From positions 62,001 to 126,000 of the forward strand of contig NZ_AEYW01000013.1 of the NCBI RefSeq assembly GCF_000192475.1: a stretch of DNA of 64,000 nt. The letters run 5' to 3'. This stretch comes from Ruegeria conchae (GTDB lineage: Bacteria > Pseudomonadota > Alphaproteobacteria > Rhodobacterales > Rhodobacteraceae). The notes beneath the pieces were generated by a model. That model saw only the letters and a list, made by a program, of their open reading frames with translations, was not told where the DNA came from and did not search any database. Made by a program: the position numbers and the translations under genes. Positions 1 to 64,000 of this stretch are shown piece by piece; position 1 is the stretch's first letter, and every line of letters begins with the position of its first letter.

Positions 1-1361
1 CACTGATCGGTCAGCATCGGCTCGATCACGACTTTTGAGCGGTCGCCGAATGGCTGCATGATTGGTTTGGATTCGACCAGCGGAACGGTTTTGTCCGCGC
101 CTTCGTGGTCCGGCTTCAGCGCGGTCGATCCCAGACGCGGGTCATCAGCACGGGTCATGACAGCCAGACCTTCGCTGGTGATCTCGTCGATCACTTTGGC
201 GCGCGCCTCGAACCGGTCCAATCCGCGCAGGTGGTCGGGAACAAGGTTGATCGCGTCGATCTCACCTTCGGTAAAGGACTGACCGCGTGCGTATTGACCG
301 GCTTTGTACGCCTCATTCGCGTAAGGTGCGCCATCGGCCCGCATGTGCCCGCTTGTATCCATCAGGCGATACAGCGGTATGCCACCACGTTTGGCGACCT
401 GATAGTCGTTGAAATCATGCGCGCCAGTGATCTTCACCGCGCCCGAGCCGAAATCGGGATCGGGGTAATCATCGTTAATAATCGGGATATGACGGCGGTG
501 CTCTTTCGGACCAACCGGGATTTCGCAAAGCTTGCCGACGATGGGGGCGTACCGTTCGTCCGAGGGATGAACCGCAACCGCGCCATCACCCAGCATGGTT
601 TCGGGGCGCGTCGTGGCGATCGAGATGTAATCGCGCTCTTCCTCAAGCACTACGTTCCCGTCTTCGTCCTTCTCGACGTAAGTGTATGTCTCGCCCCCGG
701 CCAGCGGGTATTTGAAGTGCCACATGTGGCCGGCGACTTCGATATTCTCGACTTCCAAGTCCGAAATGGCAGTTTCGAAATGCGGATCCCAGTTGACCAG
801 CCGCTTACCGCGATAGATCAGGCCTTTTTCGTACATCTCGACGAAGACCTTGATGACCGCGTCGTGAAAATTCGCAGAATTTTCGTGTCCGGTACGCGGA
901 TCGCGCGGCGCGCCAGCCATGGTGAAAGCATTGCGCGACCAATCACAGGACGACCCCAGTCGTTTCAACTGTTCGATGATCGTGCCGCCGTATTCGCCTT
1001 TCCATTCCCAGACCTTGTCCAGAAATGCCTCACGCCCTAGTTCGCGCCGACCAGGTTGCTGAGTGGCCGCCAGCATCTTTTCGACCTGCATCTGCGTGGC
1101 GATACCAGCGTGGTCCTGACCGGGCTGCCACAGAGTGTCGAAGCCGCGCATCCGGTGCCAACGGGTCAGAATATCCTGCAACGTGTTGTTGAACGCATGG
1201 CCCACATGCAAGGCCCCCGTCACGTTGGGCGGCGGGATCATGATGGTAAAGCTCTCGTCGCGCGATTTGTTCGCGCCTGCCTTGAAGGCTCCGGCCTGTT
1301 CCCAGGCCTGATAGATGCGGGCCTCGGCCTCGGCCGCGTTGAATGTCTTTTCCATCGCCAT
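1..1361 (-). CDS. valS: Valine--tRNA ligase, N-terminal part (runs off the left edge)
   Basis: Class I aminoacyl-tRNA synthetase that charges tRNA-Val in the cytoplasm. About 450 N-terminal residues are in the window and the 3' end lies to the left. The reverse strand reads [20 protein letters not shown], then [17 protein letters not shown], which carries the HIGH-type ATP-binding motif (HVGH), and later [14 protein letters not shown], typical of the editing-domain junction in ValRS. These three landmarks, in this order, make the assignment firm. Two in-frame ATGs (1361 and 1355) are possible starts. I chose the outer one, but there is no strong ribosome binding site for either. The KMSKS motif and anticodon-binding domain must be outside the window. 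Confidence 0.95.
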
Positions 1362-1454
1362 GGGATGCGTCCTGCGTCAACAAATTCGGGTCAGCGCCTG
1401 CAATAGCGAATGGACGCGGGAAGGGGAAGGCCCTGCGCGGCAGTCGGGCCCGTC

Positions 1455-2354
1455 TCAGCCCGGATTCGATGGGGCCTGATCGTAAAGCTGCAGTTTCTCA
1501 CCGGCCCCCTGGGCCATCGCTTTGGCCTGATCGGCGCGAATGCGCGCGTGAAGGTCCAGAGCGTCTTGTGCAAACAATTCCTTCGGCGCCGGGATGTGAA
1601 TGAAATTCCCCACCCGGTCTTCGCCGCGCGCCAGAATGGCGTAGTCACGGTCGGCGACCTTTTGCTGCGCGTTGGGGTTGAGATAGCGGATGGCCAGACC
1701 GATCCGACGATCATCCGACGCGTTTGGACCTGATCCGTGGATCGTCAGCCCGTGATGCAGTGACATCTGACCGGGCTGTAGCTCGATATGCGTCTTGTCC
1801 TCATCTGCAACGTCCACTGCAACTTCCTGCCCACGCGACAGCAGGTTGTTGTCGGAAAACGTATCATTATGCGGCAGGATCGGATTCTTGTGGCTGGCTT
1901 TCACAAAATCCATGCAACCGCTTTCGACTGTTGCGGGGGACAGGGCGATCCATGCGGTCAACTGGTCCGAGGTTTCACCCATCCCCCAATAGGTCAGGTC
2001 CTGATGCATGCCCACCACCTGCGTTGTACGCGGTTCCTTGATGAACAGTTCAGCCGACCACAGCAGCAGATCGGGACCCAGCACGCCTTCGACTACGTCC
2101 AGAACGCGCGGGTCCAGAGAAATGCGCGTGGCCAGAGGCATCACCACATGCGCGTTGATGCGTTTGTACATGTTCAATGGCAGTGGCAGGTCCGCCTCGC
2201 GCCAATTGGCTTCGACATCTTCCAACTCGGCACGGAACCCAGCGGCTTCTGCGGCAGAGAACACGGGGATCGGAAAGATAAACCCCTCATCCCAATAGGC
2301 CTTGACAGCTTGGCTCTTCAATCGGCCATTCGTCAGCTTGATTTCTGTGGTCAC
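1455..2354 (-). CDS. Phytanoyl-CoA dioxygenase (PhyH) family protein
   Basis: Predicted non-haem Fe(II)/2-oxoglutarate oxygenase of 299 residues, soluble. The family ligands are visible: the HxD pair in GMHQDLTYWG, a distal His in LHHGLTIHGSGPN, and an Arg in RRIGLAIRY that would bind 2-oxoglutarate. PhyH proteins hydroxylate a wide range of small molecules (acyl-CoAs, ectoine, halogenated or aminated compounds), so the substrate cannot be named from sequence. It reads in the same direction as valS, about 90 bases upstream of it, and is divergent from the molybdoprotein gene at 2531. A good AGGTTCCCGT-like stretch precedes the ATG but no classical strong Shine-Dalgarno. Family assignment is secure and function is open. 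Confidence 0.88.
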   Translation of the reverse strand: MTTEIKLTNGRLKSQAVKAYWDEGFIFPIPVFSAAEAAGFRAELEDVEANWREADLPLPLNMYKRINAHVVMPLATRISLDPRVLDVVEGVLGPDLLLWSAELFIKEPRTTQVVGMHQDLTYWGMGETSDQLTAWIALSPATVESGCMDFVKASHKNPILPHNDTFSDNNLLSRGQEVAVDVADEDKTHIELQPGQMSLHHGLTIHGSGPNASDDRRIGLAIRYLNPNAQQKVADRDYAILARGEDRVGNFIHIPAPKELFAQDALDLHARIRADQAKAMAQGAGEKLQLYDQAPSNPG

Positions 2355-2530
2355 GGGAACCTCCGCAAGACTGAATATGGGTTCAGCCTAGGCGTGCCCA
2401 AGTTGGGCGCGCAACGCGGTTTCCAGACATGAATGTCGCTTTCAGACCGCGCGCAGGGAAATTTTCAGCCTCTGGACAAGGAGCAGCTTCACGCTAGGGT
2501 CGCGCATTCAGGCAGCCAAAGGATCATCCC

Positions 2531-4822
2531 ATGGAAAAATTCGGCAAAAGCCAGCCCGTCAAACGAACCGAAGATCAGCGGTTTCTGACCGGGCAGGGGC
2601 GGTACATGGATGATGCGGTGCCCGAGAATGCCCTGTTTGCTGCTTTCTTTCGAAGCTCTATGGCGCATGCCACGATAACTGCGCTGGACCTTGAAGAGGC
2701 GCGTGCGGCTGATGGGGTGCGTCTGGTCATGGCACTCGAGGATCTGACCGATGCCGGGATCGATACAGTGATGAATGCCACCACAGTTGCCAACCGCGAC
2801 GGCACTCAAGGCGCAGCGTCCGAACGGAACATGTTGGCCAAGGATCGCGTGCGTTTCGTCGGGGAACCCGTTGCGGTCGTCATTGCCGACTCATTGTTGC
2901 AGGCGCGCGATGCAGTCGAATTGATCTGGATGGAAACCGAAGACCTGCCGGTCAAGACGGATGTCGCTGCGGGTGGGGAGCCTTTGCATCCACAAGCCCC
3001 CGACAACCGCGCCTTTGACTGGGGCTTGGGTGATGAGAAGGCGACCAATGCGGCCTTTCAGTCTGCGGCGCGCACCGTCGCGCTGAACGTGCATGACAAC
3101 CGGGTCATCGTGAGCTCGATCGAACCGCGTGGCTGTCAGGCCGATTGGTCGGGTAGCCGTTTGCATTTCTCCTATGGCGGGCAGGGCGTCTGGGGGATGA
3201 AAGCGCAACTGGCACATAAGCTGAAACTGGATCCCGAGGCGATCCGCGTTACTACGCCCGATGTCGGCGGCGGATTCGGTATGAAGGCGATGCCCTATCC
3301 CGAATACTTCACCGTTGCTGTTGCTGCTATGAAATTGGGCCAGCCCGTGCACTGGATGTCGGACCGGTCCGAAGCGATGCTGTCCGATCACCACGGCCGT
3401 GACCTGACCTCGCTGGCGGAACTCGCATTTGATGCGGATCACAAGATCACCGCCTACCGGGTCCACAGCAAGATCAACCTTGGTGCCTATAACAGCCACT
3501 TCGCACAGGCCATCCAAACCCAATTGTTTAGCCGCGTTCTGATGGGCGTCTACGATGTGCAAACCACCTATTTGCGGGTCGAGGGATTCTTCACCAACAC
3601 CACGCAGGTCGATGCCTATCGCGGGGCCGGTCGGCCTGAGGCGATCTATGTATTGGAGCGTGTCATGGACCGCGCTGCACGCGAGCTTGGCGTCGACCCG
3701 TGGGAACTGCGGCGCAAGAATTTCATCCGACCCGAAGCTTTCCCCTACAAGACCGCAACCGGTGAAACCTATGATGTGGGTGAGTTCGACATGGTCCTCA
3801 GCCGCGCCGCCGAGCAGACCACCGGCTTTGAGGCCCGCAAGGCGGCGGATGCCGAAAACGGTCTGATCCGGGGGCAGGGGCTTTGTTACTATATCGAAAG
3901 TATTTTGGGGGATCCTTCCGAGGGGGCAAAGGTCGAGTTTTGCGAGGATGGAACGGTGAACCTCTATGTCGGCACGCAGTCCAACGGGCAGGGGCATGAA
4001 ACAGTCTATGCCCAGTTCCTGTCAGATCAGACGGGCATTCCGGCGCACCTGATCAATGTTGTGCAAGGCGACACGGACAGGCTGGCGCAAGGTGGCGGGA
4101 CTGGCGGGTCACGCTCGGTCACGACCCAAAGCAACGCGACACTGGTGACGGTTGATACGATGATTGCCGCATTCACACCCTATCTTGCGGATAAGATGGG
4201 GGTAGAGGAAAGCGATGTGACCTTCGACCATGAAACCTTCCGCGCGCCGGGGTCCAACCTGACCCCCACGCTGACCGAGGCGGCTGAGATGGCGCGCGCA
4301 GACGGGCGCACCGATCTGTTGCAACACAAGGCGCGCGCCAAGTTAGAGGCGCGCAGCTATCCCAACGGCGCACATGTTGCTGAAGTTGTTATTGATTCTT
4401 TCACTGGTGAAACATGGGTCGATCGCTACACGGTCGTGGATGATTTCGGTAACCTTATCAATCCGATGCTCGCCGAAGGGCAAGTGCATGGAGGAGTTGT
4501 GCAGGGTATCGGTCAGGCGCTGAATGAACATGTTGTGCATGATGCCGAGGGGCAACTGCTCACGGCATCGTTCATGGACTACGCCTTGCCCCGTGCGGCG
4601 GGGATACCCATGATAGAGTTTACCTCGGTGCCAATTCCATCAACCGCCAACCCGATGGGGATGAAAGGCTGTGGCGAGGCCGGCACCGTGGGCGCATTGG
4701 CCGCTGTGGCAAACGCGGTTCAGGATGCGCTCTGGGATCACGGGGTGCGGCAGGCGGATATGCCTTTCACACCTCATAGAGTTTGGGAATTGTTGACGCA
4801 TGGTTCTGTCGCGGCTGAGTAG
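2531..4822 (+). CDS. Xanthine dehydrogenase/CO dehydrogenase family molybdopterin-binding large subunit (form II CoxL-like)
   Basis: Large molybdenum-cofactor subunit of the xanthine oxidase family, 763 residues, the usual length. It opens with the family signature (GKSQPVKRTEDQRFLTGQG), has the cofactor loops GGGFGMKAMPYPEY and GTGGSRSVTTQSN, and ends with the conserved active-site Glu in MKGCGEAGTVGA. The active-site loop reads AYRGAGRPEA, the form described for form-II (BMS-type) CoxL homologues rather than the cysteine-containing loop of true CO dehydrogenases, so carbon monoxide oxidation should not be assumed. The FAD (CoxM) and 2Fe-2S (CoxS) subunit genes normally found beside it are absent here, so partners must be encoded elsewhere. 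Its 3' end overlaps the next gene by 23 bases. Confidence 0.92.
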   Translation: MEKFGKSQPVKRTEDQRFLTGQGRYMDDAVPENALFAAFFRSSMAHATITALDLEEARAADGVRLVMALEDLTDAGIDTVMNATTVANRDGTQGAASERNMLAKDRVRFVGEPVAVVIADSLLQARDAVELIWMETEDLPVKTDVAAGGEPLHPQAPDNRAFDWGLGDEKATNAAFQSAARTVALNVHDNRVIVSSIEPRGCQADWSGSRLHFSYGGQGVWGMKAQLAHKLKLDPEAIRVTTPDVGGGFGMKAMPYPEYFTVAVAAMKLGQPVHWMSDRSEAMLSDHHGRDLTSLAELAFDADHKITAYRVHSKINLGAYNSHFAQAIQTQLFSRVLMGVYDVQTTYLRVEGFFTNTTQVDAYRGAGRPEAIYVLERVMDRAARELGVDPWELRRKNFIRPEAFPYKTATGETYDVGEFDMVLSRAAEQTTGFEARKAADAENGLIRGQGLCYYIESILGDPSEGAKVEFCEDGTVNLYVGTQSNGQGHETVYAQFLSDQTGIPAHLINVVQGDTDRLAQGGGTGGSRSVTTQSNATLVTVDTMIAAFTPYLADKMGVEESDVTFDHETFRAPGSNLTPTLTEAAEMARADGRTDLLQHKARAKLEARSYPNGAHVAEVVIDSFTGETWVDRYTVVDDFGNLINPMLAEGQVHGGVVQGIGQALNEHVVHDAEGQLLTASFMDYALPRAAGIPMIEFTSVPIPSTANPMGMKGCGEAGTVGALAAVANAVQDALWDHGVRQADMPFTPHRVWELLTHGSVAAE

Positions 4823-5876
4823 AAAGGTACTGGGATGGCTCGGGCGGCCTCTGCGGTCCGAGCACTCGGCCGAAACACGCCATCGCGAACCGATCAGCCA
4901 TGTCATCATCCTTGATGGCACCATGTCGACACTTGAACCGGGTTATGAGACTCACGCCGGCCAGACCCTGCGTCTGTGCTGCGAGATGGGCAGCAAGGTT
5001 TCGGTCTTCTACGAAGCCGGTGTGCAGTGGGAAAGCTGGAAGTCCACTATGGACGTGATGATGGGCCGGGGCATCAACCGCCAGATCAGACGCGCCTATG
5101 GCTACCTCGCATCTCGCTATAAGCCCGGCGACAAGATCTTTTTCATCGGCTATTCACGCGGCGCCTACGGGGTGCGCAGCCTTGCGGGTGTGATTGACGC
5201 GATCGGGCTGCTCAAGGCCGAACACGCTACTGTTCGCAATATCAAACAGGCCTATCGCCATTATGAATGCACCGCCAACGGCAAGGCTGCGGCGGAGTTT
5301 CGGCAGGCCTTCTGCCATGAGGGTGTTGCCATCGAGATGGTCGGCGTCTGGGACACGGTCAAAGCGCTGGGCCTGCGCCTGCCGCTGCTGTGGCGCTGGG
5401 CCGAGGAACGCCACGCCTTCCACAACCACCAGCTTGGCCCCGCCACCCGCCATGGTTATCACGCCATGGGTTTGGACGAGACCCGCGAGGTGTTCGAGCC
5501 GGTATTGTGGAAATGTACCCCCGATTTCAAAGGCCATATCGAGCAGGTCTGGTTCCGAGGCACCCATGGCGATGTCGGAGGTCAGCTGAACGGTTTCGAA
5601 GAAGCCCGCCCCCTCAGCAACATCTCCCTGATTTGGATGCTGGACAAAGCCGAGCTGCACGGGTTGCCCCTGCCCGAAGGCTGGCGCGACCGTTTCCCCA
5701 CCGACCCCCATGCCCGCTCGGTAGGCACATGGCGCGGCTGGGGCAAGATTTTCCTGCTGCGCAAACATCGCAAAGTGGGAAAGGACCGGTCAGAGAAGCT
5801 GCATGTTTCGGTCGCGCCGGATGAGCTGCCCCGCTGGGTGCCGATGCCGGATTTGCCATCGCATCCAGCGCAGTGA
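4800..5876 (+). CDS. DUF2235 domain-containing alpha/beta hydrolase
   Basis: Predicted serine hydrolase of 358 residues. The DUF2235 pattern is clear: an N-terminal strand VIILDGTMST, the nucleophile elbow FIGYSRGAYGVRSLAG near residue 120, VGVWDTVKALG, and WFRGTHGDVGGQ with the catalytic-region Asp/His. DUF2235 includes type VI secretion phospholipase effectors (Tle1) but also many housekeeping proteins. No secretion genes, VgrG or immunity gene are nearby, so an effector role is not supported. There is no signal peptide. The ATG overlaps the end of the molybdoprotein gene, implying co-transcription and possibly translational coupling. Alternative start: the Met at 4922-4924 seems too far inside the domain. 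Confidence 0.88.
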   Translation: MVLSRLSRKVLGWLGRPLRSEHSAETRHREPISHVIILDGTMSTLEPGYETHAGQTLRLCCEMGSKVSVFYEAGVQWESWKSTMDVMMGRGINRQIRRAYGYLASRYKPGDKIFFIGYSRGAYGVRSLAGVIDAIGLLKAEHATVRNIKQAYRHYECTANGKAAAEFRQAFCHEGVAIEMVGVWDTVKALGLRLPLLWRWAEERHAFHNHQLGPATRHGYHAMGLDETREVFEPVLWKCTPDFKGHIEQVWFRGTHGDVGGQLNGFEEARPLSNISLIWMLDKAELHGLPLPEGWRDRFPTDPHARSVGTWRGWGKIFLLRKHRKVGKDRSEKLHVSVAPDELPRWVPMPDLPSHPAQ

Positions 5877-5983
5877 AAGGTTGATCATGTGCCGGCGGTT
5901 GCAAGATCACCGACACCTCAATGTCAGGTTCGAGCCCAAAGTGACCGATGACAGTCGTCAATTTTGGAACTTGCGCCAAGGCA

Positions 5984-6220
5984 TCAGTCAGATTTATCCG
6001 TTTTGTTTTTATCAATGCGGCGTTCGATCACACTTAGCATAAACACAACGTAGATCATGGGGAATGCAGCCAGATACCAAAGCAACGACTGTCGACCATA
6101 GTTGAAATGAACCAGCAGTAACACTGTAGAAACAAACAACAGTTTCACGCCCAGTCCTTTTCGGAACTGAGGAAGCTCGTTTCTCGTAGGAACTCTGATC
6201 AACTCAATCAATCGTGTCAT
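5984..6220 (-). CDS. Small two-helix membrane protein, hypothetical
   Basis: A 78-residue reading frame beginning MTRLIELIRVPTRNELPQF. Two hydrophobic segments are visible (LLFVSTVLLLVHF and LLWYLAAFPMIYVVFML) followed by a charged tail rich in Lys and Asp. I do not recognise the family. The frame is open further upstream to 6328, but the extra residues look non-coding, so I chose the internal ATG. There is no convincing ribosome binding site, and base composition is lower in G+C than the neighbours. It could be a small inner-membrane protein of an accessory type or a chance frame. Confidence 0.4.
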   Translation of the reverse strand: MTRLIELIRVPTRNELPQFRKGLGVKLLFVSTVLLLVHFNYGRQSLLWYLAAFPMIYVVFMLSVIERRIDKNKTDKSD

Positions 6221-6370
6221 GGCTTTATTGCACGTCTGTTGGTTGCGAATGTCAAGAAACCAACACAACGCCACGCTGCCTCTGAAAATGATTGGCATTT
6301 CAGCCCAAGTTACAAGCCAGACTCTCATGTTTGAATGGCAGTTTTGTCCGCACAGCTGACACTCCGGTCG

Positions 6371-6404
6371 AAAACACCCTCGCAGCTTTCAGCGAGGGTG
6401 TTTT
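6371..6404. terminator. Strong symmetric hairpin, probable bidirectional terminator
   Basis: A perfect 13-base inverted repeat (AAAACACCCTCGC and GCGAGGGTGTTTT) around an 8-base loop. The outer A/T ends give a T-run on both strands. It lies downstream of gcrA (minus strand), so it most likely ends the gcrA transcript. Confidence 0.75.
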
Positions 6405-6529
6405 CTTTGTAAGAGCTCGCTACGCCTTGTGTCGTTCCCGACTATGCAGCGCTTCCGGTAAGAGGCGTGGCGAAACGCCTGCGCCCTTTTCACGTTCTAT
6501 AGTAAAGATTTAGGTTCTTGTGTTCGCTA

Positions 6530-7099
6530 TTATCGCCGACGGTCGCGACGCGAGCTCATTGGCTGGAACGCCACGCCCACATGCGCCTCGCAATAAGGCT
6601 TGCCCGCCTCAACCGGAAGGCCGCAGAACCAGAAATCCTCGGTCGCGGGGTCGCCGACGGGCCATTTGCAGGTTTTCTCGGTCAGTTCCATCAAGGTCAG
6701 CTTCTTGGCTTTCTTCTCAATCTCGTTGACCTTGGCCAGCGCCTCGGGGCTGATTTCGTTGGCCGAAGGCTGCGGTGGCAAGGGCTGACCCGCCGGGATA
6801 ATCTGGCGGCGGGCAGGGATAGCCGGTTTCGCTTCCGGAGCAGGCGCCGGTCGGGCCGGTTCTGTTTTGGGCGCCGGTTTTGGCTTGGCCTCCGCCTTGG
6901 GCGCGGGTGCCGGTTTTTCCTTGGGCTCGGCCTTTGCCGGGCTGGCGCCGGTTGCACGGTTCGACAGGCCCAGACGGTGAACCTTACCGATCACCGCGTT
7001 GCGGGTCACGCCGCCCAGTTCCTTGGCGATCTGGCTGGCCGACTGGCCCTCGCCCCACATTTTCTTCAGCAGCTCTACACGCTCGTCAGTCCAGGACAT
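6530..7099 (-). CDS. gcrA: GcrA family cell cycle regulator
   Basis: Alphaproteobacterial transcription factor that works with sigma-70 RNA polymerase at promoters carrying CcrM-methylated GANTC sites and controls the cell cycle. The 189-residue protein starts with the diagnostic helix-turn-helix region (MSWTDERVELLKKMWGEG, then GGVTRNAVIGKVHRLGL). It has a long Ala/Pro/Lys/Glu linker at about residues 50-115 and ends in the conserved Cys-rich domain (TCKWPVGDP, FWFCGLPV, YCEAHVGVAFQP). Two consecutive ATGs occur. The second gives the canonical MSWTDE start and better spacing from the AAAGG upstream. The linker is repeat-like (KPAPAPKAEAKPKPAPK) and probably disordered. Assignment is firm. 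Confidence 0.96.
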   Translation of the reverse strand: MSWTDERVELLKKMWGEGQSASQIAKELGGVTRNAVIGKVHRLGLSNRATGASPAKAEPKEKPAPAPKAEAKPKPAPKTEPARPAPAPEAKPAIPARRQIIPAGQPLPPQPSANEISPEALAKVNEIEKKAKKLTLMELTEKTCKWPVGDPATEDFWFCGLPVEAGKPYCEAHVGVAFQPMSSRRDRRR

Positions 7100-7224
7100 C
7101 ATTTGCCTTTCAAAAGCGGAAAGCGGCCCCGGATTCGGGCCGCCTTGGGAAATCGTCTCAGCCCCCTATTTTAATCACTGCGGCCCGAGTTACAAGCGGT
7201 CTTCGAATCAGGTAAGGGGCAGAC

Positions 7225-8028
7225 ATGCAGAATCTCTTGGATCATGACGCGCGCCGCTTTGGCGCAGTGAACTGGATGGGCCTCTATACGCTGGCGCAGC
7301 GCGAAACCCTACGCTTTCTGGCGGTGTGGACTCAGACCTTGCTGGCCCCTCTGGTGACGGCGGGATTGTTCCTGCTGATCTTCACCATTGCCATCGGTCC
7401 CAGCCGTCCGGATGTGATGGGTGTTCCGTTCCTGACGTTTCTGGCCCCTGGCATCATGATGATGACGGTGATCCAGAATGCCTTTGCCAACACCTCGTCT
7501 TCGATGGTGATCGCCAAGGTGCAGGGCAATATCGTGGACACGCTGATGCCACCGCTGTCGCCGCTGGAAATCCTGCTGGGTTATCTGGCTGGCGGCATCG
7601 TTCGCGGTGTCCTGATCGCCCTTGTCGTTGCAACTGCGCTGGCGCTTGTTTTGGGTATCGTGCCGAAAAACCCGTTGATCGCACTGACCTTCGTGGTTCT
7701 GGGCGGGGCCTTCATGGGCGCGCTGGGCCTTTTTGCCGGCATATTTGCCAATAAGTTCGATCAGATGGCTGCGATTACTAACTTTATCGTCACGCCACTG
7801 GCCTTCCTGTCGGGCACTTTCTATTCGGTCGAGGCCCTGCCGCCGGTGCTGAACCGGCTCAGCCATGTGAACCCGGTCTTCTACCTGATCGACGGGTTGC
7901 GATATGGCATGATTGGTGTCTCTGACAGTTCGCCTTGGCTGGGGATGTTGATTTGCACGAGCGCGACCGTGCTGGTTGGCGCACTGACCTGGCAGATGTT
8001 GCGTACAGGCTATCGGCTCAAGGCCTGA
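7225..8028 (+). CDS. ABC-2 type transporter permease
   Basis: Inner-membrane permease of 267 residues with six predicted membrane helices and the ABC-2 signature region FLSGTFYSVEALPPVLNRLSH near residues 193-213, as in NodJ/YadH-type exporters. The N-terminus (WMGLYTLAQRETLRFLAVWTQ) is typical of the group. No ATPase gene is adjacent. The usual YadG-like partner must be elsewhere or the gene is an orphan. The 3' end overlaps the convergent DMT transporter gene by 19 bases. The exported substrate cannot be predicted. Confidence 0.88.
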   Translation: MQNLLDHDARRFGAVNWMGLYTLAQRETLRFLAVWTQTLLAPLVTAGLFLLIFTIAIGPSRPDVMGVPFLTFLAPGIMMMTVIQNAFANTSSSMVIAKVQGNIVDTLMPPLSPLEILLGYLAGGIVRGVLIALVVATALALVLGIVPKNPLIALTFVVLGGAFMGALGLFAGIFANKFDQMAAITNFIVTPLAFLSGTFYSVEALPPVLNRLSHVNPVFYLIDGLRYGMIGVSDSSPWLGMLICTSATVLVGALTWQMLRTGYRLKA

Positions 8029-8900
8029 CGCTGTCGCGCCTCACGCCAGACCAGGATTAGGCCACCAGTGAGGATGATGGCCGATCCGATCATGCTGACG
8101 CTGTCCGGGACAACCTGAAACACGGCGAAATCATAGAGCGCGGCGAATATCAGCGTGGCATAGCTGATCGGCGCCACAAAGGACGCATCCGCCCGCGCCA
8201 TTCCGTTGACGAAACAGGCCTGAGCGCAGGCCATCAACACGCCGATCGCCGCCAATGCCGCCCATTGCTGCGGGGTCGGCATCTGGAACACAAAGCTGAC
8301 CGCAACCGTCGCAATTGTCAGCCCCATCGCGTTGTTGATCAGCAAGATCTGAATTGGAATTTCGCGGCCAGAGAGTTTCTTGATGAAAATCAGCTCCATC
8401 CCAATCACTGCTGCCGCGGTTAGGGCTAGCAAGGCGGCGGGTTGAAAACTCGCGGGTGTTGGGCGCAACAGTACCAGTGCTCCGATCAGCGCTACAATGG
8501 CTGCCATCCAGCGCCACGGACCGACGCCTTCTTTAAGCAGCGGGATCGCCAGCACCATTGCAAAGACCGGGTTCAGGAAGGATATTGCCGTCGCATCCGC
8601 AATCGGGATGAACGCAACCGAGGCGAACATCAACGTAATCCCAAGCCAGCCAAAACTTGTCCGCCCGACATGGAGGCCCCAATGGACACGCCCGAGGCGC
8701 GGGCGCAGGATTCCGACGGTCGTGACGATTACCAGAAAGGCAAACAGAAACCGCCCGTGGCTGATCTGCATTGGATTCAGCGCAGGCCCAAGAACATCTG
8801 TGCCCAGCGCCTTGGCTAGTAATGTGGTGCCTGCCAGAATGGCGCTGGCCACAAGAATCAACAGGGCCGCAAGGGCAGGGTTCTGGCTTATCGGAGTCAT
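8010..8900 (-). CDS. DMT family transporter (EamA domain)
   Basis: Drug/metabolite-transporter superfamily protein of 296 residues with ten predicted membrane helices in two EamA repeats. The first repeat shows HGRFLFAFLVIV and FLNPVFAMVLAIPLLKEGVG. The second shows FVAPISYATLIFAALYDFAVF. Members export metabolites such as amino acids, and the substrate is unknown. I chose the ATG at 8900 (MTPISQNPALAALL) rather than a TTG at 8942, because the family begins near the first helix. It converges on the ABC-2 permease gene with a short overlap. Confidence 0.85.
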   Translation of the reverse strand: MTPISQNPALAALLILVASAILAGTTLLAKALGTDVLGPALNPMQISHGRFLFAFLVIVTTVGILRPRLGRVHWGLHVGRTSFGWLGITLMFASVAFIPIADATAISFLNPVFAMVLAIPLLKEGVGPWRWMAAIVALIGALVLLRPTPASFQPAALLALTAAAVIGMELIFIKKLSGREIPIQILLINNAMGLTIATVAVSFVFQMPTPQQWAALAAIGVLMACAQACFVNGMARADASFVAPISYATLIFAALYDFAVFQVVPDSVSMIGSAIILTGGLILVWREARQRQALSR

Positions 8901-9194
8901 GGCCCACCCGTGCGTTAGCGCAGGACAAATGGCAAGCAGCAAATCCCGGTCTCAGAATGATTTTTGCCTTATTCGCAAAAACGGGGTTTTCAGACTAAAC
9001 GTACACCGCTATACGACCCGCCATGATCAAAGCCGCACATATCCTGCGCCTCCGACGCCTGCGCTTTACCGCGTAACCGGCCCGTTTGATCTATTTGCGC
9101 TGTCTAAATCCGCGCAATCCCAACCAAATCAGTTGACGACCATGGCCCCAGTGTATCACTCACAGGGCTCAAGCTATTCGAAAAGGATGATCCG

Positions 9195-10382
9195 ATGATC
9201 CCGTCCGTTCTGCCGACTTATAACCGTGCGCCCCTGACATTTGTGAAGGGCGAAGGCGCCTGGCTGACCGAGGCGGATGGCCGACGTTTTCTGGACCTTG
9301 GCGCGGGTATCGCGGTGAACGCGCTGGGCCATGCCCATCCAGCGCTGGTGGCCGCGCTGACCGAGCAGGCGCATGCGCTGTGGCATGTCTCGAACCTCTA
9401 CAACATCCCGCAGCAGCAGGCGTTGGCAGACAAGCTTGTCGAACATACCTTTGCCGACACGGTATTCTTCACCAATTCGGGCACGGAATCCTGCGAACTG
9501 GCTGTGAAAATGGCCCGCAAGTATTTCTATGACAAAGGTCAGGCCGAAAAGGTCGAGATCATCACCTTCGATGGCTCATTCCATGGCCGTTCCTCGGCAG
9601 GCATCGCCGCCGCCGGGTCCGAGAAGATGACCAAAGGCTTCGGCCCGCTGCTGCCCGGCTTCGTGCACCTGACATTCGGAGATCTCGATGGCGTCACCAA
9701 TGCGATCAACGAAAATACTGCCGCGATCATGATCGAGCCGGTTCAGGGTGAAGGCGGCATTCGCCCAGTCCCCGACGCCGAGCTTAAGGCCCTGCGCCAG
9801 ATTTGCGATGACAACGGCCTCTTGCTGATCCTCGACGAAGTTCAGTGTGGCGTGGGCCGCACCGGCAAGCTTTTCGCCCATGAATGGGCCGGTATCACAC
9901 CGGATATCATGATGGTCGCCAAGGGTATCGGCGGTGGCTTCCCTCTGGGTGCTGTTCTGGCCACAGAAGAGGCGGCCAGCGGCATGACCGCAGGCACCCA
10001 CGGCTCGACCTACGGGGGCAATCCCCTCGGTTGCGCCGTCGGCTGCGCAGTAATCGATCAGGTCGCGACACCCGCTTTCCTCGAAGGTGTCAACCGCAAG
10101 GCAGGCCTGTTGCGCCAGAAACTCGAAGGCCTGATCGCCGATCACCCCGAGGTGTTCGAAGAGGTGCGCGGTTCCGGTCTGATGCTCGGTTTGAAATGTA
10201 AGCCGACCAATATCGATGTTGTCAACGCAGGCTATGACAACGAAGTCATCACCGTTCCTGCTGCCGACAATGTGATCCGCTTGCTGCCTCCGCTAACCCT
10301 GACTGAGGATGATATCGCCCAGGCCATGATCCGCCTCGACAAGGCTGCGGCGCAAGTTGAAAACGCAATGGCTTCGGCCTGA
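9195..10382 (+). CDS. argD: Acetylornithine aminotransferase
   Basis: PLP-dependent class III aminotransferase of arginine biosynthesis, converting N-acetylglutamate semialdehyde to N-acetylornithine (and probably also acting on succinyl-diaminopimelate). The 395-residue length is standard. Landmarks: FFTNSGTESCELAVKMARKY (PLP phosphate binding), LLILDEVQCGVGRTGKL, and the PLP lysine in MMVAKGIGGGFPLGAVL. AAGGAT lies 8 bases before the ATG. It is followed after 27 bases by argF, giving an argDF operon, which supports argD over the generic aminotransferase label. Confidence 0.96.
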   Translation: MIPSVLPTYNRAPLTFVKGEGAWLTEADGRRFLDLGAGIAVNALGHAHPALVAALTEQAHALWHVSNLYNIPQQQALADKLVEHTFADTVFFTNSGTESCELAVKMARKYFYDKGQAEKVEIITFDGSFHGRSSAGIAAAGSEKMTKGFGPLLPGFVHLTFGDLDGVTNAINENTAAIMIEPVQGEGGIRPVPDAELKALRQICDDNGLLLILDEVQCGVGRTGKLFAHEWAGITPDIMMVAKGIGGGFPLGAVLATEEAASGMTAGTHGSTYGGNPLGCAVGCAVIDQVATPAFLEGVNRKAGLLRQKLEGLIADHPEVFEEVRGSGLMLGLKCKPTNIDVVNAGYDNEVITVPAADNVIRLLPPLTLTEDDIAQAMIRLDKAAAQVENAMASA

Positions 10383-10409
10383 ATGTGCCTGATTGAAAAG
10401 TGAAATAAA

Positions 10410-11336
10410 ATGAACCACTTCCTTGATATCCACAAAACCGACGCAACCGCTTTGCGGGGCATGATCGATCAGGCTGGTGCCATGAAACAGGCGCGTCTGG
10501 GCCGTCCCAAAGCCGCGCCGGATGATGAGCAGCCGCTGAAGGATCGTATGGTCGCGCTGATCTTCGAAAAGCCCTCAACCCGCACCCGCGTGTCCTTTGA
10601 CGTGGGCGTGCGCCAGATGGGCGGGCAGACCATGGTGCTGTCGGGCAAGGACATGCAGCTGGGTCACGGCGAAACCATCGCCGATACGGCCCGCGTGTTG
10701 TCGCGCTATGTCGACATGATCATGATCCGGACCTTCGATGAAACCATCCTGACCGAGATGGCGGAATATTCGGACGTGCCCGTCATCAACGGCCTGACCG
10801 ACCGCACCCATCCTTGCCAGATCATGGCTGACGTACTGACGTTCGAGGAACATCGCGGTCCGATCAAAGGCAAAAAGGTCGTCTGGACCGGTGATGGCAA
10901 CAATGTCTGCGCCTCTTTCCTGCATGCTGCCGGTCAATTCGGGTTTGATTTCACCTTCACCGGCCCGGCCCAGCTAGACCCGGAAGAAGAGTTCATGGGG
11001 CTCGCCCGCCAGCAGGGCTCGAAGGTCGTGATCGAACGGGACCCGCACAAAGCGGTTGAGGGCGCCGATCTGGTGGTCGCCGATACCTGGGTGTCGATGC
11101 ACGACAGCCAGTCCGCCAAGGAGCGCCGCCACAACATGCTACGCCCCTATCAGGTCAACGCCGAGCTGATGGCGCATGCCAAACCCGACGCGCTGTTTAT
11201 GCACTGTCTGCCCGCCCACCGCGAGGAAGAGGCCACGTCCGAGGTCATGGACGGCCCAAACTCGGTGATCTTCGATGAGGCCGAGAACCGTCTGCATGCG
11301 CAAAAGGCGGTCATGCGCTGGTGCCTGGGCGTCTGA
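10410..11336 (+). CDS. argF: Ornithine carbamoyltransferase
   Basis: Catalyses carbamoyl phosphate plus ornithine to citrulline in arginine biosynthesis, a cytosolic trimer. The 308-residue protein has the carbamoyl-phosphate motif ([20 protein letters not shown]), the HPCQIMAD motif, [10 protein letters not shown] for ornithine binding and the catalytic MHCLPAHRE. These distinguish it from aspartate carbamoyltransferase. It is transcribed with argD. Confidence 0.97.
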
Positions 11337-11356
11337 GGTTCGCAAGTAAGTACCGA

Positions 11357-11380
11357 GAGAGCCACATGGCTCTCTTAATT
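11357..11380 (+). terminator. Possible weak terminator or attenuating hairpin after argF
   Basis: An 8-base perfect inverted repeat (GAGAGCCA and TGGCTCTC) with a two-base spacer, followed by TTAATT. The T-run is poor, so it may only reduce read-through from argDF into the small isomerase gene that starts 14 bases later. Confidence 0.4.
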
Positions 11381-11393
11381 CTCGGAGCTTCTC

Positions 11394-11738
11394 ATGCCAC
11401 ACGTCACACTTGAATTCTCTGCTGGTCTTGAACAGTCTCATGATTTTCAAGCCATCTGCGAGCAGCTTTACTCGGTTCTCGCCGGGCATGAAGAGTTTGA
11501 CCCGCCAACGCTCAAAATCCGCGCCACTCCGGTTCCGTTTTCTCGCATCGGAACCGAACCGCAGACTTTCGTCCATGCCACGCTTTTGCTGATGCAAGGC
11601 CGGGATGAGGCGACACGCACCGGGCTGAACGCGACTATTCTGGACGTTCTGGCCAAGACCATGCCCGAGGTCGGCAGCATCACTGTGCAAGATGTTGAAA
11701 TGACCCGCGCAACCTATGCCAAACGTCTATCAGGTTAG
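11394..11738 (+). CDS. 5-carboxymethyl-2-hydroxymuconate isomerase-like protein (tautomerase superfamily)
   Basis: Small (114 residues) member of the CHMI/HpaF family, which belongs to the tautomerase superfamily using the N-terminal proline (Pro1 after Met removal) as catalytic base. The protein begins MPHVTLEFSAGLEQ, with the proline directly after Met, and the rest matches the family length and pattern (FVHATLLLMQGRDEATR). CHMI isomerises a homoprotocatechuate-pathway intermediate, but no other genes of that pathway are near, so the true substrate is uncertain. It follows argF by 57 bases in the same orientation. Confidence 0.85.
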   Translation: MPHVTLEFSAGLEQSHDFQAICEQLYSVLAGHEEFDPPTLKIRATPVPFSRIGTEPQTFVHATLLLMQGRDEATRTGLNATILDVLAKTMPEVGSITVQDVEMTRATYAKRLSG

Positions 11739-11765
11739 CGCAGTTCGGGTGATTGCCTTGGGCGT

Positions 11766-12362
11766 CTAACGCCGATGCACCTCCCAAACCCGCAATCGGG
11801 CGAGCGTCCGGACGCTCGCCAGCAAGACCAGCCCGCATAGGGCGGTTTTGGTCATGACCTCCATCGTGCCCTCAATCAGCATCGCGTGCACCAAGCTGCC
11901 AAGCATGGTCGCGCTGGCCAGTCCCGCATGGCCCAGGCGCCAGACCCGAAACCGCAAGCTTAGGCGTTGCCGTAAAACCCCCATTGCCGCTGCCGCAAAA
12001 CCCGCCCACATGGCGGTAACTCCCCATGTCGAAAAAGGTGTTGCAGACACAAAAAGCAATGCGTCCACGACGTCAGGCGGGCTTGTGATCCACAAGCCGA
12101 TCACATGGATCACAATGCTTACGACAAGGGCCAAGCCACACCGCCTGTGCCAATGGCGACTGTTAACCGGAGAAAGCCCGGGCAACCAACGCCCGGCCAA
12201 CAAGGGTTGCAGCAGAAGAAGGCACATCCCGATGATGCCCGCAAAACCGGCGAGGATGTAAATCGGCTCACGCCACGCCAGATACGGGCTGAAAGCCGCT
12301 GCTATGACCGGTATAAGAAGTGTGGCAACCAATGCCGCCCAGACAGCAGCTTGCCTTAACAT
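11766..12362 (-). CDS. Ferric reductase-like transmembrane domain protein
   Basis: Integral membrane protein of 198 residues with about six hydrophobic segments and His residues placed for haem b in the middle helices (RHWHRRCGLALVVSIVIHVIG, and LGHAGLASATMLGSLVHAML further on). This is the arrangement of the ferric-reductase/YedZ (MsrQ) membrane family. No FAD or NAD domain is present. It lies three bases downstream of the Tat-exported protein gene, so the two probably form a unit in which the membrane protein passes electrons to or from a periplasmic partner. That coupling is inference. Confidence 0.78.
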   Translation of the reverse strand: MLRQAAVWAALVATLLIPVIAAAFSPYLAWREPIYILAGFAGIIGMCLLLLQPLLAGRWLPGLSPVNSRHWHRRCGLALVVSIVIHVIGLWITSPPDVVDALLFVSATPFSTWGVTAMWAGFAAAAMGVLRQRLSLRFRVWRLGHAGLASATMLGSLVHAMLIEGTMEVMTKTALCGLVLLASVRTLARLRVWEVHRR

Positions 12363-12365
12363 CCG

Positions 12366-12854
12366 TCAGACAGGCTGCAAGACAAAATGTGCGGCAAGGG
12401 TCTTGTCCTTCGCGCTCGACATCACTGGGCGCAGGAATACCGTCTCAAATTCACCGCTGTCATAGGCCAAATGCCCGTGTGGTTGACCAAAGGCGGGCAC
12501 AATCTGAGGCATTTCCAACCGGAACTCTCCGTTCGCATCGGTGAGAGTCGCCCCATGGCTGCGCTGATCGCGTTCATGCCCTTCGGTTGTATGGGCCCAG
12601 ATCTGGATGCGTTGACCGGGCAGGGGGGCTCCGTCACCCGCACGCCGCACGGTGCCGGTCATCCAAAACCCGCCACCGCCGATGCGCTCCACGATCGGCG
12701 CGCCGGGTCGATAGTTGTTCGACCCGCCCCGCATCGACGGTGTCGGCGCAAGACCAGAGGCGTGCGCAGGTGTGATGACGCCGGTCAAACCGGCTACAAT
12801 TGTGCCAACCCCTGTCGCAATAAACTTGCGGCGATTGATTTCGAGTCGGGTCAT
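12366..12854 (-). CDS. Tat-exported protein related to intradiol ring-cleavage dioxygenases
   Basis: A 162-residue protein with a twin-arginine signal (NRRKFIATGVGTIVAGLTG), so a folded, cofactor-bearing periplasmic protein is likely. The mature part has a transthyretin-like beta fold pattern resembling the intradiol dioxygenase core: GTVRRAGDGAPLPGQRIQIWAH-type opening, TDANGEFRLEMP and an HxH in GQPHGHLAYD. The position that usually carries an iron-binding Tyr in the GxYxF segment is Phe here, so classical catechol cleavage is doubtful. I chose the ATG at 12854, placed 8 bases after AGGAG, although a GTG three codons upstream is possible. It forms a tight pair with the ferric-reductase-like gene. 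Confidence 0.75.
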   Translation of the reverse strand: MTRLEINRRKFIATGVGTIVAGLTGVITPAHASGLAPTPSMRGGSNNYRPGAPIVERIGGGGFWMTGTVRRAGDGAPLPGQRIQIWAHTTEGHERDQRSHGATLTDANGEFRLEMPQIVPAFGQPHGHLAYDSGEFETVFLRPVMSSAKDKTLAAHFVLQPV

Positions 12855-13130
12855 TGCATCCACTCCTGTCGGCTGAACCTCATCTTGGACCGGCTTCCCT
12901 GATCCGGCGACACCCGATTTCTAAGGATAGCACGATTGTTCATGATTCCGAGAGTCGGCGAAGGTGAGTATCAGGTGCTCCGTTCCACGCCTTGGTGAGT
13001 ATCCGCAAGTCGTTCCAAGGACTTCACGATCATTGTGCGAAAATGCACTTTTCTTGCGATATTTTCCCAATACATTCAGCATTGGCAAACATGAACGCGT
13101 CTTATGGAACCGAAAAAACGGAGATCTGGA

Positions 13131-14096
13131 ATGAGTTGGAACCCCACCCATAATCCCGAATGCGCCTCCGAAAAAGATGCTCTCGAAACCTTGATCATCC
13201 CACGTGCGCGAGATCTGGGCGGGTTCGAGGTGCGTCGCGCGCTGCCCTCGGTCAAGCGTCAGCTCGTTGGCCCATTCATCTTCTTTGATCAGATGGGCCC
13301 TGCCGAATTCATTACCGACAGTGGCATTGATGTGCGGCCGCATCCTCATATCGGGCTGGGCACCGTAACCTATCTGTATCAGGGAGAGTTCGAACATCGT
13401 GACAGCCTCGGTACCCACCAGATGATTCACCCCGGTGAGGTCAACTGGATGGTCGCGGGCCGTGGTGTAACTCATTCCGAACGCACGAGGGCAGAAACGC
13501 GCGGCAAACGTCACAACCTGTTCGGCATCCAGACCTGGCTCGCGCTGCCAGAAGCCTATGAGGACATGGCCCCTGACTTCGAGCATCACAAGCAGGGCGC
13601 GCTGCCCCATATCGAAGACAAGGGTGTCAGCGCCCGCCTGATCCTTGGCGCCGCCTATGGTGAAACCAGCCCGGTGACCATGTTGTCCGAGACCTTCTAT
13701 GTCGACGTGCAACTGGACCCCGGCGCATCTTTCCCGTTGCCTGACGATCACGAGGATCGGGGTGTTTATGTCACGCAAGGCTCGGTCGAGGTAGCCGGTG
13801 ATACCTTTGACGAAGGGCGTATGATGGTGTTTCGGCCCGGTGACAAGCTCTCGGTCAGGGCGGGGCCTTTGGGTGCGCGATTGATGCTGCTGGGCGGAGC
13901 AACCCTGAGCGAGGATCGCTACATCTGGTGGAATTTCGTCTCGTCCTCAAAGGAAAAGATCGAAACCGCTACGCGCGAATGGAACACCGCCGACTGGGCC
14001 AACGGTGCGTTCCATCTTCCGCCCGGAGACGATCAGGAATTTATAACCATCCCAGACGAGCTTGAACGTACCCGGCCACGGTTGGCGCGTGTATGA
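13131..14096 (+). CDS. Pirin family protein
   Basis: Cupin-superfamily protein of 321 residues. The pirin metal ligands are visible: HPHIGLGTVTY gives two His, and GRGVTHSERT gives the third His and the Glu. Bacterial pirins include quercetinases and regulators of redox enzymes. No substrate evidence exists here. I chose the ATG at 13131 (MSWNPTHNPEC), which follows CGGAGATCTGGA, rather than the ATG nine codons upstream that lacks a ribosome binding site. Confidence 0.92.
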   Translation: MSWNPTHNPECASEKDALETLIIPRARDLGGFEVRRALPSVKRQLVGPFIFFDQMGPAEFITDSGIDVRPHPHIGLGTVTYLYQGEFEHRDSLGTHQMIHPGEVNWMVAGRGVTHSERTRAETRGKRHNLFGIQTWLALPEAYEDMAPDFEHHKQGALPHIEDKGVSARLILGAAYGETSPVTMLSETFYVDVQLDPGASFPLPDDHEDRGVYVTQGSVEVAGDTFDEGRMMVFRPGDKLSVRAGPLGARLMLLGGATLSEDRYIWWNFVSSSKEKIETATREWNTADWANGAFHLPPGDDQEFITIPDELERTRPRLARV

Positions 14097-14160
14097 CTTG
14101 ACGTCACTCTGGCGCCACTGAACCATCCCGGTGATCATTGGGCCACAGCGGAGGAGTTCA

Positions 14161-15168
14161 ATGAGAATCGTCATCGCGGGCGCAGGCAGCATAGGCTGTT
14201 ATTGCGGTGCATTGTTGGCAGATGCGGGCCACGTGGTCACGCTGCTGGGCCGCGCCCGCGTGCTGCAGCCGATCCGCGAGCAGGGACTGACCGTTACCGA
14301 TTTCGCAGATCTGGACTGCCATGTGCCGATCGCGAAATTGACGCTCAGCGAAGATCCCGCCTGCTTAGAGGGCGCTGAATTGGTCATCGTCACGGTTAAA
14401 TCCGGCGCAACAGCCGAGATGGCAGCGTTGATTGCGGCGCACGCGCCGGCGAATGCCCCGATTGTGTCCTGGCAAAACGGTCTGGAAAACACCCGCGCAC
14501 TACGCGCGGTCCTTGACGGCCGCGACGTGCGGGCCGGAATGGTGCCCTTCAATGTGGTGCCAACCAATGCCGCGTTCTATCATCGCGCCACCTCCGGCGA
14601 TATCATCATCGAACAAGGTCAGGGCGATCTCGCGCTGCATCTCAGTACCCCGGATTTGCCCGTCACCGAAAGCGACCGGATCGAGGCGGTGCAATGGGGC
14701 AAACTGGTGATCAATCTCAACAATGCACTGAACGCGTTATCAGGTCTGACCCTGCAAAACCAGCTGCTTGATCGAAGCTGGCGTTGCTTGATGGCCGATC
14801 AAATGGCCGAGGCTTTGCGCGTTTTGAAAGCCGCGGGAATTGAAGTCGCCTCAACGACGCCACTGCCAGCATGGACGACCCCGCATCTACTGCGGTTGCC
14901 AACACCAATCTTTTCGCGGATTGCAGCAAAGATGCTTACCATCGACCCTAACGCGCGTACCTCGATGGCCTACGATCTGATGGAGGGTCGCCCGACCGAA
15001 ATCGACAGTCTGCAAGGCGAAATCATCAAGCTCGGGCAAATTCACGCGATCCCAACTCCGATCAACAGCCACATCTGCGGCCTTATTCATCAAGCACCGC
15101 GCGGGCCACTTGCGGTCGATCAGGTAATACCCCCGATCAACCAAATGCGGTCAGCAGCCAGAAGATAA
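14161..15168 (+). CDS. 2-dehydropantoate 2-reductase family protein
   Basis: NADPH-dependent ketopantoate reductase family (pantothenate pathway), 335 residues. The N-terminal Rossmann motif is MRIVIAGAGSIGCYCGALLA. VSWQNGLENTRAL and GKLVINLNNALNALSGL carry the conserved Asn and Lys of the active site. Several paralogues exist in this family with other 2-keto acid substrates, so panE itself is not certain. A very strong GGAGGAG lies just before the chosen ATG. The last 32 bases overlap the convergent phosphate transporter gene. Confidence 0.88.
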   Translation: MRIVIAGAGSIGCYCGALLADAGHVVTLLGRARVLQPIREQGLTVTDFADLDCHVPIAKLTLSEDPACLEGAELVIVTVKSGATAEMAALIAAHAPANAPIVSWQNGLENTRALRAVLDGRDVRAGMVPFNVVPTNAAFYHRATSGDIIIEQGQGDLALHLSTPDLPVTESDRIEAVQWGKLVINLNNALNALSGLTLQNQLLDRSWRCLMADQMAEALRVLKAAGIEVASTTPLPAWTTPHLLRLPTPIFSRIAAKMLTIDPNARTSMAYDLMEGRPTEIDSLQGEIIKLGQIHAIPTPINSHICGLIHQAPRGPLAVDQVIPPINQMRSAARR

Positions 15169-16615
15169 CTGCCGACAGGGCTGCAGCTGCGGGAACTGTG
15201 ATTACCCACGCTGCTACGATCGTCATAAAATGGGATCGCCGTACCAACTTGCGCCGCCGACGCTCTTCCCGTGCAAGACGCAGTTCAGCGGGTCGTTGAA
15301 GGTTCGAATATTTCCAGCGCCGTTCTGCATGCCATTCTCGATAGAACCCCACGCCAAACACGGCCCCAACTGCGATATGGGTTGAGCTGACGGGTAAGCC
15401 CAGCCAACTGGCTACGATAACTGTAATCGCTGCTGAAAGCGCAACACAGAACGCGCGCATGGGGTTCAATTTGGTGATCTGGCTGCCTACCATGCGGATC
15501 AGCTTGGGCCCAAACAGGAACAAACCGAAAGAGATGCCAAAGGCTCCGATTACCATGACCCATGTCGGGATTGACACTTTTGATGCAAAATCTCCGAATT
15601 CGGCAGCATGGACGATCGCGGCCAGCGGACCCACCGCATTGGCCACATCGTTTGCGCCATGGGCGAAGCTCAAAAACCCTGCGGAAATCACCAGTGGCAA
15701 ACCAAACAGCGTTTTCAACGACCGGGTTCTGTTCTCAAGGCCTTCGGATTTCCGTCGCACCCAAGGCACGGTCGCGGCCCAGATCAATCCGCCCGAAGCC
15801 AGCCCGATCAGCAGGGCGAACTCAATATCGATTTTGACGATGCGTTTCAGGCCCTTGACCGAAAGGTAGGTGGCAAAAGCCCCGGCCATCACGGCGACCA
15901 GAATGGGAACCCAGCGACGTGCGGCTGCGATTTTATCGTCCTGGTATTGAATCTTGTGTTTGATCAGCGCCAGAAATCCCGCAGCGATCACGCCACCCAA
16001 CACGGGCGAGATAACCCAGCTCGCGGCAATTGCGCTCATCGTGCCCCAGCTTACGGCACCAAGCCCGGCAGCAGCGACGCCGGCGCCCATAACGCCACCT
16101 ACGACCGAATGCGTGGTTGAAACAGGCGCGCCCACCCAGGTGGCTAAGTTTACCCACAACGCGGAAGATATCAGTGCAGCCATCATCGCCCAAATGAAGA
16201 CATCACTATTTTGCACCGACATTGGATCGATGATCCCTTTGGAGATCGTCGAAACCACGTCTCCACCCGCGAGCAGTGCGCCAGCACTTTCGGCAATTGC
16301 GGCGATCAGAATCGCGCCCCCCATTGTCAGTGCATTTGCACCAACCGCCGGTCCCATGTTGTTGGCGACGTCGTTGGCCCCGATGTTGATCGCCATATAG
16401 GCCCCGAAGGCTGCAGCGGCGACAACGATTAATCCGCCATCGGCGCGACCAAACATAACTGCGGCGGCCAAACCTGCCAAAGCGATAAAGACGAGTGCGA
16501 TACCGGGTGCCAGCAGCGGGCGCGCCACATGGGCATTGGCATACTCAAGACGAGAAATGCGGTGGAGGTCGCTGTCGAGCGCGTGCCAGCGGGCTTTGGG
16601 TGGTAGATCAGACAT
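15137..16615 (-). CDS. Inorganic phosphate transporter, Pit family
   Basis: Low-affinity phosphate (metal-phosphate):H+ symporter, 492 residues with about 11 helices. The duplicated Pit signature is seen twice: GANDVANNMGPAVGANALTMGGA in the first half (first 20 residues diagnostic) and AHGANDVANAVGPL in the second. VGAPVSTTHSVVGG and GLPVSSTHIAVGAVFG are the matching PHO4 repeats. The N-terminal 30-residue cytosolic extension is a little longer than in E. coli PitA. No phoU-like gene (DUF47) is beside it. Confidence 0.93.
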   Translation of the reverse strand: MSDLPPKARWHALDSDLHRISRLEYANAHVARPLLAPGIALVFIALAGLAAAVMFGRADGGLIVVAAAAFGAYMAINIGANDVANNMGPAVGANALTMGGAILIAAIAESAGALLAGGDVVSTISKGIIDPMSVQNSDVFIWAMMAALISSALWVNLATWVGAPVSTTHSVVGGVMGAGVAAAGLGAVSWGTMSAIAASWVISPVLGGVIAAGFLALIKHKIQYQDDKIAAARRWVPILVAVMAGAFATYLSVKGLKRIVKIDIEFALLIGLASGGLIWAATVPWVRRKSEGLENRTRSLKTLFGLPLVISAGFLSFAHGANDVANAVGPLAAIVHAAEFGDFASKVSIPTWVMVIGAFGISFGLFLFGPKLIRMVGSQITKLNPMRAFCVALSAAITVIVASWLGLPVSSTHIAVGAVFGVGFYREWHAERRWKYSNLQRPAELRLAREERRRRKLVRRSHFMTIVAAWVITVPAAAALSAVIFWLLTAFG

Positions 16616-16704
16616 CGATTTTCACAGGCCGTTCGATTTGACGCCCGCCGCTACCCTGTTCCGTCGAAAGCGGCAACCTTTGTCATGAGAAATATACGTA
16701 ATTG

Positions 16705-17163
16705 TTACATTTGCAGCAGCAGATCGCGCAATTCAGGCTCCTGCACCCGTCCAGCCGCCACTTTGGGCGAAACCCAGCAGCGTTTGCGCTGATTGGCCTC
16801 AGGATAATCGTCGGCCAGATTCGTCACCTGAACACGATACACGCTGGTGACCACATGCTGCGCCGTGCCGTCGTTCAATGTCTTGTCATAAGAGTATTGG
16901 CCGATCGGTTCCTTTGGAACATCCGTCGCCTGAACGCCAGCTTCCTCCCATGCTTCCTGCAACGCAGTCTCGGGGCCGTTAAGGCCATCAATGGGCCAGC
17001 CTTTTGGAATAATCCAACGTCCGGTTCCGCGGCTGGTGATCAGTAATACATCATCGCCGGACTCTGTGCCCCGCGTGCAAAGCGCCGCCACCTGCACCCG
17101 GTTTGGGCGCTGGAATAACGGTCGCGCGACCTCTTCCCAGATGTTGCGTATCCATTTCGTCAT
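16705..17163 (-). CDS. NUDIX hydrolase
   Basis: A 152-residue Nudix protein of the diphosphoinositol-polyphosphate/diadenosine type. The Nudix box is GLNGPETALQEAWEEAGVQ near residues 55-73, with GRWIIPKGWPIDG just before it as in that subgroup. It would cleave nucleoside diphosphates linked to another moiety, and the exact substrate is unknown. It lies downstream of hrpB in the same direction across a 190-base AT-rich spacer. Confidence 0.9.
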   Translation of the reverse strand: MTKWIRNIWEEVARPLFQRPNRVQVAALCTRGTESGDDVLLITSRGTGRWIIPKGWPIDGLNGPETALQEAWEEAGVQATDVPKEPIGQYSYDKTLNDGTAQHVVTSVYRVQVTNLADDYPEANQRKRCWVSPKVAAGRVQEPELRDLLLQM

Positions 17164-17354
17164 GTTCAGCCTGCTCGGACGTCTTTGTTTTTATTCGAAA
17201 GAGTTAAATAATCATGTATTGCAGGCTTAACAATAGATTGGCGGAAGAATGGGCAAAAATGGCCTAATTTCAGCCAATAATGCGGATATCTGTAGCATTT
17301 TTGCTGAATTGTGGTGCTATCACCGCCAAAAACATTGGTTAGATTGCGTCCGGT

Positions 17355-19793
17355 TCAGTTTTTACGACGTTTCGCACGCAGAGTTGGGTCAGCTTGAGTT
17401 GGATCTTCAGGCCAGGGATGTTTGGGATATTGCGCCCGCATATCCTTGCGCACGTCCGCATAAGACCCAGCCCAGAACCCTGGTAGATCGCGGGTGATCT
17501 GTATCGGTCTCTGCGCCGGTGACAGCAGTGTGATCTTTAAGGGCTCACCACCGATTAACGGGTGTTGGGTCACGCCGAACACCTCTTGCAATCGCACCGA
17601 AATCTCGGGCGCCGCACCGCTATAGTCGATTGGCAGCTTGCGTCCAAGCGGAGTCACAAACGACCCCGGCGCGCGGCGGTCCAGCTCTTGCGTCTGGGCC
17701 CAATCCAGCCGGGCACGCAAAGCTGGTAGCAGGTCAAAACGCTTCCAGTCTTCGGCGCTGCGTACGCCCGAGAGCGTAGGCAGCAGCCAGTCCTCCAGCG
17801 CGTCCATAAGACCCCCTTCCGAACAATCGGGTAGGTCAACACCTTCAGCTCGAACCAACTCGACCCGCGCTGCCAACCTTGCCGAGGCCCCCTGCAGCCG
17901 TATTCCGAGATCACGCACCCCGACCAGCATTGCCTGGGCCACAGCGTCTTCGGGTACGTCTTTCCAGATGCGGTCATCCAGGGTGATCGCCCCGAAGCGT
18001 TCCTGCCGTCGGGCCACGACACGGCGTTCGCGCTTGGACCATTCGCAACTATCGACCCATTCAATCTGATCGTCGAATAGATCGCGGATTTCACCCTCGG
18101 AAATCTGTGCGGCCATGCGTACGCGGGCCTCGCGCGGGTTGCCGTCTGTGTCGGTGACGACCAGATAAGGAGCTGTTGCCAAGGTGTCGTCAGCCTCCAG
18201 CACCACGCCCTTACCGCCCGAGAGGACATAGCGGGGGGTATCACCCCTGCGCCGTTGCGCGATGCGGTCCGGATAGGCCAGGGCTGCCGTCGCCGCAGGG
18301 CTCAGATCGCCAGAGCCCTGCGCTTGCGCACGTAACCGTTTTCCCTCTGTTTTGATCCGATCCAGCGCGCCCTCGTTGACTTGCCAGACGCGATTGTGCC
18401 GAAACTTGCGGATATCCCGCAACGCCTCAAGCCGCAACGACAGATCAACCGGCGCTCCACGCAGCGGATCTCGATCTGCCATCAGCGCCGCCAAGGGGGC
18501 GGCCTCGCGGCCCGCACGCACCAACATATGCGCGAGACGTGGATGCAGCGGCAACGCAGCCAACGCGCGCCCGTGTTCCGTAATCCGGCCCTTGCTGTCC
18601 AAGGCGTCGAGCATGGTTAGCAAGGATCGTGCCTCGGTCAATGCGCCCTCAGGTGGCGAAGTCAGGAACGCAAGATCACCCGGCTCCGCGCCCCAGAGCG
18701 CGAGCTCCAGCGCCATTCCGGTCAAGTCGGCGGCTTCGATCTCAGCAGGTGGGTATGCGAGCAGTGCGCCTTCTTCGCCCTTGGACCACAGCCGGTAGCA
18801 CACGCCTTCGGCTACACGGCCTGCACGGCCCGCACGTTGAGTGGCCTCGGCTCGTGTTACCCGCTCGGTCACCAGCCGCGACATGCCAGAACCTGGATCG
18901 AACCGTGCGCGCCGCGCTTGGCCCATATCCACCACCACGCGGATATCGGGTATGGTCAACGAGGTCTCAGCAATCGATGTCGCCAGCACGACTTTGCGGC
19001 CTGTCGTCACTGGCGCAATTGCTGCGCGTTGGGCTGCAAATGGCAGGGCACCAAAAAGAGGGTGTACCGTGCAGTCGTTGGGCAGGCGGCGTGTCAAAGC
19101 AACCTCGGCGCGCCTGATTTCCCCTTCGCCGGGCAGGAAAACCAGCATTCCACCTGTAGTTTCCCGCTCGGCCTGCACAACCAGATCAACAAGCGCATCC
19201 AAGCGTCGAGCCTGCGCACCCAGAGGTCGGTCAAGCCAACGGGATTCAACCGGATAGCTGCGCCCCTCGGAAGTGATGAGCGGCGCATCCATCAGCCGCC
19301 CCACCGGTTCGGCATCCAGTGTCGCAGACATTGCAAGCAGGATAAGATCGTCCCGAAGCGCTCCTGCCACCTCAAGGCATAAGGCCAGCCCCAGATCGGC
19401 GTTCAGCGAGCGCTCGTGGAATTCATCAAAAATTACTGCCCCCACGCCTGCTAAATCCGGTTCGAATTGCAGCATGCGGGTCAAAATGCCCTCGGTCACC
19501 ACTTCGATCTGTGTGGAATTTGAAACCTTCGTATCACCGCGTACGCGGTAGCCGACGGTCTTACCCACAGGTTCACCCAAAGTCTCAGCCATGCGCTCTG
19601 CAGCGGCCCGCGCGGCCAGTCGACGTGGCTCAAGCATCACGATTCGACCATCGCCAAGGCCTGCATGCAGCATCTCAAGCGGCACGCGGGTCGTTTTACC
19701 CGCACCCGGAGGCGCCTGCAGTACCGCGCACCCATGCGTTCGCAAGGCGTTCAGAAGATCGGGAATGGCGTCATCAATGGGCAACCGGGTCAT
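17355..19793 (-). CDS. hrpB: ATP-dependent helicase HrpB
   Basis: DExH-box RNA helicase-like protein of 812 residues, close to the usual HrpB length. Motifs in order: Walker A APPGAGKTTRVPLEML (near residue 30), DEFHERSLNADLGLAL (motif II), MSATLDAEP (motif III), and RAGRAGRVAEGVCYRLWS (motif VI). It is followed by the HrpB-specific C-terminal domain with LGRKLPIDYSGAAP. The role of HrpB in bacteria is poorly known. The C-terminus ends with a basic KRRKN tail. Confidence 0.95.
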   Translation of the reverse strand: MTRLPIDDAIPDLLNALRTHGCAVLQAPPGAGKTTRVPLEMLHAGLGDGRIVMLEPRRLAARAAAERMAETLGEPVGKTVGYRVRGDTKVSNSTQIEVVTEGILTRMLQFEPDLAGVGAVIFDEFHERSLNADLGLALCLEVAGALRDDLILLAMSATLDAEPVGRLMDAPLITSEGRSYPVESRWLDRPLGAQARRLDALVDLVVQAERETTGGMLVFLPGEGEIRRAEVALTRRLPNDCTVHPLFGALPFAAQRAAIAPVTTGRKVVLATSIAETSLTIPDIRVVVDMGQARRARFDPGSGMSRLVTERVTRAEATQRAGRAGRVAEGVCYRLWSKGEEGALLAYPPAEIEAADLTGMALELALWGAEPGDLAFLTSPPEGALTEARSLLTMLDALDSKGRITEHGRALAALPLHPRLAHMLVRAGREAAPLAALMADRDPLRGAPVDLSLRLEALRDIRKFRHNRVWQVNEGALDRIKTEGKRLRAQAQGSGDLSPAATAALAYPDRIAQRRRGDTPRYVLSGGKGVVLEADDTLATAPYLVVTDTDGNPREARVRMAAQISEGEIRDLFDDQIEWVDSCEWSKRERRVVARRQERFGAITLDDRIWKDVPEDAVAQAMLVGVRDLGIRLQGASARLAARVELVRAEGVDLPDCSEGGLMDALEDWLLPTLSGVRSAEDWKRFDLLPALRARLDWAQTQELDRRAPGSFVTPLGRKLPIDYSGAAPEISVRLQEVFGVTQHPLIGGEPLKITLLSPAQRPIQITRDLPGFWAGSYADVRKDMRAQYPKHPWPEDPTQADPTLRAKRRKN

Positions 19794-19913
19794 ATCGCCT
19801 TATCGCCAAAGCCTCGGCCAAGGTCCAGCATCGCCGATCCGGACCCGAGTTGGGGCTGGACAAACCGGGTCATCCCCTCTCATCTATGGCAAATTCCAGC
19901 CGGGGACTGACCG

Positions 19914-20891
19914 ATGAACATTGCCGAGCTTGGCGACAGGATCTTGAACGGAGAGCGCAGGGCACTGGCCAGAGCGATCACGCTGGTCGAAAGCGGGCGT
20001 GATGACCACCGAGCGCAGGCCACGGACTTGCTCGATCAGTTGGCTGGTGTCGGGCGGCAGGCGCTGCGAATTGGCCTGTCTGGCACGCCAGGTGTCGGCA
20101 AATCGACCTTTATCGAAAGCTTCGGAATGATGCTGACGGGGCAGGGGCTACGTGTTGCGGTTCTGGCAGTTGATCCCAGTTCGGCCCGTTCGGGCGGCTC
20201 GATTCTAGGCGACAAGACCCGCATGGAGCGGCTGAGCCGCGAGAAAAACGCCTTTATCCGCCCATCACCCAGTCAGAGCCATCTTGGTGGTGTGGCGCGC
20301 CGCACGCGCGAAGCGATCGCACTCTGCGAGGCGGCGGGATTTGACGTCGTGTTGATTGAAACTGTGGGTGTGGGCCAATCGGAAACCGTGGTGGCTGAGA
20401 TGTCTGACCTTTTCCTGCTGCTGCTGGCCCCGGCGGGCGGTGATGAGTTGCAGGGCGTCAAGCGCGGCATCATGGAAATGGCCGACATGATTCTGATCAA
20501 CAAGGCTGATGGCGACCTGAAAGCGACTGCCACCCGCACCTGCGCTGATTACGCGGGCGCGCTGCGTTTGCTGCGCAAACGCCCGCAAGACCCCGAAGGG
20601 TTCCCCAAGGCCATGACCGTTTCAGCGGTTGAAGAGCATGGGTTGGAACAGGCCTGGGACGAGATGCAGACCCTGACCACTTGGCGACGCGACGCCGGGC
20701 ATTGGGCGTCGAACCGCGCTACACAGGCGCAATACTGGTTCAAACAAGAGGTGCGCCACGCCTTGCTGGCGCGACTCGAAACGCCACAGATGCGCGACCG
20801 GATGAGCGATCTGGGCACGCAGGTCAGTGCAGGCCGTCTCAGCCCGTCGGCGGCGGCCGATCAAATCCTCGCCGGACTGTCCGACACGTAA
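19914..20891 (+). CDS. meaB: Methylmalonyl-CoA mutase-associated GTPase MeaB
   Basis: G3E-family P-loop GTPase (ArgK/MeaB) that protects and reloads the B12 enzyme methylmalonyl-CoA mutase. 325 residues. Walker A is GTPGVGKSTFIESF near residue 60. VLAVDPSSARSGGSILGDKT, VLIETVGVGQSE (switch region) and DMILINKADGD (NKxD) complete the GTPase. The C-terminal dimerisation arm is present. The mutase gene is not in this window, whereas in many relatives it is adjacent. Confidence 0.95.
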   Translation: MNIAELGDRILNGERRALARAITLVESGRDDHRAQATDLLDQLAGVGRQALRIGLSGTPGVGKSTFIESFGMMLTGQGLRVAVLAVDPSSARSGGSILGDKTRMERLSREKNAFIRPSPSQSHLGGVARRTREAIALCEAAGFDVVLIETVGVGQSETVVAEMSDLFLLLLAPAGGDELQGVKRGIMEMADMILINKADGDLKATATRTCADYAGALRLLRKRPQDPEGFPKAMTVSAVEEHGLEQAWDEMQTLTTWRRDAGHWASNRATQAQYWFKQEVRHALLARLETPQMRDRMSDLGTQVSAGRLSPSAAADQILAGLSDT

Positions 20892-21061
20892 CACTCTGGC
20901 GGTATGATGCGTGCGCGGCTGGTGGGCTGACCGCTAATCGTGTATTATCGTTGCATATATTGCTGTGTTTGAGTGTGAGTTGCTGCGTTTGAACCGGGTT
21001 GAGAAAGGGCTTGATCAGCTCGGATCGTGCCCGGATGCTCCGAGGAACGGGACACGTCAGA

Positions 21062-22255
21062 ATGCCCAATATCAATGGCACCAACGGCGACGACGATATC
21101 GATGTCACAAATGACAACGGTACGTTGAATGGCGCGCCGCAGGGGTCCCCGATTGATAATATCCGGGGCCGTGGCGGCGATGATGATATCACCATCACCG
21201 ATAGTACCATTGCCAACAATGTCCTGGGCAACGCAGGTATCGACACGATCACAGTCACCAACAGCACGGTTGGCGGGCGCATCGCCAGCGGGTCCGATGC
21301 GGACACGGTTGGTGTCAGCGGGTCAACCGTGGGCAATATCCGGCTCGGCGGCGGCAATGACACGCTGAATTTCATCAGCACCACGGTGACAGGCGACATT
21401 CGAGGCGGCAGCGGAACCGATACGCTGAACCTGCCTGAGGGCACTGTTATCACGGACGATACCTTCGGGGTGATTACGGTTGAAGATGGGGTCGGATACT
21501 CAATCTCAAGTGGCACATTCACCCTGCCATCCGGAATAACTGTCACCTATTCGGCGTTCGAGAACGGATCAGGCATGCCCTGTTTCACGCGCGATACATT
21601 GATAACGACGCAGCACGGCCAGACTACGATCCAGTCGCTGCGCACCGGTGACCTGATCCCCACGCTGGGGCAGGGCCTGCACCCGATCCGCTGGATCGGA
21701 CGGCGCGAATTTGACCGCCCCCAGCTTGAGGCCAACCCCAGACTCTGGCCTGTGCGCATTCTTGCAGGTGCATTGGGAGAGGGGCTGCCTCATCGTGATC
21801 TGCTGGTCTCGCGCCAGCACCGGATGCTGGTGCACTCAAAGATCGCCCAACGTATGTTCGGCACGAACGAGGTTTTGATTCCGGCCATCAAGCTCACTGC
21901 GATGCCGGATATCTACGTTGATCAAAGCGTCGAAAGCGTTGAGTATTTTCACCTGCTGTTTGACCGCCATCAAGTGATTTTTGCTGAAAACACCCCGACC
22001 GAAAGCCTTTATACCGGCCGCGAAGCGTTAAAATCTCTTAGTGTTGCGGCGAGACGTGAAATATTCGAAATCTTCCCTGAGTTGGCCGAACTAGATTACC
22101 GCATCGATCCGGCCCGCCTGATCCCGCGTGGGCGATTGCAGACACAGTTGATCTCGCGCCATCTGAAGAACAACAAACCTCTATTGCAGCGGTCGGAAGC
22201 TGGCGCCACAATGGAAAACGACTTCGGTATAAAGATTTCGCCGCACCCGTCTTGA
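21062..22255 (+). CDS. Hint domain-containing protein with Asp/Asn-rich repeat N-terminus
   Basis: A 397-residue protein in two parts. Residues 1-160 are low in Lys, with repeating strands such as NGTNGDDDIDV, GGDDDITITDS, GNAGIDTITVTNS and GGGNDTLNF that resemble an RTX-like beta-roll, probably extracellular. From Cys174 (PCFTRDTLITTQHGQTTIQS) a Hint/hedgehog-type domain begins, with the nucleophile Cys and a later DLLVSRQHRMLVHS block typical of the Hint_2 group in Rhodobacteraceae. Such domains self-splice or auto-cleave in inteins and Hedgehog proteins. Activity here is unknown. The start is the ATG before PNINGTNGDDD, where the repeat region begins. There is no signal peptide, consistent with type I-like export, which is inference. 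Confidence 0.85.
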   Translation: MPNINGTNGDDDIDVTNDNGTLNGAPQGSPIDNIRGRGGDDDITITDSTIANNVLGNAGIDTITVTNSTVGGRIASGSDADTVGVSGSTVGNIRLGGGNDTLNFISTTVTGDIRGGSGTDTLNLPEGTVITDDTFGVITVEDGVGYSISSGTFTLPSGITVTYSAFENGSGMPCFTRDTLITTQHGQTTIQSLRTGDLIPTLGQGLHPIRWIGRREFDRPQLEANPRLWPVRILAGALGEGLPHRDLLVSRQHRMLVHSKIAQRMFGTNEVLIPAIKLTAMPDIYVDQSVESVEYFHLLFDRHQVIFAENTPTESLYTGREALKSLSVAARREIFEIFPELAELDYRIDPARLIPRGRLQTQLISRHLKNNKPLLQRSEAGATMENDFGIKISPHPS

Positions 22256-22296
22256 CCCTTCGCGTGATTCCCACTACACGCATCCAACCAGTTTTC

Positions 22297-22319
22297 GGGC
22301 GCGACTTCGGGTTGCGCCC
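22297..22319 (+). other. Stable hairpin in the rpmB upstream region
   Basis: GGGCGCGAC and GTTGCGCCC pair around a TTCGG loop (one G-T pair). It has no T-run. It may be the 3' end of the Hint-gene transcript or part of an rpmB leader. I cannot tell which. Confidence 0.35.
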
Positions 22320-22374
22320 CTTGTGATTTGGCCGAGGGTCTTGTACCCGGCCTCCAGAAACAAAGGAAGAAACC

Positions 22375-22662
22375 ATGTCGCGCCGTTGCGAACTGACCGG
22401 AAAAGGCCCGATGACTGGCAACAATGTCAGCCACGCCAAAAACAGAACTCGTCGTCGTTTTCTGCCCAACCTGAACGACGTTACCCTGCAGTCGGAAACC
22501 CTGGGCCGCGGCGTAAAGCTGCGCATCTCGGCGGCAGCCCTGCGCTCGGTAGACCACCGCGGTGGTCTGGATGCATTTCTGGCGAAAGCCAAGGATGACG
22601 AACTGTCGGCGAACGCCTTGAAAGTGAAGAAAGAAATCGCCAAAGCGCAAGCTTCGGCGTAA
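22375..22662 (+). CDS. rpmB: 50S ribosomal protein L28
   Basis: Large-subunit protein L28, 95 residues. The start [20 protein letters not shown] and the basic stretch [12 protein letters not shown] are diagnostic. The alphaproteobacterial C-terminal extension ([18 protein letters not shown]) is present. AAGGAAG precedes the ATG. It has its own terminator, so it is likely a single-gene unit. Confidence 0.98.
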
Positions 22663-22686
22663 GTCTTGCCGACACAAAAGTATTCA

Positions 22687-22716
22687 GCCCTGCATCCTTG
22701 GATGCGGGGCTTTTTT
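22687..22716 (+). terminator. rpmB terminator
   Basis: Eleven-base stem (GCCCTGCATCC and GGATGCGGGGC, one G-T pair) with a short TT loop, followed by six T. Classic intrinsic terminator 24 bases after the stop codon. Confidence 0.9.
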
Positions 22717-22719
22717 GTC

Positions 22720-23069
22720 GGTGATGATTGCAATGATCCTGTCCATTGTTTTTAAAAAGCTAACAAAGCGAGCCTTTCCGTGACTTTGTTCACAGAAGTC
22801 TTGATGAAATCAATATATGTATATGCATATTGTTGATTTTGGGGGGTCATCATGCTGTTTCGAGTAACAAATTTATTGTCTTTCGTGCCAGCTTCACTTG
22901 CGGCGGCAGTGGTTCGATGCACGCGGATGCAACGCCGGGTGAATCGACTACATACGAGTATGAACGCCGACCCGGCAAAACCACCCAAATCCTGAACCGG
23001 GCCATTCTGTCTCAGCCTGGCCTTCTCGCTTGTAGCGGATAGAAACTCAGGCGTATATCTCGGGCTAGG
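22720..23069. other. Intergenic region without a convincing gene
   Basis: About 350 bases between the rpmB terminator and the copper gene pair. It includes an AT-rich patch near 22800-22840 that could hold a promoter. Short frames exist on both strands, but none has a ribosome binding site or recognisable product. Confidence 0.5.
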
Positions 23070-23420
23070 ATGAAAGACTTTTTCCGCCAGATACTGCCTT
23101 ATGCGCTGTCCCTGCTCGTACTTGTCACGGGGCAGGGCCTTGCTGCATCGCGCGGCATTGATCGTGCGGTGGGGCAGATGGTTCTGTGCACCGGAACCGG
23201 GCCTGTGGTTGTGTATATGGATGACGAGGGTCAACCGACACGTGCGCCGCATTACTGTCCGGACTATGCGCTTAGCCTGCTGGGCGCTGTGCACGATGCG
23301 CGCGCTGCCCTGCCTTTGGCTCCGTCCAGGGCGTTGCCCGCTCCACCACTACGCTCGGCGGATTTGATTTCGGCCCCCTTGCCACGGCATCCTGCCCGCG
23401 CTCCTCCGATCTCTGTCTGA
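23070..23420 (+). CDS. DUF2946-like secreted protein next to a copper chaperone
   Basis: A 116-residue protein with an N-terminal signal/anchor (ILPYALSLLVLVTGQGLAA). It then has the short conserved block MVLCTGTGPVVVYMDDEGQP and HYCPDYALSLL, in which a Cys and an HxxC-type pair recall DUF2946 proteins found near copper genes, followed by a Pro/Ala/Arg-rich tail. It sits 45 bases upstream of the PCu(A)C gene, so metal handling in the periplasm is a reasonable inference. No biochemical function is known. The ribosome binding site is weak. Confidence 0.7.
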   Translation: MKDFFRQILPYALSLLVLVTGQGLAASRGIDRAVGQMVLCTGTGPVVVYMDDEGQPTRAPHYCPDYALSLLGAVHDARAALPLAPSRALPAPPLRSADLISAPLPRHPARAPPISV

Positions 23421-23465
23421 ATTAGACATCTAACAAAATCAGAAATTTACGTAAGGAGAGTCGCA

Positions 23466-23906
23466 ATGACCCTCAAATCCACTTTGCTCGCAACTTTGGC
23501 TGCGCTTTCATTCACCTCAGGCGCCATGGCTGCCGATGCTATCGTTGTTGACGATGCCTACGCGCGGTCCTCAGGTAAATCCGCCAAGGCCGGTGCCGCC
23601 TTCATGGTAATCGAAAACCACAGCGATACCGATGACCGCCTGATCGGCGTCAAATCAGATGTGGCAGGGCGTGTAGAGCTTCACACCCACAAGGTTGATG
23701 AAAACGGCGTTGCCCAGATGATCCATGTCGAGGAAGGATTTTCCATACCGGCAGGTGAAGCCCACCTGCTGAAACGTGGCGGTGACCATGTCATGTTCAT
23801 GGGACTCAATGCGCCATTTGAACAGGGATCTTCTGTGCCGGTGACGCTGATTTTTGAACAGGCCGGAGAGGTTGTTGTAGAAATCCCGGTAGATTTGGAG
23901 CGGTAG
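23466..23906 (+). CDS. Periplasmic copper chaperone PCu(A)C
   Basis: Copper(I) chaperone that delivers copper to the CuA/CuB centres of cytochrome c oxidase. The 146-residue precursor has a signal peptide (LLATLAALSFTSGAMAADA). The family metal motif is visible as His and Met residues in ELHTHKVDENGVAQM and, about 20 residues later, HLLKRGGDHVMFMGL, matching the H(M)x10Mx21HxM pattern. AAGGAGAG lies just before the ATG. It pairs with the DUF2946-like gene. Confidence 0.93.
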   Translation: MTLKSTLLATLAALSFTSGAMAADAIVVDDAYARSSGKSAKAGAAFMVIENHSDTDDRLIGVKSDVAGRVELHTHKVDENGVAQMIHVEEGFSIPAGEAHLLKRGGDHVMFMGLNAPFEQGSSVPVTLIFEQAGEVVVEIPVDLER

Positions 23907-24010
23907 GATCAGGGCGGGCACGGCTCACGCGACCACTCGCATTCGAACTAATCCGCCGTTTCATCAGCCATCATCAAGGCATTAGGCCGGACAATGCCCG
24001 GCCTATATTG

Positions 24011-24619
24011 CTAGCGGTTGACAGTTTTCATTCCCAACCGATCACCTGCATTTTTGAACCGTGCGGCCAGAAAGAACATCACGATGGCTGAGGTCAACGC
24101 AAAGAAAGCAATTGCCCAACCCAAAGCCACCATTCCGCTGCCGGGCCAGAATATAAGCACCAGCCCGATGATGAGGGCAAAGATACCTGAATTTCGCACC
24201 GTTGCACGCTCGGGATCCTGTGGGTGCATCTGAGGCAGGGCCATGAAGGAGCCTATGGCCACGAATAACGCCATCGCCCCCATCAGCGTAAATGCCAGCC
24301 ACGCCACTCCCTGTGGCCAGATCAATAGTATCAATCCGATCAGAGCAGCACCGATGCCAAAGCCTCCAACCAGCCCACGTCGCCCAAACCCAAGCCAAGT
24401 GAGCGCACCATCCAGAATAAGCAGCGCCCCCACCAGCCGCAGCAATACTGAGATACTGCTGGTGGGCCAGAACAGCGCCGCAATCCCGATCAGACCGGCC
24501 AGAATTCCGCGCAGCAAGAAGGTCCACCACAGGTTGGCAAGATTCTCGCTTAAGGTGTCACGCGCGTTGATGCTGCTATCGTCAAGGATTTCTCCGTCTT
24601 TGGGTGGTAGATCTGTCAT
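24011..24619 (-). CDS. HdeD family membrane protein (DUF308)
   Basis: Six-helix membrane protein of 202 residues with the DUF308/HdeD repeat pattern (LRGILAGLIGIAALFWP, LLILDGALTWLGF, LIGLILLIWPQG, LIIGLVLIFWPGSG). HdeD in E. coli supports acid resistance, and the role here is unknown. I chose the ATG at 24619 (MTDLPPKDGEIL) after GAGTGAG. The open frame continues upstream but with unlikely residues. It is downstream of the sirtuin gene in the same direction. Confidence 0.85.
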   Translation of the reverse strand: MTDLPPKDGEILDDSSINARDTLSENLANLWWTFLLRGILAGLIGIAALFWPTSSISVLLRLVGALLILDGALTWLGFGRRGLVGGFGIGAALIGLILLIWPQGVAWLAFTLMGAMALFVAIGSFMALPQMHPQDPERATVRNSGIFALIIGLVLIFWPGSGMVALGWAIAFFALTSAIVMFFLAARFKNAGDRLGMKTVNR

Positions 24620-24680
24620 GAACTCACTCAGCATTATTGTTTTCAGCACCATAGACGCGAAAGCGCTGCTCTGTCTGCCC

Positions 24681-25385
24681 CTATCGCGTGCGGCCCCGTA
24701 CCAACATTTCATTGACCCAACGCGGGATCACCTCGGTAGCAGGCCCGAGGTGTGTCTCATCAAAGACGGACGCCCCAGAGGAAGGTTCAAGGTTCAATTC
24801 TATCGTTCGCGCACCTCCGGCCCGTGCCTCTTGCGCAAAACCTGCCGCCGGATAAACCTGACCTGAAGTGCCGATTGAGGCGAACAGTGCGGCTTCAGCC
24901 AGGTGATCGTAAATTTCATCCATAAAATAGGGCATCTCACCAAACCACACCACATCGGGTCGGGCCGTCGGTTGAAAGCAGGCTGGGCAAGGCTCGTGTA
25001 CCTCCATCTCGGGTGGCGAGGTCCAGCGGTGCCCGCAAACTCCACATAGGGCACCGGCCAGCGTGCCATGCATATGGAGCACCCGTGCAGCCCCGCCTGC
25101 CTCATGCAGGCTGTCAACATTCTGCGTGACGATGACCACTCCGCCGGGCCATCGCTTCTGCAGCCGGGCAAGCGCCCGATGTGCGGCATTGGGCTGTGCC
25201 TTGGCGGCCTGCACCCGGCGGGCATTGTAAAACTCATGCACCAGTGCCGGATTGCGGACGAATCCTTCGGGCGTTGCGACATCCTCGATCCGGTGCTGCG
25301 CCCACAGGCCGCCTTCGTCGCGGAACGTGCCCAGCCCGCTTTCGGCGGAAATTCCGGCTCCAGTCAGAATGACGATCTTTTCCAT
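24681..25385 (-). CDS. NAD-dependent protein deacylase, Sir2 family
   Basis: Sirtuin of 234 residues, CobB-like class III. Motifs: GAGISAESGLGTFRDEGG (NAD binding), VTQNVDSLHEAGG, the catalytic His in RVLHMHGTL, the zinc cysteines CGVC and CPAC, RPDVVWFGE and IGTSGQVYPAAGF. The Tyr/Arg pair in the region after NPALVHEFYNARR suggests desuccinylase capacity, as in SIRT5-type enzymes. It is divergent from the phosphatase gene across only 28 bases. The start is the ATG before EKIVILTG, after GAGGCGG. Confidence 0.93.
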   Translation of the reverse strand: MEKIVILTGAGISAESGLGTFRDEGGLWAQHRIEDVATPEGFVRNPALVHEFYNARRVQAAKAQPNAAHRALARLQKRWPGGVVIVTQNVDSLHEAGGAARVLHMHGTLAGALCGVCGHRWTSPPEMEVHEPCPACFQPTARPDVVWFGEMPYFMDEIYDHLAEAALFASIGTSGQVYPAAGFAQEARAGGARTIELNLEPSSGASVFDETHLGPATEVIPRWVNEMLVRGRTR

Positions 25386-25413
25386 GGCCGCCTCACGCGC
25401 TACACCCATTCCC

Positions 25414-25863
25414 ATGACACACCGTATCCTTTTCGTCTGCCTGGGCAATATCTGCCGCTCTCCGGCAGCCGAGGGCGTTTTTCGCGCCCGCGCGCGCCAT
25501 CACCAAACCGACAGCGCCGGAACATCGGGTTGGCATATCGGTGATCCGCCCTATGGCCCAATGCAAAAAGCCGCCCGCGCCCGCGATATTAACCTCAGCG
25601 ACCTGCGCGCCCGCCAGTTCGTGGCCGAGGATTTCCACCGCTTCGATCTGATCATCGGTATGGATGCGGACAATATCGCCAATATCGAAGACCTGCGCCC
25701 CGATGGCAGCGATACTCCTGTCCGCCTGCTAACCGATTTCGCGCCACATTCCGGTGCCGATCACGTGCCCGATCCGTATTATACCCGCGATTTCGATGGA
25801 GCGCTGGACCTGATCGAAATTGCTGTTGAGGGCTTGCAGGCGTACCTGAGCGCTGAGCTATAG
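25414..25863 (+). CDS. Low molecular weight protein-tyrosine phosphatase
   Basis: Phosphatase of 149 residues with the P-loop at the N-terminus (ILFVCLGNICRSPAAEGVF, the Cx5R signature) and the acid/base Asp in VPDPYYTRDF. LMW-PTPs often control capsule or stress functions. No kinase or polysaccharide genes are nearby. I chose the ATG giving MTHRILFVCLG, since the catalytic loop must be near the N-terminus. The frame is open further upstream only as antisense to the sirtuin. Confidence 0.94.
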   Translation: MTHRILFVCLGNICRSPAAEGVFRARARHHQTDSAGTSGWHIGDPPYGPMQKAARARDINLSDLRARQFVAEDFHRFDLIIGMDADNIANIEDLRPDGSDTPVRLLTDFAPHSGADHVPDPYYTRDFDGALDLIEIAVEGLQAYLSAEL

Positions 25864-26200
25864 AAGCTGGAGTACGCCCTGCATTCAGGGCACTGAACGC
25901 ACCGATGCCTGCGCAGAGCTCATCTAGATCGATGCTGTACTGCGCACCAATGTCCGAACCGAGGTGAGCAACAAATATGGAGGGGCATGTACCCCTCCTT
26001 TTGAATCTTGGTTCTATTCGTCCGGGTGAAAGTGTACGTCCATTAGACCTTCCCCTTGAATCAACAGAATTGTTGGTTCGTCGGATATCAATCCCGGAGC
26101 AAAGAGGGGCCACACACCGGTATAGAATAGGACCACTATGTTTGAGTGATGCGGCGTTGTGGTGCGAGACCGCCAGTGTAAGGTTGAGCGCTCGCGCCTT
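25864..26200. other. Intergenic region, no supported gene
   Basis: About 340 bases of lower G+C than the neighbours, between a phosphatase and the CMD gene. Frames on both strands lack ribosome binding sites and recognisable motifs. It may be decayed sequence at the border of the dddQ island. Confidence 0.5.
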
Positions 26201-26581
26201 CTAACTCTCTTCCAGCACCTTCTTGGCCACACGGAAGCACTCCAACGCCTGCGGCACGCCGCAATAAATTCCAATCACGTGAACGATTGCGCGGATTTCT
26301 TCTTTGGTGACGCCATTATTGATGGCCCCGCGGCAGTGGGTCTCCCATTCAGTCATTTTGCCTAGTGCGCCAATCATCGAGAGGTTCATCATCGACCGGG
26401 TCTTTGCGTCGATCACGTCATCCCCCCAGCCAAAGCCCCAACACCACGCGGTCATGGCCTCCTGAAACGGGCGAGTGAAATCATCTGCTGTAGCCAAGTT
26501 CTTTTCGACATATTCAGCCCCCAGCGTAGTTTTGCGCTGTTCGAGCCCTTTCAGAAACAGATCTTCGTCAAATACGCTCAT
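26201..26581 (-). CDS. Carboxymuconolactone decarboxylase (CMD) family protein
   Basis: A 126-residue all-helical CMD/AhpD-superfamily protein. The pattern AWCWGFGWGDDVIDAKTRSMMNLSMIGALG and HCRGAINNGVTKEEIRAIVHVIGIYCGVP (shown here as two blocks) matches gamma-carboxymuconolactone decarboxylases. It lacks the AhpD CxxC motif, so peroxidase function is unlikely. Its ATG lies three bases after the end of the degraded aldehyde dehydrogenase frame, so it was the last gene of the minus-strand operon. Real substrates in such islands are unknown. Confidence 0.88.
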   Translation of the reverse strand: MSVFDEDLFLKGLEQRKTTLGAEYVEKNLATADDFTRPFQEAMTAWCWGFGWGDDVIDAKTRSMMNLSMIGALGKMTEWETHCRGAINNGVTKEEIRAIVHVIGIYCGVPQALECFRVAKKVLEES

Positions 26582-26584
26582 GGT

Positions 26585-27494
26585 CTAGTCCTTCAGTTTG
26601 ATGGCGACGTTTTTGGTTTGTACATAGTTCCACAAGGCTTCGCGCATCTTGGGGGGCGCCATTCGCGAACGCATTCAGGTCAGCATCATCATGCGCTATC
26701 GCAGCGGATTTCCGGCCAAGTTTCAGCACACTGGAGACGACGTTCTTGGCGGTGATGGTCGCAATGGCAATGCCCGTGGGGACGGGCCCTGTGAAGACGA
26801 TCTGGTTCACATGCGTGTGGGTCGACAAGGCACTACCGGACTCGTGGCCCAGCCCGTAAAGGATGTTCACCGCGCGCTCAGGCAGGCCTGCGGTCTCTGC
26901 AGCGGAGGCAAACCACGAGTTGCTGAACGGTGTCAGCTCTGGCGTTTTGATCACGCCGGCGTTGCTCGAGGCAAGTGCTGCTGACAGCGAACGCGTCGTC
27001 ATTTCGATCGGATTGCTCCAAGAGATTATCTGCGCCGAAACACCGTGGGGTTCGTAGGTCGTGAAATTGTAATGGTCTTTCCCCAACGGGATCGAGTGGC
27101 CCTCGAAGGATTCAGCCTGATCGCCATAGTATTCGAAATACGGCGCGGCTTCCTCGACCTCGATCCGGGCTTCCCACAGGGGGTCGCACTGTTCCAGCGT
27201 CAGAATCCTGGCGATCTCGTCAATATGGGTCAGCATATAGTGGCCCATGGCCTGCACTATGTGACCATGTTCGACTGGGCGCAGATCGGACAAGGTACCT
27301 GATAGATGCGCGCGTTTTGCAGCCATATCGGCGCTGACAACGTTGCCCGCATCCGTAAGCGCACACTCGGCCAGCTTTTTGTCGATGCTAGGGTTCAACG
27401 CGTCGATCCGGCTGGCTATGCCGTTGACCAACGCGCCATCAATGTAGCTTAGCCAATAGGCCTTCATTACAGATCGATCAATATGTTGGTGCAT
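26585..27494 (-). pseudogene. Aldehyde dehydrogenase pseudogene (internal deletion and frameshift)
   Basis: The N-terminal two thirds follow the NAD-dependent aldehyde dehydrogenase fold: YFEYYGDQAESFEGHSIP, ISWSNPIEMTTRSLSAAL, NILYGLGHESGSALSTH, IVFTGPVPTGIAIA. The active-site motif usually ELGGKS reads KLGRKS, so the general-base Glu is lost. Right after DDADLNAFANGAP the sequence jumps, in another frame, to KMREALWNYVQTKNVAIKLK followed by TAG, which is the normal ALDH C-terminus. About 170 residues, including the catalytic Cys, are missing. The 308-codon frame that remains open ends in unrelated residues. Normal family length is about 480. The gene is therefore dead, though its neighbours are intact. 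Confidence 0.9.
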
Positions 27495-27500
27495 TGTGCG

Positions 27501-28598
27501 TCAATGTTCTTGACCATCTACAGCTTCACGCATCCAGCGCTGCAATGCAGCGATGGAATGCTCTGAACTGACCCCGCAGTTGGGGTCCAGCACAAGGGGA
27601 CCGGGGCGATAACCACGAGATTTCAGCCCTCGCTGCACGCTTTCCACGAGGTGGATGTCCTCTTTTACTGTTGTCTCGCGATCTTGAGCGGCAAGACCCC
27701 GGATTACCTCACTTTCAGCACCTTCCGGCGTAAACCAGCCGCGCCAGACGGTACAGTTTTCATGGCCGTGGGCACGCCAGTGGTAGGTGTTTAGAACATT
27801 GCCCGGATAGCATTGGAATGAGAACATGGGCCACAGGAACCAGCTCTGATAATCCCCGGCATGGGGCACCGACATGTCCACGGGATAGGTCATCTTTTTC
27901 ATTGGCTGACATTCGGTTGTATGGCGCAGAACATATCCGCCGTCCGCATCCGGTTGGATGTCATAGGTTTCCGGCTTGATTACACCCTCGGCGAAAGTCG
28001 CGTGGTTAATGGGACAGTGGTAGCACTCTGAGTAATTCTCGACCGAGACCTTCCAGTTGCAGTTCTCAGGCACCTCGACCCATTCCAGAGGGGCAAGCCT
28101 GACGACATTGGGAACGAATTCGGCGATCTCTTCACGGACACCGGGGAACCAATCGTCCATCGGCGCCGCATCGTCATCGAGGTTGACGAAAAGAAAGCCA
28201 TGGAAATCTTCGGTCCGGACTTCGGTCAGGCAGATCTCAGAGCGGTCAAAGCCCGGAACGGATTTGATGTTCGGACCCGCGCGCAAATGTCCAGTCAGTT
28301 CGTAGGTCCAGGCGTGATAGGGGCAGACCACCACACGAGTGTTACCAGTCCCGGTGACCATTTCGTGGGCGCGGTGTTGGCAGACGTTATAGAAGGTGCG
28401 GATCACTTCGTCCCGGCCACGGATCGAGAATAGGCTTTGGCCCGCAATTTCAAAAGTGAAATAGTCACCGACATTGGGAAGCTGGCTGACATGGCCCGCG
28501 AATTGCCATGTCCGGGCAAGCAGGCCGGACATTTCTTGCGCATAAATATCGGGATCGGTGTAATAACGCGCGGCCAAAGACCTGATGGGTTCGGTCAT
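27501..28598 (-). CDS. Rieske-type aromatic ring-hydroxylating/demethylating oxygenase alpha subunit
   Basis: Rieske non-haem iron oxygenase of 365 residues. The 2Fe-2S motif is C73-x-H75 (NVCQHRAHEM) and C92-x2-H95 (VVCPYHAWTYE). The mononuclear iron site is ENYSECYHCPINH with His194 and His199. Close relatives by layout are choline/carnitine/betaine monooxygenases that remove methyl groups from quaternary amines, rather than true aromatic dioxygenases. The setting beside a DMGDH-like demethylase fits that reading. No ferredoxin reductase gene is adjacent. Its start overlaps the end of the upstream regulator gene by four bases. Confidence 0.92.
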   Translation of the reverse strand: MTEPIRSLAARYYTDPDIYAQEMSGLLARTWQFAGHVSQLPNVGDYFTFEIAGQSLFSIRGRDEVIRTFYNVCQHRAHEMVTGTGNTRVVVCPYHAWTYELTGHLRAGPNIKSVPGFDRSEICLTEVRTEDFHGFLFVNLDDDAAPMDDWFPGVREEIAEFVPNVVRLAPLEWVEVPENCNWKVSVENYSECYHCPINHATFAEGVIKPETYDIQPDADGGYVLRHTTECQPMKKMTYPVDMSVPHAGDYQSWFLWPMFSFQCYPGNVLNTYHWRAHGHENCTVWRGWFTPEGAESEVIRGLAAQDRETTVKEDIHLVESVQRGLKSRGYRPGPLVLDPNCGVSSEHSIAALQRWMREAVDGQEH

Positions 28599-29482
28599 GT
28601 CTTCTCCTCGTGATACAGTCCCAGCTGGTGGCGACGGTTGTGGAATTTCTCGACCCGTTCGACGATCTCGTCGCTGGCAACGGCGATGACGAATGACAAA
28701 AGCGTCTCAAGCAGCGCGATGATGCTGACCGAGGACGGGAAGAATTGCGGTGTATCGACCGATACCACGAAGTCATGATCGGCCAGACGCAGGATCGGGC
28801 TGGCGGGACTGTCGGACAGAGCGACGATGACCATGCCCTGTTCGCGCGCTATCTCGACGGCTTTGACCACCTCGGACCGGTAGGGTTTGCAGGTGATCGC
28901 GATCAGCACGTCACTTTCATCTGCCCACGCCAGATCATCGACAGGGGTCGAGCCCGGACGCGGGATGGCGTGAAACTCCTTCATACCGGTCGAGGCCAGA
29001 TAGGTGAAATTGCGCGCGATCGAGTTGTTGACGCCCACGCCAAGGGTAAACACATTGCGCGAGGCCCAGATCGCCTCGGCCGCCGTCTTCAGGTCGTCGG
29101 TCAAGATACCCGCAAAGGTCTCTTCGACGTTGCGCAGCACGTCCTGCACTATGTCGGCATATAGCCCGCCCAGATCGTCCGATTTGCGAATGTCCTGAAG
29201 CCAGCGCGCGCGGTCCGGGAAGTCGGCGGCGCCGCGTCGGATGGCATCGCGGAAGGGCGCGCGGAAATCTTCGTAGCCTTCGAACCCGACCTGACGGGCC
29301 ATGCGCACGACGGTGTTGGGTTTGACATTCGCAGCCTCTGCGATTTCGCGCACCGTCGACACCCCCACATCACGGGGGTTTTCCAAGACATAAGTTGCCG
29401 CCTTGCGTGCCTCGGGCGTCAGCTCGGAAAGCTCATCGGCCAGACGCTCGAGAATCGTATTTGATACATTTGTCCCATTCAT
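28595..29482 (-). CDS. MurR/RpiR family transcriptional regulator
   Basis: A 295-residue regulator: N-terminal RpiR helix-turn-helix (LTPEARKAATYVLENP, then REIAEAANVKPNTVVRMARQ) and a C-terminal SIS domain (ASRNVFTLGVGVNNSIAR, then DVLIAITCKPYRSEVVKAVE) that usually binds a phosphosugar or similar ligand. The start is the ATG before NGTNVSNTILERL. An extended upstream frame has no family similarity. It is the first gene of the minus arm and is divergent from the demethylase gene with only 66 bases between, so it probably controls both arms from that gap. Confidence 0.9.
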   Translation of the reverse strand: MNGTNVSNTILERLADELSELTPEARKAATYVLENPRDVGVSTVREIAEAANVKPNTVVRMARQVGFEGYEDFRAPFRDAIRRGAADFPDRARWLQDIRKSDDLGGLYADIVQDVLRNVEETFAGILTDDLKTAAEAIWASRNVFTLGVGVNNSIARNFTYLASTGMKEFHAIPRPGSTPVDDLAWADESDVLIAITCKPYRSEVVKAVEIAREQGMVIVALSDSPASPILRLADHDFVVSVDTPQFFPSSVSIIALLETLLSFVIAVASDEIVERVEKFHNRRHQLGLYHEEKT

Positions 29483-29548
29483 GATTGACGATGGTATTTT
29501 TGTTTGCTTAGCGTGTCGAGAGGAAAACGACTCGAAAAGGATGTTGTC
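29483..29548. promoter_or_regulatory. Divergent promoter gap of the dddQ island
   Basis: Sixty-six bases between the RpiR-type regulator and the DMGDH/GcvT-type gene. It is AT-rich in its centre (TTTTTGTTTGCTTA). It must hold start signals for both arms and is the likely operator, but no exact site can be assigned by eye. Confidence 0.5.
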
Positions 29549-31993
29549 GTGGCAAGTGAGTTTCCATCCCACGCACGCGTGGTCATCGTCGGCGGAGGCA
29601 TCATGGGCGTCGGGCTGGCCTATCATCTTGGGCATGAAGGCTGGGGTGCGGAAACGGTGTTGCTTGAAAAGGCCGAGCTGACCTCGGGCAGCACATGGCA
29701 CGCCGCCGGACAGATCACACATTCGACCTCGTCCTTTGGGTTGGGGAAGTGCGTGGACTATAATATCGGCCTCTATTCCGGTGGATTGGAAGCGGAAACA
29801 GGCCAGCCGGTGACATGGCACGGCTGCGGGTCGTTTCGCCTAGCCTATACGGAAGACGAAATGGACTGGTTGCGCCATACGCTATCGGTGGGTCGCTCGC
29901 TGGGTTTCAACATCGAACTGGTTGGGCCGGAAAAGGTGGCCGAGTTGCACCCGTTCTATAACCTCAGTGGTGTTCTGGGCGCACTTCACACGCCGGATGA
30001 CGGTCACGTGGACTCGACGAATGTCACGATGGCGATGGCCGCTGGGGCCCGTCAAAAGGGCGTGCGGATCATCCGCCAATGCCGCGCTTCCAACATCACG
30101 CAAGCTGACAATGGCGAATGGGTGGTTGAGACTGGGAAGGGCACAATCACCTGCGAGCATGTCGTCAATGCCGGCGGCACATATGCGCGGCAGATGGGCG
30201 AATGGTCGGGGCTGCAATTGCCCATGACCTCGATGACGCACCATTACTTCGTGACCGACGAGGTGCCCGAATTCCAGGGTCTCGACGTAGAACTGCCCGT
30301 CATTCGCGACGACAAGAAAGTTTCGGGCTATATCCGGATGGAGCAAAAGAAGGGCCTGATCGGGATTTACGAGAAAGAAAACCCGAACTCGGTCTGGCAC
30401 GATGAATGTCCATGGCATTACGAGAATTGGCTGTTTGACGCGGATTATGACCGTGTCATGCCGTATTTGGAAGAAAGCCTGAACCGGATGCCGATCTTTG
30501 CCGATCTGGGCATTCAACGCGTCGTGCACGGCGCGATCAGCCATCCACCAGACGGCAACCCGCTGATCGGCCCGGCACCCGCTGTGCGCAATTACTGGTG
30601 CTGCTGCGGCACTCAGATCGGCATTGGATGGGGGCCCGGCCTGACCCGCGAGCTGGCGCGCTGGATGGTGCATGGAGCGGCTGACATCTCGATGCGCGAA
30701 TTCGACCCGCGCCGGTTTGGCAGTTATGCCACGAAGAACTGGCAGGTAGTGAAGGCCGAAGAGGATTACTGTCTGCGCCACGAAATCCCCTTCCCACATT
30801 TCAACCGTCTGGTCGGACGCCCGATCAAGCCGTCCCCCTTGCATGATCTGCTGAAAAGCAAAGGTGCCGTGCATGAAGAGGTCTATGGCTTTGAACGCCC
30901 ACGCTTTTTCGCCAAGGGGATCGAACAGTGCGACCACTATTCCTTCAACCGTTCCCCCGTCGACGATATGGTAGCGGCCGAGGTGAAAGCGGTGCGCACC
31001 GGCGTCGGCATCATGGATGTTACCGCCTTCGCAAAGGTGCTGGTCGAAGGGCCGGATGCATACGCATTGCTGGACCGGCTGACCGCCAACCGAATGCCGC
31101 AGAAGATCGGCTCGATCACCCTGACCCACATGCTGAACCGCGCTGGCCGGATCGAGCTGGAAACGACGATTGTGCGGATGGCTGAAGACCGCTTCTATCT
31201 GGTCTGCGCCGCTTTCTTCGAACAACGCCTGCTGGACCACTTGAACCATCGACGCGCGGAGGAAGATGTGACGATAACGGCCCTGTCGTCCGAGTGGAGT
31301 GTCCTGTCCCTGAACGGTCCCAAGTCGCGGGACGTGTTGGCCGCCTGCACTGACGCCGACTTGTCCAACGCCGGGTTCCGCTGGCTGTCTGCACGGGAAA
31401 TCACGGTTGCAGGTCACAATGTCTGGGCATTCCGTATGTCCTACGCGGGCGAGCTCGGTTGGGAATTCCACATGCCCAATGACGCCAGCCTTGATGTCTA
31501 CACTACGCTGTGGGCTGCGGGTGAGATACACTGCATTGCCGATTACGGCAGCTTCGCGATGAATGCGATGCGTATGGAGAAGGGCTTCAAGGGGGCTGGC
31601 GAATTAACCAACGAGGTCACACTGGCCGAGGCTGATGTTTTGCGTTTTGCTCGGACGGACAAGGAGTATCTGGGCCGCGACAAAACTCTAAATACTGACC
31701 TGCCGTGGGTCTGCGCCTATCTGGAAATCGAGCCCGACGGAAAAGCGGACGGCCACGGCGGTGAGGCGGTGGTTTTGAACGGGCAGGTGGTCGGATCCAC
31801 AGCGTCCGTGGCCTTTGGCCCAACAGTCGGGAAGATTTTGGCCTTTGCCTATGTCAAACCTCACGCCGCCACTCCCGGCACGGCGCTTGAAGTGGTGATC
31901 CACGGCATCCGCCGTGCAGCCCGTGTGCTGGGCGATCCCGCCTACGACCCCAAATCCAAAAAGCCCAGAACCGACGCAAGGGAGATCGCGTGA
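29549..31993 (+). CDS. GcvT family FAD-dependent demethylase (dimethylglycine/sarcosine dehydrogenase-like)
   Basis: An 814-residue two-part enzyme. The N-terminal half is a DAO-type flavoprotein: VVIVGGGIMGVGLAYHLG (FAD) and SGSTWHAAGQI, where the His corresponds to the covalent FAD attachment site of dimethylglycine dehydrogenase. The C-terminal half is a folate-binding GcvT module (RTGVGIMDVTAFAKVLVEGP, MSYAGELGWEFHM). Such enzymes oxidise N-methyl groups and pass the carbon to tetrahydrofolate. The start is a GTG at 29549 placed 7 bases after AAGGA. A TTG at 29504 has no such site. It is the first gene of the plus arm and its stop overlaps the start of dddQ. The exact methylated substrate is unknown. 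Confidence 0.92.
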   Translation: MASEFPSHARVVIVGGGIMGVGLAYHLGHEGWGAETVLLEKAELTSGSTWHAAGQITHSTSSFGLGKCVDYNIGLYSGGLEAETGQPVTWHGCGSFRLAYTEDEMDWLRHTLSVGRSLGFNIELVGPEKVAELHPFYNLSGVLGALHTPDDGHVDSTNVTMAMAAGARQKGVRIIRQCRASNITQADNGEWVVETGKGTITCEHVVNAGGTYARQMGEWSGLQLPMTSMTHHYFVTDEVPEFQGLDVELPVIRDDKKVSGYIRMEQKKGLIGIYEKENPNSVWHDECPWHYENWLFDADYDRVMPYLEESLNRMPIFADLGIQRVVHGAISHPPDGNPLIGPAPAVRNYWCCCGTQIGIGWGPGLTRELARWMVHGAADISMREFDPRRFGSYATKNWQVVKAEEDYCLRHEIPFPHFNRLVGRPIKPSPLHDLLKSKGAVHEEVYGFERPRFFAKGIEQCDHYSFNRSPVDDMVAAEVKAVRTGVGIMDVTAFAKVLVEGPDAYALLDRLTANRMPQKIGSITLTHMLNRAGRIELETTIVRMAEDRFYLVCAAFFEQRLLDHLNHRRAEEDVTITALSSEWSVLSLNGPKSRDVLAACTDADLSNAGFRWLSAREITVAGHNVWAFRMSYAGELGWEFHMPNDASLDVYTTLWAAGEIHCIADYGSFAMNAMRMEKGFKGAGELTNEVTLAEADVLRFARTDKEYLGRDKTLNTDLPWVCAYLEIEPDGKADGHGGEAVVLNGQVVGSTASVAFGPTVGKILAFAYVKPHAATPGTALEVVIHGIRRAARVLGDPAYDPKSKKPRTDAREIA

Positions 31994-32592
31994 CACAAGC
32001 ACAGGTCTGGACGCACGCAGCAGCCGAGCTTGCCCGCTGCTTTCGTACCTACCCCTCTCTTGCGGAGTTCAGTTCATTTCCGACTGATCTTGTGCCACAA
32101 AAGGTCACGACGCGGGCCTTGCCCCCGCTTGATTTGCTGGCAACTGACCAAGCCTTGCGGTCTGGGACAGTCTCGACTTTGCGTGACGCTGTGCTTGCGC
32201 TTGCCTGCGACGCGCACTGGCTCGAGCATTATCGAGATAGCGGGATAGGCGATGATTTCATGGATCGGTTTGGCTGCTTCTGTCTGGTCGGCGATCAGGG
32301 CGGCTTTGCATCAGACCAACTCCGTGTCTGGCTGGTTTATATGCCGCCACATCTGCACTATCCGTGGCATCATCACCCAGCGGAAGAGCTTTATTTAGTG
32401 CTTGCCGGGCAGGCAGAGTTCCTACGTGCCGGACAAGCTAAGCGCTGGCTGAGCTCTGGCGACACTGCGTTCCACTCCTCTAACCAGCCTCACGCGATGA
32501 CGACGGGCGCAGACTCGGTTCTATGTCTGGTATTCTGGCGCAATCAGTTCGAGTCCGGGCCGCAACTGACTGATGGAAATGACATATCATGA
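31990..32592 (+). CDS. dddQ: Dimethylsulfoniopropionate (DMSP) lyase DddQ
   Basis: Cupin enzyme that cleaves DMSP into dimethyl sulfide and acrylate. 200 residues, the family length. The metal and catalytic residues form the pattern Y124-x2-H127-x-H129-x3-E133-x-Y135 in HYPWHHHPAEELYLVLAG, with a later His168 in SSNQPHAMTT. This matches the residues I recall as essential in the Ruegeria lacuscaerulensis enzyme (Tyr120, His123, His125, Glu129, Tyr131, His163). The helical N-terminal part is also DddQ-like rather than DddW or DddL. It starts with GTG, overlapping the previous stop by four bases after GGGAG, and overlaps the next gene by four bases, so translation is coupled. Confidence 0.93.
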   Translation: MTQAQVWTHAAAELARCFRTYPSLAEFSSFPTDLVPQKVTTRALPPLDLLATDQALRSGTVSTLRDAVLALACDAHWLEHYRDSGIGDDFMDRFGCFCLVGDQGGFASDQLRVWLVYMPPHLHYPWHHHPAEELYLVLAGQAEFLRAGQAKRWLSSGDTAFHSSNQPHAMTTGADSVLCLVFWRNQFESGPQLTDGNDIS

Positions 32593-33692
32593 AAATCTCT
32601 CGCATTTCGTTATGGTCTGTCGATCTTACCAGCCATGAGACCTACTACATGGCCGAGGGCAAGACCTGCGACACGGTCAAAAGCCATGTCCTGTGTCTGG
32701 AGGCCGATAACGGAAAGAAAGGCTGGGGCGAGGTCTGCCCCATCCCGCATTACCTGCCCGCCTTCGCCAATGGTGTCCCCGGTGCGATCGAGGAAATGGC
32801 ACCCGAAATCCTTGGCGTCGAACCGTTCGGCATTGATGCCCCAATGCGTAAACTGGATTCGTTCCTGCAAGGACATCTCTATGCGAAATCTATCGTCGAC
32901 ATGGCGTTGTGGGATCTGTTCGGCAAAGCGAGTGGGCAGCCCCTTTACGCGCTGCTTGGTGGCCGCACTCAAGCTGACATGCCGCTCTATCACTCGATCA
33001 CCTGCGTCATGCCCGACGACATGGCGCGGATCGCGCGTCAGGCTTATGCGACGGGTATCCGACAGTTTCAAGTCAAGCTTGGGGCCGACGCCGACTGGCA
33101 AGCAGATGCCGAACGGTTGGCCAAGGTACGCGAGGCCGTGGGCGACGGCCCACTGGTCTATGGCGACTGGAACTGCGGGGCGACAAAACTTCAGGCCACG
33201 CGGACGGGACGCGCTGTGGCACATCTGGATGTTATGCTGGAGCAGCCCTGCAAAACGCTGGAAGATTGTGCAGCTGTCAGACAGGCAACTGGCCTGCCTA
33301 TGAAAATCGACGAAAATGCCTATGATCTGGCGTCGCTCATGCACGCGCATGAACTGGGCGTGCTGGACGCAGTCGCCTTGAAACTGTCGAAATTCGGCGG
33401 GCTGTCCGCGATGCGCCGCGCGCGTGATCTGACTGTTCATCTGGGGGCCGAGATCTGCGCGGAATGCACTTGGGGATCAGACATAGTCACCGCCGCATCG
33501 CTGCATTTCGCCGCCTCGACACCGCGAGATGCCCTACTGAACACCTGCGATCTGTCGTCCTATGTAGGGCCACGCATTGCGCCGGATTGTCCGTCCCGCA
33601 AGGATGGGCGTATTGCACCACCAGAAGGCCCCGGGCTTGGGGTGAGGCCCGATCTGGACATCCTTGGTACCCCAATTCTTGAACTGGACTGA
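32589..33692 (+). CDS. Mandelate racemase/muconate lactonizing enzyme family protein
   Basis: Enolase-superfamily enzyme of 367 residues, MLE-like. Visible residues: Lys in QFQVKLGAD (second strand), acidic metal ligands in VYGDWNCG, MLEQPCKTLED and MKIDENAYDLAS, and a second Lys in ALKLSKFGGLS. A Lys on each face of the substrate allows racemisation or epimerisation. The N-terminus (GWGEVCPIPHYLPAFA) and GHLYAKSIVDMALWDLFGK look like those of the betaine epimerase HpbD of Pelagibaca, a roseobacter. An epimerase acting on a betaine is thus a fair hypothesis, but a dehydratase cannot be excluded. The start overlaps the dddQ stop (ATGA). Confidence 0.9.
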   Translation: MKISRISLWSVDLTSHETYYMAEGKTCDTVKSHVLCLEADNGKKGWGEVCPIPHYLPAFANGVPGAIEEMAPEILGVEPFGIDAPMRKLDSFLQGHLYAKSIVDMALWDLFGKASGQPLYALLGGRTQADMPLYHSITCVMPDDMARIARQAYATGIRQFQVKLGADADWQADAERLAKVREAVGDGPLVYGDWNCGATKLQATRTGRAVAHLDVMLEQPCKTLEDCAAVRQATGLPMKIDENAYDLASLMHAHELGVLDAVALKLSKFGGLSAMRRARDLTVHLGAEICAECTWGSDIVTAASLHFAASTPRDALLNTCDLSSYVGPRIAPDCPSRKDGRIAPPEGPGLGVRPDLDILGTPILELD

Positions 33693-33695
33693 CCT

Positions 33696-34970
33696 ATGCA
33701 GAAACTGACCTCTCAAGCCGATTGGATCGCCCGGGCCCGCACCGTGTTGCCTGCCGGAGGCTTCGGCAATTTCGATCCCGGCATAGTCATCGCGCGCGGT
33801 GAAGGCAGCCGTGTCTGGGACGAGGATGGGAACGAATATGTCGACTATCTGATCGGCTCTGGCCCGATGCTTCTGGGGCATGGCCATCCTGAAATCATAG
33901 GGGCCGTTCTTGAGCAGCTCCCCAAGGGCATGACCTTCTTTGCTAACAATGCCAAGGGCATCGAACTGGCCGAGGCGATTGTTGAGGCGGTGCCGTGCTG
34001 CGAACAGGTCCGGTTTGTGGCCTCAGGTGGCGAGGCCGACATGTACGCCATCCGTCTTGCCCGCGCCTATACCGGCCGCGACAAGGTCCTGAAGTTCGAA
34101 GGCGGATACCACGGGATGAGCGCCGAAGCACAGATGAGCCTTGCGCCCGAAGTCCGCATCAACTTCCCCCAAGCTATTCCCGACAGCGCGGGCATCCCGC
34201 AAGGGGTCGCTGATCAGATGTTGATCGCCCCGTTTAACGATCTGACCGCGGTCGAGGCGCTGCTGGACGAAAACAAGGACGTTGCCGCGATTATCGTAGA
34301 GCCCCTGCAGCGGATAATTCCCGCCTTGCCCGGCTATTTGCAAGGGCTGCGCGACCTGTGCGACAAATACAGTGTCCTCTTGATCTTTGACGAAATCGTT
34401 ACGGGCTTCCGGCTGGCCTATGGCGGCGCGCAGGAACGCTATGGAGTAACTCCAGACATCTGCACCTTGGGCAAGATCATCGGCGGCGGTTTTCCTCTGG
34501 CCGCCATTGGGGCCAATACCGAGATCATGCAGCATTTCGACAAATCTACTGTCGGCGCGAACAAATGGCTAATGCAGCTTGGCACACTGTCAGGCAATCC
34601 GATCGCTGCCGCAGCCGGCCTTAAGACGATGGACATCCTACGCCGCGAGGGCAGCTATGAGCGCTTGCGCGCTATCGGAAAAAAGCTGCAAGACATGCAA
34701 AGTGAGGAGTTGAGCAAGGCTGATATTCCGCATCAAATCTGTGGTGATGAGACCTTGTTTGACATCTTTTTTACAGCCAGTGTTTGCAGAGACTATCGGA
34801 CCGCCAAGCATGACGACCCAAAGCGTAACGAAGCCTATAATGCGACGCTGCGACACCACGGCATCTTCAAGTCGGCCGGCAAACTCTATCCTTCACTGGC
34901 GATCTCCGAGATGGACCTTGAACTGACAAAAAATGCAGTTCAGGCAGCGGTGCGATCCATTCATGCTTGA
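33696..34970 (+). CDS. Class III PLP-dependent aminotransferase (glutamate-1-semialdehyde aminomutase-like)
   Basis: A 424-residue fold-type I PLP enzyme. RFVASGGEADMYAIRLARAY binds the cofactor phosphate. LLIFDEIVTGFRLAYGG holds the Asp that contacts the PLP ring, and the Schiff-base Lys is in CTLGKIIGGGFPLAAIG. It resembles the GSA-aminomutase-like subgroup often annotated as aspartate aminotransferase family, but the haem-pathway gene hemL is not expected here. It would handle an amino-acid or beta-alanine-like product in this island. It follows the enolase-superfamily gene by three bases and its stop directly abuts the end of the convergent LysR gene. Confidence 0.9.
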   Translation: MQKLTSQADWIARARTVLPAGGFGNFDPGIVIARGEGSRVWDEDGNEYVDYLIGSGPMLLGHGHPEIIGAVLEQLPKGMTFFANNAKGIELAEAIVEAVPCCEQVRFVASGGEADMYAIRLARAYTGRDKVLKFEGGYHGMSAEAQMSLAPEVRINFPQAIPDSAGIPQGVADQMLIAPFNDLTAVEALLDENKDVAAIIVEPLQRIIPALPGYLQGLRDLCDKYSVLLIFDEIVTGFRLAYGGAQERYGVTPDICTLGKIIGGGFPLAAIGANTEIMQHFDKSTVGANKWLMQLGTLSGNPIAAAAGLKTMDILRREGSYERLRAIGKKLQDMQSEELSKADIPHQICGDETLFDIFFTASVCRDYRTAKHDDPKRNEAYNATLRHHGIFKSAGKLYPSLAISEMDLELTKNAVQAAVRSIHA

Positions 34971-35906
34971 CTAACTTATCACCTTCAGCTGCCCGTCCAG
35001 CCACGGCAACTGCGCCAAAGCAGGGTCAACGATCTGGCTCTGCATCAGTCGCTTAATCATATCCGCCACTTCCTGCGGTACCTGATCCGACCAGTCGGAG
35101 CGAGTAATCAGTGAGATTCTGCGCGCGAACTTGCCAAACGGGGCAGGTTGCGCTTCCAGCCCGTCATGAAACCGTGCGGCGCGCATATAGCCCAGCGGTG
35201 TGGTGATCGCCCAGCCCAAGCCTCGTGCCACCATCGCCATTAATGCCAGATGCGAACCGATTTCGAACCGTTCTTCGAACTCCATTTGCTGCCTGGCCAG
35301 ATGACCTTCGATCTGACGGCTGATCAACTGTTCACGGGCGTAGCGCAGGAAGGGCAGGTCTTGCATCGGCTGCTCGGCGCCCTTGGGAGCGACCAAAATG
35401 AACGGGTCTTGGACCAGAGGGTATTCGATGACACCTTCCAATACTTCACCAGAATGGGCCGAGACAGCCATGTGTAACCGCTGCGCCTCCAGTGCTTCGA
35501 ACAAATCGAGGCTCGACAGCGTGATCAGCTTGAATTTCGACCGGGTCAGACTGTCGGCTAGCAGAGTGGCCAACCTGGGCGTCAGATCATTGTCGAAATC
35601 GTCGATCAATCCGATGGACAGAGTGGTCAGATGCCCCAGATCCATGACCGCCAGCTCGCTCTGGGCCACTTGCAGCTCACCCAGCACCGCTTGAGTGCGC
35701 GCCAGAAAACTGCGCCCGGCCTGCGTCAGCCGCATCGGTCGCCGCCCGTGATCCACCAGATCAGTGCCTAAAGCCTTTTCCAGATTGCGCAATTGCTGAG
35801 ACACCGACGGCTGGCTGAGCCCCGTGATCTCGGCCGCCTGCGCCACCGATCCCGTCCGCGCCAGCGCCTCGAACACCTCAAGGCCCCGCAGGGTCAGCCC
35901 CTTCAT
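34971..35906 (-). CDS. LysR family transcriptional regulator
   Basis: A 311-residue LTTR with an N-terminal winged helix (LEVFEALARTGSVAQAAEIT, then SQPSVSQQLRNLEKALG) and an effector-binding domain (LSIGLIDDFDNDLTPRL). It converges on the dddQ arm with no spacer, so it belongs to the island by position, but the typical divergent LysR target is not present on its other side. A second ATG two codons in (35906) gives MKGLTLRGLEVF and is preferred. Confidence 0.92.
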   Translation of the reverse strand: MKGLTLRGLEVFEALARTGSVAQAAEITGLSQPSVSQQLRNLEKALGTDLVDHGRRPMRLTQAGRSFLARTQAVLGELQVAQSELAVMDLGHLTTLSIGLIDDFDNDLTPRLATLLADSLTRSKFKLITLSSLDLFEALEAQRLHMAVSAHSGEVLEGVIEYPLVQDPFILVAPKGAEQPMQDLPFLRYAREQLISRQIEGHLARQQMEFEERFEIGSHLALMAMVARGLGWAITTPLGYMRAARFHDGLEAQPAPFGKFARRISLITRSDWSDQVPQEVADMIKRLMQSQIVDPALAQLPWLDGQLKVIS

Positions 35907-35977
35907 CACCATCGCACATACCTTTCGCTGCGCCTTTCTGGGGCGCAGCGGGCATCAGGTCAAGGATTTGCCGTCGG

Positions 35978-36286
35978 TCAGCTGCAGATCGCCTGCGCCA
36001 TCAGGCCAAAGTTCTGATACCGATCCCACAGCGCATCATCGCGCGCGGTCTGCGACATCTTCAACTCCTGCGCCTGATGGGGGTCTTCGAACCACTTTGC
36101 CACGGTCTTCTGATCGCCCCGCGTCAACGCCTGATCCGCTACGCGCTGAATGCAAGTGCATCGCGCCCGCGTCGCCGCCTCGCGGTCCGACGCCAAACAC
36201 GCCCGTTTGATTTGCGCCGCGTCCACTGTGTGGGCCACCGCCGTCACCGATGCCGCACAAAATGCGATTAAGAGGAACTGTTTCAT
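35978..36286 (-). CDS. Small exported cysteine-containing protein, hypothetical
   Basis: A 102-residue protein with a signal peptide (MKQFLLIAFCAASVTAVAHT). The mature part has four Cys (RACLASD, RCTCIQRVAD, QAICS), enough for two disulfides, and the block WFEDPHQAQELKMS. In Rhodobacterales, relatives of this type are often labelled arginine transporter, which the sequence does not justify: it has no membrane domain beyond the signal. I chose the ATG at 36286, where the signal peptide begins. Function unknown. Confidence 0.8.
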   Translation of the reverse strand: MKQFLLIAFCAASVTAVAHTVDAAQIKRACLASDREAATRARCTCIQRVADQALTRGDQKTVAKWFEDPHQAQELKMSQTARDDALWDRYQNFGLMAQAICS

Positions 36287-36421
36287 ACTCGAGCCTCGTT
36301 TTTTGCCTGCCCGGACGGGTCTTATGCCCCTCTCGGTCTGCGGCGGAGTATGAATCAAAGTGGATTCGGGATCAATTGGGTGGCGCGAAAAAGTGATTGC
36401 ACGAGTCGGAAACACCCCACC

Positions 36422-36446
36422 CCGTAGGCCGGGCTTCAGCCCGGCA
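36422..36446. repeat. Dispersed palindrome (GCCGGGCTTCAGCCCGGC)
   Basis: An 18-base near-perfect palindrome preceded by GTAG, related to the copy at 40600. It lies at the 3' end of the minus-strand gene that follows and may act as its terminator-like stem. The type is common between roseobacter genes. Confidence 0.7.
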
Positions 36447-36450
36447 CCGG

Positions 36451-37602
36451 TCATGACAAAAACGGAAGCCACCGCTCCAAGGCTTCAATCAATGCTTCAA
36501 TCTTCTCTGGATGCTTGGCGATGTAAGCATCCACAACAACGGTCGAACCCTTGGTCGCGCCAACAACGATTGCGGTGCCAACAGCTAAATTAACCTTTCC
36601 AGCACACCACTTGAGGAGACTGGTTAGTCCTGCTTTGAACTTGGCTAAGATTGCCTCAATCCAATCGTGAGCGGGATTTTCCTGCTCTAACGCGGTTGAG
36701 AGTTCTTCTTCGGCTTCCCAAATCAATGTGGCTGCGCCGTACAAACGCTCGTCTTGAATGCTCTCAGGAGGGTTGTTACCTCCGATGCCGTGGCGTGCGG
36801 TGGTTCGGACACTCAGGCTATCGCTTAAGTCCGTTAGGGCTTTCTCGACCTCCCAGCGGGTACGAATTCGTTCGATTTCTTCGGCAATTTCTTCTGAACT
36901 TGATTTCCAGATGTCATCATCAATCAACGCAACTCTACGTTGGAGTTCCCAGTCGATAGGTTTGCCATCGAGAAAACCTTGATACCATTCTTGCCAAAAA
37001 CCAAACAAGTTGGACTTTCCATAGATGCTGGTTTGGATCGCATCCCAAAATTGAAGTAGGTTTTTGTTTTTTGAGTCAAGCAATGGAGTCGCGAAGCATT
37101 CCACCTTGCCCTTTGTCCTCATTGCCTCAATGTCTGCTACGGCAGAATTTATGGCCGCGTGGCAAATTGCTTCTGCAATCTTCGCTGCTTCAGACGCTCG
37201 AGATGCATTAGCGGCGTATTCTGCCGCATCCGATGCTGCGCGAGCGACTTCATCGGGTTGCTGCGTCCTGGCAGCCTGCGCAGCGGCTGCTGCCGACCTA
37301 GCTGCATACACCGGCGCTTGGTGCTTAAACTCCTCAACAACTTCGATTGTGCCACTTAACGATGCACGAATGAGATCGACCTGTACCTCAACGTCTGTGG
37401 CTTCTGATTGATCAAATAGTTTAACAACTTGAATTAGTACTTGCCGGAATTCGTGAGTTAAGTTCACTGCGGGATTTTGAGATAGCGTTCCAAAGGAAGT
37501 GTTAGGTAACAGTCTTAAGGCAATACGAGCTGCAATGATTGCCCTCTCTTGTTTAGTCATCTTTGCCCAGAGAGCTTTTTCTGCGTTTTGTAAATCGTTC
37601 AT
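36451..37602 (-). CDS. Hypothetical protein A with GIGGNNPP motif and helical C-terminus
   Basis: A 383-residue protein of no recognised family. Layout: mixed helical N-terminus, an Ala-rich probable coiled coil at about residues 100-165 (YAARSAAAAAQAARTQQP), a Trp-rich middle (FWQEWYQGFLDG), the motif RHGIGGNNPPES near 270-281, then an amphipathic helix and a hydrophobic stretch (VNLAVGTAIVVGATKGSTVV) near the end. Base composition is clearly lower in G+C than the neighbours, which suggests transfer. The motif GIGHN(N/S)PP occurs in many uncharacterised alphaproteobacterial proteins and also in the gene on the other side of lepA. I chose the ATG giving MNDLQNAEKALW. A GTG nine codons upstream is possible. 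Confidence 0.75.
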   Translation of the reverse strand: MNDLQNAEKALWAKMTKQERAIIAARIALRLLPNTSFGTLSQNPAVNLTHEFRQVLIQVVKLFDQSEATDVEVQVDLIRASLSGTIEVVEEFKHQAPVYAARSAAAAAQAARTQQPDEVARAASDAAEYAANASRASEAAKIAEAICHAAINSAVADIEAMRTKGKVECFATPLLDSKNKNLLQFWDAIQTSIYGKSNLFGFWQEWYQGFLDGKPIDWELQRRVALIDDDIWKSSSEEIAEEIERIRTRWEVEKALTDLSDSLSVRTTARHGIGGNNPPESIQDERLYGAATLIWEAEEELSTALEQENPAHDWIEAILAKFKAGLTSLLKWCAGKVNLAVGTAIVVGATKGSTVVVDAYIAKHPEKIEALIEALERWLPFLS

Positions 37603-37692
37603 TTGAAAGACTCGATTGCAAGTATTCACTGTTTTAGTTCATCGATTGATGCACCTTGACCAACCCACGATTCCTCTACATATCCCCAACCC

Positions 37693-39480
<1,788 letters not shown>

Positions 39481-39492
<12 letters not shown>

Positions 39493-39507
39493 GGCTGTCC
39501 ATTTTTT
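39481..39507 (+). terminator. lepA terminator overlapping the stop codon
   Basis: ATGGACAGC and GCTGTCCAT form a perfect 9-base stem around TAAG, followed by T6. The left arm consists of the last three sense codons (Met-Asp-Ser) and the loop contains the TAA stop. Confidence 0.85.
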
Positions 39508-39671
39508 GGCGTTGAGTGAAAGTGGATTATGCAGCTAATGCATTTCCAAGCGCAAAACTCACCGTAGAAGTAGGGCAGACACCGTTTTTGCAAGCGGCGT
39601 CAGCTAAATTTATCTTTGACAACTTATAGATAGATGCTCACCTTCGATTTGCATTGTGTCGGAGGTTTTGG

Positions 39672-40448
39672 TTGTCGGATTTACCCAAAGGTGAACTTCA
39701 AGTTTCCTCGGAGACTACCGTTCCCGCTTTTGTCGACAATTGGTCGCCTGAGCGGAAAGTCAGAGAATTTCGAAAGTGGGTCGAGGAGAACTTCGTTCCC
39801 GAGGAAGAAGCCCAATACGATTTTAGTGATTGGGAAAATGAAGATGAACTTGCCGATGAATGGGAACTGCGATCAATCCCCACGAAAGAGCTACTTCATC
39901 AGGCATGGGCGCAACACATCACGGTTTCCGAGTTTGAAAATATTCTGGAAAAACTGGATGATAGCTTTCCAGATTATTGGGTGCCGCACGAGGATCGTAT
40001 TGAAGTTGATGAAGTTGAAGAAGACGAGGACGAAGATGATGAGTTCACTTTCAACGATTTGAAAGACAGTGTGCCTCGGATTCGTTCTTATCTAAATTTG
40101 TTCGAGGAAGTTATACCTGCCGGAATTGGGCACAATAGCCCACCAAGCGACGGCGCTCTTAATGCAGAGGAACTCAGCGAACTTAGAAAGCTGCTTGAGT
40201 TCGTTGAAGAGGCCGAAATTGAAGAACTAGAAGCTTCCGAAGCTAAACTGAGTCGGCTGTCTGAGCTCTCAATTGCGTTGTCCAAAAAGGTCTTTGCTTA
40301 CATCGGTGATGTCGGGGATGTATTTGTCAAAGAATTCGCAAAGGTTGCAGGCGAGCAAACTGCGAAATGGACGGCGAGGGGCTTATCAGTTTGGCTTGCT
40401 GCGCAAGGATTGAAATCCTTTGGTGAGTCAATCGCATCGCTGTTTTAG
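39672..40448 (+). CDS. Hypothetical protein B with GIGHNSPP motif, very acidic
   Basis: A 258-residue protein of no recognised family. It is strongly acidic, with a run of Glu and Asp near residues 110-125 (VDEVEEDEDEDDEF), then the motif PAGIGHNSPPSDG near 150-161. A long acidic helix follows (LRKLLEFVEEAEIEELEASE), and a hydrophobic, amphipathic C-terminus (WLAAQGLKSFGESIASLF). The start is a TTG at 39672, set by GGAGG six bases before it. No ATG fits. Low G+C and unusual codon use suggest transfer. The order motif, helix, hydrophobic tail is the same as in protein A beyond lepA, though the N-terminal parts are not alike. Confidence 0.72.
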   Translation: MSDLPKGELQVSSETTVPAFVDNWSPERKVREFRKWVEENFVPEEEAQYDFSDWENEDELADEWELRSIPTKELLHQAWAQHITVSEFENILEKLDDSFPDYWVPHEDRIEVDEVEEDEDEDDEFTFNDLKDSVPRIRSYLNLFEEVIPAGIGHNSPPSDGALNAEELSELRKLLEFVEEAEIEELEASEAKLSRLSELSIALSKKVFAYIGDVGDVFVKEFAKVAGEQTAKWTARGLSVWLAAQGLKSFGESIASLF

Positions 40449-40500
40449 TCGTCATCCGATATATGGTTAAAGTCTAGCTGAACATTACATCAACCCACCC

Positions 40501-40682
40501 GCCCGGCGGCACCGCCGGGCCGCGCCGACCCGCCCCCATGGGGCGGCGCGATTGCGCCTCCCCTCGGGCCGGCGCTGCCCTCAGTTCTGATGATCGGTCG
40601 TAGGGCGGGCTGAAGCCCGCCCTACGGGGATGGAATGGTGGGTTGGAAACCCACCCTACGTAGGATGGGTTTTCAACCCATC
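40501..40682. repeat. Cluster of GC-rich and REP-like palindromes
   Basis: Five inverted repeats in about 180 bases: GCCCGGCGG/CCGCCGGGC (40501-40520), a second GC-rich stem at about 40523-40550, GTAGGGCGGGC-type at 40600-40625, GGTGGGTT/AACCCACC at 40637-40655 and GATGGGTT/AACCCATC at 40664-40682. The last three are variants of one design with TGAA, GGA or TTC centres. No gene lies in the 315-base gap they occupy. Confidence 0.8.
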
Positions 40683-40763
40683 ATCCACTGTGACCCACCT
40701 CACAGCCCCCACCGTACCCTCCTGCTACACTTGACCCAACGGAACCCTCGGCAGGAGGCGCAG

Positions 40764-41084
40764 ATGTCCACATCCATGATCCCCATTATCGCCCTCGGGT
40801 CGGCGGGTCTCTATTCCGTGGCCATGATCGCGATGAAGTTCTGGTGGAAACTCCCCGGCGTTGGCCTCGGCCTGTTGATCGTCGCCACCCTGCTGGCCGG
40901 GGCGACGCTGGAGCTTGCCGCGCTGCGCGAGGAACGACTGGGCATCATCTATACCGGCATTCTGGGGGCCGAGGTTGTTCTGATCGCCATCGCCTCATTC
41001 TTCCTGTTTGGCGAGAACTTCTCGTATCGTGAGGCGTTCGGTATCGGTCTGGTCATCCTCGGCACCGCGCTGGCCTGGGCCTGA
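40764..41084 (+). CDS. Small multidrug resistance-like four-helix membrane protein
   Basis: A 106-residue protein with four membrane helices: MIPIIALGSAGLYSVAMIAM, the helix ending LLAGATLELAALREE, IIYTGILGAEVVLIAIAS and FGIGLVILGTALAW. The FGENFSYREAFGIGLVILG end resembles the last helix of SMR/EamA proteins. Some relatives are mislabelled as 5-aminolevulinate synthase, which this is not. The start follows AGGAGG closely. The transported compound is unknown. Confidence 0.78.
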   Translation: MSTSMIPIIALGSAGLYSVAMIAMKFWWKLPGVGLGLLIVATLLAGATLELAALREERLGIIYTGILGAEVVLIAIASFFLFGENFSYREAFGIGLVILGTALAWA

Positions 41085-41212
41085 CGCAAACATTACCGGT
41101 TTATGAAGTTTCCCTTAGGTAAGTTGTAACCGGCGCACCTCCGCCCAATCTGTATCCCACAGCAACGATGTTCGTTTTTGAACTCTAAAGGGTCGCATTC
41201 AGGAGGAAAGCC

Positions 41213-41662
41213 ATGACCAGATACATGACTGCCGGAGCAGCCGCTCTGGCCACCAGCCTCGCCCTCGGAACCGCTGCACTGGCCGACACCACGCCGGACC
41301 TGCGCGGCACGTGGTTGGGGTCTTATACGACCGTGCAGCCCAGCCATTATTACAAGGGCGATCAGCCCCGCTTTAATCAGGCCGAATGGATGCTCGACGT
41401 CCAGATGCAGGAAGACAATGTCTTCTGGGGGCCCAGCAAGTGGCGCCGGGATGGCGATACCGAGTGGAATGAATATGAGGCTACCGGAACCATCAGCCTC
41501 GATGGGTCTGGCTCGATCGGCATTGTTGAAACTTCCCCGCTGGTGATTGGCGCAAATGCGTTGATCGATGCGCAGTACGAGGACGGCAAGATCTTTGCCG
41601 ATTTCCGTAGCCTGCGGAACGGAACGACCTACAGCACCGTTCTGGAACGTCAGGTGAACTGA
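41213..41662 (+). CDS. Secreted hypothetical protein
   Basis: A 149-residue protein with a clear signal peptide (AAALATSLALGTAALADTT, cleavage after ALA). The mature part is Trp-rich and predicted to be mostly beta (LRGTWLGSYTTVQPSHYYKG, FWGPSKWRRDGDTEW, GTISLDGSGSIGIVETS), which suggests a lipocalin- or streptavidin-like barrel. That fold is only a guess from pattern. AGGAGGAAAG precedes the ATG. No functional context. Confidence 0.75.
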   Translation: MTRYMTAGAAALATSLALGTAALADTTPDLRGTWLGSYTTVQPSHYYKGDQPRFNQAEWMLDVQMQEDNVFWGPSKWRRDGDTEWNEYEATGTISLDGSGSIGIVETSPLVIGANALIDAQYEDGKIFADFRSLRNGTTYSTVLERQVN

Positions 41663-41745
41663 AGCGTTTCCGGCCCGATCGGATGTTAAAGGGGGTTAAT
41701 GCCGCTGAGATTTGTGACTGCGGCATGGAGTAATAGGTTTCCCGT

Positions 41746-42027
41746 TCAGGTCGGAGCGCTTCTCATCAACAATCGTCTCCACAGGGAGGAGACGGGCCGG
41801 GCGGCAATCTCGCCGCCCGCGACAGGATCCAGACCCCCGCGTTCGAGAATGCGGCGTTCCTCGGCACGGGTCATTTGGATCTCGCGGACCTTCAGCGCGG
41901 CGTCGCGCGCGGTGAGATAACTGCCGTCCGGCCTTGAGAGTACCGCTTGATAGGAAGTGAAACTATCCACTGCAGGGTTTTGGGTAGCTTTCCAACTCCT
42001 CTGGATCGCATTGTGGACGGGGCCCAT
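41746..42027 (-). CDS. Uncertain 93-residue frame, possibly a gene fragment
   Basis: The frame has normal host-like codon use in its C-terminal two thirds (LTARDAALKVREIQMTRAEE and GGLDPVAGGEIAARPVSSLW). I recognise no family. It directly follows the decayed sulfatase, so it may be the 3' end of another broken gene rather than an intact protein. No ribosome binding site. Confidence 0.3.
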   Translation of the reverse strand: MGPVHNAIQRSWKATQNPAVDSFTSYQAVLSRPDGSYLTARDAALKVREIQMTRAEERRILERGGLDPVAGGEIAARPVSSLWRRLLMRSAPT

Positions 42028-42059
42028 TGCCAGCCCGTCGGATTCTCAAGGCTGTTACC

Positions 42060-42700
42060 ATGTACGGGTTGGTTGAGTTCTGATCCCGCAACATATGGAT
42101 TGCCTAATCGCCAGATCTTAGGACGGGCGATAGCCATCATTGGGACCGTAGGGCTGTTCGATGAAGTGGTTGTCTTCAACAAGGTCCGGATACCATTGGT
42201 TGGTTTTACCTCCGAGGAAGCCGCAGAAACGGTCAAATCTCAGGTTCAGAGGCCGTTCCGTGTGGCTGGCGCCTGAGGCCACATCCTGTTTGGGTGCATT
42301 ATGGATCTTGCCAATCCAGAATGTGCTGTAGCCATTGGCCCGCAACACTTCGGCAATAGTTGTCACTTTGGGCGGGAAACGCCCGCTGGCACCTGGAAAT
42401 CTATCTGCAGTGTCGGTGATGGCCGCCATGCCATTCAGGTAATGGTTTCGTCCGGTTAGAAGGCTGGATCGTGTGGGAGAATACAGCGCGATTGCGCGCC
42501 TCTTCGTATAGGTCAGCCCTTGTTCCGCAAGCTCATCCACCGTGGGCAATTTGATCTTGCTGCCAAAAGGGGACTAGTCACCCAGACTGGTATCATCGAG
42601 TAGCACAAGGAGGACATTCGAGGCACTTTCTGCGGCAGCTGTTGCGCGAACGGAGCCCAGTCAGATTCAGAATCTCTGACATCCAGTTCGATCTTGCCAT
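42060..42700 (-). pseudogene. Arylsulfatase pseudogene
   Basis: Fragments of a type I sulfatase read across several frames on the minus strand: GKIELDVRDSESDWAPF, then after a frameshift SNVLLVLLDDTSLGD, then a TAG at 42574-42576 where SPFGSKIKLPT would follow a Trp in relatives (TGG to TAG). An open stretch of 143 codons (42549-42118) follows with GLTYTKRRAIALYSPTRSS, SLLTGRNHYLNGMAAI and QWYPDLVEDNHFIEQPYGP. The formylglycine position (C/S-x-P-x-R) is Tyr (codon 42481-42483), one base from Cys, so activity is lost even there. After 42118 homology continues only briefly (AIHMLRDQNSTNP). About 350 C-terminal residues are gone. Confidence 0.85.
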
Positions 42701-43156
42701 TGAATCAGGGTAATCCAAGGGCCTCTTCATTTCTGGCACGCCCTGCGCAAAATGCGTGCTTTTGTCAAAGGAATGTTTCAGTAACACCTGTCGCGCTTGC
42801 ATTTCGAAATCAGGTCTCGTCCATACTACTTCTACGCACCATGGGCGATTTCACAGCAATCACAACTCATTGATGGTGCTTTCGTAGAGGTCTTAAGACC
42901 GGATACCCTTGTCAAATGATTCAGCGTGCCCATCGGGAATTTCAATCACAAGATCGGCCGACTGCGGGATCGAGTTAACTGATACTTGCAGGGCTGCATT
43001 CATGTAGCCTGGTGGTGAAAAGGGTTAAGTCTCAAATTGACTTTGTTCTTTGGCAACAATTTTGTGAATGCTGCATTTCAGTCTCTTTTCCGCCCATTTT
43101 TTCACTGATACATATGCAACATAAAAAGTTGGGCGAGTAAATGTACGGGCGGGTAT
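42701..43156. other. Intergenic region, no supported gene
   Basis: About 450 bases of lower G+C between the sulfatase remnant and the next open gene. The first part may hold the extreme 5' end of the dead sulfatase. Beyond that I see nothing clear. Confidence 0.5.
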
Positions 43157-43663
43157 ATGGGAACCGGGTTTAACGGTCAGGTAGCGATATCTTGGTCGCA
43201 GACAGAGATTGACGGGCTTGAGGCGGCGCCTCTTGCCCATATGGTTGTCGGTGCAGCTTGGTCTTGGCGGGGCCGCAAGATCGAATTGTCGGCAGATGCT
43301 GATGTTTATGTTCAGAACGATGCATACTCAAATGTTGTATCAGCGCTGGCGGCACGAGCGGATGTTGCTTTTGACCCGCTTGCTGTAGCTCAGGGCTCGC
43401 TCGTCGAGCTGACAAATGGAGCGCAGAAATTCACTGCCGAGCTTGTGCAAATTGTCGGTGGTTCTTCTCTGATGTTGATTTTCAAGGACGGATGCCCCGA
43501 AGCGGATCAAGAGTTTTGGGTCAGTGAGGCGGCTGAGAATGTGGAGCCCGCCGATATTGGATTTATCGATGACAGTAAGGTGATTGCCTTCCCCGGTTCT
43601 GCGGCTGGGGTGATCGCAATTCCCGCAGATATGCCAAAAATCGTGGGTGTTGCCGCTGAATAG
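43157..43663 (+). CDS. Hypothetical protein resembling the N-terminal domain of roseobacter Hint proteins
   Basis: A 168-residue protein opening with GFNGQVAISWSQTEIDGLEA and HMVVGAAWSWRGRKIELS. From memory, this opening (ISWSQTExDGL, then a WxWRG block) is shared by certain Rhodobacteraceae Hint-domain proteins, but no Hint domain follows here: the rest (ELVQIVGGSSLMLIFKDGCP, IAFPGSAAGVIAIPADMP) ends at a stop. It may be a free-standing copy of that domain or a truncated gene. Lower G+C than the neighbours. No strong ribosome binding site before the ATG. Confidence 0.6.
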   Translation: MGTGFNGQVAISWSQTEIDGLEAAPLAHMVVGAAWSWRGRKIELSADADVYVQNDAYSNVVSALAARADVAFDPLAVAQGSLVELTNGAQKFTAELVQIVGGSSLMLIFKDGCPEADQEFWVSEAAENVEPADIGFIDDSKVIAFPGSAAGVIAIPADMPKIVGVAAE

Positions 43664-43875
43664 CAGGCCGCACCGCTGAAAATTGTATGAATAATACGGA
43701 AAACGGCCCGACTGTTCGGTTCGGCATGTTGACTCTGGTAAAACTGCAGATATAAGCGCGGCTTCATTGGTGTTGGTGGCCCCCGCAAGGGGATGCCTGT
43801 CATGGGGGAAACCTCAAGAGGACAACGCCCTTCATAGTGGCCAATGTGGCCTCGACCAAACGAAGGAGATCAGCC

Positions 43876-44496
43876 GTGACCAAACGCACGTCTGCCAAGT
43901 ACAAAATCGACCGCCGGATGGGCGAAAACATCTGGGGTCGTCCGAAATCCCCGGTCAACCGTCGTGAATACGGCCCCGGCCAGCACGGTCAGCGCCGCAA
44001 GGGCAAACTGTCGGACTTCGGTCTGCAGCTGCGTGCCAAGCAGAAGCTGAAAGGCTATTATGGCGACCTGACCGAGAAGCAGTTCCGCCGCATCTACGCC
44101 GAAGCTGTTCGTGTAAACGGTGACACCGGTGAAAACCTGATCGGTCTGCTGGAACGTCGTCTGGACGCTGTTGTCTACCGTGCCAAGTTTGTTGCAACCG
44201 TGTTTGCCGCGCGTCAATTCGTGAACCACGGCCACGTCAAAGTGAACGGCAAGCGGGTCAACATCCCCAGCTACCGTGTCAAGGAAGGTGACGTGATCGA
44301 AGTGCGCGACAAGTCCAAGCAATTGGCCGTTGTTCTGGAAGCGGCTGCTCTGGCAGAGCGTGATGTCCCAGACTACATCGATGCGGATCACTCGAAAATG
44401 ACTGCAACGTTTGTGCGCGCACCTGGCCTGAGCGATGTGCCTTACCCGGTTATGATGGAACCGAACCTGGTCGTCGAATTCTACGCGAAGAACTAA
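43876..44496 (+). CDS. rpsD: 30S ribosomal protein S4
   Basis: Primary 16S rRNA-binding protein, 206 residues. Diagnostic blocks: [38 protein letters not shown] and the S4 RNA-binding domain ([20 protein letters not shown], then [20 protein letters not shown]). The start is a GTG at 43876, set by AAGGAG eight bases before it. The ATG upstream would add 13 residues not found in the family. Confidence 0.98.
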
Positions 44497-44523
44497 TCTT
44501 CGCCGATCTGCTGAGTTTAAGGG

Positions 44524-44548
44524 CCGCGCTTTAAGCGCGGTCTTTTTT
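44524..44548 (+). terminator. rpsD terminator
   Basis: CCGCGC and GCGCGG arms with a TTTAA-like loop, followed by TCTTTTTT, 27 bases after the rpsD stop codon. Confidence 0.9.
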
Positions 44549-44554
44549 GATTTT

Positions 44555-44611
44555 GGGGGCTCTGCCCCCGTCGCTTTGCGACTCCCCCGAGATATTTTGA
44601 GCCAGATGAAG
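44555..44611. repeat. Rhodobacteraceae dispersed intergenic repeat
   Basis: GGGGGCTCTGCCCCC (perfect 6-base arms) followed by CTCCCCCGAGATATTTTGAG and CCAGATGAAG. This composite is, from memory, a very frequent intergenic element in Rhodobacteraceae genomes. It probably forms a stem downstream of genes. Confidence 0.7.
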
Positions 44612-44792
44612 AGGCGGATCCGAGGAGGCACCCATCGGTGAGCGTTGCGATAGCGCAAGGGCTGAGCCGAGGATATCCGGGCATTTCATTCTGCTGAACC
44701 GGCGATGACCTGCTTCGAGGCGGTCTGAAGGAATTGCCGCTTTTCTCAATGCGATGAGAAGGGTAAGAGGGGCCACGTTATTGGAGCCCCTC

Positions 44793-45878
44793 ATGAACCA
44801 GATCACCCCACAACCCGGCATTATGGACATCGCACTGTATCAGGGCGGGCAGTCACATGTTGAGGGCGTGGCTGAAGTCATCAAGCTGAGTTCCAATGAA
44901 AACCCTTTCGGACCAAGCCCCAAGGCAATCGAGGCCGTGCGCGATAGCGCAGCTTCGTTGCATCGTTATCCCAGCACCGATCACGCCAGCCTGCGCAACG
45001 CGATTGCTGAAAAGCATGGGTTGAACCCGGACCGTATTATATGCGGCGTCGGCAGTGACGAGGTGCTGCAATTCGTAGCGCAGGCCTATGCCGGGCCGGG
45101 CGATGAGGTGATTTATACCGAGCATGGGTTTTCCATGTACCCAATCATCGCGCGCATGGCTGGGGCGACCCCGGTCATGGTTTCCGAGCGGGATCGCCGA
45201 GTGGACGTGGATAACATCCTTGCTTCGGTCACAGGCCGGACACGGATTGTCTTTGTAACCAATCCAGGGAACCCGACTTCAACAATGGTTTCTGACGCAG
45301 AGTTGGTACGATTGGCGCAGGGGTTGCCCAACGATTGCCTAATGGTGCTGGATGGCGCCTATGCAGAATTTGTCGACGGTTTTGATGGCGGGGCAGGGTT
45401 GGTTGACCGGTTTAGCAACGTCATCATGACCCGAACATTCTCCAAGGTGTACGGTCTTGGGGGCATGCGCGTTGGCTGGGGCTATGCAGCGAAAGAGATA
45501 ATCGACGTGCTGAACCGCGTCCGGCAGCCCTTCAATCTGTCTTTGACCGCTCTGGCAGCCGCAGAAGCCGCTGTAGGCGACGAAGAATATCTGCGGTTTT
45601 GCCAGTCAGAGAATGCGCGCCTTCGCATTTGGTTGTCCGAGGAACTGGCCAAGGTTGGAGTGGCTTCAGATGCCTCCTGCACCAATTTCGTACTCGCCCG
45701 CTTTGCTGATCGGAACGAGGCTGAGGCTTGTGACGATTTCCTAAAAACTCAGGGTTTGATCGTTCGGCGGGTTGCGGGCTACAACCTGCCAAACGCTCTG
45801 CGGATTACCGTAGGTGACGAAAACGCCTGCCGCCACGTGGTTGCAGCCATTACCGCGTTCAAAGGGGGCACTGCATGA
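44793..45878 (+). CDS. hisC: Histidinol-phosphate aminotransferase
   Basis: PLP-dependent class II aminotransferase, 361 residues, converting imidazole acetol-phosphate to histidinol-phosphate. Landmarks: [19 protein letters not shown], the Asn in [22 protein letters not shown], and the PLP Lys in [19 protein letters not shown]. Because it overlaps the tyrC-like gene by four bases, it is likely also the aromatic aminotransferase for tyrosine and phenylalanine. The start is the ATG before NQITPQPG, after TTGGAGCC. Confidence 0.95.
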
Positions 45879-46795
45879 CCCAGATATACGACCGTGTGGC
45901 GCTGATTGGGCTGGGCCTAATCGCTTCCTCCATGTTCTGGGCGATCAAACGCGCCGGGCTTGCAGGCGAAGTGACGGGTTATGCCCGATCCGAGGCGACT
46001 CGTGAGACTGCGCGTCGTATCGGACTTTGCGACCGGGTATGCGATACCGCGCAAGAGGCAGTCGAAGATGCTGACCTGGTGGTCCTTTGTGTTCCTGTTG
46101 GGGCGATGGGAGCCGTGGCAGAAGATATCGCACCAGTTCTGAAGCCGGGTGCAACAGTTTCGGATGTCGGGTCGGTCAAGCGTCATGTGATCAAGGCTGT
46201 CTCGCCGCACATCCCCGATGGGGTCCATTTCATTCCTGCCCACCCTCTAGCCGGAACCGAACATTCCGGCCCCGAAGCTGGTTTCGCCGAGCTGTTTGAC
46301 AACCGCTGGTGTCTGCTGGTGCCGGTAGAAGGTTCAGATATAGACGCAATCGCACAATTGCGCACCTTCTGGGAAGGCATGGGTTCGAATGTAGATGAGA
46401 TGGACGCTGATCACCATGATTTGGTTCTTGCCGTTACCTCGCATGCTCCGCACCTGATCGCCTACACGATGGTGGGTGTCGCAGATGATCTTCGGCGGGT
46501 TACAGACACCGAAGTTATCAAATACTCGGCCGCCGGCTTCCGCGACTTTACGCGAATCGCAGCTTCGGATCCGACCATGTGGCGCGATGTGTTCTTGACC
46601 AACAAGGACGCGACGCTGGAGATTCTAGGACGCTTCACAGAAGAACTCTTTGCACTTCAACGGGCTATCCGCACAGGTGACGGAGAGCAATTGTTCGACT
46701 ACTTTACGCGCACTCGGGCAATCCGCCGAGGCATTATCGATGCTGGGCAGGATACGGATGCACCAGATTTTGGGCGGGGAAAGACATCGACATGA
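45875..46795 (+). CDS. tyrC: Prephenate/arogenate dehydrogenase
   Basis: NAD(P)-dependent oxidative decarboxylase of tyrosine biosynthesis, 306 residues. [19 protein letters not shown] is the Rossmann motif. [33 protein letters not shown] and [15 protein letters not shown] hold the conserved active-site His residues. The third GxGxxG glycine is replaced by Ala (GLGLIA), common in this family. Translationally coupled to hisC upstream and to the extensin-like gene downstream. Whether prephenate or arogenate is preferred cannot be read from sequence. Confidence 0.94.
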
Positions 46796-47613
46796 GAGGC
46801 TTGAGCAGCAGCTTTTTGATAGGTTTCATCGTATTGACGGCAACGACTTCACATTCCGCTGCGCCTGAAGCCTCTCTTGTGCCGCTGACACGCCCAGGGA
46901 CCTCCGAGGTGGTAACAACAGTTGTCACTTCCAACGTCCGCCCCATCCTAAGGCCTGCTTCACCTCAGGTAACAGCCGCGGCGGCCCGACCCGTTGATCT
47001 CCCATTATTTGGGCCAGAGAAATCGATCCGGCCATTCGTTCGACCAGAACAATTGGAACAGCAAGTTCTCTTCAAGAAACGCAAGCTGCGCAAAACCTCG
47101 GTGTGCGGTGACATCTACATACAGGGCAAGGCGGTCGGGCGCGTTAACGGCAAGATCAAAGCCTGTGGGATCAAGGACGCGGTTCAGATCACATCGGTTT
47201 CGGGGGTCAAATTAAGCCGCCCTTCAACGATGGATTGCGGAACAGCGCAGGCACTGAACAAATGGGTCGACAAAGCCGTTATACCCACGTTCAAACGACG
47301 TGGTCCGGTGGTCGAACTGCAGGTCGCCGCGCACTACGCTTGTCGAACGCGGAACAACCGCAAAGGGGCGCGAATTTCCGAACACGGCAAGGGACGCGCC
47401 ATCGACATATCGGGTTTCAAGATGGCGGATGGTGAGGTGGTGACAGTCCTGGATGGCTGGCGCAAAAATCCGTCCAAGAAGCAACTAACCAAAGTCTGGC
47501 GCGGCGCTTGTGGGCCGTTTGGCACGGTACTGGGGCCAAACTCGGATCGCTATCATCGGGATCATTTCCACCTTGATACCGCGCGGTATCGAAGCGGTAC
47601 TTATTGCCGTTAA
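46792..47613 (+). CDS. Extensin-like C-terminal domain protein (predicted zinc peptidase fold)
   Basis: A 273-residue exported protein with a signal peptide (SSSFLIGFIVLTATTSHSAA), a Pro-rich linker, then the extensin-like C domain. CGTAQALNKWVDKAV, HYACRTRNN, ARISEHGKGRAIDISGF (His and Asp metal ligands) and DRYHRDHFHLD (HxH) match D-Ala-D-Ala carboxypeptidase-type zinc folds (M15 relatives). A role in peptidoglycan turnover is likely but unproved. It overlaps tyrC by four bases at its start and the convergent DUF2125 gene at its end. Confidence 0.88.
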   Translation: MRGLSSSFLIGFIVLTATTSHSAAPEASLVPLTRPGTSEVVTTVVTSNVRPILRPASPQVTAAAARPVDLPLFGPEKSIRPFVRPEQLEQQVLFKKRKLRKTSVCGDIYIQGKAVGRVNGKIKACGIKDAVQITSVSGVKLSRPSTMDCGTAQALNKWVDKAVIPTFKRRGPVVELQVAAHYACRTRNNRKGARISEHGKGRAIDISGFKMADGEVVTVLDGWRKNPSKKQLTKVWRGACGPFGTVLGPNSDRYHRDHFHLDTARYRSGTYCR

Positions 47614-48611
47614 CGGAGAACCAGCCGGGGTGCAGGGCCCAGTGGCAAAGGCCCCAAGGCGACGAACCCGTCGCGGAAATTCAGTTGTAAATCCAGCGCA
47701 TTTGGATTGCCGCCCAAACCGGCCATGAACCCCAAAGCGCGGGTCACCGGATCAACTGCCTGATCAGGAAGTGCGCCTGCAGCATTTGCCATCGCGATCA
47801 TATCGCGCCAATTTTCCGCCTTCATCGCGATTTCACCGGTTGGGATGCCTTGTTCGTCTACATTCAATTCTCCGGTGGCGAACAGACGCAACTCTCCCCA
47901 TTTCACCTCTGCCAAGCGCAGATCCATCTCGACGGGTTGAGGGCGACGCTGCTCAAGCGCCGAGCGATCCCAAGGTTTGTCGAAAGTGACAAACATATCC
48001 AGTTCAAGTGTTTCGAACGATTGCGGTAGGGTCGAGGATGAACGCATCAGACGCCTCAGATCATCACCGGGTGTAAATCCGTCGACATTTGCCGTAATCC
48101 CATAGCTTTCGGGTGCTCCGGATTGTTCCATCACAAGACCCAGCGTTTGACCACCAGCCTGCGGATCACCTTCGGTGGTCAGCAACCAGCGTTCAGAAGT
48201 CAGCGCCATTTTCTCGAGTACCAGTGCGACGCCAGGTTGGAGGTGCAGTTCGGCTTGTAGCTCCTCAGCCTGAACGGTTGTGGTCTGGTCGAAATAGGAC
48301 AGGCGCTGTGGCGTGCTGGCAAAGCGCAGCATCTGACGGCCAGGCCAGATTGCTGGGCTTTGGAACTCGATCCAATCCGCGCTCCATGCCGTTCCGTTAA
48401 CTGGATCGGCCAAAGCGGGGTTGTCTAGGCGCGTGATGTGCTGAAACGGATAGCCGGCTGTTGTCACGTCTGAGAAGTCAGCCTGCCAGCCCAATTCCTG
48501 CTGCCTGTCAAACCAACCAGTCAGTGCATTGCGCAGCCCGTAACCGGCCACAAACCAGTAGGCGCTCCACGCAAGGGCGATAAATACAAAAACGCGTATC
48601 AGGCGACGCAT
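47610..48611 (-). CDS. DUF2125 domain-containing protein
   Basis: A 333-residue alphaproteobacterial protein with one N-terminal membrane helix (LIRVFVFIALAWSAYWFVAG) and a large periplasmic part. DUF2125 features: RNALTGWFDRQQELGWQADF near the start, then alternating strands through FRDGFVALGPLPLGPAPRL at the end. The fold is of the AsmA/DUF945 kind, and the function is unknown. It converges on the extensin-like gene. Confidence 0.85.
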   Translation of the reverse strand: MRRLIRVFVFIALAWSAYWFVAGYGLRNALTGWFDRQQELGWQADFSDVTTAGYPFQHITRLDNPALADPVNGTAWSADWIEFQSPAIWPGRQMLRFASTPQRLSYFDQTTTVQAEELQAELHLQPGVALVLEKMALTSERWLLTTEGDPQAGGQTLGLVMEQSGAPESYGITANVDGFTPGDDLRRLMRSSSTLPQSFETLELDMFVTFDKPWDRSALEQRRPQPVEMDLRLAEVKWGELRLFATGELNVDEQGIPTGEIAMKAENWRDMIAMANAAGALPDQAVDPVTRALGFMAGLGGNPNALDLQLNFRDGFVALGPLPLGPAPRLVLR

Positions 48612-48678
48612 GATGAATGGCCCTTTTTCCTGCCTCGGATTTGATGTTTATAGGGCCAAACAGGCAAGGACCAGTGCA

Positions 48679-49209
48679 ATGACGATGTGGGTATTCGGAT
48701 ATGGATCGCTGCTGTGGAATCCGGGTTTCCCGGTAGCCCGCAGTGAACGTGCCACCTTGCATGGCTATGCCCGGTCTTTCTGTATGCGTTCGATCCACCA
48801 TCGTGGCACCGAGGAAGATCCAGGCCTGGTGCTGGCGCTAGACGAGCAGCCCGACGCGCTCTGCACTGGATTGGCTCTGGCCGTCGAAGCAGGACATGAA
48901 GATCGCACCTTGGCGGAGCTGCGCGAGCGCGAGCTGATCTCGTCAGCATATCTTGAACGAATGCTTGATGTGCATCTGGACTGCGGGAAGATCGTGAATG
49001 CAGTGACTTACGTAATCGACGCGCATCATGTTCAGTATTGCGGTGGCCTGCCATTGGAAGAGCAAGCCCAGATCATCGCCCATGCGGTTGGCGGGCGTGG
49101 ACCGAATACCGAGTATCTCTATAATACCGCGTCGCATCTGACAGATATTGGACTGCACGACCCGGACCTTGAGTGGTTGTCGCAACGGGTGCGGACAATC
49201 AGTGCATAA
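48679..49209 (+). CDS. Gamma-glutamylcyclotransferase (ChaC-like)
   Basis: A 176-residue ChaC-type enzyme expected to cleave glutathione or gamma-glutamyl peptides to 5-oxoproline. The signature WVFGYGSLLWNPGFPVARSE begins almost at the N-terminus, and the catalytic Glu is in LRERELISSAYLE. RSIHHRGTEEDPGLVLALD is also typical. AAGGA lies 8 bases before the chosen ATG. A second ATG two codons later is equally possible. Divergent from the DUF2125 gene. Confidence 0.9.
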   Translation: MTMWVFGYGSLLWNPGFPVARSERATLHGYARSFCMRSIHHRGTEEDPGLVLALDEQPDALCTGLALAVEAGHEDRTLAELRERELISSAYLERMLDVHLDCGKIVNAVTYVIDAHHVQYCGGLPLEEQAQIIAHAVGGRGPNTEYLYNTASHLTDIGLHDPDLEWLSQRVRTISA

Positions 49210-49277
49210 ACTCTTGGCGTCGCGGGACGAACTTCGTTAGGTTCAGCCCAGAGCAGACAATACCAGGAGCCACGCGC

Positions 49278-50456
49278 ATGGCGCAGGCACATCAGGGCGT
49301 GAGACCGCATTTCTCACAACCGATCCGTCAAATCTTGATGATGCTGATTGCAATCGGGCTGTCGGGGCTAGGCGTGTTCATGGCGCTGCCCTATGTGCTG
49401 CCCGTCGTTCAAGCCAATCTGTATCTTAACGGATTCATCCTGCTGGTATTTGTCATCGGTGTTGCCGCCTGTTTTCTGCAAGTTACGCAGTTGATTGGCT
49501 CGGTTCGCTGGATCGAAGCTTTCATCGGCGGGGTCGAGCGGGACGATGCGCGCCCGCCGCAATTGTTGGCTCCGCTGGCATCGCTTCTACGTGAACGGGG
49601 TGCGCGGTCTCAGATCAGTTCCAGCTCAACCCGGTCAATCCTCGATTCCGTCGCCGAACGGGTGGAGGAGGAGCGTGAGATCACGCGTTATATCACCAAC
49701 GTGCTGATCTACCTTGGTCTTTTGGGTACCTTCTTTGGACTGGCTACAACGGTTCCGGCCATCGTCGACACAATCCGCAGCTTGAACCCTCAAGAAGGCG
49801 AGGAGGGCTTGGCCGTCTTCAATCGTCTGATGACGGGACTGGAATCACAGCTGCAGGGAATGGGTGTTGCCTTTGGCTCGTCTCTGCTGGGCCTGGCTGG
49901 ATCACTGATCGTCGGCTTGCTGGAATTATTTGCAGGTCATGGCCAGAACCGCTTTTACCGTGAGTTGGAGGAATGGCTGTCATCAATTACCCGCGTCGGA
50001 TTTGCGGCGGGTGATGAAGGGGGCGCCGAACTGGCCGTACTGACACCGGTTCTTGATGCGATGTCCGAGCAGATGGATGCCCTGCAGGATATGTTCTCGG
50101 CGCAAGAAGTTGACCGGATCAATGTCTCAACCAAACTGGGTCAATTGGTTGATGTGATCGGGGAAATGAACCAACGGCAAGCCCAGACCGAAGGCGTTAC
50201 GGCGGCATTGGAACGTGTGGCGCTGGGGCAAGATGCACTGCTGGATCATATGCGAGAACACGGCGCGGGTGAGGGGATCGATGCCGAAAGCCGGATGCGC
50301 CTACGATCGATGGATGTACAGCTACTGCGTATTCTCGAAGAGATTTCCGCCGGTCGTCAGGACAGCATGAACGAGCTGCGCAAGGATTTCGAGCTACTGG
50401 TCAAAGCACTCACTCTTCCACGCGGCGCGGTGCGTAGCTCTCCGGAAGGAGAGTAA
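49278..50456 (+). CDS. ExbB/MotA-like membrane protein of an ExbB-OmpA pair
   Basis: A 392-residue inner-membrane protein with four helices near residues 19-45, 48-72, 138-165 (YLGLLGTFFGLATTVPAIVD) and 194-220 (GMGVAFGSSLLGLAGSLIVG). The last two carry the MotA/TolQ/ExbB channel signature. The C-terminal 160 residues are soluble and helical. It lies three bases before the OmpA-domain gene, so both form one complex, probably a proton-driven unit that pulls on or senses the cell wall. No ExbD or TolR gene is present. The start is the ATG after CAGGAG. Confidence 0.85.
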   Translation: MAQAHQGVRPHFSQPIRQILMMLIAIGLSGLGVFMALPYVLPVVQANLYLNGFILLVFVIGVAACFLQVTQLIGSVRWIEAFIGGVERDDARPPQLLAPLASLLRERGARSQISSSSTRSILDSVAERVEEEREITRYITNVLIYLGLLGTFFGLATTVPAIVDTIRSLNPQEGEEGLAVFNRLMTGLESQLQGMGVAFGSSLLGLAGSLIVGLLELFAGHGQNRFYRELEEWLSSITRVGFAAGDEGGAELAVLTPVLDAMSEQMDALQDMFSAQEVDRINVSTKLGQLVDVIGEMNQRQAQTEGVTAALERVALGQDALLDHMREHGAGEGIDAESRMRLRSMDVQLLRILEEISAGRQDSMNELRKDFELLVKALTLPRGAVRSSPEGE

Positions 50457-50459
50457 CGG

Positions 50460-52139
50460 ATGGCGCTGTCTCGCCGCACAGGTCAACGGTTCTCGGGCTC
50501 GGTCTGGCCCGGTTTCGTGGACGCAATGACCGGCTTGCTGATGGTTTTGACCTTTGTGTTGACCATCTTCATGGTTGTCCAGTTTGTGCTGCGCGAGACC
50601 ATTTCAGGCCAAGAGGATGAACTGACCGCGCTGTCCGACGAAATCGCAGCACTGGCTGGGGCGCTGGGGTTGGAAGAGCGGGAAAACAGCCGTCTTCAAG
50701 CTCGATTGGGGACGCTGAACACGACCCTGAATCGGGTCGAAGATGATTTGGCGCAAGCACAAGGACGCATCACCGACTTCGAGGCGCAGGTCGCCGCGTT
50801 GCTTGCTGATCAGGAGCGGGCACAGGGAGATATTACGGCGCTGGAAACTCAGCGTGATGAACTGCTGACCGAACAAGAGGCCCTCAATCTGGCGCTTGCC
50901 CAAAGTCGGCAGGAAATCGACGCGCAAGCCGAAGTCGCGCGTCTGGCCGCTGCACGGCGCGAAGCGCTTGAGGCCTTGATTGCCGACCTTGAAACCAACA
51001 AAGATGCTCAAGCCCTTCAAATCACTGAGCTTGAGCAACAACTGACCGAAGAAGTAGCCGCGCGTCTGGCCGAGGCGGCTGCGGCGGAAACCTTGCGCAA
51101 TCGTTTGCAGGATGCAGATGCCGAGCTGACCGCGATGACACTCGCATTGGAAGCACAACGCAAGGAAGCCGAAGAAACACTGACCTTGCTGGCCGCAGCG
51201 CGGGCCGCGCAGGCAGAGTTGGAGCAGAAATTTGGCGAAATCAATGCCGAAGAGTTAAGAGCTCAGCTTCAGGCTGCGCTAGAGGCACAAACGCAAGCTC
51301 AGGCGCAGGTCGACGAACAAAAGTCACTCGCAGACGAGCGTGCTGCGCTCTTGGCTTTGGCACAAGATACACTTGCGTCAGAGAAAGAGATATCGGCAGA
51401 GGCGCAGCGGCAGACCGCCCTGTTAAATCAGCAGATGTCGGCGTTGCGCAGCCAGCTTGGATCATTGCAGGCGCTTTTGGATGATTATGAAGATCGAAAT
51501 GCGGCAGCCGAAATTCAGGTTCAAACGCTGGGACAGGATTTGAATGCGGCCCTCGCGCGTGCGGCCTCGGAAGAGCGCCGCCGAAGGTTGCTGGAAGAGG
51601 CCGAGCGTATTCGTCTTGAGGCCGAAGCAGAGGAACTCGCCGGTCAAAACCAGGAGCTGACAGCACAGGCGGAAGATCTGCAACGTTACCGCTCGGAATT
51701 CTTCGGGCGTTTGCGGGATGTGCTGGGCGATCAGGAAGGTGTTCGGATCGAGGGTGACAGATTCGTATTCTCGTCCGAGGTTCTTTTTGCCACAGGCTCG
51801 GCAGAGTTGTCTGTCGAAGGCCGCCAAGAGGTCGCCAAGGTCGCCAATATTCTGCGTAGTGTCGCCGCAGAAATCCCTGGTGGATTGAACTGGGTCATCC
51901 GGGTCGATGGGCATACCGACAATGTACCGCTTGTGAGTACTGGACGGTATCGCGACAATTGGGAACTCAGCCAGGGCCGCGCTTTGTCTGTGGTGCGCTA
52001 TATGGTTGATGCGCTGGGTATTCCTCCGGATCGGCTTGCAGCAAACGGGTTCGGGGAATTCCAGCCCGTTAACCCAGCGGACACCCCCGAGGCCCGTGCG
52101 CAGAATCGTCGGATCGAGTTGAAACTGACCGAGCGGTAA
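50460..52139 (+). CDS. OmpA/MotB-domain protein with long coiled coil
   Basis: A 559-residue protein: one membrane helix near residues 20-43 (MTGLLMVLTFVLTIFMVVQF), a long Glu/Gln/Ala-rich coiled coil from about 50 to 410 with heptad-like repeats (LAQAQGRITDFEAQVAALLA, TEQEALNLALAQSRQEI), and a C-terminal OmpA peptidoglycan-binding domain from about 430. That domain contains VLFATGSAELSVEGRQEV and the key VDGHTDNVPL, with NRRIELKLTE at the end. This is a MotB-like stator topology with an extended stalk. It partners the ExbB-like protein upstream. Comparable pairs are conserved in roseobacters, without a known role. Confidence 0.87.
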   Translation: MALSRRTGQRFSGSVWPGFVDAMTGLLMVLTFVLTIFMVVQFVLRETISGQEDELTALSDEIAALAGALGLEERENSRLQARLGTLNTTLNRVEDDLAQAQGRITDFEAQVAALLADQERAQGDITALETQRDELLTEQEALNLALAQSRQEIDAQAEVARLAAARREALEALIADLETNKDAQALQITELEQQLTEEVAARLAEAAAAETLRNRLQDADAELTAMTLALEAQRKEAEETLTLLAAARAAQAELEQKFGEINAEELRAQLQAALEAQTQAQAQVDEQKSLADERAALLALAQDTLASEKEISAEAQRQTALLNQQMSALRSQLGSLQALLDDYEDRNAAAEIQVQTLGQDLNAALARAASEERRRRLLEEAERIRLEAEAEELAGQNQELTAQAEDLQRYRSEFFGRLRDVLGDQEGVRIEGDRFVFSSEVLFATGSAELSVEGRQEVAKVANILRSVAAEIPGGLNWVIRVDGHTDNVPLVSTGRYRDNWELSQGRALSVVRYMVDALGIPPDRLAANGFGEFQPVNPADTPEARAQNRRIELKLTER

Positions 52140-52153
52140 GCAGCAAACGGGTA

Positions 52154-52762
52154 TCAGACCAACCCGTGAATTTGGGCAAAGGGATCGTGGCTCTTGTCCT
52201 TGTGCCACGAATACTCGCACCACTTGGCAACTTCCTCGGCTCTGTCTTCTCCGTGCAACAAGGCGATAGCGCCCAGCGTCATGTCCATACCGGCAGAAAC
52301 TCCGGATGATGTCAGGAAGGGGCCATCTTCGACCCATCGCGCCTGAGGCACCCAGTCGACATTTGGCCCCTGCGTGCGGACCCACGAATACGCAGCCTTA
52401 TTCGTGGTGGCGCGCCGAGTGTCCAAAACACCAGCTTTGGCAAGAAGGGCGCTGCCGGTGCAAACACTCAGGGTGAACTCCACCTTCTCGGCGCTGATCG
52501 AGATCCAATCCAGCAGGCGGTGATTCCCGACTTCGCGGCGCGTTCCGGCACCACCGGGGACGAAGAGGATATCATAATGGGTATCGTCGCTGATAGAGTG
52601 TTCCGCGATCGCTTTCAGCTTTTGGTTGCTTTGAATTGGCCCTGGGGTTTCAGCGACAAGTTCCAATTGGAAATCGTCCTCCAGAAGACCGAACATCTCC
52701 ATCGGACCAAAGACATCCAGCAATTCAAACCCGGGAAATATCAACGCACCGATTCTACGCAA
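52154..52762 (-). CDS. DJ-1/PfpI family protein
   Basis: A 202-residue class I glutamine amidotransferase-like protein. The nucleophile elbow is SVCTGSALLAKAGVLD with the Cys, preceded by DILFVPGGAGTRREV. MRRIGALIFPGFELLDVFGP matches the subgroup that includes isonitrile hydratase and the sensor half of GlxA regulators. No DNA-binding domain follows. Substrate unknown. Its end lies 14 bases from the end of the OmpA-domain gene. Confidence 0.9.
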   Translation of the reverse strand: MRRIGALIFPGFELLDVFGPMEMFGLLEDDFQLELVAETPGPIQSNQKLKAIAEHSISDDTHYDILFVPGGAGTRREVGNHRLLDWISISAEKVEFTLSVCTGSALLAKAGVLDTRRATTNKAAYSWVRTQGPNVDWVPQARWVEDGPFLTSSGVSAGMDMTLGAIALLHGEDRAEEVAKWCEYSWHKDKSHDPFAQIHGLV

Positions 52763-52795
52763 TTCTGCACCTGTTCTCAGCCGACTTATGCAAAT

Positions 52796-52829
52796 GAAAA
52801 ACGCCTGCCAAATGAAGTTGGCAGGCGTT
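52796..52829 (-). terminator. clpA terminator
   Basis: Perfect 12-base stem AACGCCTGCCAA / TTGGCAGGCGTT with a 6-base loop. On the minus strand it is followed by TTTTTC, 22 bases after the clpA stop codon. Confidence 0.9.
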
Positions 52830-52851
52830 CAAGCAGGTTTCAAGATTAAGG

Positions 52852-55176
52852 TCAGTCTGCTGTCAGCAGCGGGGGCTTGTCACCGGGTATACGTGGCTGA
52901 TCGGGCCCCAGGATTTCAAGGCTCAATTCGCCTTTTTTGACCGAAACACGGACCACGCCACCTTTGGCCAATTTACCGAACAGCAGCTCCTCGGCCAGAG
53001 GCTTCTTAATGTGCTCCTGAATGACACGTCCCAGCGGACGTGCACCCATCTTGTCATCATAGCCCTTGTCGGCCAGCCATTCGGCGGCACGGGGGGTCAG
53101 ATCGATGGTCACGCCACGATCCAGCAATTGAGCTTCAAGCTGCAGGACGAACTTTTCGACGACCTGCAAGATGACCTCTTTCGGCAGCGGCGCAAATGAG
53201 ATCACGGCGTCTAGGCGGTTGCGGAATTCCGGCGTGAACATGCGTTCGATCGCTGCAGTGTCCTCGCCTTCGCGACGGTCGCGGGCAAAGCCGATGGCGG
53301 CCTTGGCTTGTTCCTGAGCCCCTGCATTCGAGGTCATAATCAGCACGACGTTGCGGAAGTTCACCGTTCGACCGTTGTGATCGGTCAACTCGCCATGATC
53401 CATCACCTGCAGCAGGATATTGAACACATCCGGGTGTGCCTTTTCGATTTCATCAAGCAACAGCACACAATGCGGATGCTGGTCGACGCCATCGGTCAAC
53501 AGACCGCCCTGATCAAACCCGACATAACCCGGAGGGGCACCAATCAGGCGGCTGACCGCGTGCTTCTCCATATATTCCGACATGTCAAAGCGCAGCAGTT
53601 CCACACCCAGCGTATCCGCCAGTTGTTTCGCCACCTCGGTTTTACCCACACCGGTAGGACCAGCAAACAGGTAGTTTCCGATGGGTTTCTCTGGTTCCCG
53701 CAGACCGGCACGGGCCAGTTTGATGGCGCTGGACAGCGCTTCGATGGCTTCATCCTGACCAAACACCACGCGTTTCAGCGAGGTTTCGAGATCTTTCAGA
53801 ACCTCGGCGTCATCCTTGGTAACGTTCTTGGGCGGGATACGCGCAATCTTTGCAACCACCGCCTCGATCTCTTTGACGCCAATGGTTTTGCGCCGTTTGC
53901 TTTCGGCCAGCAGATGCTGTGCCGCCCCGGCCTCATCGATTACGTCGATAGCCTTGTCGGGCAGTTTGCGGTCATTGATGTAGCGCGCCGACAGTTCGAC
54001 AGCCGTCTTGATCGCATCCGCCGTGTATTTGATCGAGTGATGCTCTTCAAAATACGGTTTCAGACCACGCAGAATCTTCACGCTGTCTTCGACCGAAGGC
54101 TCGTTTACGTCAATCTTCTGGAATCGGCGGCTAAGCGCACGGTCTTTTTCGAAATGCTGACGGAACTCCTTGTAAGTGGTCGAGCCCATGGTGCGCAGTT
54201 TGCCACCCTGCAGCGCCGGCTTCAGCAGGTTCGATGCATCCATGGCCCCACCCGAAGTCGCTCCGGCACCGATTACGGTGTGAATTTCGTCGATGAAGAG
54301 AACCGCATCTGGGTGTTCTTCCAACTCGGTCACAACCGCTTTCAGCCGCTCTTCGAAGTCACCGCGATAGCGGGTCCCTGCGAGCAAGGCCCCCATGTCG
54401 AGCGAATAGATAGTGGTTTCCGCAAGAACGTCGGGAGCTTCTCCAGCCACTATCTTATGTGCCAAGCCTTCCGCGATGGCTGTTTTGCCAACACCGGGGT
54501 CCCCTACCAACAGGGGATTGTTTTTGCGGCGGCGACACAGCACCTGGATGCAGCGTTCAACCTCGTCCGAGCGTCCGATCAGCGGATCAACATCTCCCGC
54601 GCGCGATTTTGCGTTCAAATCGATGCAATACTTGCCAAGCGCGCTTTCCTTTTGATCGGCCTCGCCAGAGGTGGTCTGCGCTTCTTCTTCGGCTTCATCC
54701 GCACCAGTCACCGGCCGGTTTTCACCATAGGCCGGGTCCTTTGCGACACCGTGGGCGATAAAGTTCACCGCGTCATAGCGGGTCATGTCTTGCTCTTGCA
54801 GGAAATAGGCCGCGTTGCTTTCGCGTTCGGCGAAGATAGCGACCAGAACATTCGCCCCGGTCACTTCGGTGCGGCCAGAGCTTTGAACATGGATCGCTGC
54901 ACGCTGGATGACACGTTGGAACGCAGCCGTTGGCACGGCCTCGGACCCGTCTATGTCGGTGACGAGGTTAGACAGGTCTTCGTCGATGAATTCGACCAAG
55001 GTGCTGCGCAACTCATCAAGATCAACGCTGCATGCTTTCATAACGCGTATCGCGTCGGGTTCTTCCAGCAGCGCCAGCAGCAAATGCTCTAGCGTTGCAA
55101 ATTCATGTCGCCGTTCATTCGCCGCCGCAAGGGCCGCGTGGATGGCTTGTTCAAGTGTGCTCGAGAATGAAGGCAC
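52852..55176 (-). CDS. clpA: ATP-dependent Clp protease ATP-binding subunit ClpA
   Basis: AAA+ unfoldase that feeds substrates to ClpP. 774 residues: N-terminal Clp_N repeats (EQAIHAALAAANERRHEFAT), first AAA+ module (GDPGVGKTAIAEGLAHK near 220, VLFIDEIHTVIGAGATSGGA), no long middle domain (so not ClpB), second module (GPTGVGKTEVAKQLADTLG near 500), and the ClpP-docking IGFARDR-type loop. The start is a GTG at 55176, set by GAGGAG. The family begins PSFSSTLE directly. The adaptor gene clpS, often directly upstream, is not here: the next gene upstream is gloB. Confidence 0.96.
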   Translation of the reverse strand: MPSFSSTLEQAIHAALAAANERRHEFATLEHLLLALLEEPDAIRVMKACSVDLDELRSTLVEFIDEDLSNLVTDIDGSEAVPTAAFQRVIQRAAIHVQSSGRTEVTGANVLVAIFAERESNAAYFLQEQDMTRYDAVNFIAHGVAKDPAYGENRPVTGADEAEEEAQTTSGEADQKESALGKYCIDLNAKSRAGDVDPLIGRSDEVERCIQVLCRRRKNNPLLVGDPGVGKTAIAEGLAHKIVAGEAPDVLAETTIYSLDMGALLAGTRYRGDFEERLKAVVTELEEHPDAVLFIDEIHTVIGAGATSGGAMDASNLLKPALQGGKLRTMGSTTYKEFRQHFEKDRALSRRFQKIDVNEPSVEDSVKILRGLKPYFEEHHSIKYTADAIKTAVELSARYINDRKLPDKAIDVIDEAGAAQHLLAESKRRKTIGVKEIEAVVAKIARIPPKNVTKDDAEVLKDLETSLKRVVFGQDEAIEALSSAIKLARAGLREPEKPIGNYLFAGPTGVGKTEVAKQLADTLGVELLRFDMSEYMEKHAVSRLIGAPPGYVGFDQGGLLTDGVDQHPHCVLLLDEIEKAHPDVFNILLQVMDHGELTDHNGRTVNFRNVVLIMTSNAGAQEQAKAAIGFARDRREGEDTAAIERMFTPEFRNRLDAVISFAPLPKEVILQVVEKFVLQLEAQLLDRGVTIDLTPRAAEWLADKGYDDKMGARPLGRVIQEHIKKPLAEELLFGKLAKGGVVRVSVKKGELSLEILGPDQPRIPGDKPPLLTAD

Positions 55177-55346
55177 GCGGGTGCTCCTCTGTATTGGGCC
55201 GGAAGGGGGCCTTAGGCCGGATCCCCATCCCAACCATGTCCTCATACTATTAGAGTTTGGTTGATCGTGGCCCGGCTTCAAGGGTTTTCTTTCACTTGAC
55301 AGTCACATTTGTTGTGACCGTGGCCGTGATAGGGGCTTGAAAGGCA

Positions 55347-56114
55347 CTAAAAGCGGTCTTTTCGGGCACGTATTTCGGCAAAAACCGACGCTGGGTCAGA
55401 ATTTTTCATACCCAGATGGGCCTGAATCACCGGATCCGCAGCGCGCAGAAACGGATTTGTCGCCTTTTCCTGCCCCAAAACTGAGGGCACTGTGGGTTCT
55501 CCGGCAGCGCGGGCGCGGTTGATATCGGCCACGCGATCCAGCAGGGCAGCGTTGTCAGGATCGATTGTCAGGGCGAATTTGGCGTTTGACTGCGTATATT
55601 CGTGGCCCGAGCACACGATTGTTTCATCTGGCAGGGCCGCTAGCTTGCTGAGAGAGGCCCACATTTGTGCGGGCGTGCCCTCGAACAACCGACCGCATCC
55701 CAAAGCCATCAGGCTGTCCGCCGTAAAGACGGCGCCGGATTCCGGCATGTAGAATGCAATGTGCCCGACGGTATGACCCGGGACATCCAGAACTTCGACC
55801 GGTTCGCTGCCTATATAGAATGTGTCACCTTCAACAACTGCCTGGTCGAGTTTTGGTAGCCGGTGTTCATCCGCCTTTGCGCCGATCACGCGCGCAGGTT
55901 GTTTTTCCAGTATACCACTCAACCCATCCACATGGTCCCAATGGTGGTGAGTCAGCAACACGTGGCTTAATTGCCAGCCTCGCGCCTCAAGTTCCGCCAG
56001 TATCGGAGCGGATTCTGGCGCGTCAACCAATGCGGTCTCGCCACTAGCGGGATCGTGGGTGAGAAAGGCATAATTATCGCTCAGGCAGGGGACGGTTACG
56101 ATCTCAAGAGGCAT
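55347..56114 (-). CDS. gloB: Hydroxyacylglutathione hydrolase (glyoxalase II)
   Basis: Metallo-beta-lactamase-fold enzyme that hydrolyses S-lactoylglutathione in methylglyoxal detoxification. 255 residues, full length. The dinuclear metal motif is [12 protein letters not shown] (THxHxDH). Other ligands are in [30 protein letters not shown] and [15 protein letters not shown]. The C-terminal glutathione-binding helix ([10 protein letters not shown]) is present. I chose the ATG giving [18 protein letters not shown]. Divergent from the methyltransferase gene. Confidence 0.96.
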
Positions 56115-56175
56115 GGCCTTTTGCCCTTTCATTGCTAGACTGCGCCCAGCTAAGCCGATTGACCGGGTGTCCGCA

Positions 56176-56910
56176 ATGCATCTTGATGTGCAGGATCTGA
56201 GGAATTTTTACTATCGCAGCACCCTAGGTCGCGCGGCCCAAGCGGCGATCCGTGGGCGACTGGTGGATCTTTGGCCCGAAGCCAAAGGGCAAACTGTAGT
56301 AGGTTTTGGTTTTGCTGTACCTTTGTTGCGGCCCTACCTCAAAGATGCACGTCGTGTGATCGGCTTGATGCCGGGGCCGCAGGGCGTAATGCCATGGCCA
56401 GCGGGAATGCCCAATGTCTCGGTTCTGACCGAAGAGACGATGTGGCCAATCGAAACTGGTCACGTTGATAAACTGGTGGTGATGCATGGTTTGGAAAACT
56501 CTAACCGGCCCAGCCAGTTGCTGGAAGAATGCTGGCGCGTGTTGGGACCCGGTGGGCGGGCACTATTTGTCGTACCGAACCGGGCCGGACTTTGGTCACG
56601 TTCAGACCGGACGCCGTTTGGCTTTGGGCAGCCCTATTCGACTACGCAGCTTGAGAACCAACTGCGCGCGCATCATTTTGTACCCGAAAGCCATTGCTCG
56701 GCGCTATATCTTCCGCCCTCGTTTCGTCGGTTTTGGCTGAAATCAGGTAGCCTGATCGAAAAAACTGGACAGCGGATTCCAACCGTCATGGCCGGAGGGG
56801 TGCTGATGGTTGAGGCGACCAAACTTATCCGGCCACCCAGTGGAAACGTCACCAAAGACGCCGCGAAACGTCCGATCAAAGCGCTGGATGGTTTGTTGAA
56901 ACCTGCGTGA
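56176..56910 (+). CDS. Class I SAM-dependent methyltransferase
   Basis: A 244-residue predicted methyltransferase (Methyltransf_11-like). The SAM-binding region is weak: [16 protein letters not shown] replaces the usual GxGxG motif, while [20 protein letters not shown] and [14 protein letters not shown] match motifs II-III. The N-terminal [20 protein letters not shown] block is typical of an alphaproteobacterial group found next to gloB. That pairing is from memory. Substrate unknown. A GTG three codons upstream is another possible start. Confidence 0.85.
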
Positions 56911-57212
56911 CAATCCGGGGCACTTCGAATGGAAAAAATGCGGGAAAAAGGTCACAGGAATCGCAAAAACCTGCATATTCGTAACATTTTTCAACTGCCG
57001 CAATCGGTCCAAAGGGTCGCACTTAGCTTAAGTGTATGAAAAATATAGATTTGTGGATAAATCTGTTACCGCTATAGCGTATTGCTTGGTTGGAACACCT
57101 CTGCTACATCCCCGGTGATTTTGATCCCCGCCCTAAATGGACGGGGTTTCCTCACGCCCCAAGGTAGCGGCCGCTACTCGAAATCGGGGCCTCAAATATC
57201 GGAAGGGTGGAC
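56911..57212. promoter_or_regulatory. Upstream region of the ATP synthase operon
   Basis: About 300 bases with no gene. AT-rich between 57035 and 57080, where the operon promoter probably lies, then a likely untranslated leader up to the atpH start. No exact promoter boxes can be assigned with confidence. Confidence 0.5.
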
Positions 57213-57773
57213 GTGTCCGAACCAGCTTCGATTTCCACAGGCATCGCAGAGCGCTATGCCACCGCGATCTTCGAGATCGCGAAAGAGAATAATGACCTCG
57301 CAGGTCTGGAAACCGGAATCAACGATCTGGCAGCAGCATTGGGCGACAGCGCCGAATTGCGCGACCTGATTGCATCGCCTCTGGTTTCGCGCGCCGAACA
57401 GGAAAGCGCAATCACCGCAGTTGCCGACAAGATGGGCCTGCATGCCATCCTGCGCAATACGCTGGGTCTGATGGCGCAGAAACGCCGCCTGTTTGTTGTA
57501 CCGCAGCTGGTACAGGTTCTGCGCGACATGCTGGCGGATGAGCGCGGCGAAGTGACTGCCGATGTCTCATCGGCCAAGGCACTGACCAAGACTCAAATGG
57601 ATAAACTGTCCAAGACGCTGTCCGAGCGTGTTGGCAAGACCGTGACAATCAATGCGACCGTTGATGAAAGCCTCATCGGCGGTCTTGTCGTTAAAGTGGG
57701 CTCGAAAATGATCGATAGCTCGATCCGTTCGAAGCTGAACTCCCTACAGAATGCAATGAAAGAGGTCGGATAA
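57213..57773 (+). CDS. atpH: ATP synthase F1 subunit delta
   Basis: Peripheral-stalk subunit that joins F1 to the b subunits of the F0 part. 186 residues. ISTGIAERYATAIFEIAKEN and the C-terminal signature TVDESLIGGLVVKVGSKMID are diagnostic. The start is a GTG at 57213 five bases after GGAAGGG. A GTG two codons upstream overlaps that site. First gene of the operon; the next ATG follows the stop codon directly. Confidence 0.96.
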   Translation: MSEPASISTGIAERYATAIFEIAKENNDLAGLETGINDLAAALGDSAELRDLIASPLVSRAEQESAITAVADKMGLHAILRNTLGLMAQKRRLFVVPQLVQVLRDMLADERGEVTADVSSAKALTKTQMDKLSKTLSERVGKTVTINATVDESLIGGLVVKVGSKMIDSSIRSKLNSLQNAMKEVG

Positions 57774-59312
<1,539 letters not shown>

Positions 59313-59324
59313 TAGGGGGTTCCG

Positions 59325-61645
<2,321 letters not shown>

Positions 61646-61657
61646 GGAGTATCCCTG

Positions 61658-62068
61658 ATGGCAAACACGATGCAATTCGACCTCGTCAGCCCCGAGCGGA
61701 GCCTCGCTTCGCTTGAGGCGACGGCGGTCCAGATTCCCGGCGCGGACGGGGACATGACGGCAATGCCCGATCATGCCCCTACAATTACCACGCTGCGCCC
61801 GGGCATCCTGAAGGTCGAGGCACCTGCAGGAGCCAGCGAATACCTGGTCACCGGCGGGTTTGCCCAGATCAACGGCGATGGCCTTTCTGTTCTGGCAGAA
61901 AAAGCCATTCCGGTCGCGGAAGTGACCCGGTCGCATATGGATGACCTGATCGCGGAAGCCCGAGCCTCGCATGAGGCCGCGAAAGCGGGTGACGATCAAT
62001 CCATAGTCGACGATGCAGCTAAGTTGCTGGCTGATATGGAAGCCCTTGGAACGCATATGAGCTTATAA
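61658..62068 (+). CDS. atpC: ATP synthase F1 subunit epsilon
   Basis: Regulatory rotor subunit, 136 residues. [20 protein letters not shown] and [20 protein letters not shown] with [20 protein letters not shown] are diagnostic of the N-terminal beta domain. The C-terminal helical part is shorter than in E. coli. Last gene of the operon, followed by a strong terminator. Confidence 0.97.
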
Positions 62069-62090
62069 AGGTTCATCTCAACCCATTCGA

Positions 62091-62120
62091 AACGGCCCTG
62101 CTTTGCGGGGCCGTTTTTTT
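62091..62120 (+). terminator. atp operon terminator
   Basis: AACGGCCC and GGGCCGTT arms around a 9-base loop, followed by T7, 22 bases after the atpC stop codon. Confidence 0.93.
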
Positions 62121-62179
62121 GTCGTGATTTCGTCAAAGGTGCAGGGTAAGGTGCCGGAATTGAAAGAAAAGACGACACG

Positions 62180-62530
62180 ATGAAGAAATTTCTGACCCAT
62201 CCCATCGGTATTGATCAGGGCGAATCCGTTTTGTTTTCCGATTTCGCCGACGGTGGAGATATGTGGACCGGGCAAGGCGCGCGCGAACGCCGAACCGCCA
62301 TTCGGTTCAAAGAGGCGTTTCGATCAGTGCCATTTGTGCAGATCGGTGTGGCGCTTTGGGATGTGGATACGTCATCTGCGCTGCGAGCTGAGGTGCAGGC
62401 AGAAGATATTACCCCCGAGGGATTTAATGCTGTGTTTCGGACTTGGTCTGATACGCGCATTGCCAGAATTCGGGTATCCTGGACAGCGATCGGCGAGGTA
62501 GCGCATGAGGATGATTGGAATATCTCCTGA
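62180..62530 (+). CDS. H-type lectin domain protein
   Basis: A 116-residue protein made of one H-type lectin domain. The blocks RRTAIRFKEAFRSVPFVQIG, VALWDVDTSSALRAEVQAED and FRTWSDTRIARIRVSWTAIG follow the domain known from snail agglutinin and discoidin. It has no signal peptide, so it is probably cytosolic or exported by another route. Its place just behind the ATP synthase operon is separated by the terminator. Sugar specificity unknown. Confidence 0.85.
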   Translation: MKKFLTHPIGIDQGESVLFSDFADGGDMWTGQGARERRTAIRFKEAFRSVPFVQIGVALWDVDTSSALRAEVQAEDITPEGFNAVFRTWSDTRIARIRVSWTAIGEVAHEDDWNIS

Positions 62531-62628
62531 GTCCGTATTGCACGTAAGAGGAGATTGCACCTTTTTGACAGCCGTACCATAACGGAAAAAGCGCCTGCGA
62601 CGCGCGATGGATACGGAGGACTTTGCCG

Positions 62629-63321
62629 GTGTTTGCACGCGAGCACATTGAATACAAAGCTTTGAATCTGCCTGATCGTATGGACATGCCGGATGACGAG
62701 ATGTTGAGTGAGGCGCTGGCATTTTATGACAAGATGAAGCGTCGCCATACCGTACGGGATTATTCGGACCGCCCTGTGTCACGCGCAGTCATTGAAGAGT
62801 GTATTCGGGCCGCAGGAACCGCCCCATCAGGGGCTAATCATCAGCCTTGGCACTTCGTCGCAATTTCAAATCCCGAGATGAAGCGCCGAATTCGTGAGGA
62901 AGCGGAAGAAGAGGAACGCAAGTTCTATGATGGCGGTGCCGGGGATGAATGGCTGAAAGCGCTGGAACCGATTGGGACAAATGACCAGAAGCCGCACCTT
63001 GAAGATGCGCCGTGGTTAATTGTGATATTCGCTCAGAGATGGGGCCATTTCGACGATGGGGTACGGTTCAAGAATTACTATGTGCCTGAGAGTACAGGTA
63101 TTGCGACTGGCTTCCTGCTAACGGCATTACATCACGCTGGGTTGGTCTCCCTGACCCATACACCCAACCCTATGAAATTCCTTAATAAACTATTGGATCG
63201 CCCTGATCACGAAAAACCGATCATGATCGTTGCGGTTGGTCATCCTAGTGAAGATGCGAAGGTACCGAAAGTGGCAAAGATGAAAAAGCCGTTGGATGAA
63301 ATCATGACGGTCGCCGAGTAG
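62629..63321 (+). CDS. Nitroreductase family protein, iodotyrosine deiodinase-like
   Basis: FMN-dependent nitroreductase-fold protein of 230 residues. RRHTVRDYSDRPV and RAAGTAPSGANHQPWHFVAI bind FMN. The EEAEEEERKFYDGGAGDEWL lid, APWLIVIFAQRWG, YVPESTGIATGFLLTALHHA and LTHTPNPMKFLNKLLDRP match the iodotyrosine deiodinase branch, in which a lid with Glu, Tyr and Lys holds the substrate zwitterion. Dehalogenation of halotyrosines is therefore a plausible role. The start is a GTG at 62629, nine bases after GGAGG. A TTG two codons earlier is too close to it. Confidence 0.85.
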   Translation: MFAREHIEYKALNLPDRMDMPDDEMLSEALAFYDKMKRRHTVRDYSDRPVSRAVIEECIRAAGTAPSGANHQPWHFVAISNPEMKRRIREEAEEEERKFYDGGAGDEWLKALEPIGTNDQKPHLEDAPWLIVIFAQRWGHFDDGVRFKNYYVPESTGIATGFLLTALHHAGLVSLTHTPNPMKFLNKLLDRPDHEKPIMIVAVGHPSEDAKVPKVAKMKKPLDEIMTVAE

Positions 63322-63372
63322 CAGGCCGTCAAGATATCAAATGGCAGAAGCTGTGGTCAGCAGCTTTGCTGA

Positions 63373-64000
63373 TTAGTCCATGTGATAGAGCGACTCGTAA
63401 ATCGGGGTCAGCGTCTTATCCTCAAATAGGGATGAAACGCTGGTGCCGTTCCAGATATTCAGGATCGCCTGCGTGAAGATCGGAGCCGTAGGTACGATGC
63501 GGATATTTGCGGCCTTTTCGATCTCGGCTGTTGGTTGGATTGTGTCCGAAAGCACCAAAGACTTCATGACCGAATTGGTTACACGTTCAACTGCAGGTCC
63601 GCTCATGACGCCATGTGTGATATAGGAATGCACCTCTTTGGCGCCATTATCTATGAGAACCTGGGCAGCTTTACATAGTGTACCAGCTGTATCGCAGATG
63701 TCGTCCACGATCAGGCAGATCTTGTCTTTGACGTCGCCGATTACTGTCATCTCAGCAATTTCACCGGCTTTTTCGCGGCGCTTGTCAACGATCGACAACG
63801 GAGCGTTGATACGTTTGGCCAATTCGCGGGCGCGCGCTACTCCGCCAACATCTGGCGAGACCACCATCAGATCGTCCATCTGATCTTTGAATTGCTTCTT
63901 CACATCCAGGGCAAAGATTGGTGAGGCATAGAGATTGTCCACCGGCATGTCGAAAAAGCCCTGAATCTGGGCGGCGTGCAGATCCATCGTAAGGATACGC
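63373..64000 (-). CDS. prs: Ribose-phosphate pyrophosphokinase, C-terminal part (runs off the right edge)
   Basis: PRPP synthetase, which makes phosphoribosyl pyrophosphate for nucleotide, histidine and tryptophan synthesis. About 208 C-terminal residues are in the window. RILTMDLHAAQIQGFFDMPV, VVSPDVGGVARARELAKRI and the PRPP-binding loop CLIVDDICDTAGTLCKAAQV are diagnostic. The N-terminal ATP-binding part lies beyond the edge. Confidence 0.96.
   Translation of the reverse strand, partial: RILTMDLHAAQIQGFFDMPVDNLYASPIFALDVKKQFKDQMDDLMVVSPDVGGVARARELAKRINAPLSIVDKRREKAGEIAEMTVIGDVKDKICLIVDDICDTAGTLCKAAQVLIDNGAKEVHSYITHGVMSGPAVERVTNSVMKSLVLSDTIQPTAEIEKAANIRIVPTAPIFTQAILNIWNGTSVSSLFEDKTLTPIYESLYHMD

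Follow-up and report, generated by a model that had tools for sequence, protein, structure and literature searches.

dddQ as an optional module of a divergent cluster of demethylase-type genes, probably for methylated onium compounds, in Ruegeria conchae and its relatives

Introduction

DddQ ranks among the main DMSP lyases of bacteria, despite a poor reported Km and a small induction by DMSP in R. pomeroyi. According to one study, extracts of E. coli with dddQ yield DMS and acrylate, R. pomeroyi dddQ mutants produce 97% less DMS, and dddQ expression is induced after pre-growth on DMSP (PMC5395565). Mutant phenotype and induction together imply that DMSP is a real substrate in R. pomeroyi. The same study gives the R. 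lacuscaerulensis enzyme a Km of 22 mM and reports a decrease in DMS of only 20% for an R. nubinhibens dddQ mutant, and a second paper reports an induction by DMSP in R. pomeroyi of 1-4 fold for dddQ vs 40-fold for dddW (PMC4437653).

The closest known gene arrangements are the clusters of R. pomeroyi DSS-3 (SPO1596) and R. nubinhibens ISM (dddQ1, dddQ2), which are compared here through their published descriptions and through relatives. The link between dddQ and an MDR gene in both strains is already in print (2012, PMC3338564); that paper also states that in R. nubinhibens the MDR gene of the dddQ cluster did not relieve acrylate sensitivity, and that none of the seven strains known at the time had dddQ near acuI. 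Our literature search returned no printed account of the cluster beyond the dddQ-MDR link, though one may exist.

Results

The window, that is the whole 64-kb stretch of DNA analysed, holds a divergent RpiR-type cluster in which every gene named by the original prediction is present. The minus arm runs from the RpiR regulator to the CMD protein and the plus arm from the DMGDH/GcvT protein to the aminotransferase:

26201..26581, minus strand, CMD / AhpD-like protein, PcaC-like (116.5 bits, PcaC cut-off of 155.7 not reached)
26568..27494, minus strand, 5' fragment of an ALDH gene (308 aa; positions 7-258 of 461 of the Pfam Aldedh profile)
27501..28598, minus strand, Rieske oxygenase (best solved match carnitine monooxygenase 6y8j, 207 bits)
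28595..29482, minus strand, RpiR/MurR-type regulator (HTH_6 and SIS)
29485..29519, no strand assigned, candidate divergent promoter/operator, conserved element between rpiR and the DMGDH gene: TTGACGATGGTANNNNTGTNNGNTTANNNTGTCNA
29549..31993, plus strand, DMGDH/GcvT-type demethylase with FAD and folate domains (5l46, 475 bits; inferred start)
31990..32592, plus strand, DddQ, cupin DMSP-lyase family, GTG start (Pfam DMSP_lyase)
32589..33692, plus strand, enolase-superfamily enzyme, here labelled MLE-C (best solved match 4mgg)
33696..34970, plus strand, class III (GSA-aminomutase-like) aminotransferase

The plus-strand genes are as tightly packed as predicted: the DMGDH gene and dddQ overlap by 4 nt (GTGA), dddQ and the enolase gene again by 4 nt (ATGA), and only 3 nt separate the latter from the aminotransferase gene. 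Their divergence from the RpiR, Rieske, ALDH-remnant and CMD genes is equally apparent, and since the same gene order recurs in dozens of genomes, a chance origin of the gene set is excluded. The DMGDH gene most likely starts at GTG 29549 (the analyses ran on 29558-31993, three codons further downstream) and rpiR, as judged from its conserved N-terminus and the rpiR/DMGDH region, at 29482; RpiR was first analysed from a start nine codons upstream of this one.

A small cupin gene stands among the enolase genes. Beside the Rieske oxygenase, there is no reductase among the cluster genes. The CMD protein shares 62-93% identity, mostly >80%, with its counterparts in those relatives that carry one. 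The ALDH gene is intact in many relatives; its truncation in the window corresponds to a net loss of 563 bp relative to locus L076, against which the fragment shows a dN/dS of 0.26, about 2 to 10 times that of its neighbours. The LysR gene at 34971-35912 adjoins the cluster, but we do not regard it as a member, as it has no match beside the clusters of relatives; among 158 other loci only L035, L041, L103 and L120 gave matches, all weak and at cluster-less loci, the one in L041 covering the DNA-binding part only and lying 6 kb from dddQ.

DddQ itself scores 68.3 bits against Pfam DMSP_lyase (cut-off 27), and its best solved match is 5cu1 (173 bits, 45% identity over 183 residues). The residues listed for R. 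lacuscaerulensis DddQ in PMC4437653 (Tyr120, His123, His125, Glu129, Tyr131, His163) all have counterparts by alignment column (Y124, H127, H129, E133, Y135, H168), which bears out the earlier claim of a complete set. The solved DddQs 5cu1, 4la2 and 4b29 belong to the same family and have all six residues in common with the window protein, to which they are 45, 39 and 41% identical. With dN/dS values of 0.14 and 0.10, DddQ is under purifying selection, and DddQs outside the cluster keep the same catalytic residues.

Three named identities for the neighbouring proteins were rejected on their scores: glycine betaine monooxygenase GbcA for the Rieske oxygenase (NF058607, 157.3 vs 670 bits), DMSP demethylase DmdA for the DMGDH/GcvT protein (NF009133, 49.5 vs 410 bits) and cis-3-hydroxyproline dehydratase for the enolase (331.6 vs 500 bits). 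The aminotransferase also stays below the cut-off of glutamate-1-semialdehyde aminomutase HemL (TIGR00713, 359.6 vs 527.3 bits), and the CMD protein below that of PcaC (TIGR02425, 116.5 vs 155.7 bits). Likewise, whole-protein scoring of the MDR, MLE-A and MLE-B proteins of one relative gave no equivalog above its cut-off.

Among the carnitine and glycine betaine Rieske monooxygenases, it is carnitine monooxygenase that best matches the window Rieske oxygenase; the next solved matches, 3vca and 4qup at about 115 bits, we take to be of the stachydrine-demethylase type. The enolase belongs to the MLE subgroup of its superfamily, having the two catalytic lysines and the Asp/Glu/Asp metal site. In a hand count on the alignment to 4mgg, K163, K265, D193, E218 and D241 are in place, the lysines presumably being catalytic and the other three the metal site. 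Its matches comprise 4mgg (272 bits) and 4e8g, 2pmq and 4h2h (185-194 bits), the latter three presumably of the HpbD type. These HpbD-like and stachydrine-type matches are what a pathway for proline betaine or hydroxyproline betaine would lead one to expect, but the carnitine monooxygenase match is much better (207 vs 115 bits), as is 4mgg for the enolase, and the cluster has a class III aminotransferase, which proline betaine breakdown is not known to need. We therefore consider such a pathway improbable, and the two betaines named in the original prediction receive no specific support, enolase and Rieske oxygenase lying below the named cut-offs.

For the counts at named DddQ loci, a cluster was defined as at least three of RpiR, Rieske, DMGDH, MLE-A, -B, -C and aminotransferase at ≥45% identity. 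In L129 (titled R. pomeroyi SZCCDBG043), CMD, Rieske and RpiR genes diverge from DMGDH - enolase - DddQ - aminotransferase; the set of RpiR, Rieske, DMGDH, enolase and aminotransferase genes around dddQ is the same in the window. The L129 DddQ shares 94% identity with the 5cu1 stretch, and the two pair on the DddQ tree at support 100. Unlike in the DSS-3 cluster as described in the 2012 paper, no MDR gene was seen in L129, and the dddQ-MDR linkage printed there for R. pomeroyi and R. nubinhibens (PMC3338564) is likewise not found in the window cluster, the nearest homologue in the genome (46% identical) lying on another contig. The window has a broken ALDH, a single DddQ and a single enolase, where two to six enolases are common among relatives. 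Plasmids of Sulfitobacter SK012, Roseovarius THAF8, Ruegeria SCSIO 43209 and Mesorhizobium 131-2-5 carry dddQ-less clusters: all four share Rieske, DMGDH, CMD, class III aminotransferase and enolase genes with the window, three have RpiR and ALDH, and none has DddQ.

Among 198 host-family genomes, 26 have DddQ (≥90 bits), 35 have MLE-C (E up to 1e-100) and 16 have both, a co-occurrence with a Fisher p of 5e-8 when phylogeny is ignored. The 35 MLE-C-positive genomes, less G140 and two without a DMGDH gene on the stretch, gave 32 loci that show both a DMGDH and an enolase gene; 14 of them contain dddQ and 18 do not. An MLE-A paralogue occurs in 8 of these 14 and in none of the 18, and MLE-A without dddQ is found on a Ruegeria plasmid (L072). 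Conversely, among the named DddQ loci (best 80 of 95), dddQ lies in the cluster in 33, beside an MDR gene only in 10 and beside neither in 37; 28 of the 80 span less than 20 kb, so that neighbours may be missed there, and the 52 loci of at least 20 kb give 28, 2 and 22, respectively. With about half of these DddQ relatives (best 80 of 95) outside the cluster, the count comes near to what the original prediction had named as evidence against itself, dddQ standing without any of these neighbours in most genomes. The family sample and the named set are not to be summed, since they overlap (L042 and L121, for example, are one and the same locus). Outside the host family, 10 of 15 regions hold RpiR, Rieske, DMGDH and aminotransferase genes; one of them, L216, adjoins a carnitine 3-dehydrogenase gene (620 bits, cut-off 592). 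In L221, DddQ (36%), MDR, Rieske, DMGDH and CMD genes lie together in a different order.

In collinear relatives, dddQ is cleanly present or absent between the DMGDH and enolase genes (29 nt in L222, 637 nt in the window), and the context label changes 28 times on the DddQ tree, at least nine changes being forced by strong branches. This is what one would see if dddQ were a mobile gene that had entered the operon as a hitch-hiker, functionally unconnected to it. However, like contexts group together on the tree (mean of 39.7 changes after shuffling, 0 of 500 shuffles as low, with near-copies helping), dddQ is associated with MLE-C across genomes, the same operon stretch is found in many genera and DddQ is under purifying selection, so that mere hitch-hiking appears very improbable. 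On this tree, a quick build with many weak forks that includes three of the five solved DddQ sequences listed, 5cu1, 4la2 and 4b29 each group with in-cluster DddQs.

The 35-bp pattern between rpiR and the DMGDH gene is present in 26 of the 198 host-family genomes at 27 sites, each adjoining rpiR and/or a DMGDH gene, and only at this cluster; the reversed pattern gave no site in these genomes. The host genome has a single site (up to three mismatches allowed), hence the element is absent at dmdA-acuI and no transporter could be found via the regulon. No transporter is tied to the cluster within the window, and those beside the clusters of relatives are scattered, such as an ABC set on a Roseovarius plasmid, whose binding protein weakly resembles PhnS/PotD, and an oligopeptide-type ABC set on a Mesorhizobium plasmid.

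Discussion

Taken together, the modular counts, the cluster-only element and the position of the solved DddQs among in-cluster ones point to a probable methylated-onium pathway in which dddQ is an optional yet constrained module. The original proposal is partly supported: the conserved cluster, the shared rpiR/DMGDH control region and the 4-nt overlaps back a probable operon within a divergon, made up of demethylase-type genes and with dddQ forming one of its branches. It is weakened in that dddQ is optional, being absent from 18 of 32 loci. We give about an even chance to the reading that the locus is a divergon, probably under RpiR control, that serves to break down a methylated onium carboxylate of the betaine type, with DddQ as an optional branch and a nitrogen or hydroxy analogue as main substrate. 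In its favour count the 33 in-cluster loci among the named DddQ set (best 80 of 95), the co-occurrence with MLE-C, the restriction of MLE-A to dddQ-bearing loci among the 32, the regions outside the host family, the cluster-only element and the purifying selection on DddQ, and from the literature the small induction of dddQ next to dddW, the high Km, the modest effect of the R. nubinhibens mutation and the failure of its MDR gene to relieve acrylate sensitivity.

In such a pathway, the Rieske oxygenase would remove the first methyl group from a quaternary amine and the DMGDH/GcvT protein would move further methyls onto folate, after which the aminotransferase could take off the amino group, leaving an aldehyde or ketone to be oxidised by the ALDH that is broken in the window. 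The enolase-superfamily enzymes may abstract an alpha proton and thereby epimerise or dehydrate stereoisomers. DddQ would abstract the alpha proton and expel a beta leaving group, an optional branch opening beta-substituted onium carboxylates. DMSP, the best known of these, is probably also cleaved, and the placement of dddQ suggests that the main substrate is an analogue with nitrogen or a hydroxy group that passes through the pathway. In our view, in-cluster DddQ most likely works as a beta-eliminating lyase on a betaine-type carboxylate, with DMSP as a second substrate, although the published R. pomeroyi mutants argue for true DMSP cleavage.

Alternatively, DddQ may be a true DMSP lyase that sits in a betaine divergon because DMSP and betaines share an algal source, uptake and signals, meaning co-regulation rather than a shared substrate. 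We regard this as quite possible, if short of even. The R. pomeroyi mutant, the E. coli extracts and the induction by DMSP pre-growth (PMC5395565) agree with it, as do the intact residues of out-of-cluster DddQs. In the host genome, another contig carries dmdA (DmdA at 601.9 bits, above its cut-off) directly beside acuI, which would allow acrylate to be processed, in keeping with the earlier remark that its breakdown does not need the neighbours of dddQ. Against it stand the small 1-4 fold induction in R. pomeroyi (PMC4437653), the distance of dddQ from acuI in all seven strains (PMC3338564), a Km in the tens of mM (PMC5395565) and the lack of the rpiR/DMGDH element at dmdA-acuI.

A stricter version of the betaine-type reading, which we hold to be rather unlikely, holds that in-cluster DddQ natively carries out beta-elimination on a compound of the betaine type instead of DMSP cleavage: MLE-A or MLE-C would act as epimerase, followed by DddQ on a chiral beta-substituted onium carboxylate, with DMS release as a side reaction. 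The substrate might, for example, be a betaine bearing a hydroxyl group, a compound resembling carnitine, or the head group of DGTA, a betaine lipid of algae. The DGTA idea comes from chemistry alone, and a literature search gave no support for it. Points against the divergon reading given even odds above are the 18 of 32 loci without dddQ, the 37 of 80 DddQ loci (best 80 of 95) with neither cluster nor MDR gene, L072, the R. pomeroyi mutants and the induction by DMSP pre-growth, the missed equivalog cut-offs and the lack of a cluster transporter in the window.

The placement of dddQ in a gene set resembling one for betaine breakdown puts the main role of the DddQ family in question. As the solved DddQs are among the members of a conserved methylated-amine operon, the locus offers candidates for a regulator and a control site, as well as a class of substrates, replacing DMSP or added to it, that can be put to the test. 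If the native substrate were indeed of the betaine type, DMSP lysis would be overestimated by counting dddQ in ocean metagenomes.

Gene organisation of the dddQ cluster

Family scans bore out every gene name in the original prediction:

26201-26581, minus strand, CMD protein
26568-27494, minus strand, ALDH
27501-28598, minus strand, Rieske oxygenase
28595-29482, minus strand, RpiR regulator
29485-29519, 35-bp element, candidate divergent promoter/operator
29549-31993, plus strand, DMGDH/GcvT-type demethylase
31990-32592, plus strand, DddQ
32589-33692, plus strand, enolase-superfamily enzyme MLE-C
33696-34970, plus strand, aminotransferase

MLE-A, MLE-B and MLE-C are our own labels for three enolase types; MLE-A is absent from the window. 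DddQ overlaps the DMGDH end and the enolase start by 4 nt each and the enolase and aminotransferase genes are 3 nt apart, so that, judged by this spacing, the four plus-strand genes very likely form a single operon. A promoter and terminator scan added little, with fewer sites than in shuffled sequence (2 vs 4.1 promoter-like, 4 vs 8.8 terminator-like), one of the two promoter-like sites lying between rpiR and DMGDH. A LysR-type regulator gene (34971-35912; nearest family PcaQ, below cut-off) is convergent with the aminotransferase gene.

The ALDH, described from the sequence as a remnant, is indeed truncated: where L076 (from Aliiroseovarius sp. PrR006, which is the closest of the named relatives, with a DddQ identity of 85%) has 571 bp, the window has 8 bp, and the 563 bp lost on balance are not a multiple of three. 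Against L076, dN/dS is 0.26 for ALDH and 0.03-0.14 for the remaining cluster genes; against L077 (Pelagimonas phthalicica), where dS is near saturation, this contrast is gone (0.07 vs 0.04-0.12). Values of 0.14 (L076) and 0.10 (L077) for DddQ, and of 0.04-0.08 for the DMGDH, enolase and aminotransferase genes, point to constraint on DddQ that is weaker than on these three. The cluster in the window is a reduced version, close to those of PrR006 and P. phthalicica.

Distribution of the cluster and of dddQ

In a named-genome scan with 12 close DddQs, from which the best 80 of 95 relatives were kept, 33 lie with the cluster, 10 with an MDR gene alone (L106, L109, L115, L117, L122, L126, L131 and others) and 37 with neither; loci of at least 20 kb (52 of the best 80 of 95) gave 28, 2 and 22, respectively. 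Of the loci compared around DddQ, 70 hold no cluster gene, and small groups of these (5 to 6 loci each) share, judged by eye, tRNA-synthetase or glycerol genes. Several of the MDR and DddQ pairs come from Rhizobiaceae metagenome bins, and the pair may be a unit of its own.

Of 198 family genomes, 66 encode DddQ-like proteins at E up to 1e-5 and 26 do so with a score of at least 90 bits. MLE-C (E up to 1e-100) is present in 35, and 16 have it together with DddQ of at least 90 bits. Among 32 loci with DMGDH and MLE-C, where absences are partly due to contig ends, we counted aminotransferase in 30, RpiR and Rieske in 27 each, MDR and MLE-B in 20 each, CMD in 17, ALDH in 15, DddQ in 14, MLE-A in 8 and an AMDase-type gene in 5. 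MLE-A is found in 8/14 dddQ loci vs 0/18 dddQ-less ones (p 0.0003), a stronger link than those of MDR and MLE-B (each 12/14 vs 8/18, p 0.03); for the AMDase-type gene the link in these 32 loci was not significant (p 0.14). Beyond this sample, L072 is an exception, with MLE-A and without DddQ.

A clean presence/absence case is L222, which is collinear with the window at ~81% identity on both sides and has 29 nt in place of the 637 nt holding dddQ. The same contig (G086 C5, which also holds L041 and is probably identical with L103) carries, besides this dddQ-less cluster, two tandem dddQ genes ~110 kb away. The cluster without DddQ also lies on four plasmid records.

An AMDase-family gene (PF17645) pairs with a Sulfotransfer_5 gene (PF19798) adjoining Rieske (e.g. 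L150:3996-4823, L059:6802-7551); each occurs in 24/159 loci, duplicates included, and the pair is absent from the window. A small cupin gene (e.g. L100:12767-13051) lies amid the operon's enolase genes in 13 loci and adjoins the MDR-DddQ pair in one more, L126.

DMGDH relatives (E up to 1e-200) were found in 28/385 genomes of the class, two of which are the genome of the window and another from its family. We compared 16 DMGDH regions, 15 of them from other families, and 10 of these 15 carry genes for RpiR, Rieske, DMGDH and aminotransferase, the smallest sets with little else. In L221:5736-11626, from another family, the same parts are joined in a different order: matches to DddQ (36%), MDR (65%) and Rieske (51%) share a strand, those to DMGDH (53%) and CMD (82%) form the divergent arm, and there is no RpiR or aminotransferase match. 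Beside a distant cluster, L216:14799-18369 encodes a carnitine 3-dehydrogenase that exceeds its cut-off, together with a keto-acid cleavage enzyme and a GbdR-like regulator that do not reach theirs. A second demethylase locus is present in the window's own genome (C22:97000-116900). Its genes include two paralogues of DMGDH (32-35%) and a homologue of MDR (44-46%), along with one resembling homocysteine methyltransferase that scores below the family cut-off.

A candidate operator between rpiR and DMGDH

The rpiR/DMGDH region from 65 loci (window included; 59 distinct) contains a common block, from which the 35-bp pattern was built. It has one match in the window's own genome and, with up to 3 mismatches, 27 sites in 26/198 family genomes; the reversed control had no match in the 198. 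All 27 sites adjoin a cluster-type rpiR and/or DMGDH gene, 25 of them both, the other two being on separate contigs of one genome. The cluster contains dddQ in 12 of the 26 genomes and lacks it in 12, the stretch being too short in G140 and G186; thus, the element is tied to the cluster and not to dddQ. RpiR would bind this candidate element, and the cluster is probably under joint control.

DddQ residues and published record

The six catalytic residues are conserved in 116 DddQ homologues (56 from clusters, 12 adjacent to MDR, 48 other), except for an Arg at the H129 position of one in-cluster DddQ, so the contexts are not separable by them. In the tree, the solved structure 5cu1, which we take to be R. 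pomeroyi DddQ, pairs with L129 (genome titled R. pomeroyi SZCCDBG043; support 100), 4la2 pairs with L055 (94), and 4b29, presumably R. nubinhibens DddQ, joins seven in-cluster proteins in a set of eight (98). Larger groups around 5cu1 and 4la2 include non-cluster proteins as well. The R. lacuscaerulensis DddQ is 4la2 (PMC4437653).

One study considers co-transcription of dddQ with an MDR028-type gene likely in R. pomeroyi and R. nubinhibens, places dddQ near acuI in 0/7 strains then known, and reports that the R. nubinhibens MDR gene gave no relief of acrylate sensitivity in an E. coli mutant (PMC3338564). DMSP raises dddP and dddQ 1-4 fold and dddW 40-fold in R. pomeroyi (PMC4437653), and pre-growth with DMSP induces dddP and dddQ; R. 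lacuscaerulensis DddQ has a Km of 22 mM, and dddQ mutants lose 97% (R. pomeroyi) or 20% (R. nubinhibens) of DMS (PMC5395565). A chemostat oxidative-stress table lists, under columns without explanation in the passage concerned, 0.8-1.9 for dddQ and 1.9-20.8 for dddW (PMC9769926). SPO1596 is given as the R. pomeroyi DSS-3 dddQ, its neighbours being unmentioned in the passages concerned (PMC9038784, PMC4334477). In the literature covered, mostly outside subscription papers, we found no account of dddQ being surrounded by genes for Rieske, DMGDH, enolase and aminotransferase proteins.

A probable role in onium catabolism

The common thread would be alpha-proton chemistry on onium-bearing carboxylates, in which the enolase enzymes would epimerise or dehydrate and DddQ would eliminate. 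A Labrenzia enolase-type enzyme is described as both epimerase and dehydratase (PMC5144071). DddQ and MLE-A would act in sequence, with MLE-C replacing the absent MLE-A in the window, and the DddQ/MLE-A association is the best hint of this. On another contig of the same genome dmdA and acuI are adjacent; DMSP catabolism therefore has its own locus, and acrylate, if DddQ makes any, could be handled. The arrangement is real and conserved, and we are fairly confident that the cluster serves methylated-onium catabolism; that in-cluster DddQ takes its main substrate from this pathway and not DMSP is an evenly balanced proposition.
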